From positions 1 through 39,869 of IMG/VR virus record IMGVR_UViG_3300025286_000041: 39,869 bases of DNA. One strand, written 5' to 3'. The notes under the pieces were generated by a model that saw only the letters and a list, made by a program, of their open reading frames with translations, ran no database searches and had not been told where the DNA came from. Shown here one piece after another: positions 1 to 39,869 of this stretch (positions are counted from its first letter, which is position 1; each line of letters opens with the position of its first letter). Made by a program: the position numbers and the translations under genes. This DNA is from a virus.

Positions 1-33
1 CCCTTGACAATCCCTCCCCCCTATTATCCCCCC
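1..33. repeat. C-tract half of a junction mirror repeat, plus 13-bp terminal repeat
   Basis: Bases 1-13 (CCCTTGACAATCC) are identical to the last 13 bases, 39857-39869. When the ends are joined, the 8-base centre TTGACAAT is flanked on the left by C6-T-C3 (39850-39859) and on the right by C3-T-C6 (12-21), an exact mirror repeat. Another C6 run lies at 28-33. The - strand therefore carries several G-runs that could form a G-quadruplex or H-DNA. The late operon starts just beyond it (39816, - strand), and the terminase small subunit is within 1 kb, so a packaging or replication site is possible. That function is inferred. Confidence 0.6.
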
Positions 34-56
34 AGAAACAAAGAAAAAGATAAAAG

Positions 57-97
57 TATCTGTATCTAGTATCTGTTACATGCTACATGCTACAGAC
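57..97. repeat. Short tandem array with 7-bp period
   Basis: Reading from 57, the sequence divides into TATCTG, TATCTAG, TATCTGT, TACATGC, TACATGC and TACAGAC, that is six units with a period of 7 (the first is 6). The 17-base core 60-76 occurs again as its reverse complement inside the HTH regulator gene at 5746-5762. Heptameric spacing and closeness to the genome junction suggest protein-binding iterons, but no function is shown. Confidence 0.6.
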
Positions 98-314
98 ACT
101 TTACACATGACACTTATCTGATATCAGGTATTGAGACTTTATTCGCCATTATGGACGGTGATTTGTAGACACATACCCCCTTTTTATGGAAATTAAATGT
201 AGACGGCTACCCACCAATACAAATACAGATACATAAGACCCACCCCCAGCAGTGATACTACGTACCACTCGGAATCAACAAACAACAGGCAGCAAGCTAC
301 CAGTAGTTTGTCTT

Positions 315-329
315 CTAATGAATCATTAG
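315..329. promoter_or_regulatory. 15-bp palindrome, possible operator
   Basis: CTAATGA, one central A, then TCATTAG form a perfect 7+1+7 inverted repeat. It overlaps TTAGCTGCTAA (326-336), which shares TTAGCTGCT with the stems of the leader hairpins at 1394-1403 and 1641-1649. Its length and symmetry suit a dimeric regulator site. No promoter could be tied to it. Confidence 0.35.
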
Positions 330-383
330 CTGCTAAGCCTGCGTTCCTTTACTGCAGTTTGTTTCATGCTTCTGGATTCCTGC

Positions 384-453
384 TACTTGATACCTGATAT
401 CTAATGCCTGATAGATGATGCCTGATGCCTAATGCTTGATATCTGATACCTGA
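384..453. repeat. Ten-unit heptamer tandem array
   Basis: Ten consecutive 7-bp units run from 384 with consensus TGCCTGA; examples are TACTTGA, TACCTGA, TATCTAA, TGCCTGA, TAGATGA and TGCTTGA. Units vary mainly at positions 2, 3 and 6 and keep the C/T and final A positions. The array starts within CTTGATACCTG (386-396), whose exact reverse complement CAGGTATCAAG lies at 500-510, so the array could be held in a large loop. Candidate replication-initiator or regulator iterons. The - strand frame across it only gives low-complexity GIRYQ-type repeats and is not treated as a gene. Confidence 0.65.
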
Positions 454-779
454 TGTTTTTAGCTGGTATGGATAGGCATATAGAGTACCGCATCGAATAC
501 AGGTATCAAGGTGCCTAGATAGCCTGAATAGGGTAGCTAGGGTATCCAATAGAGTATTAGCCTTGATTCTATGCCTGCAGCCTAAATAGCCTATTTCTAG
601 ATTGTGACTAAAAACGCCTTGAAACGTCTCCAGCTTCACATTTTCTCAAAAATTGCAAAAATATCAGTCTCAATTCATGAAACAAATCTCAGGTGTTCGT
701 GACTGGCTAGGCACGGCTTGCATTACCCATAAATCCTGCTATTGTTGTTGACATCAACTAAATAACAAGTAAACGCGAG

Positions 780-1355
780 GTGAACATAGAAAAAACGGCA
801 ACGATAGCCTAAGCCTAGGAATAGGAATCACTCTAAACATAAGAGTGTCGGAAACGTAAACATCCGGTAAGCGAAACTCCCAAAGTCAACGCAAAAGCGA
901 CAAAAGGATAGAAGAAATCTGATTTCTGAAACGTTGAAAGCGTAGAAAATAGAAATCTGGATTAATAAGAAACTCAAGAACCCTACCGATTAAATCGGGG
1001 CCTAGGGCTAAAACAAGTAGGTTAGATTGTGGATATCACAATCGCTAACAGCCTCAGGATTGAGCAGGCTATTAGTTCAGCTGAACATCCTAGTTTGATA
1101 GGTTCCTGAAGGCTATCAGCTAGTTTTCTCATAGTAAGAATGACATAGGTTGAATCCGCTAGAAAAACGGCAAGGTTTCTAACGGTATTTTATGGACGAA
1201 AATCTTCTAATGGATAGCGATTGACATGTCTCGATTATCTAAAAGTGAAAGCATCCAAATATAGAAACGTCAATAACAGGCGTTTGATGCGACTAAGAAT
1301 TATTACCTGCTAAAACTTACAACCTTATCGGGGAGCATAGTAATTCTTAGATTCT
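780..1355 (+). ncRNA. Candidate large structured noncoding RNA
   Basis: At least ten hairpins follow one another. Stems (left/right) are 829-834/842-847, 913-918/922-927, 981-990/994-1007 (two stacked 5-bp helices), 1025-1031/1037-1043 (7 bp), 1046-1054/1066-1074 (one mismatch), 1075-1078/1083-1086, 1090-1123 (four helical blocks), 1156-1185 (CCG and TAGAAA blocks), 1213-1239, 1251-1290 (GCATC and AAACG blocks) and 1293-1302/1341-1350 (10 bp perfect). Unpaired segments are A-rich on the + strand, which suggests + is the RNA strand, and no frame is open. Size and layout recall the ornate phage RNAs GOLLD and ROOL, but I cannot show homology. The exact ends, promoter and terminator are not visible. 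The RNA may extend upstream to about 650 and may be processed from the early transcript. Confidence 0.65.
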
Positions 1356-1360
1356 ATTAT

Positions 1361-1428
1361 TAAGACACGATATCCAGCAGCTAAGTCTAGTATTTAGCTG
1401 CTGTCATGGTTACTTAATAAGTAGGGAG
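1361..1428 (+). promoter_or_regulatory. Repeated leader hairpin, copy 1
   Basis: This block runs from TAAGACACGATA through a 10-bp perfect stem (CAGCAGCTAA 1375-1384 with TTAGCTGCTG 1394-1403, 9-base loop) to ATGGTTACTTAA and the ribosome site GTAGGGAG (1421-1428). The same order of elements recurs at 1610-1674 before the next gene. The stem is kept while the loop differs, which suggests that the RNA structure matters. No U-run follows, so it is not an intrinsic terminator. A translation control element, a processing site or an RNA-stability hairpin would fit. Confidence 0.65.
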
Positions 1429-1435
1429 TGTGAAT

Positions 1436-1612
1436 GTGAATACGCAAGATAAAAATAACTACTACACGATTGAAGACACTAGGGAATTTCTCGCAAATAT
1501 TGGCATAGGTGGATATTGCCAATCGTGTATTGAAGCTCTAACTAGCATGTCTAATGGGGAGGACGCAGCAGCTCCCGTTGAATGGTGCGATTGTCTTGAA
1601 CAAATTGATTAA
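1436..1612 (+). CDS. Small cysteine-containing protein
   Basis: A 58-residue product beginning MNTQDKNN if GTG at 1436 is used. An in-frame GTG at 1430 lies one base after GTAGGGAG and is too close to that ribosome site, whereas 1436 gives a 7-base gap. The sequence carries CQSC in the middle and CDC near the C-terminus (four cysteines), which could hold one metal ion, and is otherwise acidic. I do not recognise a family. It is the first gene after the structured RNA, and its leader hairpin is duplicated in front of the amidoligase gene, which suggests that the two are regulated together. Confidence 0.6.
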   Translation: MNTQDKNNYYTIEDTREFLANIGIGGYCQSCIEALTSMSNGEDAAAPVEWCDCLEQID

Positions 1613-1674
1613 GTCACGATACGCAGCAGCTAAGCATGCTTAGCTGCTGAAATGGTTACTTAATTAGTAGGGAG
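1610..1674 (+). promoter_or_regulatory. Repeated leader hairpin, copy 2
   Basis: This is the second copy of the leader at 1361-1428. TAAGTCACGATA (it includes the stop codon of the previous gene) is followed by a perfect 26-base palindrome (1624-1649) whose arms again include CAGCAGCTAA and TTAGCTGCTG, then ATGGTTACTTAA and GTAGGGAG (1667-1674). Relative to copy 1 the 9-base loop is replaced and the stem is longer. Conservation of stem and flanks but not of the loop argues for a functional RNA element upstream of the amidoligase gene. Confidence 0.65.
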
Positions 1675-1677
1675 AAA

Positions 1678-2712
1678 ATGAATATGACGGCTGAAATGGT
1701 AATGGAAATATATAATTGTGATTGGTGCGGAGATTCGGGGGAATATGACGCAGCTATTGAGGATTATCCAGATAGTTTTTACTACCTAGATAACGATGAC
1801 GTTGTGTGCGATGACTGCAGGTATGATGCGTATAGCTGCTATAACTGTGGTACTACTGGACACTGTGATAATAGCTGCTATTGCGATAATTGCTGCGAGT
1901 CATACTGTGACAGCTGCTACTACGATAGCTATGAGCATAGCTGCAGCAATAGTGATGGTATACATGATTATTCATATGTGCCTGATGAATTAATGTTTCA
2001 CGGCAATCAATATCCATTAGACAATCCCATGCCTGATTTATATATGGGAGTTGAACTGGAAACTCAAGGGGAAATAGGGGATGCGTCCGCATTAATAGAT
2101 TTTGTTCAACGTGATGATGAGGAACACGCATTTCTTAAAGACGATAGCAGTATATCAGGCGTTGAAATTGTGACTCACCCGATGACACTTGACTACCACC
2201 GTAACGAGTACGATTGGCAAGGGTTGATTGAATCAGCCGAAAGTGATGGGTTCTACGATGGCACCGGAGCCGGATTACACGTGCATATATCAAGAGATGG
2301 CCTCGGAAACTCAAGAGCTGAGCAGGCACAAGTAGAAACGAACGTGTTAGCTATGCTTGAGATTCACTGGGATAAATGGGTTGAACTTGCTAGGCGTGAT
2401 AGTAGCCATTGGGCAGCTAAGAATTTGCTGGGCGTATCTATCAATAAGAAGAACCTAGAAGATGGCAAAGACTACCGCAAGGGTAGGTATCAGGCACTGA
2501 ATTTCACCAACCCAGACACCATAGAGTTCAGGATGTTCAGGTCAACGATGGACGTGAGCGTGATACAAGCTACGCTTGAGGGTGTATATGTCATGGCATT
2601 CATGGCCAAGTATCGCAGCCTAGAAAACATACTCAATACCACGTTCGATGACGTGCTGGAGCAGGCTGCAGCCTTGAACCTACACCACCTGTTTGACTAC
2701 TACACAAGCTAA
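1678..2712 (+). CDS. Amidoligase family enzyme with Cys-rich zinc-binding N-terminus
   Basis: This 344-residue protein matches the COOH-NH2 ligase (Amidoligase_2) family, whose members use ATP to join a carboxylate to an amine. Visible family motifs are MGVELET (123-129), the DDSSISGVEIVTHP stretch (about 155-168), GLHVHIS (199-205) and a closing TIEFRMFRST (281-290). Residues 14-89 form a separate region with many CxxC-type pairs (CDWC, CDDC, CYNC, CDNC, CDSC) likely to bind several zinc ions and perhaps to bring a protein or nucleic acid substrate. ATG 1678 lies only 3 bases after GTAGGGAG; the in-frame ATG at 1684 (9 bases) may be the true start. The next gene encodes a glutamine amidotransferase that could supply ammonia. 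The substrate is unknown. Confidence 0.85.
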   Translation: MNMTAEMVMEIYNCDWCGDSGEYDAAIEDYPDSFYYLDNDDVVCDDCRYDAYSCYNCGTTGHCDNSCYCDNCCESYCDSCYYDSYEHSCSNSDGIHDYSYVPDELMFHGNQYPLDNPMPDLYMGVELETQGEIGDASALIDFVQRDDEEHAFLKDDSSISGVEIVTHPMTLDYHRNEYDWQGLIESAESDGFYDGTGAGLHVHISRDGLGNSRAEQAQVETNVLAMLEIHWDKWVELARRDSSHWAAKNLLGVSINKKNLEDGKDYRKGRYQALNFTNPDTIEFRMFRSTMDVSVIQATLEGVYVMAFMAKYRSLENILNTTFDDVLEQAAALNLHHLFDYYTS

Positions 2713-2757
2713 CCACACACCAACTCATAAACAACTCATAAAAGGAGACATGCCTAT

Positions 2758-3591
2758 ATGTGCATTATTGCAATAAAGAAATCAGGAACACCTATCGACT
2801 GGAACATGCTTGATACGTGTGACCTAAACAATCCCGATGGAGCTGGCTACGCCTACGCTACAACCGATGGCGTAGTAATCAGCAAGGGTTACTTTGGAAA
2901 CGATGAAATAGAACGGGCTATCAAGGCTGAGGGCATAGATACAACTGCCTTGACCATGATATTCCACTTCCGAATAGCCACGCATGGGGCGGTGAATGAG
3001 GGAACGTGTCATCCATTCCCGATGACGAGTGACGTTGATGCCCTGACCGCTACAGACGTGATAGCACCGATAGCCGTGGCACACAATGGAATTATTCCAA
3101 GGATGCCGAACGATAAAGACCTATCGGATACCATGCTATTCATAAGAGATTACATGGCACCGCTTGGAGACAGCATAAACAAGGATGCGGTACGCAACCT
3201 GATATCCAAGCTGGCTGCCAGCAAGCTAGCCATCATGACCCCTGAGAATCTGTACCTGATAGGGGATTTCATAGACAAGGACGGCTGGCTATTTAGCAAC
3301 GATACCTATAAAGAGATGGCTTGGACCAAGTACGTCAAGGAGGATATCAGTACGAGGGGAGCAGGCACGAGTACAGACCGCATCAATCGGGAGTGGAATG
3401 ATGATGACTGGAATAAGTGGGCAGAGTATTACGAGTCCGCAGAATATAACGATGATTCGGTCCTTGCCTACTGCGATTCATGTGGTGACGAGTACGAGGT
3501 AACAGATACCTCACAAGATAAGATAGGCGATGCACTCTGGGCACTATGCACTGACTGTACCGAACAAGTATCAGCAAAGATGAATAGCTAA
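2758..3591 (+). CDS. Class II glutamine amidotransferase with zinc-ribbon tail
   Basis: This 277-residue N-terminal nucleophile (Ntn) hydrolase of the GATase II type releases ammonia from glutamine. The start must be ATG 2758, since the catalytic cysteine is then residue 2 (MCIIAI), exposed once Met is removed; AAAGGAG lies 10 bases upstream. Family motifs are NNPDGAGYA (24-32), FHFRIATHG (69-77), CHPFP (84-88), AVAHNGI (106-112) and SDTM (123-126). Unusually, the C-terminus adds a zinc ribbon (CDSC and CTDC pairs). No synthetase domain is fused, so the partner acceptor enzyme is presumably the amidoligase encoded just upstream. Known families support the chemistry; the pairing is inferred from adjacency. 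Confidence 0.85.
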   Translation: MCIIAIKKSGTPIDWNMLDTCDLNNPDGAGYAYATTDGVVISKGYFGNDEIERAIKAEGIDTTALTMIFHFRIATHGAVNEGTCHPFPMTSDVDALTATDVIAPIAVAHNGIIPRMPNDKDLSDTMLFIRDYMAPLGDSINKDAVRNLISKLAASKLAIMTPENLYLIGDFIDKDGWLFSNDTYKEMAWTKYVKEDISTRGAGTSTDRINREWNDDDWNKWAEYYESAEYNDDSVLAYCDSCGDEYEVTDTSQDKIGDALWALCTDCTEQVSAKMNS

Positions 3592-3617
3592 AAATAGATT
3601 CACTTGGAGGTGGATAA

Positions 3618-4475
3618 TTGAATAAAGCATACGAGATAGTAACGAATAAGATACTGGAACTGATGGAGAAAGGAATCATACCTTGGCACAAGCCTTGGAA
3701 ACTGACCGCTGGAATGCTCCCTCAGAATGCCATATCACACAAGGCATACAGGGGTATCAACCCGATACTGCTGGGGCTGGCTGGATACAGTGACCCACGA
3801 TGGCTCACATATAACCAAGCAGTCAGCAAGGGAGGCTATATCAGGGGCGGTGAGGAGGCCATGCCCATCACATATAGCAGCGTCATAGAAAAAGAGACTG
3901 ACGAGATAGACGATGAAGGGAACACAGTCATAAAGAAGTTCTGGTTGCTCAGGTATTACAGCGTGTTCAACGTAGAGCAGACAGCAAACATCGAATGGGA
4001 ATCAATAGACAGGGATAACAGGGTACTCAACCCGATAGCTGCAGCCGACACGATAGTGGCAGAGATGCCCAACGCACCCAGCATAACGCACAACGGAACT
4101 AACAGGGCATTCTATAAGCCAGCCACAGACTCGATACACCTTCCAGTAATGGAAGCGTTCGATGATATCAACGAGTACTACTCAACCGTATTCCACGAGA
4201 TGAGCCACGCCACCGGACATGAGTCACGACTGGATAGGGCAGGCATCAATGACTTCGACCACTTCGGGAGTGAGCAGTACAGCTTTGAGGAACTGGTATC
4301 AGAGTTCTCGGCTGCGTTCCTCTGCAACGAGGCAGGGATTGTCAACGGCACCATAGCTAACTCGGCAGCATACATACAATCATGGGCTAACAAGTTTAAG
4401 AAGGACAAGTCCCTGATTGTGAAGGCTGCATCGTTCGGGAACAGGGCATCAGACTACATATTAACAAGTGCATAA
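3618..4475 (+). CDS. ardC: ArdC-like antirestriction protein (ssDNA-binding plus metallopeptidase)
   Basis: At 285 residues this is close to the usual ArdC length. The N-terminal half (about 1-125, AYEIVTNKILELMEKGIIPW and the later RGINPILL and YYSVFNVEQ) is the ArdC ssDNA-binding domain. The C-terminal half is a zincin with HEMSH (193-197) as zinc site and EELVSEFSAAF (about 224-234) carrying the third ligand. ArdC proteins shield incoming DNA from restriction. The start is TTG 3618 after GGAGGTGG. The family is clear; whether this copy acts against restriction or in replication is inference. Confidence 0.85.
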   Translation: MNKAYEIVTNKILELMEKGIIPWHKPWKLTAGMLPQNAISHKAYRGINPILLGLAGYSDPRWLTYNQAVSKGGYIRGGEEAMPITYSSVIEKETDEIDDEGNTVIKKFWLLRYYSVFNVEQTANIEWESIDRDNRVLNPIAAADTIVAEMPNAPSITHNGTNRAFYKPATDSIHLPVMEAFDDINEYYSTVFHEMSHATGHESRLDRAGINDFDHFGSEQYSFEELVSEFSAAFLCNEAGIVNGTIANSAAYIQSWANKFKKDKSLIVKAASFGNRASDYILTSA

Positions 4476-4500
4476 TGCTATTAAGCAGGAGGGTTTCGGG

Positions 4501-4710
4501 ATGAAACATTTTGAATTAACAGATAGTGATTTTCCCCTTAGGAAAATGGTGGTTGAAATTTTCCCACACCAAGTGGATATTGCCATATACGATGAGCGTG
4601 AAGATGGCCCAGCGTCACCATATATGACGATGACGATAGCGACTGAGGATTTAGATGCCAGCGGATTAATAATCGTAGGTAAAGAAGGAGCAGGAATAAC
4701 AGATGACTAG
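4501..4710 (+). CDS. Small acidic protein
   Basis: This 69-residue product starts at ATG 4501, with AGGAGGG at 4487-4493 as ribosome site. The longer frame from GTG 4468 would overlap ardC and has no such site. It is acidic, with a central patch of alternating hydrophobic residues (MVVEIFPHQVDIAIYD) that suggests beta strands. I recognise no family. It is the first of four small acidic genes that follow ardC and overlaps the next by 8 bases, which suggests coupled expression. Confidence 0.6.
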   Translation: MKHFELTDSDFPLRKMVVEIFPHQVDIAIYDEREDGPASPYMTMTIATEDLDASGLIIVGKEGAGITDD

Positions 4711-4915
4711 AGATGATGTATTGAAACTCGTAGTTAACCACGCCAGATACAGCGGTGAGGATGGTGAGGGCAATCCAGTCTACACCCTCTCACATAACGG
4801 CAAGTTCTACATGTCCGATGACACGTACGGCTTGGTACAGGCAATCATAGAACGGGAAGAGAAGGACAATAAACCAACACCACTCATAGATATATTCACA
4901 GATGGAGGTGAATGA
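4703..4915 (+). CDS. Small acidic protein
   Basis: A 70-residue protein starting at ATG 4703, with a GGAG/AGGA ribosome site inside the end of the previous gene. It pairs an N-terminal helix (DDVLKLVVNHARY) with a strand-like segment (NPVYTLSHNGKFYMSDD) and a charged tail. No family is recognised. Its stop overlaps the next start at ATGATG, so translation is likely coupled. Confidence 0.6.
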   Translation: MTRDDVLKLVVNHARYSGEDGEGNPVYTLSHNGKFYMSDDTYGLVQAIIEREEKDNKPTPLIDIFTDGGE

Positions 4916-5118
4916 TGATACCGAATCCGCAAGAGTACGACAGATTAGGTGAACTACTAGACGCACTTTGGGAGGCAATTGCACAGAACCCAACGGGATG
5001 GGATGCACTGGAGGAAGTAGTGAAACGGGGGTTGGAGTCATGGCCCGAAAGTGAGCTTATAGATGAGGCCGAAAGATTCAGAATAGATGTATCAGCATAC
5101 AAGGATGGAGATGAGTAA
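4912..5118 (+). CDS. Small acidic helical protein
   Basis: A 68-residue, strongly acidic, probably helical protein (GELLDALWEAIAQ, EEVVKRGLESW). GGAGGTG ends one base before ATG 4912; the in-frame ATG at 4915 has a better gap and may be used instead. It shares one base with the next start (TAATG). No family is recognised; it belongs to the small-protein cluster behind ardC. Confidence 0.55.
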   Translation: MMIPNPQEYDRLGELLDALWEAIAQNPTGWDALEEVVKRGLESWPESELIDEAERFRIDVSAYKDGDE

Positions 5119-5429
5119 TGTCAGGAAAAGTCACAGACGTACGACACGAGATAAGAACAGACGGGGAAGAGCTAATCCCTGTCACCGATAAGGCAAAGGA
5201 CTGGTTCGCCAGCCACATACTCGCTACGGCCTCGACAGACACCGTGATAGGGATGTTAATGGACGCAGGGTTCAGGATAGATACCGTATACCCTGAAGGA
5301 CTTTCAATGATTCCAGATGATGCAGACTATGATGACTCGATGGACGGTGACCACGAGTCAGCCCTTGCCTCCGCAGGCTGGGGAACCGATGAGGATTACG
5401 GATATTTCGGGGAAACAGAGGACTTCTAA
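5118..5429 (+). CDS. Acidic protein with Asp/Glu-rich tail
   Basis: A 103-residue protein that starts at the TAATG junction with the gene before it. The N-terminal part contains a likely helix-turn segment (DTVIGMLMDAGFRIDTV); the last 40 residues are very rich in Asp, Glu and Gly. Highly acidic small phage proteins are sometimes DNA mimics that block host enzymes, but no known family is recognised and this is only an idea. It is the last gene before the promoter at 5433. Confidence 0.55.
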   Translation: MSGKVTDVRHEIRTDGEELIPVTDKAKDWFASHILATASTDTVIGMLMDAGFRIDTVYPEGLSMIPDDADYDDSMDGDHESALASAGWGTDEDYGYFGETEDF

Positions 5430-5432
5430 TCC

Positions 5433-5461
5433 TTGACAATGGCGCTGCTGTTGTGTATAAT
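5433..5461 (+). promoter_or_regulatory. Consensus sigma-70 promoter
   Basis: TTGACA (5433-5438), a 17-base spacer, then TATAAT (5456-5461) match the housekeeping consensus at all twelve positions with the ideal gap. It starts three bases after the stop of the previous gene, and the coding start downstream is at 5494 behind AAGGAGGG. Transcription would cover the regulator gene and the DNA-metabolism block. Ten bases around the -35 box (CCTTGACAAT) also occur at the contig junction, where no -10 box sits at a suitable distance. Confidence 0.85.
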
Positions 5462-5493
5462 AAGAACAGCGATGATGTAAGGAGGGATAAGCG

Positions 5494-6156
5494 ATGGTAT
5501 CAGGCACACGGCTATCGAACGCAGAAAAGATTCGCATATTAAAGCTGACTCTCAACACACGTCTGACAGTCAAGGAGATAGCGGAGACAGTAAGCCGTTC
5601 GGATACTTCTGTATACAAACTACTTAGGGATTTCCGTATCCCGTCGAGACCACAGAGAAGAAACCTCAGGGTAGTGGAAGATGCCCTGAAAAATCTGATT
5701 GCCTTATCTGGTATAGATACAGATACAGATACCAGTAACAGTAATACAGATACTAGATACAGTAATCTAATAAGCAAGCATATAGATAAAGCTACAGGGT
5801 TACATCTTAGTGTCTATCAGTGCATAGATTGCAGTAATACGTACCAGTTAAGCAGCAACGATGAGAACTGGTACCTGACCAAGGGATACCACATTCCAAA
5901 GCGGTGTGTCCCATGCAGAGCTACCAATAACGAACGACAACAGCGTAACAAGGGCAAGAAGAAGAAACCTAAATCTCCTGCTGAGGAAATTGTTGACGGC
6001 AGTGACATGGTGATGGAGCCAGTCACTACAAATAAGATAGAAAATCTACAGGAAATCATCTATGACCTGATGGCCCTAAGTGATAGGCTCAGTGCCTTTG
6101 TACTAGATAGGGAAGCAGTCACAGATGGAGGAGATAGTGAGTCAGATATTTCATGA
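5494..6156 (+). CDS. HTH and zinc-finger DNA-binding regulator
   Basis: A 220-residue protein. Residues about 9-50 form a helix-turn-helix (LTVKEIAETVSRSDTSVYKLL). Residues 110-141 form a zinc finger of the zf-trcl type, with C110/C113 and C138/C141 around the typical GYHIPKRCVPC stretch. Between them is a low-complexity DTDTDTSNSNTDT linker encoded by tandem AGATAC-like repeats. A Lys-rich segment and an acidic helical tail follow. The gene is led by the perfect promoter at 5433, as expected for a regulator made in quantity. A motif in its linker DNA also occurs in the noncoding left end, so autoregulation is conceivable. The targets are unknown. Confidence 0.7.
   Translation: MVSGTRLSNAEKIRILKLTLNTRLTVKEIAETVSRSDTSVYKLLRDFRIPSRPQRRNLRVVEDALKNLIALSGIDTDTDTSNSNTDTRYSNLISKHIDKATGLHLSVYQCIDCSNTYQLSSNDENWYLTKGYHIPKRCVPCRATNNERQQRNKGKKKKPKSPAEEIVDGSDMVMEPVTTNKIENLQEIIYDLMALSDRLSAFVLDREAVTDGGDSESDIS
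5711..5766. repeat. Intragenic GATAC-type repeat
   Basis: AGATAC is repeated three times near the start and recurs in ACAGATACTAGATACAG (5746-5762), which is the exact reverse complement of 60-76 in the noncoding left end. In frame it encodes an Asp/Thr/Ser/Asn linker. It could be simple low-complexity sequence or a binding site within the gene. Confidence 0.5.
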
Positions 6157-6316
6157 TGTTGAAAGACTACTGTGGGTCGAGATAGACAGGCGGTTAACAG
6201 ATAGTGAGAAGAGAGCCGACAGCATGGGTACACAGAAGGTTGACACAGAGACACTCAAGTACCTCCAGACTCTTGCTCTCATGGAAATAGCAGTAACCCT
6301 TAGGGGAAAGCGATAA
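6137..6316 (+). CDS. Small helical hypothetical protein
   Basis: A 59-residue product starting MSQIFHDVERLL at GTG 6137, with GGAGGAG at 6127-6133. The alternative in-frame ATG 6125 lies just before that site and is less likely. It overlaps the end of the regulator gene by 20 bases. Mostly helical, with a DTETLKYLQTLALMEIA stretch. No family is recognised. Confidence 0.6.
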   Translation: MSQIFHDVERLLWVEIDRRLTDSEKRADSMGTQKVDTETLKYLQTLALMEIAVTLRGKR

Positions 6317-6331
6317 CGCAAGGAGGTAACC

Positions 6332-6535
6332 GTGTCGTTGTCAATGAAGTGTGAGGAGTGTGGTCACGATACAGCGTTGTATGACCTGATTGAAGCTGCA
6401 CGAATCATCGAAAGGCATCCCGAATCCCTGCGTAGATACGTCAGGTACGGCGATGTAGAAGGGATAAAGATAGAGCGCGGGGTTTACTTCACGCAAGCAA
6501 ATCTAGTCAGAGAACTAGAAAAGGAAGGAGTGTAA
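6332..6535 (+). CDS. Small zinc-knuckle and excisionase-like HTH protein
   Basis: A 67-residue protein starting at GTG 6332 after AGGAGGT. CEEC near the N-terminus could be part of a metal site. The rest (LIEAARIIERHPESLRRYVRYGDVEG) resembles a MerR/excisionase-type winged helix, where the second helix reads DNA and the following KIERGVYF forms the wing. A small transcription factor or recombination directionality factor would fit. No integrase is present to pair with it, so a regulatory role is more likely. Confidence 0.6.
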   Translation: MSLSMKCEECGHDTALYDLIEAARIIERHPESLRRYVRYGDVEGIKIERGVYFTQANLVRELEKEGV

Positions 6536-6536
6536 T

Positions 6537-7184
6537 TTGTTAGAGACACCGGAGACAAAGTGGACATCGGTAGACATAATGAAGGTTGTCCCTGCCAAGG
6601 ACAGGAACGACAACCCTCAGTGGGAGTTGACTGTCAGGTGGGAATGGACACCCGTCAACAACAACTGGGGGGAAAGGATATGGGTCTACCGTGAGTCTGC
6701 CCCTTCAGTTATAGAAGAGGGGAGGCAGAACGTCCTAGTCGAGAAGGGTAACGTCAAGAATAACAGGGAAGGTACACCCTATGACGGCACCTTTGAATGG
6801 ATGTACCGCTACAAGATAGTAGGATGGGAGCAATTGCAAGGCACCTTTGCAGGGCCGAGCAAACCACAGCCATCACAGCCAGAAGAGGCAGTGAACGGCA
6901 CGCTTATAACTGAGGGTACAAACCCTGAGCCTGTACAGAGTGCCCCCGTTGAGGTAATACCTGAGAATCAGATGAGGATAATGAGACAGTCAACACTGAA
7001 CTATGCTGCCATACTCATGGCCCCTATAGTCAAGGACTTCTCCGGTCCTCAGGTAATGGTCGAAAGAACCATAGACCTCTCAGGTAAGCTGCTTGAATAT
7101 GTAATTAGTGGGAACATGCCTACATTCACAGACCCAGCTTGGGTAGAAGATGAGAACCAAGACCTGCTAGACCAGCAGATATAG
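6537..7184 (+). CDS. Hypothetical protein of the DNA-metabolism block
   Basis: A 215-residue protein with TTG 6537 as start, one base after the previous stop, behind AAGGAG. The first 105 residues alternate charged and aromatic residues in a beta-rich pattern (WELTVRWEW, ERIWVYRE, YRYKIVGWE) that could be an OB-like fold. A Pro/Glu/Gln linker follows, then a helical domain (STLNYAAILMAPIVKDF). Position before a RecB-like nuclease and an ATPase makes an ssDNA-binding or recombination role possible. I see no diagnostic motif. Confidence 0.55.
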   Translation: MLETPETKWTSVDIMKVVPAKDRNDNPQWELTVRWEWTPVNNNWGERIWVYRESAPSVIEEGRQNVLVEKGNVKNNREGTPYDGTFEWMYRYKIVGWEQLQGTFAGPSKPQPSQPEEAVNGTLITEGTNPEPVQSAPVEVIPENQMRIMRQSTLNYAAILMAPIVKDFSGPQVMVERTIDLSGKLLEYVISGNMPTFTDPAWVEDENQDLLDQQI

Positions 7185-7520
7185 TTGCTGCTCAGAACTG
7201 ATGACGGGGTTGTCGTTGCCAGACTGGTTAACGGCATCCTCGTCAAGAAAGCTAGGGAGTCCAAGCATATGCTCAGGAGTCCCAAGGCATGGGCTTTCGA
7301 CAGGTCAATCATAGAGACAGCATCACGACACGGGGCCACTGGAATACGTATCGAAGCAGGTGATACAGGTGCCGTGTTCAAGGTCTCAATGGATATGTTC
7401 CTTGAGAAATCCTTTGCCCTCCAGAGAGGGCACAACAGACAGCTTGCCTTGGTCCTTAAGTTCTGGGACACTAGCAGGCCTGAAGATGTTAAAGAAGATA
7501 AACAACTGACACTCATTTAG
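7185..7520 (+). CDS. Hypothetical protein
   Basis: A 111-residue protein starting with TTG directly after the stop of the gene before it (TAG then TTG), so probably coupled. The N-terminal half is beta-rich (GVVVARLVNGILVKKA) and the middle contains TGIRIEAGDTGAVFKVSMDMF. The fold is unknown. Expression with the nuclease and ATPase genes suggests DNA metabolism. Confidence 0.5.
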   Translation: MLLRTDDGVVVARLVNGILVKKARESKHMLRSPKAWAFDRSIIETASRHGATGIRIEAGDTGAVFKVSMDMFLEKSFALQRGHNRQLALVLKFWDTSRPEDVKEDKQLTLI

Positions 7521-7529
7521 GAGGTGAGT

Positions 7530-7748
7530 ATGGTTGAATTCGACAGCGGACCCCCACAGAAAAAACTTAAACAATACAAGACACGTGTGCAGATGACAGG
7601 TTCCATGTGTTTTGATGCTGTAGATGATGAGGCTGCAGCAGCATGGATGACCAGCCAAGAGAATGAGATAGGCATAGCCCTCATCAACATAGACGGAATA
7701 AGAAAGATAAGAAATGTACAGGTGGAATTCATCGAGGAGGCAGAATGA
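7530..7748 (+). CDS. Small hypothetical protein
   Basis: A 72-residue product. ATG 7530 is preceded by AGGAGGTGAG; the in-frame GTG at 7524 lies inside that ribosome site and is rejected. It has a basic N-terminal stretch (PPQKKLKQYKTR) followed by a likely alpha/beta segment and an acidic C-terminus. It overlaps the nuclease start by 4 bases (ATGA). No family is recognised. Confidence 0.55.
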   Translation: MVEFDSGPPQKKLKQYKTRVQMTGSMCFDAVDDEAAAAWMTSQENEIGIALINIDGIRKIRNVQVEFIEEAE

Positions 7749-8599
7749 CACTCGATACCAAGACATCACAGATGGGCCTTAGCATATGGAAGAGCAAGGT
7801 TAAGGTCACCCTATCCGACGACAACAAGGGCTACCACGTCCACGGAGACGAGCGTATTCCCAAAGATGTAGTGTTACCACGGGTCACTGGCATTCTTAAC
7901 ATAATAGAGAAGCAGGGACTGAGAACGTGGGCCATGAACATGGCACTGGATAACATAAAGGAGAATCTTAGTTACCTTTCATCTAAAAGAATTGAACTTA
8001 CAGATGATGGGATTGATGACCTCATTGAGCGAGCACGCCTTGCCCATGAGGAGAAGCGTGACATTGCAGCGGACTACGGCACAGAGGCACACGCCCTGTT
8101 GCAGCAGCTCTGCATAGACCCCGACACTGCAGTGCCCGATAAGTTCGTGCCAGTGGTGAGTGCATGGGAGGAATGGCTGGACAACTCCGGCCTTACCATC
8201 CTAGATACGGAGACATCCCTGTACTACCACGACACTACCAGCAAGGACGCACCCATATCCTTTGCAGGTACGGCAGACTTGATTGCTATGGATAAGGACG
8301 GCACCCCTGTCATATGTGACTATAAGACAGGAGCAAGGCTGTATCCTGAATCCGCTTTGCAGATGGCTGCTTACTCACTTGGTCTGGCTTACTGTGGTAT
8401 AGGTAAATTCCTAGACGCAGGCAACATGGTCAATACCAAGGCATTTGTCATCAGGCTACCCAAGGAAGAAGGAACCCTGCCTGAAATCAGGGAGGTACGA
8501 AACTTGGATGACCAGAGACTGGCGTTCATCAATGCCTGTAAACTCAGGCAGTGGCAGTCAAGCAGGGACAAGTGGGTTCCTAAAAGAAAGAAAGCATAA
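7745..8599 (+). CDS. RecB/Cas4-like PD-(D/E)XK nuclease
   Basis: A 284-residue protein with the motif order of the RecB/Cas4 exonuclease family: YGTEAHALLQ (H at about 116), FAGTADLI (D178), VICDYKTG (D192, K194) and LQMAAYSLGL (Q206). These residues bind Mg and cut DNA. There is no cysteine cluster typical of iron-sulphur Cas4. Phages use such enzymes for recombination or for degrading host DNA. It sits two genes before the RecA-fold ATPase and ends where the structured noncoding stretch begins. Confidence 0.8.
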   Translation: MTLDTKTSQMGLSIWKSKVKVTLSDDNKGYHVHGDERIPKDVVLPRVTGILNIIEKQGLRTWAMNMALDNIKENLSYLSSKRIELTDDGIDDLIERARLAHEEKRDIAADYGTEAHALLQQLCIDPDTAVPDKFVPVVSAWEEWLDNSGLTILDTETSLYYHDTTSKDAPISFAGTADLIAMDKDGTPVICDYKTGARLYPESALQMAAYSLGLAYCGIGKFLDAGNMVNTKAFVIRLPKEEGTLPEIREVRNLDDQRLAFINACKLRQWQSSRDKWVPKRKKA

Positions 8600-8600
8600 G

Positions 8601-8785
8601 TCACTAGGGTGAACCGTTCGTCTTTATAAGTCGAGACGTTAAACTCAAGGGAAGGTTTTTAATATTCCCCTGCCCTTGGGGTATTTTTGCCCCGATAATC
8701 CTGTGAACTTAACGGTGATGTTCCAACAGGTGTGACACCTTAGTAGTCCTGAGCATGACTTTAAAAGGCTCATATTCTTACTGGG
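8601..8785 (+). ncRNA. Structured intergenic RNA element or leader
   Basis: The 195-base gap after the nuclease gene is densely paired. Stems are CGTCT 8619-8623 with AGACG 8634-8638; GGGAA 8649-8653 with TTCCC 8665-8669; GGGG 8678-8681 with CCCC 8690-8693; CCTGTGAAC 8700-8708 with GTTC 8720-8723 and ACAGG 8726-8730; and TGAGC 8750-8754 with GCTCA 8768-8772. AGGTGTGACACCT (8728-8740) is itself an inverted repeat and competes with the ACAGG arm, which gives two exclusive states. A GGGAGGTGA ribosome site follows directly. Leader regulation or an independent small RNA is possible. No known riboswitch class is recognised. Confidence 0.5.
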
Positions 8786-8794
8786 AGGTGAGCG

Positions 8795-9073
8795 ATGGAT
8801 GGAGACTGTAACTGTAACTGCTCGGAAGCGTTGCAGGAATCAAGGAAACTCAATACCACACTGATTGCACATATCGAGAAGCTGGAAAGCGAGTCGTTTG
8901 ATGTCCATATTAAAACGAGAGATATGAATGCTTTCATGCGTGACCTGAGAGACGAGAACAGAATAGCATTGGACAAGATACTGGATGAACTGGACTACCT
9001 TAACTACCGTAAGGGAGACCAGTCAGTAGTGAAAGAGGAACCACGAAGGAGGTACCGAATTGGAAACGGATAA
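8795..9073 (+). CDS. Coiled-coil protein with CNCNC start
   Basis: A 92-residue protein starting at ATG 8795 behind GGGAGGTGA. It begins with a small cysteine cluster (DCNCNCS) and is then almost entirely charged helix with a coiled-coil pattern (ESRKLNTTLIAHIEKLESES, DLRDENRIALDKILDELD). The basic tail overlaps the start of the ATPase gene by 14 bases. It may be an oligomerising partner of that ATPase; this rests on position only. Confidence 0.6.
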   Translation: MDGDCNCNCSEALQESRKLNTTLIAHIEKLESESFDVHIKTRDMNAFMRDLRDENRIALDKILDELDYLNYRKGDQSVVKEEPRRRYRIGNG

Positions 9074-10424
9074 GTTGGTGGTTAAGAAAGGAACACTGGT
9101 AACCGTTGACTTCCCCGATGGACGCAGCAGATTTGAAGCGTCATATATCAGGGACAGGGACGGCATATTCAAAACAGAACTGCAGGTATATGCACAGTTA
9201 CCAGTAGACGGCAGTCACAGAATGATAAGAATTAATAGAAGCCACCCTGACTTACTGGATGATATGGACGTGAAGAGACTGATAGATTCTTTAGAAGATA
9301 AGACCAAGGACTACCCCAACTTTTACTGGGGGTCACTGGTAGACATGGCAAAGGACTCCATAATAGATACCTATAGGGAAGGAGACCCTGCCGTAGTCAT
9401 GGGAAATCTCGAGGGATTCACCCCTCGTATCTACGACATAAGACCCATGTTCATCAAGGGCGTGGGCAATCTCATGTGGGCACCCGGCGGTTCGGCTAAG
9501 AGCTACTTCGCCCTGCTGAGCTGTGTCATGGTGGACAAGGGACTTGACCTGATGGGCCTGAGGGCACGGAAGGGAGTCGCCCTGTTCCTAGACTGGGAAG
9601 AGACTGAGGATGTATTCAGGGAGCGCATAGCTGCCATACACAGGGGACTCGGCCTACCGCTGGATAACTCTGGTGTTATATATAAGAAGATGGCAGGCAG
9701 TCTTGCTGACAATATAGAGATGGTCTCCAAGATGGTTATGGACCTCGGCGTAACCTACATGGTAGTCGACAACGTTGGTGCTGCACTCGGCGGTCCCAGC
9801 GTAGACCAGATATCAGTAGAGAACTATTTCGCTGCAGGTAACCTGCTTGGTATTACTTGGGTATCTATTGACCACGCTAACAGGGCTGGTGAGACAACAG
9901 GTAACTGGCAGATACACGGCTCGGCGTTCAAGTATGCCCGTGCCCGGCAGGTATACGAGTTCAAGAAGGTGCAGGAGTATGACTCAGGAGAGATAGAAGT
10001 CATGGTCTACCACCGTAAGTCGAACGACTCAGGTATTAAGTCTCCAAGAGGATATACGGTAAAATTTGACATGGAACCGTATTATGTTTCTGAGATAGAT
10101 GATTATGAGAACAGGCTAATGAAGGTTACTTTTGATTCGCTGATGTACGGAGACGCTGCGGACGAGTTCCTTAGCCGGGAGCCTATTGGAAAGATTTGCC
10201 ACGAACTGTTGAAGGCTCAGGGGTCGCTGACCTTAGACAAGCTGGCGATGCGTGTTAGTCATATTAAGGATGTCGATAATATAACGGAGGATACAATACA
10301 GTCATCCATAGATAACTTCACGCTTAGAGTAAACGGTAAAAAAATTAACCCGATGATGGTCGGAGCGGACGGGCAAACAGTACACCTAGCAACCTCTGAG
10401 GAGGTGGAAGAATGGTCGGTATAG
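9060..10424 (+). CDS. RecA-fold ATPase (AAA_25/RepA-like helicase)
   Basis: A 454-residue protein. Walker A is APGGSAKS (141-148), with Ala where Gly is usual before Lys-Ser. Walker B is VTYMVVDNVG (231-240), and SIDHANRAG after it matches the sensor region of RepA/DnaB-type hexameric ATPases. The first 135 residues form a separate domain and the last 90 a winged-helix-like tail (ICHELLKAQGSLTLDKLAMRVSH). The start is TTG 9060 after AAGGAGGT. Likely role: replicative helicase or recombination ATPase. No primase or polymerase is seen nearby. Confidence 0.75.
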   Translation: METDKLVVKKGTLVTVDFPDGRSRFEASYIRDRDGIFKTELQVYAQLPVDGSHRMIRINRSHPDLLDDMDVKRLIDSLEDKTKDYPNFYWGSLVDMAKDSIIDTYREGDPAVVMGNLEGFTPRIYDIRPMFIKGVGNLMWAPGGSAKSYFALLSCVMVDKGLDLMGLRARKGVALFLDWEETEDVFRERIAAIHRGLGLPLDNSGVIYKKMAGSLADNIEMVSKMVMDLGVTYMVVDNVGAALGGPSVDQISVENYFAAGNLLGITWVSIDHANRAGETTGNWQIHGSAFKYARARQVYEFKKVQEYDSGEIEVMVYHRKSNDSGIKSPRGYTVKFDMEPYYVSEIDDYENRLMKVTFDSLMYGDAADEFLSREPIGKICHELLKAQGSLTLDKLAMRVSHIKDVDNITEDTIQSSIDNFTLRVNGKKINPMMVGADGQTVHLATSEEVEEWSV

Positions 10425-10837
10425 AACTGTTAAAACGTGCGGAAGAGGCAGGACTGACGGTCACCTGTGTAGGCGACAGCCTGAGAATACGGGGACCAAA
10501 GTCAGCGGAAGCCATAGTACAGGAGCTGAGTGCTAACAAGAGCGAGGTGATAGCTGCCATTAAAGACGGCACTCTCACCCCTGCTCCAGCCTCAGAGCTG
10601 CGTGCTAGGCTCCGCAAGGGTATCGAGTGGTTCCTTGCAGTTGACCCTAAACTGTGGGACGAGAACGATTACCCGGTGTATGACCACAGGAAACTGGAAA
10701 TCAAGATGATGGAACAGACGCTTAAGTGGCTGGAGCTGGAAAGGCTGCTGCGTAACCTGTACGAATACGAGGGTTGTATCTTTGACGGAAGAACCTGCCC
10801 CAAGGAATCTCCCGTCAGGTGTACGGCGTGCGGATAG
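10412..10837 (+). CDS. TubC-type docking domain with C-terminal Cys motif
   Basis: A 141-residue protein. Its first 50 residues (LLKRAEEAGLTVTCVGDSLRIRGP and NKSEVIAAIKDG) match the pattern of TubC_N docking domains, which are also attached to phage replication proteins. The C-terminus carries CIFDGRTCP and CTACG, a likely zinc site. It overlaps the ATPase gene by 13 bases and the RusA-like gene by 19. It may link replication or recombination proteins. Confidence 0.6.
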   Translation: MVGIELLKRAEEAGLTVTCVGDSLRIRGPKSAEAIVQELSANKSEVIAAIKDGTLTPAPASELRARLRKGIEWFLAVDPKLWDENDYPVYDHRKLEIKMMEQTLKWLELERLLRNLYEYEGCIFDGRTCPKESPVRCTACG

Positions 10838-11196
10838 TATTACCGCACCTGCCACCCAGCAAGGCGTACCCTAACAAGAAGACCCACTACTTTACCCTGT
10901 CTTCACTACGTAGAGAGCAACAGGAAGAGATGATTGTCTACGTAATGGAGCAGGGTAAGCCAGACACTCCCTATGAAAGAGCACATATCACCATGACGTG
11001 GCGTGCCAAGGACAAGAGAAGTAGGGATATAGATAACCTATTGTCAGCTATGAAGGGCAGCATAGACGGGCTGATACATGCAGGTGTGATTGTGGATGAC
11101 TCCGCAAAGCACCTGTCCTATACCCTGTACTACGAGTGGGGAGATAAAGTGAAAGAGAACGAAACCATATTAGACATTAAGGAGGTACTGATATGA
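10819..11196 (+). CDS. rusA: RusA-like Holliday junction resolvase
   Basis: A 125-residue protein, about the size of RusA (120 residues). The core RSRDIDNLLSAMKGSIDGL (68-85) followed by GVIVDDS (89-95) has D70, D72 and D93/D94, which match the catalytic aspartates of RusA. The enzyme cuts four-way junctions made during recombination or replication and would help to resolve branched DNA before packaging. The start is GTG 10819; GTG 10828 is also possible and neither has a strong ribosome site. Confidence 0.85.
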   Translation: MYGVRIVLPHLPPSKAYPNKKTHYFTLSSLRREQQEEMIVYVMEQGKPDTPYERAHITMTWRAKDKRSRDIDNLLSAMKGSIDGLIHAGVIVDDSAKHLSYTLYYEWGDKVKENETILDIKEVLI

Positions 11197-11549
11197 GTGT
11201 CACAGAATATATATTAGTAGGTAGTGAGTATGTGCCGTACATCAAACGGCATAAATCAGACAAGGTGTACTGGGAAACCACGCTACCTCACGAACGTATA
11301 ACAGAAGAGGATGTAAAGAATACTATAAGAGAGTCTGCGCAAATCAAGTATCGTATATGGTACGGCTGTGGCAGAGCAGAGCTTGTGAACAATAAGACAT
11401 ATGGTAGTTCGTGGGGATATGACTACTTAAAATATAGGCCATGTGATAGGAAACCATATGACAATACTGGATTCTGTAAAGCACATATCAAAAGTGCAAG
11501 AGAAGATGGTTACATTCCTGCTACCTATGGCTTAATGGAAAGAGCATGA
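11193..11549 (+). CDS. Hypothetical protein with scattered cysteines
   Basis: A 118-residue protein starting at ATG 11193 (overlapping the previous stop) after AAGGAGGT. It contains four cysteines or paired Cys/His positions (YGCGRAEL, RPCDRKP, GFCKAHIKS) that could bind zinc. Many Tyr residues are present. No family is recognised. It overlaps the next gene at ATGA. Confidence 0.55.
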   Translation: MSVTEYILVGSEYVPYIKRHKSDKVYWETTLPHERITEEDVKNTIRESAQIKYRIWYGCGRAELVNNKTYGSSWGYDYLKYRPCDRKPYDNTGFCKAHIKSAREDGYIPATYGLMERA

Positions 11550-11767
11550 GTGAGTGCATACACCACTGGGTACTGGAATCTCCTAACGGCTCAGAGTGCA
11601 AGGGAAAGTGTAAGAAGTGTGAGGAGACCAAGGTGTTTATGAATATATGGGAAACAAGGAAGAGGCCACGCAGGAATCCCAATACTAATACTGTTACATA
11701 TACGGAAGATATATACATTAAGCCACAGTCAATGCCAGCACCGTGGCTTAATTCGAGTCGGAAGTAA
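11546..11767 (+). CDS. Small CHHW zinc-finger protein
   Basis: A 73-residue protein and the last + strand gene. The N-terminal motif CIHHWVLESPNG then CKGKCKKCEE looks like a compact zinc ribbon. From memory, similar C-H-W...P-G...C-x2-C proteins are frequent in Chloroflexota and their phages; this is a recollection, not a search result. Its 3' end overlaps the last late gene on the opposite strand by 20 bases. Confidence 0.6.
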   Translation: MSECIHHWVLESPNGSECKGKCKKCEETKVFMNIWETRKRPRRNPNTNTVTYTEDIYIKPQSMPAPWLNSSRK

Positions 11768-11921
11768 TAACGTCCTTACTCAGTGCGATAATACCTGCGC
11801 CTGCAACACCAGCTATCTCAGGGAATCCCTTGAACATGGCTATGATAGCGATGATACCCAGTATAAGTATTGCGGTCAGTACCTGTGGGCGCAGGTGAAC
11901 GACCTCCCACCATTTCTTCAT
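11748..11921 (-). CDS. Small membrane protein, lysis candidate
   Basis: A 57-residue product (MKKWWEVVHLRPQ...SDSN) read from ATG 11921, whose first base is also part of the preceding stop (TAATG), so translation is coupled. A long hydrophobic segment (VLTAILILGIIAIIAMF) forms one transmembrane helix, and a second, weaker one follows (EIAGVAGAGIIAL). Its basic N-terminus and small size suit a holin or spanin-like protein. It ends inside the 3' end of the opposing early gene. Confidence 0.6.
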   Translation of the reverse strand: MKKWWEVVHLRPQVLTAILILGIIAIIAMFKGFPEIAGVAGAGIIALSKDVITSDSN

Positions 11922-12796
11922 TAACGTATCATTACAGGTTCTTCCTGTACCCCGTCGTTTATAGTGTTAACTTCAACAGATGAATTTATCACAAGGTCTG
12001 CACTGTCAATGTCGCCGTCGTCACCCACTCGCACGTTCTTCAGAGTTAAGGTGCCTATCTCAAAGTAGTCACCATTGAAGGCTCCGTTCCATGCGTTCAC
12101 ATTCTTTAGATGTAACTTCTTGATAAGGACATCGCCCCCTGTTGTGGATTGCCGAATAATAATACGGTCAACCGTCATATCTTTAGCATCGTAACTGACA
12201 GCCCCTCTGGTCGATGACATGCTGACATCATTGGTACTCGATGCCATTGTTGGAGAGAATGTATGCCCTGCTGCCACTACTGAGGAGGTTGCATTGATGG
12301 TATAGATGTAGCCGTTGGCTAGGTCCATCGTGGGAAATTCAGAGTCTTCAATAATTACTTCTTCTATGGTAATCATATCTGTAGTCGATGTGCCTGTTAG
12401 CTGGAAGGCATCGGTCAGACCACCTTTGCCAAGAGAGATGTTCTCGAACTTGATAAGGTCAAGTCTTGTTCCCTGAGGTATGTTGAGCTGCAAGGTCTGT
12501 GACCTGTCAGCAGGGAACTCAGCATCAACTATAGGGCTACCAACCATAGACGGAGCTTCATAGGATGCACCAAGCATCGGGAACTGTATCTGCTGTTCTC
12601 CACTGGATACCAGAAGGAAGAGGGATGCAAGGAATCCGATAGCTACCGCAGAGAGGGAGCCGATAATAAGTTTCCCTCCTCCAAGGTACACACCACCGGG
12701 AAAGGGAATCTTGAAATGCCAGAACATCGGGAGCTTTGCCGTTAGGTTCGGTATCCCGAACTTAATTCTTGGACTGCTAATCTTTTTGTTCTTCAT
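11921..12796 (-). CDS. Membrane-anchored protein with beta-rich exterior domain
   Basis: A 291-residue protein. A basic start (KNKKISSPRIKFG) and one transmembrane helix (about residues 43-63, KLIIGSLSAVAIGFLASLFL) are followed by some 220 residues of beta-rich, Thr/Ser/Asn-rich sequence with repeated hydrophobic strands (ITIEEVIIEDSEF, TVDRIIIRQS, FEIGTLTLKNVRV), like a beta-helix or adhesin. Position among small membrane genes suggests lysis or host surface interaction. No catalytic motif is seen. Overlaps the upstream gene by 20 bases. Confidence 0.55.
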   Translation of the reverse strand: MKNKKISSPRIKFGIPNLTAKLPMFWHFKIPFPGGVYLGGGKLIIGSLSAVAIGFLASLFLLVSSGEQQIQFPMLGASYEAPSMVGSPIVDAEFPADRSQTLQLNIPQGTRLDLIKFENISLGKGGLTDAFQLTGTSTTDMITIEEVIIEDSEFPTMDLANGYIYTINATSSVVAAGHTFSPTMASSTNDVSMSSTRGAVSYDAKDMTVDRIIIRQSTTGGDVLIKKLHLKNVNAWNGAFNGDYFEIGTLTLKNVRVGDDGDIDSADLVINSSVEVNTINDGVQEEPVMIR

Positions 12797-13109
12797 TCTT
12801 CTTTCTCCCGTCCTCCTGCATCATTCCAACTATAACTCCTGCTGCTGCGGTCACCGGGTTTGCAAATATCGCAAACGCCACAAGGATTATATCAAGGTGC
12901 GGTGCTATTTCCGCTGGCTTGGAAGTAGTCTTCCAAACAATCAAAACGCCCAAAGTTACGAAAGCTAGAAATAACGGACCAACCAATACGATGGTTAAAA
13001 ACTGTGAACCAGTTAATGTGGTCTTGGTACTTGCCTTTAACTCAACAATTTCCTGTCGGGCCTGCAGTAATTCCTCCTGTAACTCAATCTCCCTATCTGA
13101 AATTGCCAT
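12777..13109 (-). CDS. Holin-like membrane protein
   Basis: A 110-residue protein. It has an N-terminal charged coiled coil (DREIELQEELLQARQEIVELKA), two transmembrane helices (FLTIVLVGPLFLAFVTLGVLIVW and LDIILVAFAIFANPVTAAAGVIVG) and a highly charged tail (QEDGRKKNEEQKD). Two helices plus a charged C-terminus are typical of class II holins. The ribosome site is weak. A holin call is plausible, but a structural membrane role cannot be ruled out. Confidence 0.55.
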   Translation of the reverse strand: MAISDREIELQEELLQARQEIVELKASTKTTLTGSQFLTIVLVGPLFLAFVTLGVLIVWKTTSKPAEIAPHLDIILVAFAIFANPVTAAAGVIVGMMQEDGRKKNEEQKD

Positions 13110-13191
13110 TTAATTTAACTAACCTATACCATGAGACCAGAGCAACCCGTTACACCTCTCTACGGAGCGCACAGGGGGTGGCTATTCCTGA

Positions 13192-13374
13192 TTAACCCAC
13201 CTTTTCCACTGCTTTTACTAGGTTCCAGTACTTACTCATACAACTTGAGCGTTCTGATTTTTCAATCTTCCCGTCCTTCACTGATGAGTGCAAAGTACCA
13301 ACCAAGTCGATAAGCTCATCGGCACAGGCCTGATACTTAATTGCGAACTTAACTGCCTTCATGAATCCTGCCAT
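13192..13374 (-). CDS. Small hypothetical protein
   Basis: A 60-residue product starting MAGFMKAVKFAIKYQ at ATG 13374, with GAGGAGG four bases upstream. The longer frame from 13395 would place that ribosome site inside the gene and is less likely. It is basic and probably helical (DELIDLVGTLHSSVKDGKIEK). No family is recognised. The 82 bases between it and the holin-like gene hold no gene that I can support. Confidence 0.55.
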   Translation of the reverse strand: MAGFMKAVKFAIKYQACADELIDLVGTLHSSVKDGKIEKSERSSCMSKYWNLVKAVEKVG

Positions 13375-13403
13375 GCTGCCTCCTCTATCGACCAATCAAT
13401 TTA

Positions 13404-13664
13404 TCAAGTAGCTGCCGTGTATGTCGGAGTAGTCGGTGCTGCTGCCGTAATCAACTGCTTCTCCGCTGCATGGATAATTCCATTGGCAGCAGAGTTAGCC
13501 AGATGAACTGAGTAGGTGGCATCAGTCAGGTTAGGGTTGTCTGGACCCCCATTATTCCTGTTCATCCACGCAAGCGCATTTACTCGTGTCGCACTTGGGA
13601 CAGTCGCAGTCTTAGCTGTACCGCCTTCCACCGTGACTACTATCGTTATATCTCCAGTTGCCAT
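13404..13664 (-). CDS. Small structural-type protein
   Basis: An 86-residue protein starting at ATG 13664 behind AAGGAG. Thr/Ala-rich with a beta-rich start (DITIVVTVEGGTAKTATVP) and an Ala-rich tail. Such proteins occur near tail fibre genes, but no family is recognised. A minor virion protein is possible. Confidence 0.5.
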   Translation of the reverse strand: MATGDITIVVTVEGGTAKTATVPSATRVNALAWMNRNNGGPDNPNLTDATYSVHLANSAANGIIHAAEKQLITAAAPTTPTYTAAT

Positions 13665-13674
13665 ACCTAACTCC

Positions 13675-13908
13675 TTAGCTTGAACTTACCGAACCGTCCC
13701 ACGCCTTTGCAGTATTAAGGGCTGTGGTGACAGCAGAACTATCCAGATTTGTAAGTTTCGCTACCTCACTTGCCCTAACAGAAGTAGAGAAATTCACTCC
13801 ACTGTTATTACCCTGCCAGTTTCGTACCGTATTAATGGCACTGTTGATAATACCTCTAGCTGTATCCAGAGCCTCAAGGGTAGCTTCATTCGACCTTGCG
13901 TCAGCCAT
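13675..13908 (-). CDS. Small Asn/Ala/Ser-rich protein
   Basis: A 77-residue protein starting at ATG 13908 behind AGGAGGTC. It overlaps the end of the tail fibre gene by 8 bases, so the two are coupled. It shows two related helical segments (GIINSAINTVRNWQGNNSG and SSAVTTALNTAKAWDGSVSS), which suggests an internal duplication with the pattern AINTxxxWxG. Function unknown; perhaps an accessory tail or fibre protein. Confidence 0.5.
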   Translation of the reverse strand: MADARSNEATLEALDTARGIINSAINTVRNWQGNNSGVNFSTSVRASEVAKLTNLDSSAVTTALNTAKAWDGSVSSS

Positions 13909-16900
13909 TCCTGACCTCCTGTAATTCTTTTGATAACTCTTGAATCGCTTTGACTAATGTGGGAACTAAGTGTTGATACTCAACGTGCCACATCCCATGT
14001 TCCTCGCATTCGTTCCCTGAAACGCATTCATCACAATCTCGTCCACCGCCTTGGTCGTTGATAATCCAAGGAGCAACCTTCACCGTTTCTTGGGCGACCA
14101 TCCCTGTATAAGTTCCCCTGTAATTCTTGTTGTATTCAGCGGAACTATCTGTAGGGTCGTCCCACTCAAAATCCACCACGTTAAATTTGTTCACCAAGTC
14201 CAGAGCATTAGTCTGTGTAGGTCGAATGTCTGTCTTGAGACGTTCATCTGATGAGGTCGTCACCGTGGCATTCCCCAAGTACATGGTAGTCGAACCGCTA
14301 CCAACTGAAAGCGTAGAAAATGCGTTATTGTCGTTGGCGGCTCCAACCGCCAACTTACCCCATGCGACGGCTCTGGTAGCAGTTAGGGCTTCGGTTGCAG
14401 GACTTTCCAGAGTTAGAGGGTGATATAGATTTCCCACGGTATCAGCGACATAGAAGAATATATCTACTCCGTCCCTGTCGCTGTGCTGTTGACCAGCGTG
14501 TTTGAATTGAATATAAGCCTCTCCACCATATGTTCCAGTTCCGTGATGTAGATTCTGTGCAGAAATCTGGGCAAAGACATCACTTGCCGATTCTCCATCT
14601 CCGATAAGTCTAAAATGCGATGTGCTATCGTTAGAACTCTGTGCAAGTACAAGGTTGCCGTCAGTCCATTCACTGGTGGCGTTGCCTACGTCAATTATTG
14701 AGTTATTACGCATATGAACAGTGCCGTAGAAATTTGTAACACCTCCAGAATCAAGGTCAATTCTTTCAGTACCGTCAATCTCAAATGACAGAGCGTTATT
14801 AGTATTAATCCTGAAAGGTTCAGTAGCGGAATCAGTAGCAGGGGTATGAATAGTTAAGGTACGGTTATTACTACTTCCCATGTCTGCTTCTAGTTTAACA
14901 AGAGGTAAATTCTCATCGGCAACATTGATATGTAATGGGGAATCTGGAGCCGTAGAGCCAATTCCTACATTCCCATCAAACCGACTCGTCCCTGCGTCCA
15001 CGAAGAGGGCGTAGTCACGAGTACCTTCAGTGGGAGCGTCCTTAATATAGAGAGATGCAGCATCGTCAATCGTATGGCTTGTTGCTATGCCCGGTTCAGA
15101 TAGGTAGAGGGTGGCTGCAACAGCGGTATTTCCACCAGTGTTTAGAACACTACTACCTCCGAATGCCGAACCCATTCCAATACTGGTTACGAAAGCAGAG
15201 TCTCCAGAATGACTTGTAATATCTGGAAAAAATACCCACCCAGCAGCGTAGTCAGATGCTCCTGAGCTAGTACCAGTTCCTGCGAGAGCAGCAAGATAGG
15301 CATATTTGCCATCAGCGAATATACTGATGTATGGAGTAGTTCCAACTGTACTTCCCTCACCTATTCTCAGGGCATCTCCCACCCCACCACCAAGGTCATC
15401 ATCCAACCCGATATAGTAGTCAACGGCAGTACCATCAAAGACTATCTTTGTGTTCTCTGCCCCTCCATCCCCTATCTTCAGGGTGGGAGTGGTTCCAAAA
15501 ATGTTAACGTCAGCAGTTATATCAACTGTGCCAGTTGCGTTTTTGGTTAGCCAAGCGGTTCCGTCTTCCTGAATTTCAAAGTCTCTGACTGTGCCAGTTC
15601 CAACAGCACCATGATTTAAGTAGAACTTTGTACCACTCGCAAGATATCCCATCTGTAGCATTTCACGATTACTAAATGAAGCGGGAGTTCCTTTTCCGTA
15701 AGCCTCGAATTGAACATTGTCGCCACCGTCACCCTTCTTAGAAAAGAGTTCTATTCCTGATTGTGTATCATCGGTCTGGCTCATTATCGCCAGAGTATCG
15801 CCACGGTCAGTGATGTTATAAAGCTGTGATGCACCTGAGACATTAAGAACTATGTCTCCAGTAGTAGTCAGATTCAAGTCAGCCCCTGACGCTATGGTGA
15901 AGTCAGTGCCATCACTCTCAATCTTCTGTCCGTCATCGGCAAAAGTAAGCCCAACGGTAGAAGGAATATTAATATCGTCAGTTGCTTCTAGCTCTATGTC
16001 GGCTGCGGAATCCAAGGTGACAGTAGTACCTGCCAACTCAGCAGTACCGTCTGCTGTTATCTGGATGTTTGCTGCAGCTGCGTCATCATCGGTAGTTACT
16101 ATGCTTAACGCTCCATGTTGAGCCATAGTGATGACAGCCTTGTCACCAGTATCTTGGTCATCATGTATCGTCAGAGTTGTACCGTCTACATCAAAATCAA
16201 AGATGGTTAATGTACCGTCATCCATAGTGACGTTGCCACCGTCAGCGGAGAGAACTATATCCAGCCCTGCATCCAGTGTTATTCCACCTGCATCCGATAC
16301 GGCTGATATAGAACCTGCACCAGTACCTTGGTCTGCATGTATAACGATAGTCTCTGATGTACCACCATCAGCAGTCAGGAGAATGGCATTAGCCCCATTC
16401 AGTCCTGACTTTACATTGATACCACCGACATCAGACAGTAACTGTATAGAAGCAGCACCTTCTGTAGCTGTCGTACCTTGGTCATTGAACAGGGTAATCG
16501 TAGATGATGTACCACCGTCTACTGTCACGTTGACCGCATTAGCCAAATCCGCAGTAGACCTTATGCCTATTCCACCTGCATCAGATAGAAGGGATATCGA
16601 CTCCGCTCCTTCTGTAACCGATGTGCCTTGGTCATTGAAGATAGCAATTGAACCTGTGGTTCCACCGTCACTTGTTATATTGACGGCCTTTGCTAGGTTT
16701 GCGGTACTTCTTATTCCTACCCCACCTGCGTCTGAGAGGAGAGCAATTGACTCTGCCCCCTCTGTGACTGAAGTTCCTTGGTCGTTAAACAGGGTCATGG
16801 TAGAAGTAGTTCCACCATCCACTGTTATGTTTACAGCGTTGGCTAGGTTAGCCGTACTGCGTATACCAACGCCACCAGCGTCAGAGAGTAAAGAAATAGA

Positions 16901-17710
16901 TTCTGCGCCTTCCGTTACGGAAGTTCCTTGGTCATTGAATATGGCGATAGAGCCAGTCGTACCGCCATCACTGGTAATATTCACAGCCTTAGCCAAGTTA
17001 GCTGTGGACCTGATGCCCACACCGCCAACGTCGGACAGGATGTTTACAGACTCAGCTCCCTCAGTAACACTTGTTCCTGTATCAGCATGAATCTTGATAG
17101 TACCACTGGTGCCAGTACTTTGATGAAGATATATAGCAGCAGCAGTATTACTACTGGATACAAGGTCAATGTCCCCTGATGAGTCTACCTGTACATCGGT
17201 GACATCCCAGTCAACAGAGCCGTTAACATCAAGGATGCCGGGTATCTTGACAGAAGATGATGCTATCGTGGCATGAGGAGTTAGGGTTATCTGGTCAACG
17301 AACGTGCCCTGTGAGGCAGCATCGTTACCAATCCCCAGTTCACCGCCATCCCTAGCATTTATTAACCACTGGTCTTTAACGTCAGCCCCTTGGTCTGCAT
17401 ATAGATACAGTCCAGCAAGAACAGTATTATTACCACGTATGCTTAGCTTCTCTACATCTATCTCAGAAAGGTGAATCTTGTCGTCAAACTTGTACCTGCG
17501 CTTTGAAGTACCCTTGACTATCTCGGTATCAAACTCACCTGCAGTAGCATGGGAATACGAGTAGTAACCGCTGGAGTTAGTAGTTACAGAAGAAGCCTCA
17601 CGTGCTGTAGTCGTGGAGTTCTTATCGTATATATGAATTGTTGCCCCGGAAACAGCGTCCCCGGAGTCGTCATATACGAATCCTGCGAAGTTGATGGTAG
17701 GTGCAGCCAT
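13901..17710 (-). CDS. Tail fibre/spike with S74 self-cleaving chaperone
   Basis: A 1269-residue receptor-binding protein. Residues 5-70 resemble a carboxypeptidase-regulatory-like beta domain (FVYDDSGDAVSGATIHIYD). About six near-identical 49-residue repeats follow (pattern TSVTEGAESxxLLSDAGGVGIRST), then a long beta-rich shaft. The C-terminus (1153-1269) is a peptidase S74 intramolecular chaperone: SSDERLK has the Ser and, five residues later, the Lys of the autocleavage dyad, and GTYTGMVAQE matches the family. S74 domains guide trimer folding and are then cut off. An unusual cysteine cluster (CDECVSGNEC) lies within it. Confidence 0.88.
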   Translation of the reverse strand: MAAPTINFAGFVYDDSGDAVSGATIHIYDKNSTTTAREASSVTTNSSGYYSYSHATAGEFDTEIVKGTSKRRYKFDDKIHLSEIDVEKLSIRGNNTVLAGLYLYADQGADVKDQWLINARDGGELGIGNDAASQGTFVDQITLTPHATIASSSVKIPGILDVNGSVDWDVTDVQVDSSGDIDLVSSSNTAAAIYLHQSTGTSGTIKIHADTGTSVTEGAESVNILSDVGGVGIRSTANLAKAVNITSDGGTTGSIAIFNDQGTSVTEGAESISLLSDAGGVGIRSTANLANAVNITVDGGTTSTMTLFNDQGTSVTEGAESIALLSDAGGVGIRSTANLAKAVNITSDGGTTGSIAIFNDQGTSVTEGAESISLLSDAGGIGIRSTADLANAVNVTVDGGTSSTITLFNDQGTTATEGAASIQLLSDVGGINVKSGLNGANAILLTADGGTSETIVIHADQGTGAGSISAVSDAGGITLDAGLDIVLSADGGNVTMDDGTLTIFDFDVDGTTLTIHDDQDTGDKAVITMAQHGALSIVTTDDDAAAANIQITADGTAELAGTTVTLDSAADIELEATDDINIPSTVGLTFADDGQKIESDGTDFTIASGADLNLTTTGDIVLNVSGASQLYNITDRGDTLAIMSQTDDTQSGIELFSKKGDGGDNVQFEAYGKGTPASFSNREMLQMGYLASGTKFYLNHGAVGTGTVRDFEIQEDGTAWLTKNATGTVDITADVNIFGTTPTLKIGDGGAENTKIVFDGTAVDYYIGLDDDLGGGVGDALRIGEGSTVGTTPYISIFADGKYAYLAALAGTGTSSGASDYAAGWVFFPDITSHSGDSAFVTSIGMGSAFGGSSVLNTGGNTAVAATLYLSEPGIATSHTIDDAASLYIKDAPTEGTRDYALFVDAGTSRFDGNVGIGSTAPDSPLHINVADENLPLVKLEADMGSSNNRTLTIHTPATDSATEPFRINTNNALSFEIDGTERIDLDSGGVTNFYGTVHMRNNSIIDVGNATSEWTDGNLVLAQSSNDSTSHFRLIGDGESASDVFAQISAQNLHHGTGTYGGEAYIQFKHAGQQHSDRDGVDIFFYVADTVGNLYHPLTLESPATEALTATRAVAWGKLAVGAANDNNAFSTLSVGSGSTTMYLGNATVTTSSDERLKTDIRPTQTNALDLVNKFNVVDFEWDDPTDSSAEYNKNYRGTYTGMVAQETVKVAPWIINDQGGGRDCDECVSGNECEEHGMWHVEYQHLVPTLVKAIQELSKELQEVRNG
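16340..17090 (-). repeat. 49-residue repeat array in tail fibre gene
   Basis: Units of 147 bp recur, for example the FNDQG coding spots near 16490, 16635, 16780 and 16930. Two units share the same 25-residue run (ANLAKAV through FNDQ) yet differ at a synonymous position in roughly 18 of those 25 codons. The protein repeat is therefore strongly kept while the DNA repeat is largely erased. Confidence 0.8.
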
Positions 17711-18109
17711 CTATCTTCCTCCTAGTCGAGACCTGTCCCTGAATGCGAGAGCGTCTCTGGTTGTTCCTATAGCATCCTGTTCCAAGTCATCCTCGTCTAC
17801 AAATATAAGGGTAGTGCCCTGCCCGGCAAGTGCCTCTCTTGCAAAGATGTCACGGGCCTTTATCTCGCCCCCCAGCTCGTAGTGGTAGTATACACCCTGT
17901 ACATTCACAGCCAGGTTTGGGGGATTGGTGAACAGGAAGTCAATAATAGTACCTCCCTTCTCCAGCCTCCCACCCATGAGCGGTGACTGGTACGTGAAGT
18001 CTTCATCAGGCTCATATCCAAGCTCAATAAGAGATGAATAGAATGCCCACTCCGGCTTGGAACCGGGCCATCCCTGAGGTGGTGTCTGAAGTCCCTGCCC
18101 TGTAGTCAT
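17711..18109 (-). CDS. PD-(D/E)XK nuclease-fold protein in tail module
   Basis: A 132-residue protein with the layout of Vsr/DUF559-type nucleases: EWAFYSSLIELGY, then GGTIIDFLF with the Asp of the fold, then LAVNVQGVYYHY where active relatives have an E-x-D/K core, then RDIFAREALAGQGTTLIFVDEDDL. Asn/Gln replace the usual acidic residues, so it may be inactive or use variant chemistry. It overlaps the small structural gene upstream at ATGA and precedes the tail fibre gene. A virion-borne DNA-binding or entry protein is possible. Confidence 0.5.
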   Translation of the reverse strand: MTTGQGLQTPPQGWPGSKPEWAFYSSLIELGYEPDEDFTYQSPLMGGRLEKGGTIIDFLFTNPPNLAVNVQGVYYHYELGGEIKARDIFAREALAGQGTTLIFVDEDDLEQDAIGTTRDALAFRDRSRLGGR

Positions 18110-18399
18110 CCGTCAAGAATTACCACCCAGCACACCTTGTCTCCGCTAGAGGCAACGTCAACATAGAATGTACTGAAAGGCACCGTACCGCCTGCATCAG
18201 CAAGGTTAATCTCTATCTCGTTACCAGCGGATAGCTCGTACCCGTTGGTAGCAGTTATATCACTCACACCGAAGTAGGATATACCTGAGTTAGCTGCAAG
18301 TGCCTTAACCTTGATATACCTAACCTTGTTAGTCGTATTGGATATCTGCTGCTCGGTTCCAGCAGTACCTACGGTTGTGGTTCCTGAGTCAAATATCAT
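18106..18399 (-). CDS. Small beta-rich virion protein
   Basis: A 97-residue protein whose pattern (NTTNKVRYIKVKALAANSG, YELSAGNEIEINLAD, FSTFYVDVASSGDKVCWVVI) is that of small beta-sandwich phage structural proteins such as head-fibre or tail accessory proteins. It overlaps neighbours on both sides by 4 bases (ATGA). The specific role is unknown. Confidence 0.6.
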   Translation of the reverse strand: MIFDSGTTTVGTAGTEQQISNTTNKVRYIKVKALAANSGISYFGVSDITATNGYELSAGNEIEINLADAGGTVPFSTFYVDVASSGDKVCWVVILDG

Positions 18400-20372
18400 G
18401 GCTCAACCATCGTGATACGTGAAGAGCCACGCTCATCGTGTCCTGTGTACTCAAGTCCCGTAGCAGATGCTATATCCACGTAGTAGTTACGTTCAGTGCT
18501 ATCGTCGTCCCTGAATGTAAACTCTACTAGGTTGGTAGTCTCTATAGCAGATACGAGATTAGCTCTTAATTCCTTGGGACTGTTACCCTTGTAGTTCTTG
18601 TTAAGGTCTACTTCAACGGTATGGCCCCACTTGGCATCCATCTTTTTTCGATACTCCAGCGTTACAGAGATAACGTCAGGTGTCTTTTCTTGGTTGTCCG
18701 AACCAGATGCACGTGCCAGCTCTATCTTGAACTTGATAGCCCTGAAGGTTGTACCCAGCCCGGAACCAAAGGTATAGGTGTTCACATCTGTACTCGAAGT
18801 AATTGTTGAACCAGCTTCATATTCAGCATCTGCGTAATTCAGATAGTAATAAACCTTAACAGTCTCAGTAGAAGAACATCCTGATGTTTCTATTTTCAGC
18901 TTGAGCGCAGTCTTGTCCACCTCTGTCTGCTGGGCATCGAACCAAGGAGTCTCATGCTCACCAGACAATGCGTACTCATATTCATTAAGCTGTGAAGGAT
19001 TTATGATATCGAACGGAACCATCTGGTGGTACACATTACCGTCAAACCCCCACCATAACCTGTAGTCTCCCTGCCCTGCATTGGTGACCATCATCTGGTC
19101 AATAGCCTTTCCTGCATCAGCAGCTCGCCACTTTGTCTCCCACCCCGTATCATTCCACGCTATGATGGATGAAAATCCCGAATCCCCCTCCATACAATGA
19201 GAACCAAAGCAGCCATGTGATACTGATTGGTATGGTATATCAGTCGTTGCAACGTCGTGAGGGGCTGTGGTGGCATCTACTGCAGCAAGTAACTCGGTAT
19301 GTGTTCCTGCAAGTTTCTTAATAGTTCCCCTCTTATCTGAAGGCAACCCGTCATCACGGTCTGGACCCATGACAGATATAACAGCATGGATGTTACCGTT
19401 GATGTACTTGTATATACCCAGCCCGGAAGGACTGTAGATGGAGTCACGCCATCTCACTGAGCCGGAACCGTTGAACTGGTGAAAGGGAAGATGGAACTGT
19501 GTCTCAACGAATCTGGCATTGGCAACATCATGAGCATATAACCCTATCTGAGTGGATGCGTAGAGTATCTGCTCTCCCTGAGCGTCACGACCTACGAATA
19601 GGTCAGTAACATAATCATCCGGTACTGGTAACTGTGCATCAGCAACAGGGTCACCAGATATAGTAAGTGTGTACCATAACTGACCCGTACTACTTATCCC
19701 CCATAATCTATCATCCCAGAAGGCGATAAACTCAGTTGGAATTGCAGCACCTGAACTTGCCAGTGAAGTTGTTGCTGAATTAGTTTTATTAACAACTGTT
19801 GTAGCATTAGCAAAATAACTGTATCCACTTGCCCCTGAACCTGTATTACGATGGGCAACAACTACGTAGTCTGTCCCTCCCATCCTGACAGTAATAGCAT
19901 CTGTAGGAGTAGATGGAAAGGAGTAAGCACTCCCCCCACTAGTTACTCTAGTCCAATCATTGGATGCTTTAACGTAGTAATACGGGGCTAAATCCCAGCT
20001 TGCGTACATCTTGGTGCCAAGCTCGGCAAGCATGGTTATGGCCCCACTAATAGCAGTGGAACCACCTGTTATCTCGGTAGTCGTCTGGTTGGCCAGAGCA
20101 GGAAGTACAAGGTGATGCCTGTATCGTAACTGGCAGTTAGACCACCACGCCCTATCAGCGTCCGCTGGCCCCTGCATCCTCTCGACACCGATACCTCCAC
20201 GCCAGTCAGACCAAGAGATTACGGATGAGCGTATCTGGCTGTCCCGTGTAGTGTCACCTATAACTACCTTTGCAGGGTAGATGGAGGCAAGCACGCTTTG
20301 AACTGGTCGGACTATGGGATAGTAAGTATTGTTAAGATATATCTCGTTCTTGTCGACTACCTTGTTTGCCAT
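18396..20372 (-). CDS. Nozzle-like tail protein (beta-propeller type)
   Basis: A 658-residue protein without known catalytic motifs. Repeated blade-like segments (FIAFWDDRLWGISSTGQLWYT, DLFVGRDAQGEQILYASTQIGLYAHD, WGFDGNVYHQMVPFD) suggest a beta-propeller, the fold of podovirus tail nozzles. The C-terminus is beta-sandwich-like (VEVDLNKNYKGNSPKELRANLVS). It directly follows the adaptor-like gene (TAATG overlap) and precedes the fibre module, the usual place of the nozzle in short-tailed phages. Confidence 0.6.
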   Translation of the reverse strand: MANKVVDKNEIYLNNTYYPIVRPVQSVLASIYPAKVVIGDTTRDSQIRSSVISWSDWRGGIGVERMQGPADADRAWWSNCQLRYRHHLVLPALANQTTTEITGGSTAISGAITMLAELGTKMYASWDLAPYYYVKASNDWTRVTSGGSAYSFPSTPTDAITVRMGGTDYVVVAHRNTGSGASGYSYFANATTVVNKTNSATTSLASSGAAIPTEFIAFWDDRLWGISSTGQLWYTLTISGDPVADAQLPVPDDYVTDLFVGRDAQGEQILYASTQIGLYAHDVANARFVETQFHLPFHQFNGSGSVRWRDSIYSPSGLGIYKYINGNIHAVISVMGPDRDDGLPSDKRGTIKKLAGTHTELLAAVDATTAPHDVATTDIPYQSVSHGCFGSHCMEGDSGFSSIIAWNDTGWETKWRAADAGKAIDQMMVTNAGQGDYRLWWGFDGNVYHQMVPFDIINPSQLNEYEYALSGEHETPWFDAQQTEVDKTALKLKIETSGCSSTETVKVYYYLNYADAEYEAGSTITSSTDVNTYTFGSGLGTTFRAIKFKIELARASGSDNQEKTPDVISVTLEYRKKMDAKWGHTVEVDLNKNYKGNSPKELRANLVSAIETTNLVEFTFRDDDSTERNYYVDIASATGLEYTGHDERGSSRITMVEP

Positions 20373-21856
20373 TACTCAACGGACCTACCTGTAATCAGTA
20401 AGGGGAACGCCCTCTTTGCCTGTTCAGCAAGGCCAAGCCAAAACGCTGCCTGCTGCCTGTTCTGGTCTGGGTCGGTAGTTGACCCTCCTGAGTTAGCAGC
20501 AAAGGCAAGCCCGGTAGCTCTGGCTATTATGTACGAGTCGTCTATCTCTGTTGTCCCTGAGTCAGTCGTGAGTAACGCTGGCTTGTCACCACCAGTTATC
20601 TTTAGCATGGCGTACCCTACCTCGAACTTACCATCCTGAGTAATGATAAGGTCTCTTGCGCTACGGTCTATCTTCCATAGATGCTTGGGGAATATCTCCC
20701 ATACGGCAGTATCACTTTGTACTACTTTTAAGTCATCTAGAAATACAGTACATGCCCCCAAGTCTGTGCCTGTCTGCTTAAATCCTATGGATATAATCGC
20801 AGTATCTGTTTCAGGATTAGCTAACTTAACACGGAAGTAGGTCCAGCTATCTGCTGATAATGCTGGAACATCCAGTGATTCCAGTGGGCTGGCGCAACTG
20901 GCAGTATCATCCAGTAGTATCTGTAAGTTACCAGATGCGGTATCAACAGTACTTTTAATCCAACCTTCAAGATAATCGTATTTACTTATATCTTTGCTCC
21001 CAATAGATTCTGTAACAATCTGGTTAGTTCCAGCAGCAGCAGGGATAATAAACTTGTTACTTCCTGTACCCTGTTTCTTATCCTCAGTATCAACTACAGG
21101 AAACAATAAGACACTCGCACCATCAGAATGGGTAGCAGCAGTAGTTCCACCTGCTCCCCTACTAACCGTAAGAGTATTGGAAGAGATGCTACTAATAGTC
21201 ATCTTTTCTGAATCAACCAGAATCTGCTGGTCTGCTCTTAATGGAGTAGAACTTGCAACGGGAACAGAAGTTGCCGTTGTACTTGTTATAGCTCCATCCA
21301 GAGTAGTAGTTACAAGAGTTGAATGCTCATCGAAAGCTGCATTCAAGTTATGTAAGCTGGTAAATGAAACACTACTACGATAGTACAGGTGATTAATAAT
21401 AGAGACGTTACTTGGAATAGAAAATCTTAATGCCTTACCATCAGCATGTAATGCGACATGGGGAGAGCTAGACATATCAGGATGTTCTATAGGGTCATAA
21501 GCCTGTGACGTAGTATCTATGATTGCCTGATTGATGAAGTCATGGATAGCATTGGGATGGTATCCCTGCTCCCATAACTCATACGATTCTCCGCTGCCTA
21601 TAGCAGAGACTGCTGGAGCTAGGGTTATATCAGTATCACCCTCATCAAAGTCACTTACCCTAGAAAGCACACCATCATTAGGTGAGGCAGTAAACAGGAC
21701 ATGGTATCCAATCCAGTTGTCGTCACCACCAATAAGGGTGTTGTCTATCAGGGATGTGGTGTCACCGCTACCTGAAGTAGACGATACATATACAGCCCCA
21801 AGATTATATCCAATGGACTGTCGTAACTGTTTACGGGTTCTCCCCTGTACAGGCAT
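20372..21856 (-). CDS. Head-to-tail adaptor-like protein with carbohydrate-binding-like insert
   Basis: A 494-residue protein. The N-terminal part (RTRKQLRQSIGYNLGAV, HDFINQAIIDTTSQAYDP) and the C-terminal helical part (QAAFWLGLAEQAKRAFPLL) resemble tail-adaptor proteins. Between them lies a beta-rich stretch ending in CTVFLDDLKVVQ, the typical last strand of carbohydrate-binding jelly-roll domains. The insert may decorate the tail or touch the host surface. Position between the capsid genes and the nozzle-like gene supports the call. Confidence 0.55.
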   Translation of the reverse strand: MPVQGRTRKQLRQSIGYNLGAVYVSSTSGSGDTTSLIDNTLIGGDDNWIGYHVLFTASPNDGVLSRVSDFDEGDTDITLAPAVSAIGSGESYELWEQGYHPNAIHDFINQAIIDTTSQAYDPIEHPDMSSSPHVALHADGKALRFSIPSNVSIINHLYYRSSVSFTSLHNLNAAFDEHSTLVTTTLDGAITSTTATSVPVASSTPLRADQQILVDSEKMTISSISSNTLTVSRGAGGTTAATHSDGASVLLFPVVDTEDKKQGTGSNKFIIPAAAGTNQIVTESIGSKDISKYDYLEGWIKSTVDTASGNLQILLDDTASCASPLESLDVPALSADSWTYFRVKLANPETDTAIISIGFKQTGTDLGACTVFLDDLKVVQSDTAVWEIFPKHLWKIDRSARDLIITQDGKFEVGYAMLKITGGDKPALLTTDSGTTEIDDSYIIARATGLAFAANSGGSTTDPDQNRQQAAFWLGLAEQAKRAFPLLITGRSVE

Positions 21857-21865
21857 GGGCTAGCC

Positions 21866-22069
21866 TCATGATTTGGCATTCACCTTAGACTTCAGGGACT
21901 CGTTCTCCTTCTTAAGAGACTCTATCTCCTCGTTACGAGAAGCAAGAATCCTGTTAAGAAGATTAATCTGAGCCGTCTGAGCAGCCTGCGGATGAGCCTG
22001 AAATGCTGCGTTTATATCTTCGGGTGTTAACCCGAACTCTTGATTGCCTGCCCCATTCTGTTCGACCAT
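21866..22069 (-). CDS. Small coiled-coil protein
   Basis: A 67-residue protein with a disordered N-terminus and a clear coiled coil at the end (LNRILASRNEEIESLKKENESLKSKV). Its ATG follows the stop of the upstream gene directly (TAA then ATG). Possibly a minor head completion or chaperone protein; no family is recognised. Confidence 0.55.
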   Translation of the reverse strand: MVEQNGAGNQEFGLTPEDINAAFQAHPQAAQTAQINLLNRILASRNEEIESLKKENESLKSKVNAKS

Positions 22070-22432
22070 TTATACACCTCGGTAATAGATTCTGTTGTTT
22101 GTACTCTCTCGCCTCTTGAGAGCGTACTCCCGAAACTCTTTTAACTGCTTACCTATTTCCTTTCTCTGCGCCACTGTAGGCTTCTTCTTTGAGTCCTTAA
22201 CACGGCACTCAATTAAGAAGGTCTCCAGAGCCTGAGCTGCCATATCCTCAATGTGCGCCTGAGAAATATCTGGGTCTGCAGGTATCTTAACCACCTGTGA
22301 CCTACCTGTCACGGGGTCATGGAACTGGAACGTATGCACAACAATGGACACCCCGGTCTCACCGTTGTAGCCAGTGTCTTCACCGCCTACATACGTGGAG
22401 CCTTGAGGTGTCCAAAGTTCTAAAGGCTGCAT
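22070..22432 (-). CDS. Hypothetical protein after the decoration gene
   Basis: A 120-residue protein with a beta-rich N-terminal half (GVSIVVHTFQFHDPVTGRSQ) and a basic helical C-terminal half (VAQRKEIGKQLKEFREYALKRR). It starts at a TAATG overlap with the decoration-like gene. It lies between capsid and tail genes, so a head completion role is possible. Confidence 0.5.
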   Translation of the reverse strand: MQPLELWTPQGSTYVGGEDTGYNGETGVSIVVHTFQFHDPVTGRSQVVKIPADPDISQAHIEDMAAQALETFLIECRVKDSKKKPTVAQRKEIGKQLKEFREYALKRRESTNNRIYYRGV

Positions 22433-23178
22433 TACCTAATGTTTGTCATTATAAGTGCGTATTCTCCGTCAACTCCAGTTGAGTTGCCCATGTACGCAAC
22501 TATGGTTCCTTCTCCGTCATCATCAGAATCCAGAACCTCAACTCCACCATCACGAGTATTTTTAGATGCAACTAAAGCTACTCCCTCGTCAGGAGTACCT
22601 GTAATAAGTGCAAGAGTTGGACCTCCAACACAAATCCAGCCGTAAGAGCCTGAAGCTATATCAACACATGACCAACCAAGAGGGGCACCTTCTATTCCGT
22701 TGTAATCATAAATCTCAACTGCACTGTACGGATTAGCAGTTAGTCCACATTGGATGGCTGAAGCACCACTAGAAATTGCTGCGTGAAAACCATCTTCTTC
22801 ATCTATAGTAATTACCGCCCCAGCAGCACTGCTCACAGCAGTATTACCTTTGATTCTGTACATATGACCTTCTTCTCCAATGTCATTGAAGATAAGCCAT
22901 CCGTCTTTGTACTGGTCTTTAGTAAGAGTTAAAGAAGTTGAAAGAGTCATTGTAGTATCACCAGCAGATATGTCTGCCGATGTAGTTAAGTCAAGGTCAT
23001 CGGCAGTATCGCCAACCTGTTGCATAACAAGTAGCCCAGCAGTTACTGCTTCACCAGTTTTAACGTACATAAAATCTCTTTCGCCAATCTGCATACGAGT
23101 ACCTACTTTCTGTTTTTGGGCAGTAGTAGTTACTTTTTCCCATCCATATTTTCCCATTATTGTTTGTGGAAAAGACAT
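22432..23178 (-). CDS. Capsid decoration-like structural protein
   Basis: A 248-residue protein, second gene after the major capsid gene, with AAGGAGGTTAG as ribosome site. Composition is Gly/Ala/Thr/Asp-rich with many short strands (TGEAVTAGLLVMQQVGD, DDLDLTTSADISAGDTTMTLS, SYGWICVGGPTLALITG), as in outer-capsid or head-fibre proteins. Separated from the upstream gene by a stem-loop (23246-23286). Structural identity is inferred from position and composition. Confidence 0.6.
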   Translation of the reverse strand: MSFPQTIMGKYGWEKVTTTAQKQKVGTRMQIGERDFMYVKTGEAVTAGLLVMQQVGDTADDLDLTTSADISAGDTTMTLSTSLTLTKDQYKDGWLIFNDIGEEGHMYRIKGNTAVSSAAGAVITIDEEDGFHAAISSGASAIQCGLTANPYSAVEIYDYNGIEGAPLGWSCVDIASGSYGWICVGGPTLALITGTPDEGVALVASKNTRDGGVEVLDSDDDGEGTIVAYMGNSTGVDGEYALIMTNIR

Positions 23179-23245
23179 ATCTAACCTCCTTAAAGGTTAC
23201 TTATTACAGGGCTAACCCCTGCGACCAACCGTTAATTATTTAGAG

Positions 23246-23286
23246 AATCCTGAGAGCCACGGTCAATCGTTACAACTCTCAGGACT
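23246..23286 (-). promoter_or_regulatory. Intercistronic stem-loop
   Basis: TCCTGAGAG (23248-23256) and CTCTCAGGA (23276-23284) form a 9-bp stem with a 19-base loop, extendable by flanking pairs. On the - strand it lies after the stop of the 134-residue gene and about 70 bases before the decoration-like gene start. No U-run follows, so it is not a typical terminator. An RNA processing or stability element that separates expression levels of capsid genes would fit. Confidence 0.5.
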
Positions 23287-23289
23287 CTA

Positions 23290-23694
23290 TTATACATCTG
23301 GGTGCTGTGCCCGTTTATGGAAAGTCAGCTTGGAAGATACTCCTGCGCTGTTCTTGGCCTCTGCCTCAAAGCCACAAGCATCACAGAACCCTTTAGCCGT
23401 TGTCGGCTCCATGCTCTTCCAGTCAGTCTCTCTACACCACCGACACTCACACCCTTCATTGGGCTTCCATGTGAACAAACCTATCTGAGCCTTCCGCTTA
23501 ATGTAATCAGGATTACCGGGAACATTAGATACTGATGTACCCACTGTATCCTGTAAGGCACCATCCACATTATATGAAGGAGTGTGTCGGTACAGGGTAG
23601 TCTTGGGTTGCCATTCGTCTATATACGACATGGAATAGCCCAGACCTGCCAGTTCCTGTTTCAGCTTATTTCGCTCAGTTATGTTCGTTACCAC
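23290..23694 (-). CDS. Zinc-ribbon protein next to the capsid gene
   Basis: A 134-residue protein. CECRWCRETDW and then CDACGF make a four-cysteine zinc site (about residues 82-108). The N-terminus has a helix (ERNKLKQELAGLGYSMSYI). It sits directly behind the major capsid gene in the same transcript. The role in the virion or assembly is unknown. Confidence 0.6.
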   Translation of the reverse strand: MVTNITERNKLKQELAGLGYSMSYIDEWQPKTTLYRHTPSYNVDGALQDTVGTSVSNVPGNPDYIKRKAQIGLFTWKPNEGCECRWCRETDWKSMEPTTAKGFCDACGFEAEAKNSAGVSSKLTFHKRAQHPDV

Positions 23695-23703
23695 GTACTA
23701 CTC

Positions 23704-24582
23704 CTAGTTAGCAGTAGACAAAGCAGATATATCAAATTTAACACCTGCGCCACGGGTATCATCAAGTTCAAATACACCGTAGTCAGCAGTCATTACAACT
23801 TCTGTAGCCCTGAGAGAAGCATCTCTCTGTCTCTCTGTCCGTGTATCCACGCTCGTAAGCGTAGCCATAGCGGACTTGTCAGCTATAACTCCAATACCAT
23901 CATTACCACTGTCTTCTGTAATATTACCGTCCTCAAATATAGGGACGTTATTCATGGGCCTCAACCCACTCCAGAAGTTTGAAAGCAAGTCTGCAGACCA
24001 TCCCTCTGGAACAGAGTTAGAACCAGCAGATGCTACAACCGCAGTTTCTTTAGATAGATATGCCACCGCATTAGGATGGTGGAGTATGTAGAGCTGGCTA
24101 CCAAACTTATTGGCCTTGGCATAGGCAATAATGCCCTGCAGGTTAGAGGCTTTCATGTATGTTGGCCCCGTACCACCAAGAAGAGTGCCCTCATTAAGGT
24201 TCGTATAGAGAGCAAGAATATCTCCGTCTTTCTTTCGTGCCATGCCATCACCAAGCTGTCTTCCAATTATGGAGAACACATTAGGTGCGGACTGCCTGAC
24301 GAGCTTGTCAGTCAATATGACCTTCGCACCAACTTCTGCTGCGGTAAGGTCAACGGTTGTCATCCCGATTTCTTCCTCGTCTACTATGTCCTGACCATCT
24401 ACTAGGTCACTCATCGTCATCGTCCCAACCTTGGGAACGGTTACCTGCTTGGCTCCCTTGGGCAGCTTAAACTGCTCAGTGAGTGCTACGGCAGGAGCAT
24501 TATGCTCTTCTGTGTACCGGGCCGAACTAATGATTATGCGCTGGGCATTTTCAAGATTGCCCGTTGTTGCTGTCTGTGCCAT
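23704..24582 (-). CDS. Major capsid protein (HK97 fold)
   Basis: A 292-residue protein with the features of short HK97-type capsid proteins: an N-terminal helix (ENAQRIIISSARYTEEH), an extended-loop beta region (KGAKQVTVPKVGTMTMSDL), a spine-helix region (LTDKLVRQSAPNVFSIIGRQLGDGMARKKD) and a P-domain followed by a beta-rich end (RATEVVMTADYGVFELDD). Ribosome site AAGGAGGTC. It follows the scaffold gene, as in many podoviruses. No protease is seen, so assembly probably uses the separate scaffold without prohead cleavage. Confidence 0.85.
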   Translation of the reverse strand: MAQTATTGNLENAQRIIISSARYTEEHNAPAVALTEQFKLPKGAKQVTVPKVGTMTMSDLVDGQDIVDEEEIGMTTVDLTAAEVGAKVILTDKLVRQSAPNVFSIIGRQLGDGMARKKDGDILALYTNLNEGTLLGGTGPTYMKASNLQGIIAYAKANKFGSQLYILHHPNAVAYLSKETAVVASAGSNSVPEGWSADLLSNFWSGLRPMNNVPIFEDGNITEDSGNDGIGVIADKSAMATLTSVDTRTERQRDASLRATEVVMTADYGVFELDDTRGAGVKFDISALSTAN

Positions 24583-24607
24583 GACAGACCTCCTTAATTA
24601 CTTGGGT

Positions 24608-25393
24608 TTATCCTAGCCCAGCAGCCCTTCGTGCTGCTGATTGTGCTTGAGCAGACCTGTCACCTTGATTGTATCTCTCAAGCCATCTATCCTCATCGGT
24701 GGAAGCAGCCGGAGAACTTTGACTATCGTCAAAACTCTGCGACGGAACTCGTTCAGCCTTCAGCGTAGCGAGTTCATTTTCAAGGTCTCTTCGAGCCTTG
24801 ATGTCTTTTGCAGCGTCTTCCATGCTCTGAGGGTTATCATACTGCTTTAATCTGGCAAGGTCAGTCATCTTCAGGTCGTATTTCGTAGCGAAATGTTCCG
24901 CTGCGTTAGACTGACCCTGAATGTACTGTAACTCTTGCTGGTGATTCTGTTGTGTCTGAAACGCCTGATTCTGCTGTGCCATCCAAGATTGCGTCATCTG
25001 CTGCGCTTGGTCTGGTAAGTAGCCCTGTTGTTCCAGATTATGCTGTACCTGTGCAGCCTGTTGCTGCCACTGTGCCTGCAACTGACCCTGCTGGTACTGC
25101 TGGTTCTGTTGCTCTACCGTTTGTAACCTTCTCTGCAGCTCATCCATATCAGGGGATGGCTCTGGAGCAGGCTCCTGTACGGGAGGAGCTTCGGCAACAG
25201 GAGCAACAGGTGTATCAGAAGCCTCTGCTGGTGTATCAGGAGCCTCAGATACAGGAGTATCTACATCAGGTGATGTATCAGTATCCTCAAAGGTATTAAC
25301 CCCTTCAAATTCAGAGGTGATATCCGTAGTTGAATCACCCGTTTCCGGGGCTGGTGCCTGTGTTGTATCTGGTTGTTCTGCCTGATTAACCAT
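24608..25393 (-). CDS. Scaffold protein
   Basis: A 261-residue protein. The first 90 residues are acidic and Pro/Thr/Ala-rich. The middle is extremely Gln-rich coiled coil (QTVEQQNQQYQQGQLQAQWQ). The C-terminus is charged and helical with a basic end (RRAAGLG), as expected for docking to the capsid protein. It lies directly before the major capsid gene and behind a candidate promoter. This order, acidity and lack of tertiary-fold signals are typical of scaffolds. Confidence 0.8.
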   Translation of the reverse strand: MVNQAEQPDTTQAPAPETGDSTTDITSEFEGVNTFEDTDTSPDVDTPVSEAPDTPAEASDTPVAPVAEAPPVQEPAPEPSPDMDELQRRLQTVEQQNQQYQQGQLQAQWQQQAAQVQHNLEQQGYLPDQAQQMTQSWMAQQNQAFQTQQNHQQELQYIQGQSNAAEHFATKYDLKMTDLARLKQYDNPQSMEDAAKDIKARRDLENELATLKAERVPSQSFDDSQSSPAASTDEDRWLERYNQGDRSAQAQSAARRAAGLG

Positions 25394-25407
25394 AATTACC
25401 TCGACTT

Positions 25408-25436
25408 AAAATAACCTTAGTATACCCTACTGTCAA
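25408..25436 (-). promoter_or_regulatory. Candidate promoter for scaffold and capsid genes
   Basis: Read on the - strand: TTGACA (25436-25431), a 17-base spacer, then TATTTT (25413-25408). The -35 box is perfect and the -10 box matches four of six positions. It overlaps the end of the 2017-residue gene and lies 15 bases before the scaffold start. It would raise expression of scaffold and capsid, which are needed in the largest amounts. Confidence 0.5.
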
Positions 25437-28400
25437 CGGGTTCCCGATGGTTGATGTGGCATATATCCACCTTCACCAGTTCGATACATCCTATTATGAT
25501 AACGCTTTCCTATATCAGTTACAGGCTGATAGAAATCTCCGTACCAGAAAACAAGGGCCATATCCAGATAGGGATAACCTTCTGTCTGGGCACTCTGGAT
25601 AACATGCTGTTTTCTTAAATCAGACCTTCTTTTAACAAGGGTTTGAATCTGCCTGTCAGAATCGTACATCTGCTGCTTTCTACCCCTGTCAAAACTAAGG
25701 TACTCGTTCCACTTCTGGGCTATCTGGGGCATGGTTTGCGTTGCATTAGGTGCCAGCTGGTTAATGTCTCTTCCTATGTCCCAGTATGGCCCCATTAATG
25801 CTCTGGACTCGTCGTATGCTTTTTCCCGTGGAGTATCGTTAGCACTTAAGGCACGCATAAAATCGGCATGGGTTGTATCTCTGGCAGCTTCAGAAGATAC
25901 CCGTATATTTTCTACGTACTCTCTTCTTGCCTCAAAGAAATTACTCCATTCTATATTGTCAGGGTCATCGCTTACGGGTTCGATAGCGTAGTACCCGGCA
26001 AGCAGTAAATCCACACCTACCCTCATATCCTCCATCTTGCCTGCTGCGGTATAAAGAGAATCGTAATACGCATCTCTTACTTCAGGTGACTGATTCTGTA
26101 TTGACCGATGGTAAATCTTTGATATGGCTAGCTCTGCGCCTTCAAACTTAGCCCATTTTTCTGACTTCTTTGCACGCCATTCACTAGGAGATAAAACATT
26201 TGTCCTAGCTCCCCTTGTCCAGTTCTCCAGCTTGTTATCGTTCTCTACCTGTTCTATGGTAAGAGCTTGTCTTACACGACTGGTAGTCCTTCCTGCATTT
26301 CTTACATCTTCTTCAGATACCTGACCACCAAAGAGCCGTTCAGTCTCTGCACGTGCTGTCTCACGTAATCCTCCCCCTCTGGCAGGGGCAAAGGAATTAA
26401 GCATCGCATCCCAGAAAGGAATCTCCTTACGGGGCATACGTAACTCACGGTCAAACTCTTCGTATTCTTCTTCTGTTAAAGCAGTACGAAACTCATTACG
26501 GGATACCCTGTCCATCTCACGATAGTCAGCAACCTTCTGTTCCATCGGACGGTCATTGAGTTTCCAGAGGTCATCTATAATGTGCATCACAGAATCGGCA
26601 CCAGAGGTTACCAGACGACCAGCCCCACCAAAGAAACTCTCATATAGATGGTTAACCCTCTGAGGACTTCCTATTATATTGTCCACAAACTCCGGCATAG
26701 GTATATTTTCTGAAGCATACTCTCCCAGCCCTGCCATCCTACGTGCAGTTTCTGATGTAGTCGGAATATACTGCTCTTCAAGTTCCCTGCCTTCTAAATC
26801 AGGGTCTACGATAGGTGCCCGTCTCCATGTGTCATATCCAAATATCTCTTCACCAAAAGATTTAAGTATTTCTGGTGATGGAATATCACTGATAGGAGAT
26901 GTGCTTTTGAACACTTCTATAGCCAACTGTTCTTTATCAAAAGGAACCTCTTCATCTGTAATCTCATCCAGTAAAGTTATATTCTGCATTAACATATTCC
27001 ATTCCCGTAACTTATGAGGAATGACTATGTATCTTGGAGTAGGACGATTTGTTCGTGGGTCTAATATGTAGTCTCCATTCTCATCCCTTTCTGCATGAAG
27101 CATAAAAATCATGGCGTTATACCTGATGTACTTTGGGACATCATAGAAAAGAGGAATATCGTTATACTTCTCACGCTTATTCCAGTGATTTAATATGGTC
27201 CAGTAAGTCATCATCCCCATAGATATGCGGAATGCAGCAGCCATAGGTCCACCAGTAGCCACATCCATGTATTTAGATGTAACGCCCTTCGGTGTACCTC
27301 TTATTCCTTCGGGAAGCCACCGACTGCTAGGTACATAGTTTTTAACCTGCTCACTTATCGAACCCCATTCAAACTGTGGGCCACCACGTACTGGATTACG
27401 GACAGGCCGTATCTCTGGATGTAGATTAATCCCTAAAGCTCGCCACGGTAACTTGAAACCTTCCGCAGCAGCATTTAGAAATAAGAAATAGTTATTAAAA
27501 TACCTAACTTGGTCACCGCCACGACCAAAGTTAATCGTTGCCTCTATACCATTATGTGCTGAATGTCTTCCTTCGGAAGAATCAGCAAGCCCAAACCCAC
27601 GTGACTGTGGATTGTCGATAACACTGCCATCCACATCAAATCGTGGCACCCAGCTATCCAGCATTTCCCTCTGGAAATCCTCACGGGACAGATTCATTAA
27701 CCTATCGTATTCCTGTTTTCCTATCAGCTTCTTAAGGGATTTCTCAAATACCTTTAATCGTGGAGCCTGCTCGATAGCCTCACCAGTAGCAGGTATTGCA
27801 CGCCTTAACTTACGTCCAAAGTTACGGATAGTTCCATCTCTCACACTATCCCGTAATGCTTTATCTAGTTTCTTTCCTGTCGGGTCATCAATAACACGGG
27901 CATTATCAACATGACCTGCTTCCTGTAGTTCTCTCTGTATACGTTTATATGCAGCATTAACCTCAAAATACCGAGCCTGATAGCCACCCATGTACTGGGA
28001 CATCTCTGCAAGTCTGTCTTCACCATTGATAGCAGCTTTATACAGACTCTGGATAATACGTATTATGCTTCTGTGTGGACCTATACCAGCACGAAGCATC
28101 ACGGTATAGGAGTCTATAAGGGCATTTCTGGTAAAGAAGAGAGGGTTATACGTGGTATGAACAGAACGAAAATACCCGTTTGTTGCTGCAAATATCTTAT
28201 GTGCCTCAGTTACTCCACGTGTGGAAAGTCCTGAACGTCCGTTAACAGCATCCCAGAGCCACTTGGGAACCGGGCCACCATCGGCAGCTCCGTAGACCAT
28301 TCTTTCTCCACCCTCGTAGAAGGAGAAGTATCCTGACGCTGCCTCTTCGTTATACGGGATTGCCTTTCTTATGAACTTATCGCTTAAATCTTTAAGGCCA

Positions 28401-31400
28401 ATCTCTTCTGCTATTCCCATACGTACCACGTTCTTGGTCACATCGTTACGGGTAATACGTAGTTCTGTCTGTATGAGCTTACGCAGCATCGTGTCACCAA
28501 GAGGTGGTAACGCTCCCATTACCTCAGGGTTCTCACTGTAGGCATATATTCCGTCAGATTCCACGCTGAATCTATTAGTACTGGATAACCCTCTTGCCTC
28601 TGCATCGGCAAATTCGATGTACTCGATAGGGTTATACCACGGATACTTGGCCTTTAACTCATCATGAACCTTTGGACTGATAATACCTTCATCACGAAGA
28701 CGCATACGCATCTCCGAGTAAAGGTCACGTGCCTTCTCTGCTCCCTCAACAAGAGCGTCGTACTGCTCTTTAGTGTACTCAGCTCTTAACTCGTCATCCC
28801 ATTTAAGAAGATTCTCAGATGATGTTCTCTCTCCAGTAACCGGGTCAATAATATCTGGTAATTTCTTCTTCTGTAGCCTTGCACCTTCCTCGATAAAAGG
28901 CCAGTGTTTAAACTGCAGATATCTTTCTATATGTGCCTGAGTAACACCCTTTGCGAGTATAGGTTCTATATCGTACCTGATGAAGTTTGTATATCTCGCT
29001 GCTCCACGTAACGGCGCACCAGCAGATAAAACAATTCCAGAAATCACATCCTCTTTACTGCCAGCACGGAATATGGCACCGGGATGCTTGGAACGGAAAT
29101 AGTTATCCTGCAGAAGCCGTAACCCGAAAGTGGAATCCCACCATGAAAACATCATCTTGACGTAGGTATCAGCAGAAAACGGGAATCTGTCCTTTATGTT
29201 TCGTGCTATTACATTGGGAGCATCCATTCCAGACTTTGTAGTATTGGTCTGTGGAATACCTGATGCAGCTCCTTCTTCAATAGCAGCGTGACCAGCATCA
29301 CCAAGCTCACGACGACGCTCAATAAAAGAACTGGGTTGAAACTCCTGAACCGATGGCACCGCTGCCTCGGTGGGGCCAACACCAGTGATTGCTGCTTCCG
29401 CTGCACGTGTTGGAGGAATAGCCCTTGCTATCTGTGTTCCCGGTGGTGGCTCTGCTGCACGTACAGGTGGCTCTATTGATTCCGCAACACGTGTCAGAAG
29501 TTGCTCATCTGTTAACGGGGCAGGGTCTATTTCCTGAACCAGACGAGATATCAGTGCCTCATCATTAAGTCGTGCCGGGTCTATCTCGGCAACAACTCTT
29601 TCTATAAGCTCTTCATTCTCTCTTATTCTGGTAGCCTCTATATCTCCAGCAATACGTGTAACTAATTCCTCATCAGTTAAACGAGCTTCAGGGGCTGCTG
29701 CTGCAGGTATCGGTTCTAGTCCACGTTGTAATACGTTGAGATTGTCTGTTAATTGTCTTCTGTTGTTACCTTCAGCGACTATTGAAACTTTTGATATTGG
29801 AATAGGATTAGAAGTTACTGCTGACACTTCCTGTGTACCATCAGCAGCAGTTGATGCGTATCTAGCTGTCCAACCATCAGCATCCGAATAATCAATTGCA
29901 ACTAGAACAGCAGGTCTAGAGGGGTCATCTATAAATTGAAGTCTAGGTTCGCCAGCAGCATATATTCTTCTATCCCCTCCGGGTGCTGCTTCAAGTACCC
30001 CTCGCTCTACAGCATCATCATATTGTTGTCTATCCATAGCTCTATATAAAACTTCGGGAGCATTACCTTCAGGAGTTCTAGGTACAACATTTCCGTCAGC
30101 AAATCCTTCTACTAGTCTTGTAGTAGGAACTGGTACCTCTGTCACTGCTGCTGTAGGTACAGGGGCAGGCTCAGGAGGAGTAAATGGTATTACTTCACCT
30201 TCTGGCACATCTCCTCCCATGATTGCACGGCGTGCAGTTACAGGTTCTGGTGTCACACGTACGTCTGGTTCGGCAAGTACCTCAGCTGCCACGTCACCTA
30301 CCTCTCTTACACGAACCCTGTCAGGAACTATAGCATTGGGATTCAATGCAGCACGGCCGTCCTGAATCCTGAACTGACTGCGTATCCCTGTAAATCTATG
30401 GAATACGTTATTCGATAGCCCTACTGCCTGAGCCGGGGTAAAGGTCTGTGTCTCTCCACCTACCTCAAGACCGTCAATCATATCGTTAGCAAGTTTAAGT
30501 ATTCTTCCTGATAAAACAGATACCTGTCTTCTGTTTAATACTGGAGTAGATAACAATGCGCTTCTGGCACCACGGCCAGCTGCCCCGACTAACTGAAATG
30601 GTGCCTTGATAGTTGCAGCAAGAGCCTGTTCCATACGGGCAATTGGAGTTAATGCAAGCTCAGTAGCTCGTAGTGCGCCACGGGCTACAGGAGCAGCCCT
30701 TCCAAGCCTGCCTGTAGTACTGAGTCCCTGACCTGTACGTGCAGCACGGGATAATCCCTGTACTGCCCGTGCTTCTGGCAGGGCAAACCAAGGAAGCTCT
30801 TCTAGGGTTCCAAGAACACCGGGAGGCAGCTTGTATAAGTCTTGGCTTATCTCTCTACGCTCACGCTGGGTAGCTGGTATTCCTGTTTCTACCTCTTTGC
30901 GTGCTGCTTCTTCAGAGATACGCTGCTCTCGTACAGTATCGGTACGGGGCAATATAGGTTTGTCTGTCCATTCTGCCAGAGGAGCTGCAAAAGCACGGAT
31001 TATAGGATTATCCAGTATCGGATTAGCCCTTATTCCCCTGCGTCCAGAGATACCCGGAAATTCAGGGTCTACGTACTGCTCAAAAGCATCCCAGTTGAGA
31101 CCAGTTCCGGTATCTTCCCGTCTAACGGGGATAGTTCGTGCTATCTCCCCGGCAAATGGCTTTGCAACACCCTCATGTACGTCCCCTACCTTAGATAGTG
31201 CCCACTCGACAGGTGGTAATGAGGCTATCTGACCAAGTTCTGTGCCCAGTCCGGGGAAAAACTTGGATTCAGGGTCTCTGTCCCATAGATACTTCTTCCA
31301 TACGGACGGGTCTTGTGGAGCCTGTGGCTGGGGTACGGGAACAGGAGGAGGAGCAGAAGGCTGTTGTGGTTGCTGGGCAAACTGCATCCGCTCTTGGGCA

Positions 31401-31486
31401 AGTTGCTCAAGTTCACGGCGTTCCCTGTCCCTGCGTTGCATCAGGGTTTCAGGTTCACCCCACTGGTGCCACCAAGCGTGAGGCAT
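25433..31486 (-). CDS. Giant presumed internal virion/ejection protein
   Basis: A 2017-residue protein of mosaic type. It contains a Gln/Pro-rich N-terminus, an Ala/Arg-rich helical region, a segment near residues 480-575 (VLYRAMDRQQYDDAVERG, then PISKVSIVAEG) that resembles an ADP-ribosyltransferase-like fold, four tandem 20-odd-residue repeats near 600-670, a motif NPLFFTRNALIDSY (about 1115) like that in large polyvalent phage proteins, and a long helical C-terminus. Single giant proteins of podoviruses usually sit inside the head and enter the host with the DNA. It starts at a TAATG overlap. The virion role is inferred; the domains are tentative. Confidence 0.6.
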   Translation of the reverse strand: MPHAWWHQWGEPETLMQRRDRERRELEQLAQERMQFAQQPQQPSAPPPVPVPQPQAPQDPSVWKKYLWDRDPESKFFPGLGTELGQIASLPPVEWALSKVGDVHEGVAKPFAGEIARTIPVRREDTGTGLNWDAFEQYVDPEFPGISGRRGIRANPILDNPIIRAFAAPLAEWTDKPILPRTDTVREQRISEEAARKEVETGIPATQRERREISQDLYKLPPGVLGTLEELPWFALPEARAVQGLSRAARTGQGLSTTGRLGRAAPVARGALRATELALTPIARMEQALAATIKAPFQLVGAAGRGARSALLSTPVLNRRQVSVLSGRILKLANDMIDGLEVGGETQTFTPAQAVGLSNNVFHRFTGIRSQFRIQDGRAALNPNAIVPDRVRVREVGDVAAEVLAEPDVRVTPEPVTARRAIMGGDVPEGEVIPFTPPEPAPVPTAAVTEVPVPTTRLVEGFADGNVVPRTPEGNAPEVLYRAMDRQQYDDAVERGVLEAAPGGDRRIYAAGEPRLQFIDDPSRPAVLVAIDYSDADGWTARYASTAADGTQEVSAVTSNPIPISKVSIVAEGNNRRQLTDNLNVLQRGLEPIPAAAAPEARLTDEELVTRIAGDIEATRIRENEELIERVVAEIDPARLNDEALISRLVQEIDPAPLTDEQLLTRVAESIEPPVRAAEPPPGTQIARAIPPTRAAEAAITGVGPTEAAVPSVQEFQPSSFIERRRELGDAGHAAIEEGAASGIPQTNTTKSGMDAPNVIARNIKDRFPFSADTYVKMMFSWWDSTFGLRLLQDNYFRSKHPGAIFRAGSKEDVISGIVLSAGAPLRGAARYTNFIRYDIEPILAKGVTQAHIERYLQFKHWPFIEEGARLQKKKLPDIIDPVTGERTSSENLLKWDDELRAEYTKEQYDALVEGAEKARDLYSEMRMRLRDEGIISPKVHDELKAKYPWYNPIEYIEFADAEARGLSSTNRFSVESDGIYAYSENPEVMGALPPLGDTMLRKLIQTELRITRNDVTKNVVRMGIAEEIGLKDLSDKFIRKAIPYNEEAASGYFSFYEGGERMVYGAADGGPVPKWLWDAVNGRSGLSTRGVTEAHKIFAATNGYFRSVHTTYNPLFFTRNALIDSYTVMLRAGIGPHRSIIRIIQSLYKAAINGEDRLAEMSQYMGGYQARYFEVNAAYKRIQRELQEAGHVDNARVIDDPTGKKLDKALRDSVRDGTIRNFGRKLRRAIPATGEAIEQAPRLKVFEKSLKKLIGKQEYDRLMNLSREDFQREMLDSWVPRFDVDGSVIDNPQSRGFGLADSSEGRHSAHNGIEATINFGRGGDQVRYFNNYFLFLNAAAEGFKLPWRALGINLHPEIRPVRNPVRGGPQFEWGSISEQVKNYVPSSRWLPEGIRGTPKGVTSKYMDVATGGPMAAAFRISMGMMTYWTILNHWNKREKYNDIPLFYDVPKYIRYNAMIFMLHAERDENGDYILDPRTNRPTPRYIVIPHKLREWNMLMQNITLLDEITDEEVPFDKEQLAIEVFKSTSPISDIPSPEILKSFGEEIFGYDTWRRAPIVDPDLEGRELEEQYIPTTSETARRMAGLGEYASENIPMPEFVDNIIGSPQRVNHLYESFFGGAGRLVTSGADSVMHIIDDLWKLNDRPMEQKVADYREMDRVSRNEFRTALTEEEYEEFDRELRMPRKEIPFWDAMLNSFAPARGGGLRETARAETERLFGGQVSEEDVRNAGRTTSRVRQALTIEQVENDNKLENWTRGARTNVLSPSEWRAKKSEKWAKFEGAELAISKIYHRSIQNQSPEVRDAYYDSLYTAAGKMEDMRVGVDLLLAGYYAIEPVSDDPDNIEWSNFFEARREYVENIRVSSEAARDTTHADFMRALSANDTPREKAYDESRALMGPYWDIGRDINQLAPNATQTMPQIAQKWNEYLSFDRGRKQQMYDSDRQIQTLVKRRSDLRKQHVIQSAQTEGYPYLDMALVFWYGDFYQPVTDIGKRYHNRMYRTGEGGYMPHQPSGTR
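29470..29690 (-). repeat. Fourfold helical repeat in giant protein gene
   Basis: Four units of about 22-23 residues share the pattern LTDEELVTRIAGDIE, the others reading ENEELIERVVAEID, LNDEALISRLVQEID and LTDEQLLTRVAESIE. Each looks like one amphipathic helix with a Pro/Arg turn. The array follows the ADP-ribosyltransferase-like segment and may act as a spacer or binding rod. Confidence 0.65.
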
Positions 31487-31851
31487 TAATAGAGGAGGAA
31501 CCTAGTACTAGGAGAGAACTGCCTAGTTGATACCCCTCTCTGCTGTGGTGTCCGGGCTGCGTATCTATGTGTATACGGATTCTCTGTAGCAGCCTGTTCG
31601 AGATAATCTGTAAAGCTGGTCATCTTGGAGGGGTCAGTTCTATCTTGAAGCTCCTGTCCTTTTACTCCGAGAAACCTGTTATAGACATCTGAGAACTGTC
31701 CACCATAATAGTCTCTGGCTCTCTGCTGCATAGGTCTTGTACCGCCAAACTGCTGTCTGCCAAGCATACCCATGTATGCAGTCTGAGGCTCCATCTCCAG
31801 TTGGGTCTGGAAATAGTCGTCAAATGAAGCTAGGTTTCCATTAGTCGCCAT
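31486..31851 (-). CDS. Hypothetical virion-type protein related to its neighbour
   Basis: A 121-residue protein. FDDYFQTQLEMEPQTAYMGM, RPMQQRARDYYGGQFSDVYNRFLG and FTDYLEQ parallel a stretch in the C-terminal third of the 743-residue protein encoded upstream (FEQWQQWRMAPYGGATLGGM, YQPAYGRFLLG, FRQYLEG). This suggests that one arose by duplication of part of the other. It ends at a TAATG overlap with the giant gene. Function unknown, probably virion-associated. Confidence 0.5.
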   Translation of the reverse strand: MATNGNLASFDDYFQTQLEMEPQTAYMGMLGRQQFGGTRPMQQRARDYYGGQFSDVYNRFLGVKGQELQDRTDPSKMTSFTDYLEQAATENPYTHRYAARTPQQRGVSTRQFSPSTRFLLY

Positions 31852-31860
31852 ATCTATCCT

Positions 31861-34092
31861 CTACGCATAAGCGGAACTTACCCACTCTGAAAACTTACCA
31901 GCACCCTCAGGGCCATACTGAGTCTGCATCACATCGTATATATTACCTAAACTACTTCTACCTTGTTGACCAAATCCGGGACTCATACCTAATGCAGCCT
32001 GACTTGCGCTTAGTATATTTGACCTATAATTCTCGCTTCCGGGGTCAAATAAAGTCGACCACGCTGGTGATAAGCTAGACCAGTCAGTCCCTCCGTAACC
32101 ACCAAGGTGTTTTGCCAGAGACCCGTAAGATGACCTAACATCTCCTAGCCCCCTACGGTCACCTTCAAGATACTGCCTAAATGCAGCCCCTGTATCCATT
32201 GGGTCGCCTTCATAGCCACCCTGACCTGAGCCAAGTAGGAATCTGCCGTATGCAGGTTGATACCCGGCACCTAAAGACTGCATTCCTCTTGCCATGCCAC
32301 CAAGGGTGGCACCGCCATACGGAGCCATACGCCACTGTTGCCACTGTTCAAATGGGCTAAGTGATTGCTGCCACAGAGAGGTAGGACCACCAGCACCGCC
32401 AATGGCAGCAAGGTTTGCCCCGGCAGCAGTATCCTGACCAAATGGCAGATTGGTTGTCGGGTCTATATCTACTGATGAACTAACAGGATAGCCAGTAAAT
32501 TTTGCACCATTACCAGCAGCAGCAGCATCCGCTTCTTTCTTCGCTGCTTCAGATATAACTTCTGTTGTAGTAGATGGAGTCGTTACGTAACCAGCAGCAG
32601 CAGCAGCAGCATCCGCTGCTTTCTGTTCTCGTAATTTTCTCTCCGCTTCCTTCTGTATCGCATCCTTTTCTTCCTTGGTACTTGGTTCCACTGTAGGCTC
32701 ATCAAGAGGCCCACCAGTACCGGGAAAACCACCACCCGGTCCAGCAGCAGCTATTGCATCTGCTCTCCTCTGGTCTGCAACAGTTAAAGGTTTAACGGCC
32801 TCTACTGCTTTAACAGCTTCTACTTCTTCTTTAGGAGATACTACAGATGGCCTTGCAGGAGTAACTTCTTCTTTTGGAGATACTACAGCTCTAACTTCTT
32901 TAAGTTTTCTTTCTACCGCAGTTGTGGATGTAACGCCCTGTGGGTCTTCTGCAAGAATTCTTACGGCTACTTCCTCAGCTTCTTCATTAGTACCTTTGCC
33001 TTTCTTAAACGAAGGATTATCCATTACTGCCTGTGTAACCTGAGCTAATTTCTTATTGGCTGCTACAGCTGCTTCATTAACAGGAGCCTGAGCAGCAGGA
33101 GTTCCTCTGACTGACTCGTCAAAGAACTCTTCAAACTGTGGGTCTCGTGACCTTAACCATCTATCTGTTATCGGACCTGTAATCCCCTCTCTCAAGCTAC
33201 CACCACCAGTTCCAAATGCTCCAAGCTCACCTTGCATTCCACCTACATCTGTCATAGTTCCGAGACCAGCCTGTGGAAATGACCCAGATTCAAGTTCTGC
33301 CATCTGTGGAGAGACTGCAGCCTGACCGGGGACGGTTCCCCTGAAACCTGCTGGCTCTCCAGCAAATCCTAACTCTGTAGGAGCTATCTGCATTAAATCA
33401 CGAATCGTAGACGGGTCTGTGGTATCCATTAATCTTCTTACAGGATATTCAGGAACTCCGACTGGACTCCATTTATCAGGAATATCTTCTGGCCCCCACC
33501 TAGCAGGATTCGTCCATCCACCCCCAAAAGTCATATCCTGACCCATTGGTCCGACTTCTGACATTGCGTCAAAGGGAACTGAACCAAGTCCTGTTTTCTG
33601 TAGAGCAGACCGTAATCCAATCTCTCTCATCTGTTCTGGAGTCAGCATTGGTGCCGATGGAGGTGGCTCAGGACCGATTGGTACATTCATATCCATCGGG
33701 GCAGAACCGCCACCCATACCACCAAGGAATGGCCTTTCTGCTGGCGGTACTGGCATATCCATCATTCCACCACTGATTCCTCCAAGTAGTGGAGGGGGAG
33801 GGGATGGAGTTGGTGGAGGTGCTGGTACTGGCATTGGAGTAGGTCGTGCTACAGGTACATTTCCTATATCACCCGGCTCTCCCGGCATCCCTACAAAATC
33901 CTGAAACGGACTTGATGCAGGTGCAGAAATCTGCTGAACTGCAGATGATATTGCATTAGCTGCTATTTCAGGAGAAAGGTTTCCCAGTTGCGGAGATGCA
34001 GCGAAAAGAGCAGGAAGGTCAAATTCTTCCTCTCCTCCGTACATACCTCCACCGAAAAACGGGTTACCCGTATGCCAAGGTCTATGGGGCAT
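31861..34092 (-). CDS. Pro/Gly/Ala-rich protein, presumed virion component
   Basis: A 743-residue low-complexity protein. The first 130 residues are rich in Pro, Gly and Met. The middle has long Lys/Glu/Ala helices (ADQRRADAIAAAG, EAERKLREQKAADAAAAAAG). The C-terminus has Gly/Tyr/Ser-rich repeats. It starts at ATG 34092 behind GGAGG, overlapping nothing, two bases after the portal gene. The position suits an internal head protein. No enzymatic motif is visible. Confidence 0.5.
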   Translation of the reverse strand: MPHRPWHTGNPFFGGGMYGGEEEFDLPALFAASPQLGNLSPEIAANAISSAVQQISAPASSPFQDFVGMPGEPGDIGNVPVARPTPMPVPAPPPTPSPPPPLLGGISGGMMDMPVPPAERPFLGGMGGGSAPMDMNVPIGPEPPPSAPMLTPEQMREIGLRSALQKTGLGSVPFDAMSEVGPMGQDMTFGGGWTNPARWGPEDIPDKWSPVGVPEYPVRRLMDTTDPSTIRDLMQIAPTELGFAGEPAGFRGTVPGQAAVSPQMAELESGSFPQAGLGTMTDVGGMQGELGAFGTGGGSLREGITGPITDRWLRSRDPQFEEFFDESVRGTPAAQAPVNEAAVAANKKLAQVTQAVMDNPSFKKGKGTNEEAEEVAVRILAEDPQGVTSTTAVERKLKEVRAVVSPKEEVTPARPSVVSPKEEVEAVKAVEAVKPLTVADQRRADAIAAAGPGGGFPGTGGPLDEPTVEPSTKEEKDAIQKEAERKLREQKAADAAAAAAGYVTTPSTTTEVISEAAKKEADAAAAGNGAKFTGYPVSSSVDIDPTTNLPFGQDTAAGANLAAIGGAGGPTSLWQQSLSPFEQWQQWRMAPYGGATLGGMARGMQSLGAGYQPAYGRFLLGSGQGGYEGDPMDTGAAFRQYLEGDRRGLGDVRSSYGSLAKHLGGYGGTDWSSLSPAWSTLFDPGSENYRSNILSASQAALGMSPGFGQQGRSSLGNIYDVMQTQYGPEGAGKFSEWVSSAYA

Positions 34093-34093
34093 A

Positions 34094-35965
34094 TTATCCT
34101 CCAGCAGCCGGGGGTATCAGCCCAAGGCTTGCTAATCTGGTCTCTGTATTCTGCGCTCCCGGTCTTGGTGTCCCTGCAGGAACAGATGGGCCGACTGGAG
34201 CGGTTGGCGCAACAGGCGGTACTCCCATCCCTGCGTTAGGCATTACTGTCGGAGGAGCCATCGGGCCTCCTCCACCGGGACCGGGTGGAGGTGGTGGACC
34301 ACCGGGTCCAAGGGGTGGCGGTCCCCCCGTAGGAGAACCGGGAGGGCCACCACCGCTCATCATCTGCGACTGTTCCATCGTCTTCATCATGAAGAGGCGT
34401 GTGAGTTCGCCCTGATAGAACATGGCAAGGTCTTGTCTTCCCTGCCGTAAAGCAGCCTGAAGCATAGTCCATAGCTGTGCTTCAGGAAGCATACTCTCTG
34501 CCATCTGTGCGTTGATAGAGTCTTCCATCTGGTCTGCGGACTGGAGTCCCAGAACGTGGTCACGGATGAATACGTCAGGTAGTAGAGGCGTTGGTCCCTC
34601 TCTTGCTATCTGAGCCATGCTCATCTTGGTCATCTCATCCTGAGGCAGCTGTCCTACAAACTTAATCTCCGCATCCCCTGCGTTCTTTACCGTATCCGAT
34701 GATATCTCTTCAGAGAAATACATCCTGTTCCTGTCCTGACCGCTAACCTCTATGGACTGGAATGAGCCAGTGATGTACTGGTCTGAAATCATTCTGGCGA
34801 TACACATATATGCCCGTTCCAGTGCCTGCAACTTAGGCACCAGAACAGTCTCAACTCCCTGTCTAAGGGTATTGATAGCGAATCCTGATAGCTGGAACTC
34901 AAGCTGTCCGTAGATGGAGTGGGGAAGTCCACCCCTCTGCATCTCCCCTGAGACGAGTCCCATGAAAGCCCCTGATTCCTTTGCCATCTCGAGCAGTCCG
35001 AGAGGCTCAACGTCCTCTCCCTGACCGAGTGCAATCTCAGAGCCTTCCTTGTACGGGTCTTCCTCAAGTGTCTTGGTTCCGTCACGGGACTTTACCTTGA
35101 GTCCCTGCCTGCGTGACCTTGCGGTAAGCTCCAGCATGACGCTCATCATGAAGTTATGCTTTTCAAACAGGTCACGGGAAGCCTTGTAACAGGACTCACC
35201 GTAGTCTTCCATCGTATCCAGATTGCCAGTATCGGTAACGGACTGGACCATTGGTGTCGCACCGACTGGTCCTATGAATACGGGAACCTCGTCTGAGCCG
35301 TGAGTGGTTCTCTTCTTAAGAATCATCTCTTCCGTGCAGACTATATTGTCCTCACGGTCATAGAAGTCGAATACGTCAACCGCATCGTCATCGTTCGGGT
35401 CGTCACCCTCTCCTGAGACATTGACATCGTAGATTGCCTTTATCTCTGAAGGAGTTTTCTTGGTCTTGTAGCACGCCCAAGCAAGCCCGTTCTTCCCTTC
35501 ACCCCAGTAGGTGTGCATCGTATCCCAAGGCTGGACATCGACGTAGGTCTCCCCGTCCTCATCCTTGACAAGCAACGCTCTTCCTGAGTACCAGCCCCTG
35601 AGGGTGATATACCAAGCAAGCTGTTGCCTGACGGTAGGTTGAAGACGCTTGGTAAGACGCTCATCTGCAGCCTTGAGCAGTCCTATGATAAACCTTTCCT
35701 TGGCATCGTTGTTCTCACGCATCTCCCTGTCGGAGTTTCCGTAGGGAATGCGGACAACCATCTCTGAAGATGTCATCCAAGAGATTAGTTTATCGGCATA
35801 TACCTGTGGTTCGTTGGATGTGTAGGACTGGTAGCCCTCTCCTGCGTCAAACTCCTCCAGTCGGTAGAGCTTGTGGTCGTCATCCATCCGTGAACGCAAC
35901 GGTTCAGTTAAATCGTAGTGGTTATCTACTAGGGCAGATATCTCTTCGGGCGTGTAGTTAGCCAT
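34094..35965 (-). CDS. Portal protein
   Basis: A 623-residue protein directly after the terminase gene (TAA then ATG). Length, position and sections such as YADKLISWMTSSEMVVRIPYG, VRQQLAWYITLRGWYSGRALL and the later helical crown-like part fit portal proteins, which form the dodecameric DNA gate of the head. The last 90 residues are almost pure Gly/Pro (GGGPPGSP and similar), an unusual flexible tail likely to lie inside or outside the ring. Confidence 0.75.
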   Translation of the reverse strand: MANYTPEEISALVDNHYDLTEPLRSRMDDDHKLYRLEEFDAGEGYQSYTSNEPQVYADKLISWMTSSEMVVRIPYGNSDREMRENNDAKERFIIGLLKAADERLTKRLQPTVRQQLAWYITLRGWYSGRALLVKDEDGETYVDVQPWDTMHTYWGEGKNGLAWACYKTKKTPSEIKAIYDVNVSGEGDDPNDDDAVDVFDFYDREDNIVCTEEMILKKRTTHGSDEVPVFIGPVGATPMVQSVTDTGNLDTMEDYGESCYKASRDLFEKHNFMMSVMLELTARSRRQGLKVKSRDGTKTLEEDPYKEGSEIALGQGEDVEPLGLLEMAKESGAFMGLVSGEMQRGGLPHSIYGQLEFQLSGFAINTLRQGVETVLVPKLQALERAYMCIARMISDQYITGSFQSIEVSGQDRNRMYFSEEISSDTVKNAGDAEIKFVGQLPQDEMTKMSMAQIAREGPTPLLPDVFIRDHVLGLQSADQMEDSINAQMAESMLPEAQLWTMLQAALRQGRQDLAMFYQGELTRLFMMKTMEQSQMMSGGGPPGSPTGGPPPLGPGGPPPPPGPGGGGPMAPPTVMPNAGMGVPPVAPTAPVGPSVPAGTPRPGAQNTETRLASLGLIPPAAGG

Positions 35966-37315
35966 TTACCAGCGTTTCACCATTATCTTGTTTTTATCGG
36001 TGACGTAGCCGTACCCGTAGCGATTTATCAACCCGTAAATCACTGCCTTAACGCCGTGGTTGTACCTGTCCTCAGGCGTTTGCCCGACAATGTTACCATC
36101 CCTGTCCATTTTCCACTTGTACGCACGGGCCTGACCGTCGAAAGGGTTTGGTCTCACACCGAACTCCGATAGTATACCCTTACACTTGGGGTCAAATACA
36201 ATTCTGGGTTCCGTTCTGTCCACCGGGTCTATCTTCAAAAAGGATTTCAGCCTCTCTGTCCCCTCATTGATACGAATCTTCTCCGAATCAAAGAATAATC
36301 CAGTTCTCTCAAGCCATACTTCGGCAGGAGCAGCCATCGCCTGATGCTGGTAGCCTGCAACGTCTATGACACCGAACTGTGCGTCCCTCCACCAAGGCTT
36401 ACTCTGCGCTATATCTATTATTTCATCAGTAACTAGGTTCCTTTCGTATATTTCATCAATAACTCTTACTTGGTCATTGACTATCTGGATGATTTCACAG
36501 GCGTATGCCTCTGCATAGCCGGGGTCAATCCAGATATGAACAGGAATATCGGGTTCGTACTTCACTTCCCTGACATGGATATCGGGTCTTATCTCTGAGA
36601 ACACCATTCCCTGAGGCGGTGCCGGGATTCCCTCAATCCTCTCCATGAAGAAGTCGTCTGATGATGCCTTCTTAAGCTCCAGAATCTCCGGGTCGTTCTT
36701 ACCACCGGGGTATAGATGCTGGTTCGAGTAGCTTGGAAGGGAGAAAGCCTGCTCGTCCTCCGAGCCTGAGTGCTGCCAAGCCTGATACATCTGCGGATAC
36801 CAGCCAAGAGAGCCTTCAAACGTGCCTGAAAGGAACATCCACCCTCTCTTAGGTGCGCACCTACCACGTAATCTGTGAAAAGTCTCAAGGTCGAGCTGTG
36901 ATGCCTCGCATCCTATAACTCCGTCAGGTGCCCTCATAGCAAGAGTGCGTGGGTCTTTTGCAGATTTCGTCTCTATACGGGTGCCGTCTGCAAGAATAAT
37001 GCGTCCGGGGTCTACCCTTTTAGAGGATTCCTTAAGCAGTCCTAGAGCAGCAAAGTCCTGAACAAGGTATTCAAACTCTGCCCTAGTCCTCTCGTAGTCC
37101 GCAGCCACCAGCCAGAACAGCCCTTCGCCGTGTGTCTCAAGAAATCTGGCAAGGAGATACTTGGAGGCGACCATAGACTTCCCGGCCTGCTCTCCCCCTG
37201 CCACGAGAGTGAAGCGTTTACGGGAACCGAGGATACGTTTCTGCAGGTCGGTAGCGGTAAACCCTACCTTGTCATAGATAAAATCTGATAGTTCATTAGC
37301 AGATGCAGTGGTCAT
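35966..37315 (-). CDS. terL: Terminase large subunit
   Basis: A 449-residue packaging motor. Walker A is GGEQAGKS (40-47); Walker B is around GVIGCEAS (132-139), with Glu138 as likely catalytic residue; the coupling motif SGTFEGS is at 163-169. The C-terminal RNase H-like nuclease has acidic residues in IWIDPGYAEAY (D264) and GVIDVAG (D318). It pumps DNA into the prohead through the portal and cuts it. It overlaps the upstream gene at ATGA. Confidence 0.9.
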   Translation of the reverse strand: MTTASANELSDFIYDKVGFTATDLQKRILGSRKRFTLVAGGEQAGKSMVASKYLLARFLETHGEGLFWLVAADYERTRAEFEYLVQDFAALGLLKESSKRVDPGRIILADGTRIETKSAKDPRTLAMRAPDGVIGCEASQLDLETFHRLRGRCAPKRGWMFLSGTFEGSLGWYPQMYQAWQHSGSEDEQAFSLPSYSNQHLYPGGKNDPEILELKKASSDDFFMERIEGIPAPPQGMVFSEIRPDIHVREVKYEPDIPVHIWIDPGYAEAYACEIIQIVNDQVRVIDEIYERNLVTDEIIDIAQSKPWWRDAQFGVIDVAGYQHQAMAAPAEVWLERTGLFFDSEKIRINEGTERLKSFLKIDPVDRTEPRIVFDPKCKGILSEFGVRPNPFDGQARAYKWKMDRDGNIVGQTPEDRYNHGVKAVIYGLINRYGYGYVTDKNKIMVKRW

Positions 37316-38514
37316 TCCATCAGTTCGTTGAAATACATGCCTCTTGTAGGCATGGTAAACGGAAGTGTTCCTGCTTGATTGACTAATGCACGAGTTCGTG
37401 CATTATATGGGTGGCTCCAACCACCTTGATTCAAATCCCAGTACATATCTTTCATTGGAGCAGGAGGAATAGGAGAAGGGATAGAAGGCCCTGCCTGTAT
37501 CTTAACCTTATCTAGGTTTGCCTGTCGTTGACTTACTAATTCCAACATTTCATCCAAATCGGCCAGTACTCGTTCAGGAGACCTGTATTCCGTTGGTACG
37601 GTAGAGTAAGGAACTTCTCCCTTAGCTGCATTTACATAATCTGTGAAGGTATAGGGATTCTCTACTGAAGGAATAACATCCTGAGCTTCTCCAAATCCCC
37701 TTGTTCTTATTCTTGGAGTATCAGGTTGAAACAACGGGACATCAGGAATAACTTCCTCTACTCCCTTGATACCGTAGTTCTTTTCAATAAGAAAATCCTG
37801 CCAAGTCTTTGGAGCTACTTTCCTTGGAAGAGGGTGAAGCCATTCTGGTCCAGAGTATATCTCTGATGGAAGCAAATCTGTTGGCTTATTCCCATAAACA
37901 CTACCGGGAAGAAACTGGTCTGGAAGTGCCTGACTCTGAACTCCTCTCTGAACAGTAAAGTCAGGAGGGTTTATTCTCATGGGGGCATTAGGGCTTCCCT
38001 TTATCATCTGGGATGCTACAGCAGCATCGAACTCAAGAGGAGGGTCCAATCTTTTTAATTCTTCTATCCTCTGTATGGTATCGTACGCTTCCTCTATCGC
38101 CTTCTTAGCTTCAGGGGATGCTGGCCCGTACCATGAATGGGGACCAAGCGGTGTATTTTTTACGGGCTGGGCAGGACGGAATCTACTGGCAGCATCCGTG
38201 ATGCCAGACCTAATACGAGACGTGATAGGAGAAGTCAGTTTAGATGCCCATCCAAGAGACAGCAAGTCAGCGATATCCATTCCTGTACTAAATGACCTTC
38301 CCCAAGGTCCCATCTCAGGCCAGTAGGTTGCGGTGGACACGCCGGGTATCCAAGGAGTTAACGGGTTGGCTGCAATCTCTGCACGACTGGGTGGGCTGAA
38401 TGGAATCCCACCAACCATCTGCATTCCTACATCAGGAGACCAACCTCTAGATATAAACTCTTCCGGGCTTACGAAAGGCCTGTGGGGGCCGATATGTCCG
38501 GGAACGTGAGTCAC
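37312..38514 (-). CDS. Unknown protein between the terminase subunits
   Basis: A 400-residue protein. It is Pro-rich (GHIGPHRPFVSPEEF, IPSPIPPAPM) with an internal hydrophobic/helical stretch (DIADLLSLGWASKL) and short WxxP-type motifs. I recognise no family. Terminase small and large subunits are normally adjacent, so this insertion is unusual. Composition resembles the other presumed virion proteins of this phage, and it may be a head or packaging accessory protein. Confidence 0.5.
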   Translation of the reverse strand: MTHVPGHIGPHRPFVSPEEFISRGWSPDVGMQMVGGIPFSPPSRAEIAANPLTPWIPGVSTATYWPEMGPWGRSFSTGMDIADLLSLGWASKLTSPITSRIRSGITDAASRFRPAQPVKNTPLGPHSWYGPASPEAKKAIEEAYDTIQRIEELKRLDPPLEFDAAVASQMIKGSPNAPMRINPPDFTVQRGVQSQALPDQFLPGSVYGNKPTDLLPSEIYSGPEWLHPLPRKVAPKTWQDFLIEKNYGIKGVEEVIPDVPLFQPDTPRIRTRGFGEAQDVIPSVENPYTFTDYVNAAKGEVPYSTVPTEYRSPERVLADLDEMLELVSQRQANLDKVKIQAGPSIPSPIPPAPMKDMYWDLNQGGWSHPYNARTRALVNQAGTLPFTMPTRGMYFNELME

Positions 38515-38523
38515 TTAGAACTC

Positions 38524-38997
38524 CTAGCTGCGTTTAGATTTAAGGATATTCTCTGCCTGCTGATGAACAGATATTTCTTCTGCAGTAGGGGGGTCATCGA
38601 ATTTAATTCCCCTGAACTTCTTACGCAACTCCACCATAATATCCTTTGCGGTGTCGTCAGTAACAGTAGTCTGGGGCCTGTATTTATCGGGTTTCAGTCC
38701 GTTAAGGACAAATATCTGGAGTACCGGGGGGCAGTCCGGTTCCTTTACCCTCTGGTACACGGTGTACTCTATCTCTTCCGCAAAGTCCTCGTGGGCATCC
38801 GCAAGCCTGCTGGCAAATCCGTTAACGTCCTTTCTTCTCCAGCTGGACACGGTACCCCTGTTAATCCTGACTACCTGACATGCGTGCTTGATAGTGCCGT
38901 GAAACTCAAGAGCCTCAAGAAAAGCATCCTGACGGGCCTTGACCGCCTCAGGATTGTTGCCCCAGTGGCCGGGTATCTGTGCGTTACTTGCTGGCAT
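38524..38997 (-). CDS. terS: Terminase small subunit
   Basis: A 157-residue protein. Residues 20-60 form a DNA-binding helix-turn-helix (FLEALEFHGTIKHACQVVRI then GTVSSWRRKD), followed by a helical oligomerisation part (LADAHEDFAEEIEYTVYQRV) and a charged tail. Terminase small subunits recognise the packaging site and hand DNA to the large subunit. It starts at a TAATG overlap, two genes upstream of the large subunit. Confidence 0.75.
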   Translation of the reverse strand: MPASNAQIPGHWGNNPEAVKARQDAFLEALEFHGTIKHACQVVRINRGTVSSWRRKDVNGFASRLADAHEDFAEEIEYTVYQRVKEPDCPPVLQIFVLNGLKPDKYRPQTTVTDDTAKDIMVELRKKFRGIKFDDPPTAEEISVHQQAENILKSKRS

Positions 38998-39110
38998 TAT
39001 CTCTTCTTCCGGGTGTTAGTCATCTTCTTACCAGTACGCTTGGCTGCTTTTTTGGCAGCAGCTTTTCCCTTAGCGGTATACGGGTAATGCTTTTTCCCTA
39101 CTCTGGGCAT
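38997..39110 (-). CDS. Internally started basic peptide
   Basis: ATG 39110 lies in frame inside the zinc-ribbon gene and has a perfect AGGAGG (39121-39116) five bases upstream. It would give a 37-residue, very basic peptide (MPRVGKKHYPYTAKGKAAAK onwards). The same region may thus be made both as a domain of the larger protein and alone. Such Lys/Ala-rich peptides can bind DNA and may sit in the head. No stop separates the two, so a simple fusion is the alternative. Confidence 0.4.
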   Translation of the reverse strand: MPRVGKKHYPYTAKGKAAAKKAAKRTGKKMTNTRKKR

Positions 39111-39548
39111 GATAACCTCCTGCATCCAGCAAACTGGCTGGTGGTCTTTGACCAAAAGATACCACACATGCCCTACAGTACACGAATACCTGTGTTCTTT
39201 TCTTCTCTTTAATCCCTTATCTTTCGGGGAACAAACCTCTCCGCACTCCCTGTAAGGACAGGCCATGTCGTACCTGATATTCTCAGCACCGTTACCGTTT
39301 AAATACGATACCGTGTACACCTTCGTGGAGAAATTTCCACGGGTGCCTCCCTTCTTCGGAACCACCTCCATCCCTATAACCTGACTCTCCCTGTTTTCCC
39401 TGACACGCTTCCTCTTCCTGTAATCCTCTATACGTGGGTCAATTGAGTAATCAGCATACCCACATCTAATACATATACTTCCCTCGTAATCTAAAACAGT
39501 TGGCCCGAAACACCTACTACAATCATGTAATTTAACCATCATTCCCAT
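38997..39548 (-). CDS. Zinc-ribbon protein with basic tail
   Basis: About 183 residues if started at ATG 39548 (MGMMVKLHDC); the in-frame ATGs at 39542 and 39539 are equally possible. The frame stays open to TTG 39680, but that part mirrors the neighbouring gene in another frame. CSRC and CIRC (residues 11-32) make a zinc ribbon, and further cysteines (ACPYRECGEVC, SCTVGH) may hold a second metal. The last 37 residues are a strongly basic Lys/Ala tail, which has its own internal start. First full gene of the late operon; function unknown, perhaps DNA-binding. Confidence 0.55.
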   Translation of the reverse strand: MGMMVKLHDCSRCFGPTVLDYEGSICIRCGYADYSIDPRIEDYRKRKRVRENRESQVIGMEVVPKKGGTRGNFSTKVYTVSYLNGNGAENIRYDMACPYRECGEVCSPKDKGLKRRKEHRYSCTVGHVWYLLVKDHQPVCWMQEVIMPRVGKKHYPYTAKGKAAAKKAAKRTGKKMTNTRKKR

Positions 39549-39633
39549 GCTACCATGCCTGTGGGGGAGCGGTAATCCCGGCGTGGTAACTGCCTCATCA
39601 CATCGACCACCCGTCCAGTATGTATGCCGGGGA

Positions 39634-39816
39634 CTAATCTGGTATCTCCCCCGTAAGCTCAATAATCTCAAAATCCTCAAAAATGCTATAATCCTTCACG
39701 GGAACGGCACCTCCTAATTGAATCATCGCAAAACGTTCATCACCGTTCCCAACTCTTTCCACCCCGTGGATACTGATTCTTCCGTACCAGTGTTCACGGG
39801 GTCTTCTTTTACCCAC
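39634..39816 (-). CDS. Small protein at the start of the late operon
   Basis: A 60-residue frame from GTG 39816 with protein-like composition (HWYGRISIHGVERV, FAMIQLGGAVPV, acidic EDFEIIELTGEIPD). No ribosome site precedes GTG 39816. A clear AGGAGGTG (39715-39708) precedes an in-frame GTG at 39699, which would give only 21 residues. It is unclear which start is used, or whether the true start is farther upstream across the contig junction. No family is recognised. Confidence 0.4.
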   Translation of the reverse strand: MGKRRPREHWYGRISIHGVERVGNGDERFAMIQLGGAVPVKDYSIFEDFEIIELTGEIPD

Positions 39817-39838
39817 AAAAGAAAAAGAAATAAAGAGT

Positions 39839-39869
39839 CCCCCTTCTTTCCCCCCTCCCTTGACAATCC
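39839..39869. repeat. C-tract half of junction mirror repeat (right end)
   Basis: C5 (39839-39843), TTCTTT, C6 (39850-39855), T and C3 (39857-39859) lead into TTGACAATCC, which repeats the first bases of the window. With bases 12-33 of the left end it forms a mirror-symmetric series of C-runs around TTGACAAT. The exact symmetry makes a purely random assembly overlap less likely, although assemblers also tend to stop at such tracts. Confidence 0.6.

Follow-up and report, generated by a model that had tools for sequence, protein, structure and literature searches.

The region at positions 752–1356 of a contig from a bacterial virus is, on balance, best read as a large structured RNA encoded on the + strand, which opens the early operon, occupies a slot with exchangeable content and likely acts in trans. 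The sequence studied was IMG/VR record IMGVR_UViG_3300025286_000041, a virus contig of 39,869 nt, referred to at its full length as the window. That a large non-coding RNA precedes the early genes had been proposed in an earlier note on this DNA, and the proposal is supported by the position of the region and, in relatives, by covariation specific to one strand and by conservation like that of a gene. The note had also allowed for a new class; what was found suggests that one slot holds several RNAs that cannot be aligned with each other, more than it suggests a single conserved class.

Position and folding of the gene-free region

The leftward genes of the window include those for the terminase subunits, and from 1430 onwards the early genes run rightward. 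The two ends of the window have the 13-mer CCCTTGACAATCC in common; the genome is therefore probably circular, which would place the region between the divergent late and early modules. There was no tRNA gene in the window. The features of the region and its surroundings were as follows (L003 is one of the relatives described below).

179–247: segment of about 70 nt near CCCTTTTTATGGAAATTAAATGTAGACGG, kept in many terminase relatives, on the side of the slot that faces the late genes
718–745, + strand: likely early promoter TTGCAT-16-TATTGT, predicted from a weak sigma-70 match
752–1356, + strand: candidate large structured non-coding RNA, its ends estimated from the promoter and the last stem
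777–782, + strand: GAGGTG, resembling a ribosome-binding site, without a good start codon
1266–1286, + strand: hairpin AAACGUC-AAUAACA-GGCGUUU, 19 of 20 bases in common with L003 3058–3077
1293–1350, + strand: 3'-terminal long stem, 1293–1305/1338–1350
1357–1428, + strand: leader hairpin CAGCAGCTAA/TTAGCTGCTG within TTATTAAG/CTTAATAA, preceding the first early gene
1430–1612, + strand: first early ORF, 60 aa, no family match
1678–2712, + strand: amidoligase-like protein (PF12224)
2758–3591, + strand: class-II glutamine amidotransferase-like protein
3618–4475, + strand: ArdC-like anti-restriction protein (ArdcN and MPTase-PolyVal)
35966–37315, − strand: terminase large subunit, the probe by which relatives were found

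The earlier note had described some 575 bases without a gene, and indeed no ORF of at least 50 aa was present in 780–1355; the longest stop-free run in 761–1430 was 31 codons on the + strand and 55 on the − strand. As the extent of a gene-free stretch 780–1355 was correct, but not as regards its start, the likely transcript beginning about 30 bases earlier (~752). The hairpin density noted previously was also found, as a moderate excess. The minimum free energy (MFE) of 780–1355 had a z of −2.76 on the + strand, a value that none of 100 shuffles reached, and of −3.02 on the − strand, and was similar on both strands; 752–1356 gave a fold z of −2.25 (30 shuffles). The region had five perfect hairpins (arms of 6 bp or longer, loops of 3–12) where 1.2 were expected, a count that 1 of 100 shuffles matched. 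The excess of structure over chance is moderate and alone would not prove an RNA, and a large share of the hairpin density as such is expected from A+T-rich sequence anyway. Hairpins named individually in the note were present, namely 1156–1185 (arms 1156–1165/1176–1185, CCGCTAGAAA/TTTCTAACGG), the nested hairpin 1251–1290 with its inner stem 1266–1272/1280–1286, and the perfect 10-bp stem 1293–1302/1341–1350, which lies within a 13-nt arm pair. Its description of the + strand loops as A-rich held as well, A making up 56–57% of the unpaired + strand bases in the RNA region against 37–45% in early-gene controls on the same strand. Palindromic sequences suited to self-pairing were not in excess, except weakly in the relative L008.

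The promoter region 718–745 gave a 56-nt alignment (68%) with the same position in the relative L145 and aligned ungapped with L147; with an E value of 0.048 this is suggestive only. No + strand terminator was found from the end of the RNA to the first gene, this interval holding only the repeated hairpin element 1357–1428. A second, near-identical leader hairpin with conserved internal loops (1606–1674) precedes the second early gene, and the pair is possibly an RNA processing or translation-control element. Because a promoter-like sequence precedes the region, no + strand terminator follows it and a gene lies within about 75 bases, we infer that the early transcript begins with this RNA; its promoter, transcription and processing are predictions from sequence. 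Upstream of the slot, degenerate repeats of the TGATACCTGATG type were seen at 360–450, and the block 179–247 was about 79–80% identical to L003 and L166.

A proposed exchangeable slot in related viruses

Relatives were of two kinds, amidoligase neighbours and viruses with terminases 72–100% identical. A search with the amidotransferase led to L003 and L004 (57%) and L008 (48%), and the terminase alignment to 492 relatives, 80 of which were fetched; in those reaching far enough, the slot was read upstream of the small terminase. The slot lies between the leftward late and the rightward early genes, directly after the promoter-like sequence. Non-coding, A-rich regions of 565–860 nt occupied it in L003/L004, L008/L170, L145 and L155/L156/L213, and a protein gene filled it in L147, L146/L144, L160, L172, L176, L188, L195 and L204. 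In the 941 nt leading to the slot, L145 and L147 have 83% identity, yet the slot itself holds about 870 nt of non-coding sequence in the former and a protein gene in the latter. The fold z was −3.2 for the non-coding region of L003 (about 2356–3195) and −2.8 for that of L008 (about 330–890); L145 folded no better than shuffles (z −0.3) and had no excess of structure. L008 and L170 were 71% identical over 510 nt, the 5' part being common to both, and by eye one of their hairpins differs in sequence, yet can form in both. GGAGG-like motifs without a usable start codon were seen at the RNA starts of L003, L145 and L155, at the place that GAGGTG has in the window. In L172, L176 and L146 the spacers between early genes contain a recurring element of the CTGAGCAAGT-TTAAAACTGCTCA type.

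Between lineages the RNAs were unalignable. Those of the window and L003 could scarcely be aligned beyond one 20-nt hairpin towards the 3' end (95% identity), for which an exact scan of IMG/VR returned only L003 and L004; an alignment of the two 3' ends was discarded, nothing beyond this hairpin being convincing. A blastn search of the region against phages and plasmids gave no match, scans of genome contigs with the amidoligase and amidotransferase alignments gave none or only distant MAGs, and missing RNAs were not present at the far ends of partial circular contigs. The lineages may differ either by extremely fast divergence or by unrelated RNAs replacing each other, of which replacement is favoured because of the presence-or-absence pair L145/L147. 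The amidoligase was considered as an obligatory partner of the RNA and rejected: amidoligase–amidotransferase pairs are common in phages, and the amidoligase neighbourhood was not found in the stretch of L213 that was read. An ArdC-like gene follows the RNA in L213 as well, as the third ORF.

The main rival to a trans-acting RNA is a reading of the region as the 5' untranslated part of the early mRNA, controlling that mRNA in cis by processive antitermination, by stabilisation against RNases or by control of the first genes. We consider this possible, in any of these modes, but unlikely. It would agree with the + strand running without a terminator from the RNA to the first gene, past only the repeated hairpin 1357–1428, and with the first gene following immediately on the end of the RNA in the window, L008 and L145. 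However, 565–860 nt is much longer than usual leaders, and the close relatives L147 and L146 are without the RNA. A regulator bound by a host factor should moreover retain a common motif, whereas no 7- to 9-mers common to most lineages were found above chance.

Covariation and conservation in close pairs

Covariation of paired bases was found in same-slot relatives, with two to three sequences only and in RNAs unalignable to that of the window. L156 and L213 are about 91% identical (91.4% in the RNA) over about 835 nt, and their RNAalifold consensus had an energy of −168 kcal/mol against −107 ± 5.7 in column shuffles and −152 on the opposite strand. Column shuffling breaks dinucleotides, but each sequence alone also beat dinucleotide shuffles (fold z −5.5 for L156 and −4.2 for L213). 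Doubly compensated pairs numbered seven, with 1.9 expected and a maximum of six in 40 shuffles. One-sided changes, counted in helices chosen without strand preference and with G-U and A-C equally allowed, gave G-U in 5 of 5 cases on the + strand and in none on the − strand. A three-helix domain of L155, L156 and L213 was 98% paired with four double changes, against 0–1 in slid controls; a covariance model of this domain had no match in the window, L003, L008 or L145.

The RNAs of L003 and L004 differ at 3 of 840 bases, being 99.6% identical where the upstream spacer is 73% identical, and those of L156 and L213 are 91.4% identical against 56% in the spacer. The RNA is far better kept than the spacer in these close pairs and is therefore conserved there like a gene.

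These observations bear on a second alternative, in which the inverted repeats act as DNA, in a replication origin or a divergent control region. The divergent intergenic place is what such an element would have, 780–1355 folds similarly on both strands, and there is no G-U excess on its + strand, the G-U versus A-C count in its helices leaning, not significantly, to the other strand. The covariation energy and one-sided G-U changes of L156/L213, however, favour one strand, and because of these strand-specific changes we regard a DNA element as improbable. Against it also stand the unpaired A-richness on the early-gene strand in all lineages, the conservation of the RNA part and not of the adjacent spacer, and L147, which is wholly without the region.

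Proposed role and comparison with known large RNAs

We return to the reading of the region as an early trans-acting RNA. Host polymerase would transcribe it from the predicted early promoter, at the head of the early operon and with no terminator of its own, and it would probably be excised from the 5' end of the resulting transcript or else stay folded there. The slot would be exchangeable, carrying the same RNA, a very different one or none, with a protein gene where the RNA is absent. The folded RNA would most likely act in trans at the start of infection by binding or decoying a host factor, perhaps in defence, translation or RNA decay; the trans action and its target are conjecture. An early role in host takeover or anti-defence, exerted in trans, would suit an RNA that is transcribed first, trades places with protein genes, is conserved like a gene and has an ArdC-like gene nearby, and we infer such a role. 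Points against this reading are that the window RNA has no alignable homologue beyond the one 20-nt hairpin, that L145 is an exception without excess structure, that both strands of the window RNA region fold alike, with a G-U versus A-C count leaning, not significantly, to the other strand, and that the amidoligase neighbourhood is not constant. As a wider proposal, which we hold to be somewhat doubtful, whole structured RNAs of 600–850 nt may be swapped like anti-defence proteins at the first position of the early operon throughout this large phage group, as fast-evolving trans effectors against host immunity or translation. If so, large RNAs would join the counter-defence repertoire of phages.

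A similar arrangement was seen in the Methylophilales phages MEP401 and MEP402, whose early region also includes genes for an amidoligase and an amidotransferase and whose divergent gap has a fold z of −8.1 and −6.7 in MEP401 and about −7.5 in MEP402. Identity between the two is 93% in the flanks and reaches some way into the gap (L131 4270–4960 and L137/L138), after which several hundred bases are unalignable; a different phage family may thus show the phenomenon too. The gap of the Marvin cluster (L132 3381–4145) was not counted as the same, being dominated by direct repeats with a fold z of −1.75; at 3663–3762 this Mycobacterium phage Marvin gap carries TTAGG-type direct repeats also found in Corynebacterium phages (75–77% identity). 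Long A-rich leader-like regions were seen upstream of amidoligase genes in three unrelated phage contigs (L014 4860–5300, L115 5240–5905 and L127 3680–4420), where they follow clear TTGACA promoters. On another phage contig a Pistol ribozyme (L020 4841–4915; Rfam RF02679, above gathering) lies about 2.2 kb upstream of an amidoligase–amidotransferase pair.

Phages encode GOLLD and ROOL, RNAs that range from about 600 to more than 800 nt, assemble into cages made of RNA alone and frequently lie close to tRNAs (PMC12286853). The earlier note had suggested a divergent member of one of them, and had proposed a search with the GOLLD, ROOL and OLE models. None of the Rfam covariance models, these included, matched the window at gathering level or with E values up to 10, and the RNAs of relatives had no Rfam match, in L003 and L156 also at relaxed level. 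Size, A-rich loops and phage origin would suit GOLLD or ROOL, but with no Rfam match, no tRNA nearby, an early position and no common core or universally conserved 3' region across lineages, membership is highly improbable. GOLLD resembles the window RNA in being phage-encoded, often over 800 nt, ornate and A-rich (PMC12286853); the window RNA differs in its lack of a covariance-model match and in being first in the early operon and not beside tRNAs, and in place of a GOLLD-type universal 3' region only one hairpin was common to the window and L003. ROOL is likewise phage-encoded, about 600 nt long and without a known protein partner (PMC12286853), whereas the window RNA has no covariance-model match, no tRNA island (a location near tRNA genes is frequent, not strict, for ROOL) and no enrichment of self-complementary sequences.

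Two further RNAs are likened here by description, not by sequence. In phage ICP1, a gap of about 1 kb that has neither ORFs nor tRNAs gives rise to an RNA of about 800 nt (PMC7567579). It shares with the present case the orf-less gap, the absence of tRNAs and the size, in a lytic phage, but adjoins the lysis cluster and not an early promoter (PMC7567579). In phage K, lnc001 is a long non-coding RNA made from its own early promoter (PMC9241854), but it stands beside tRNA genes, in a staphylococcal Kayvirus (PMC9241854). The slot RNAs offer a comparative and experimental handle on large phage RNAs such as GOLLD and ROOL because of their fixed early place, their presence or absence in close relatives and the several unalignable versions in one slot. 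The present RNAs are filed with the large phage RNAs, outside GOLLD and ROOL.
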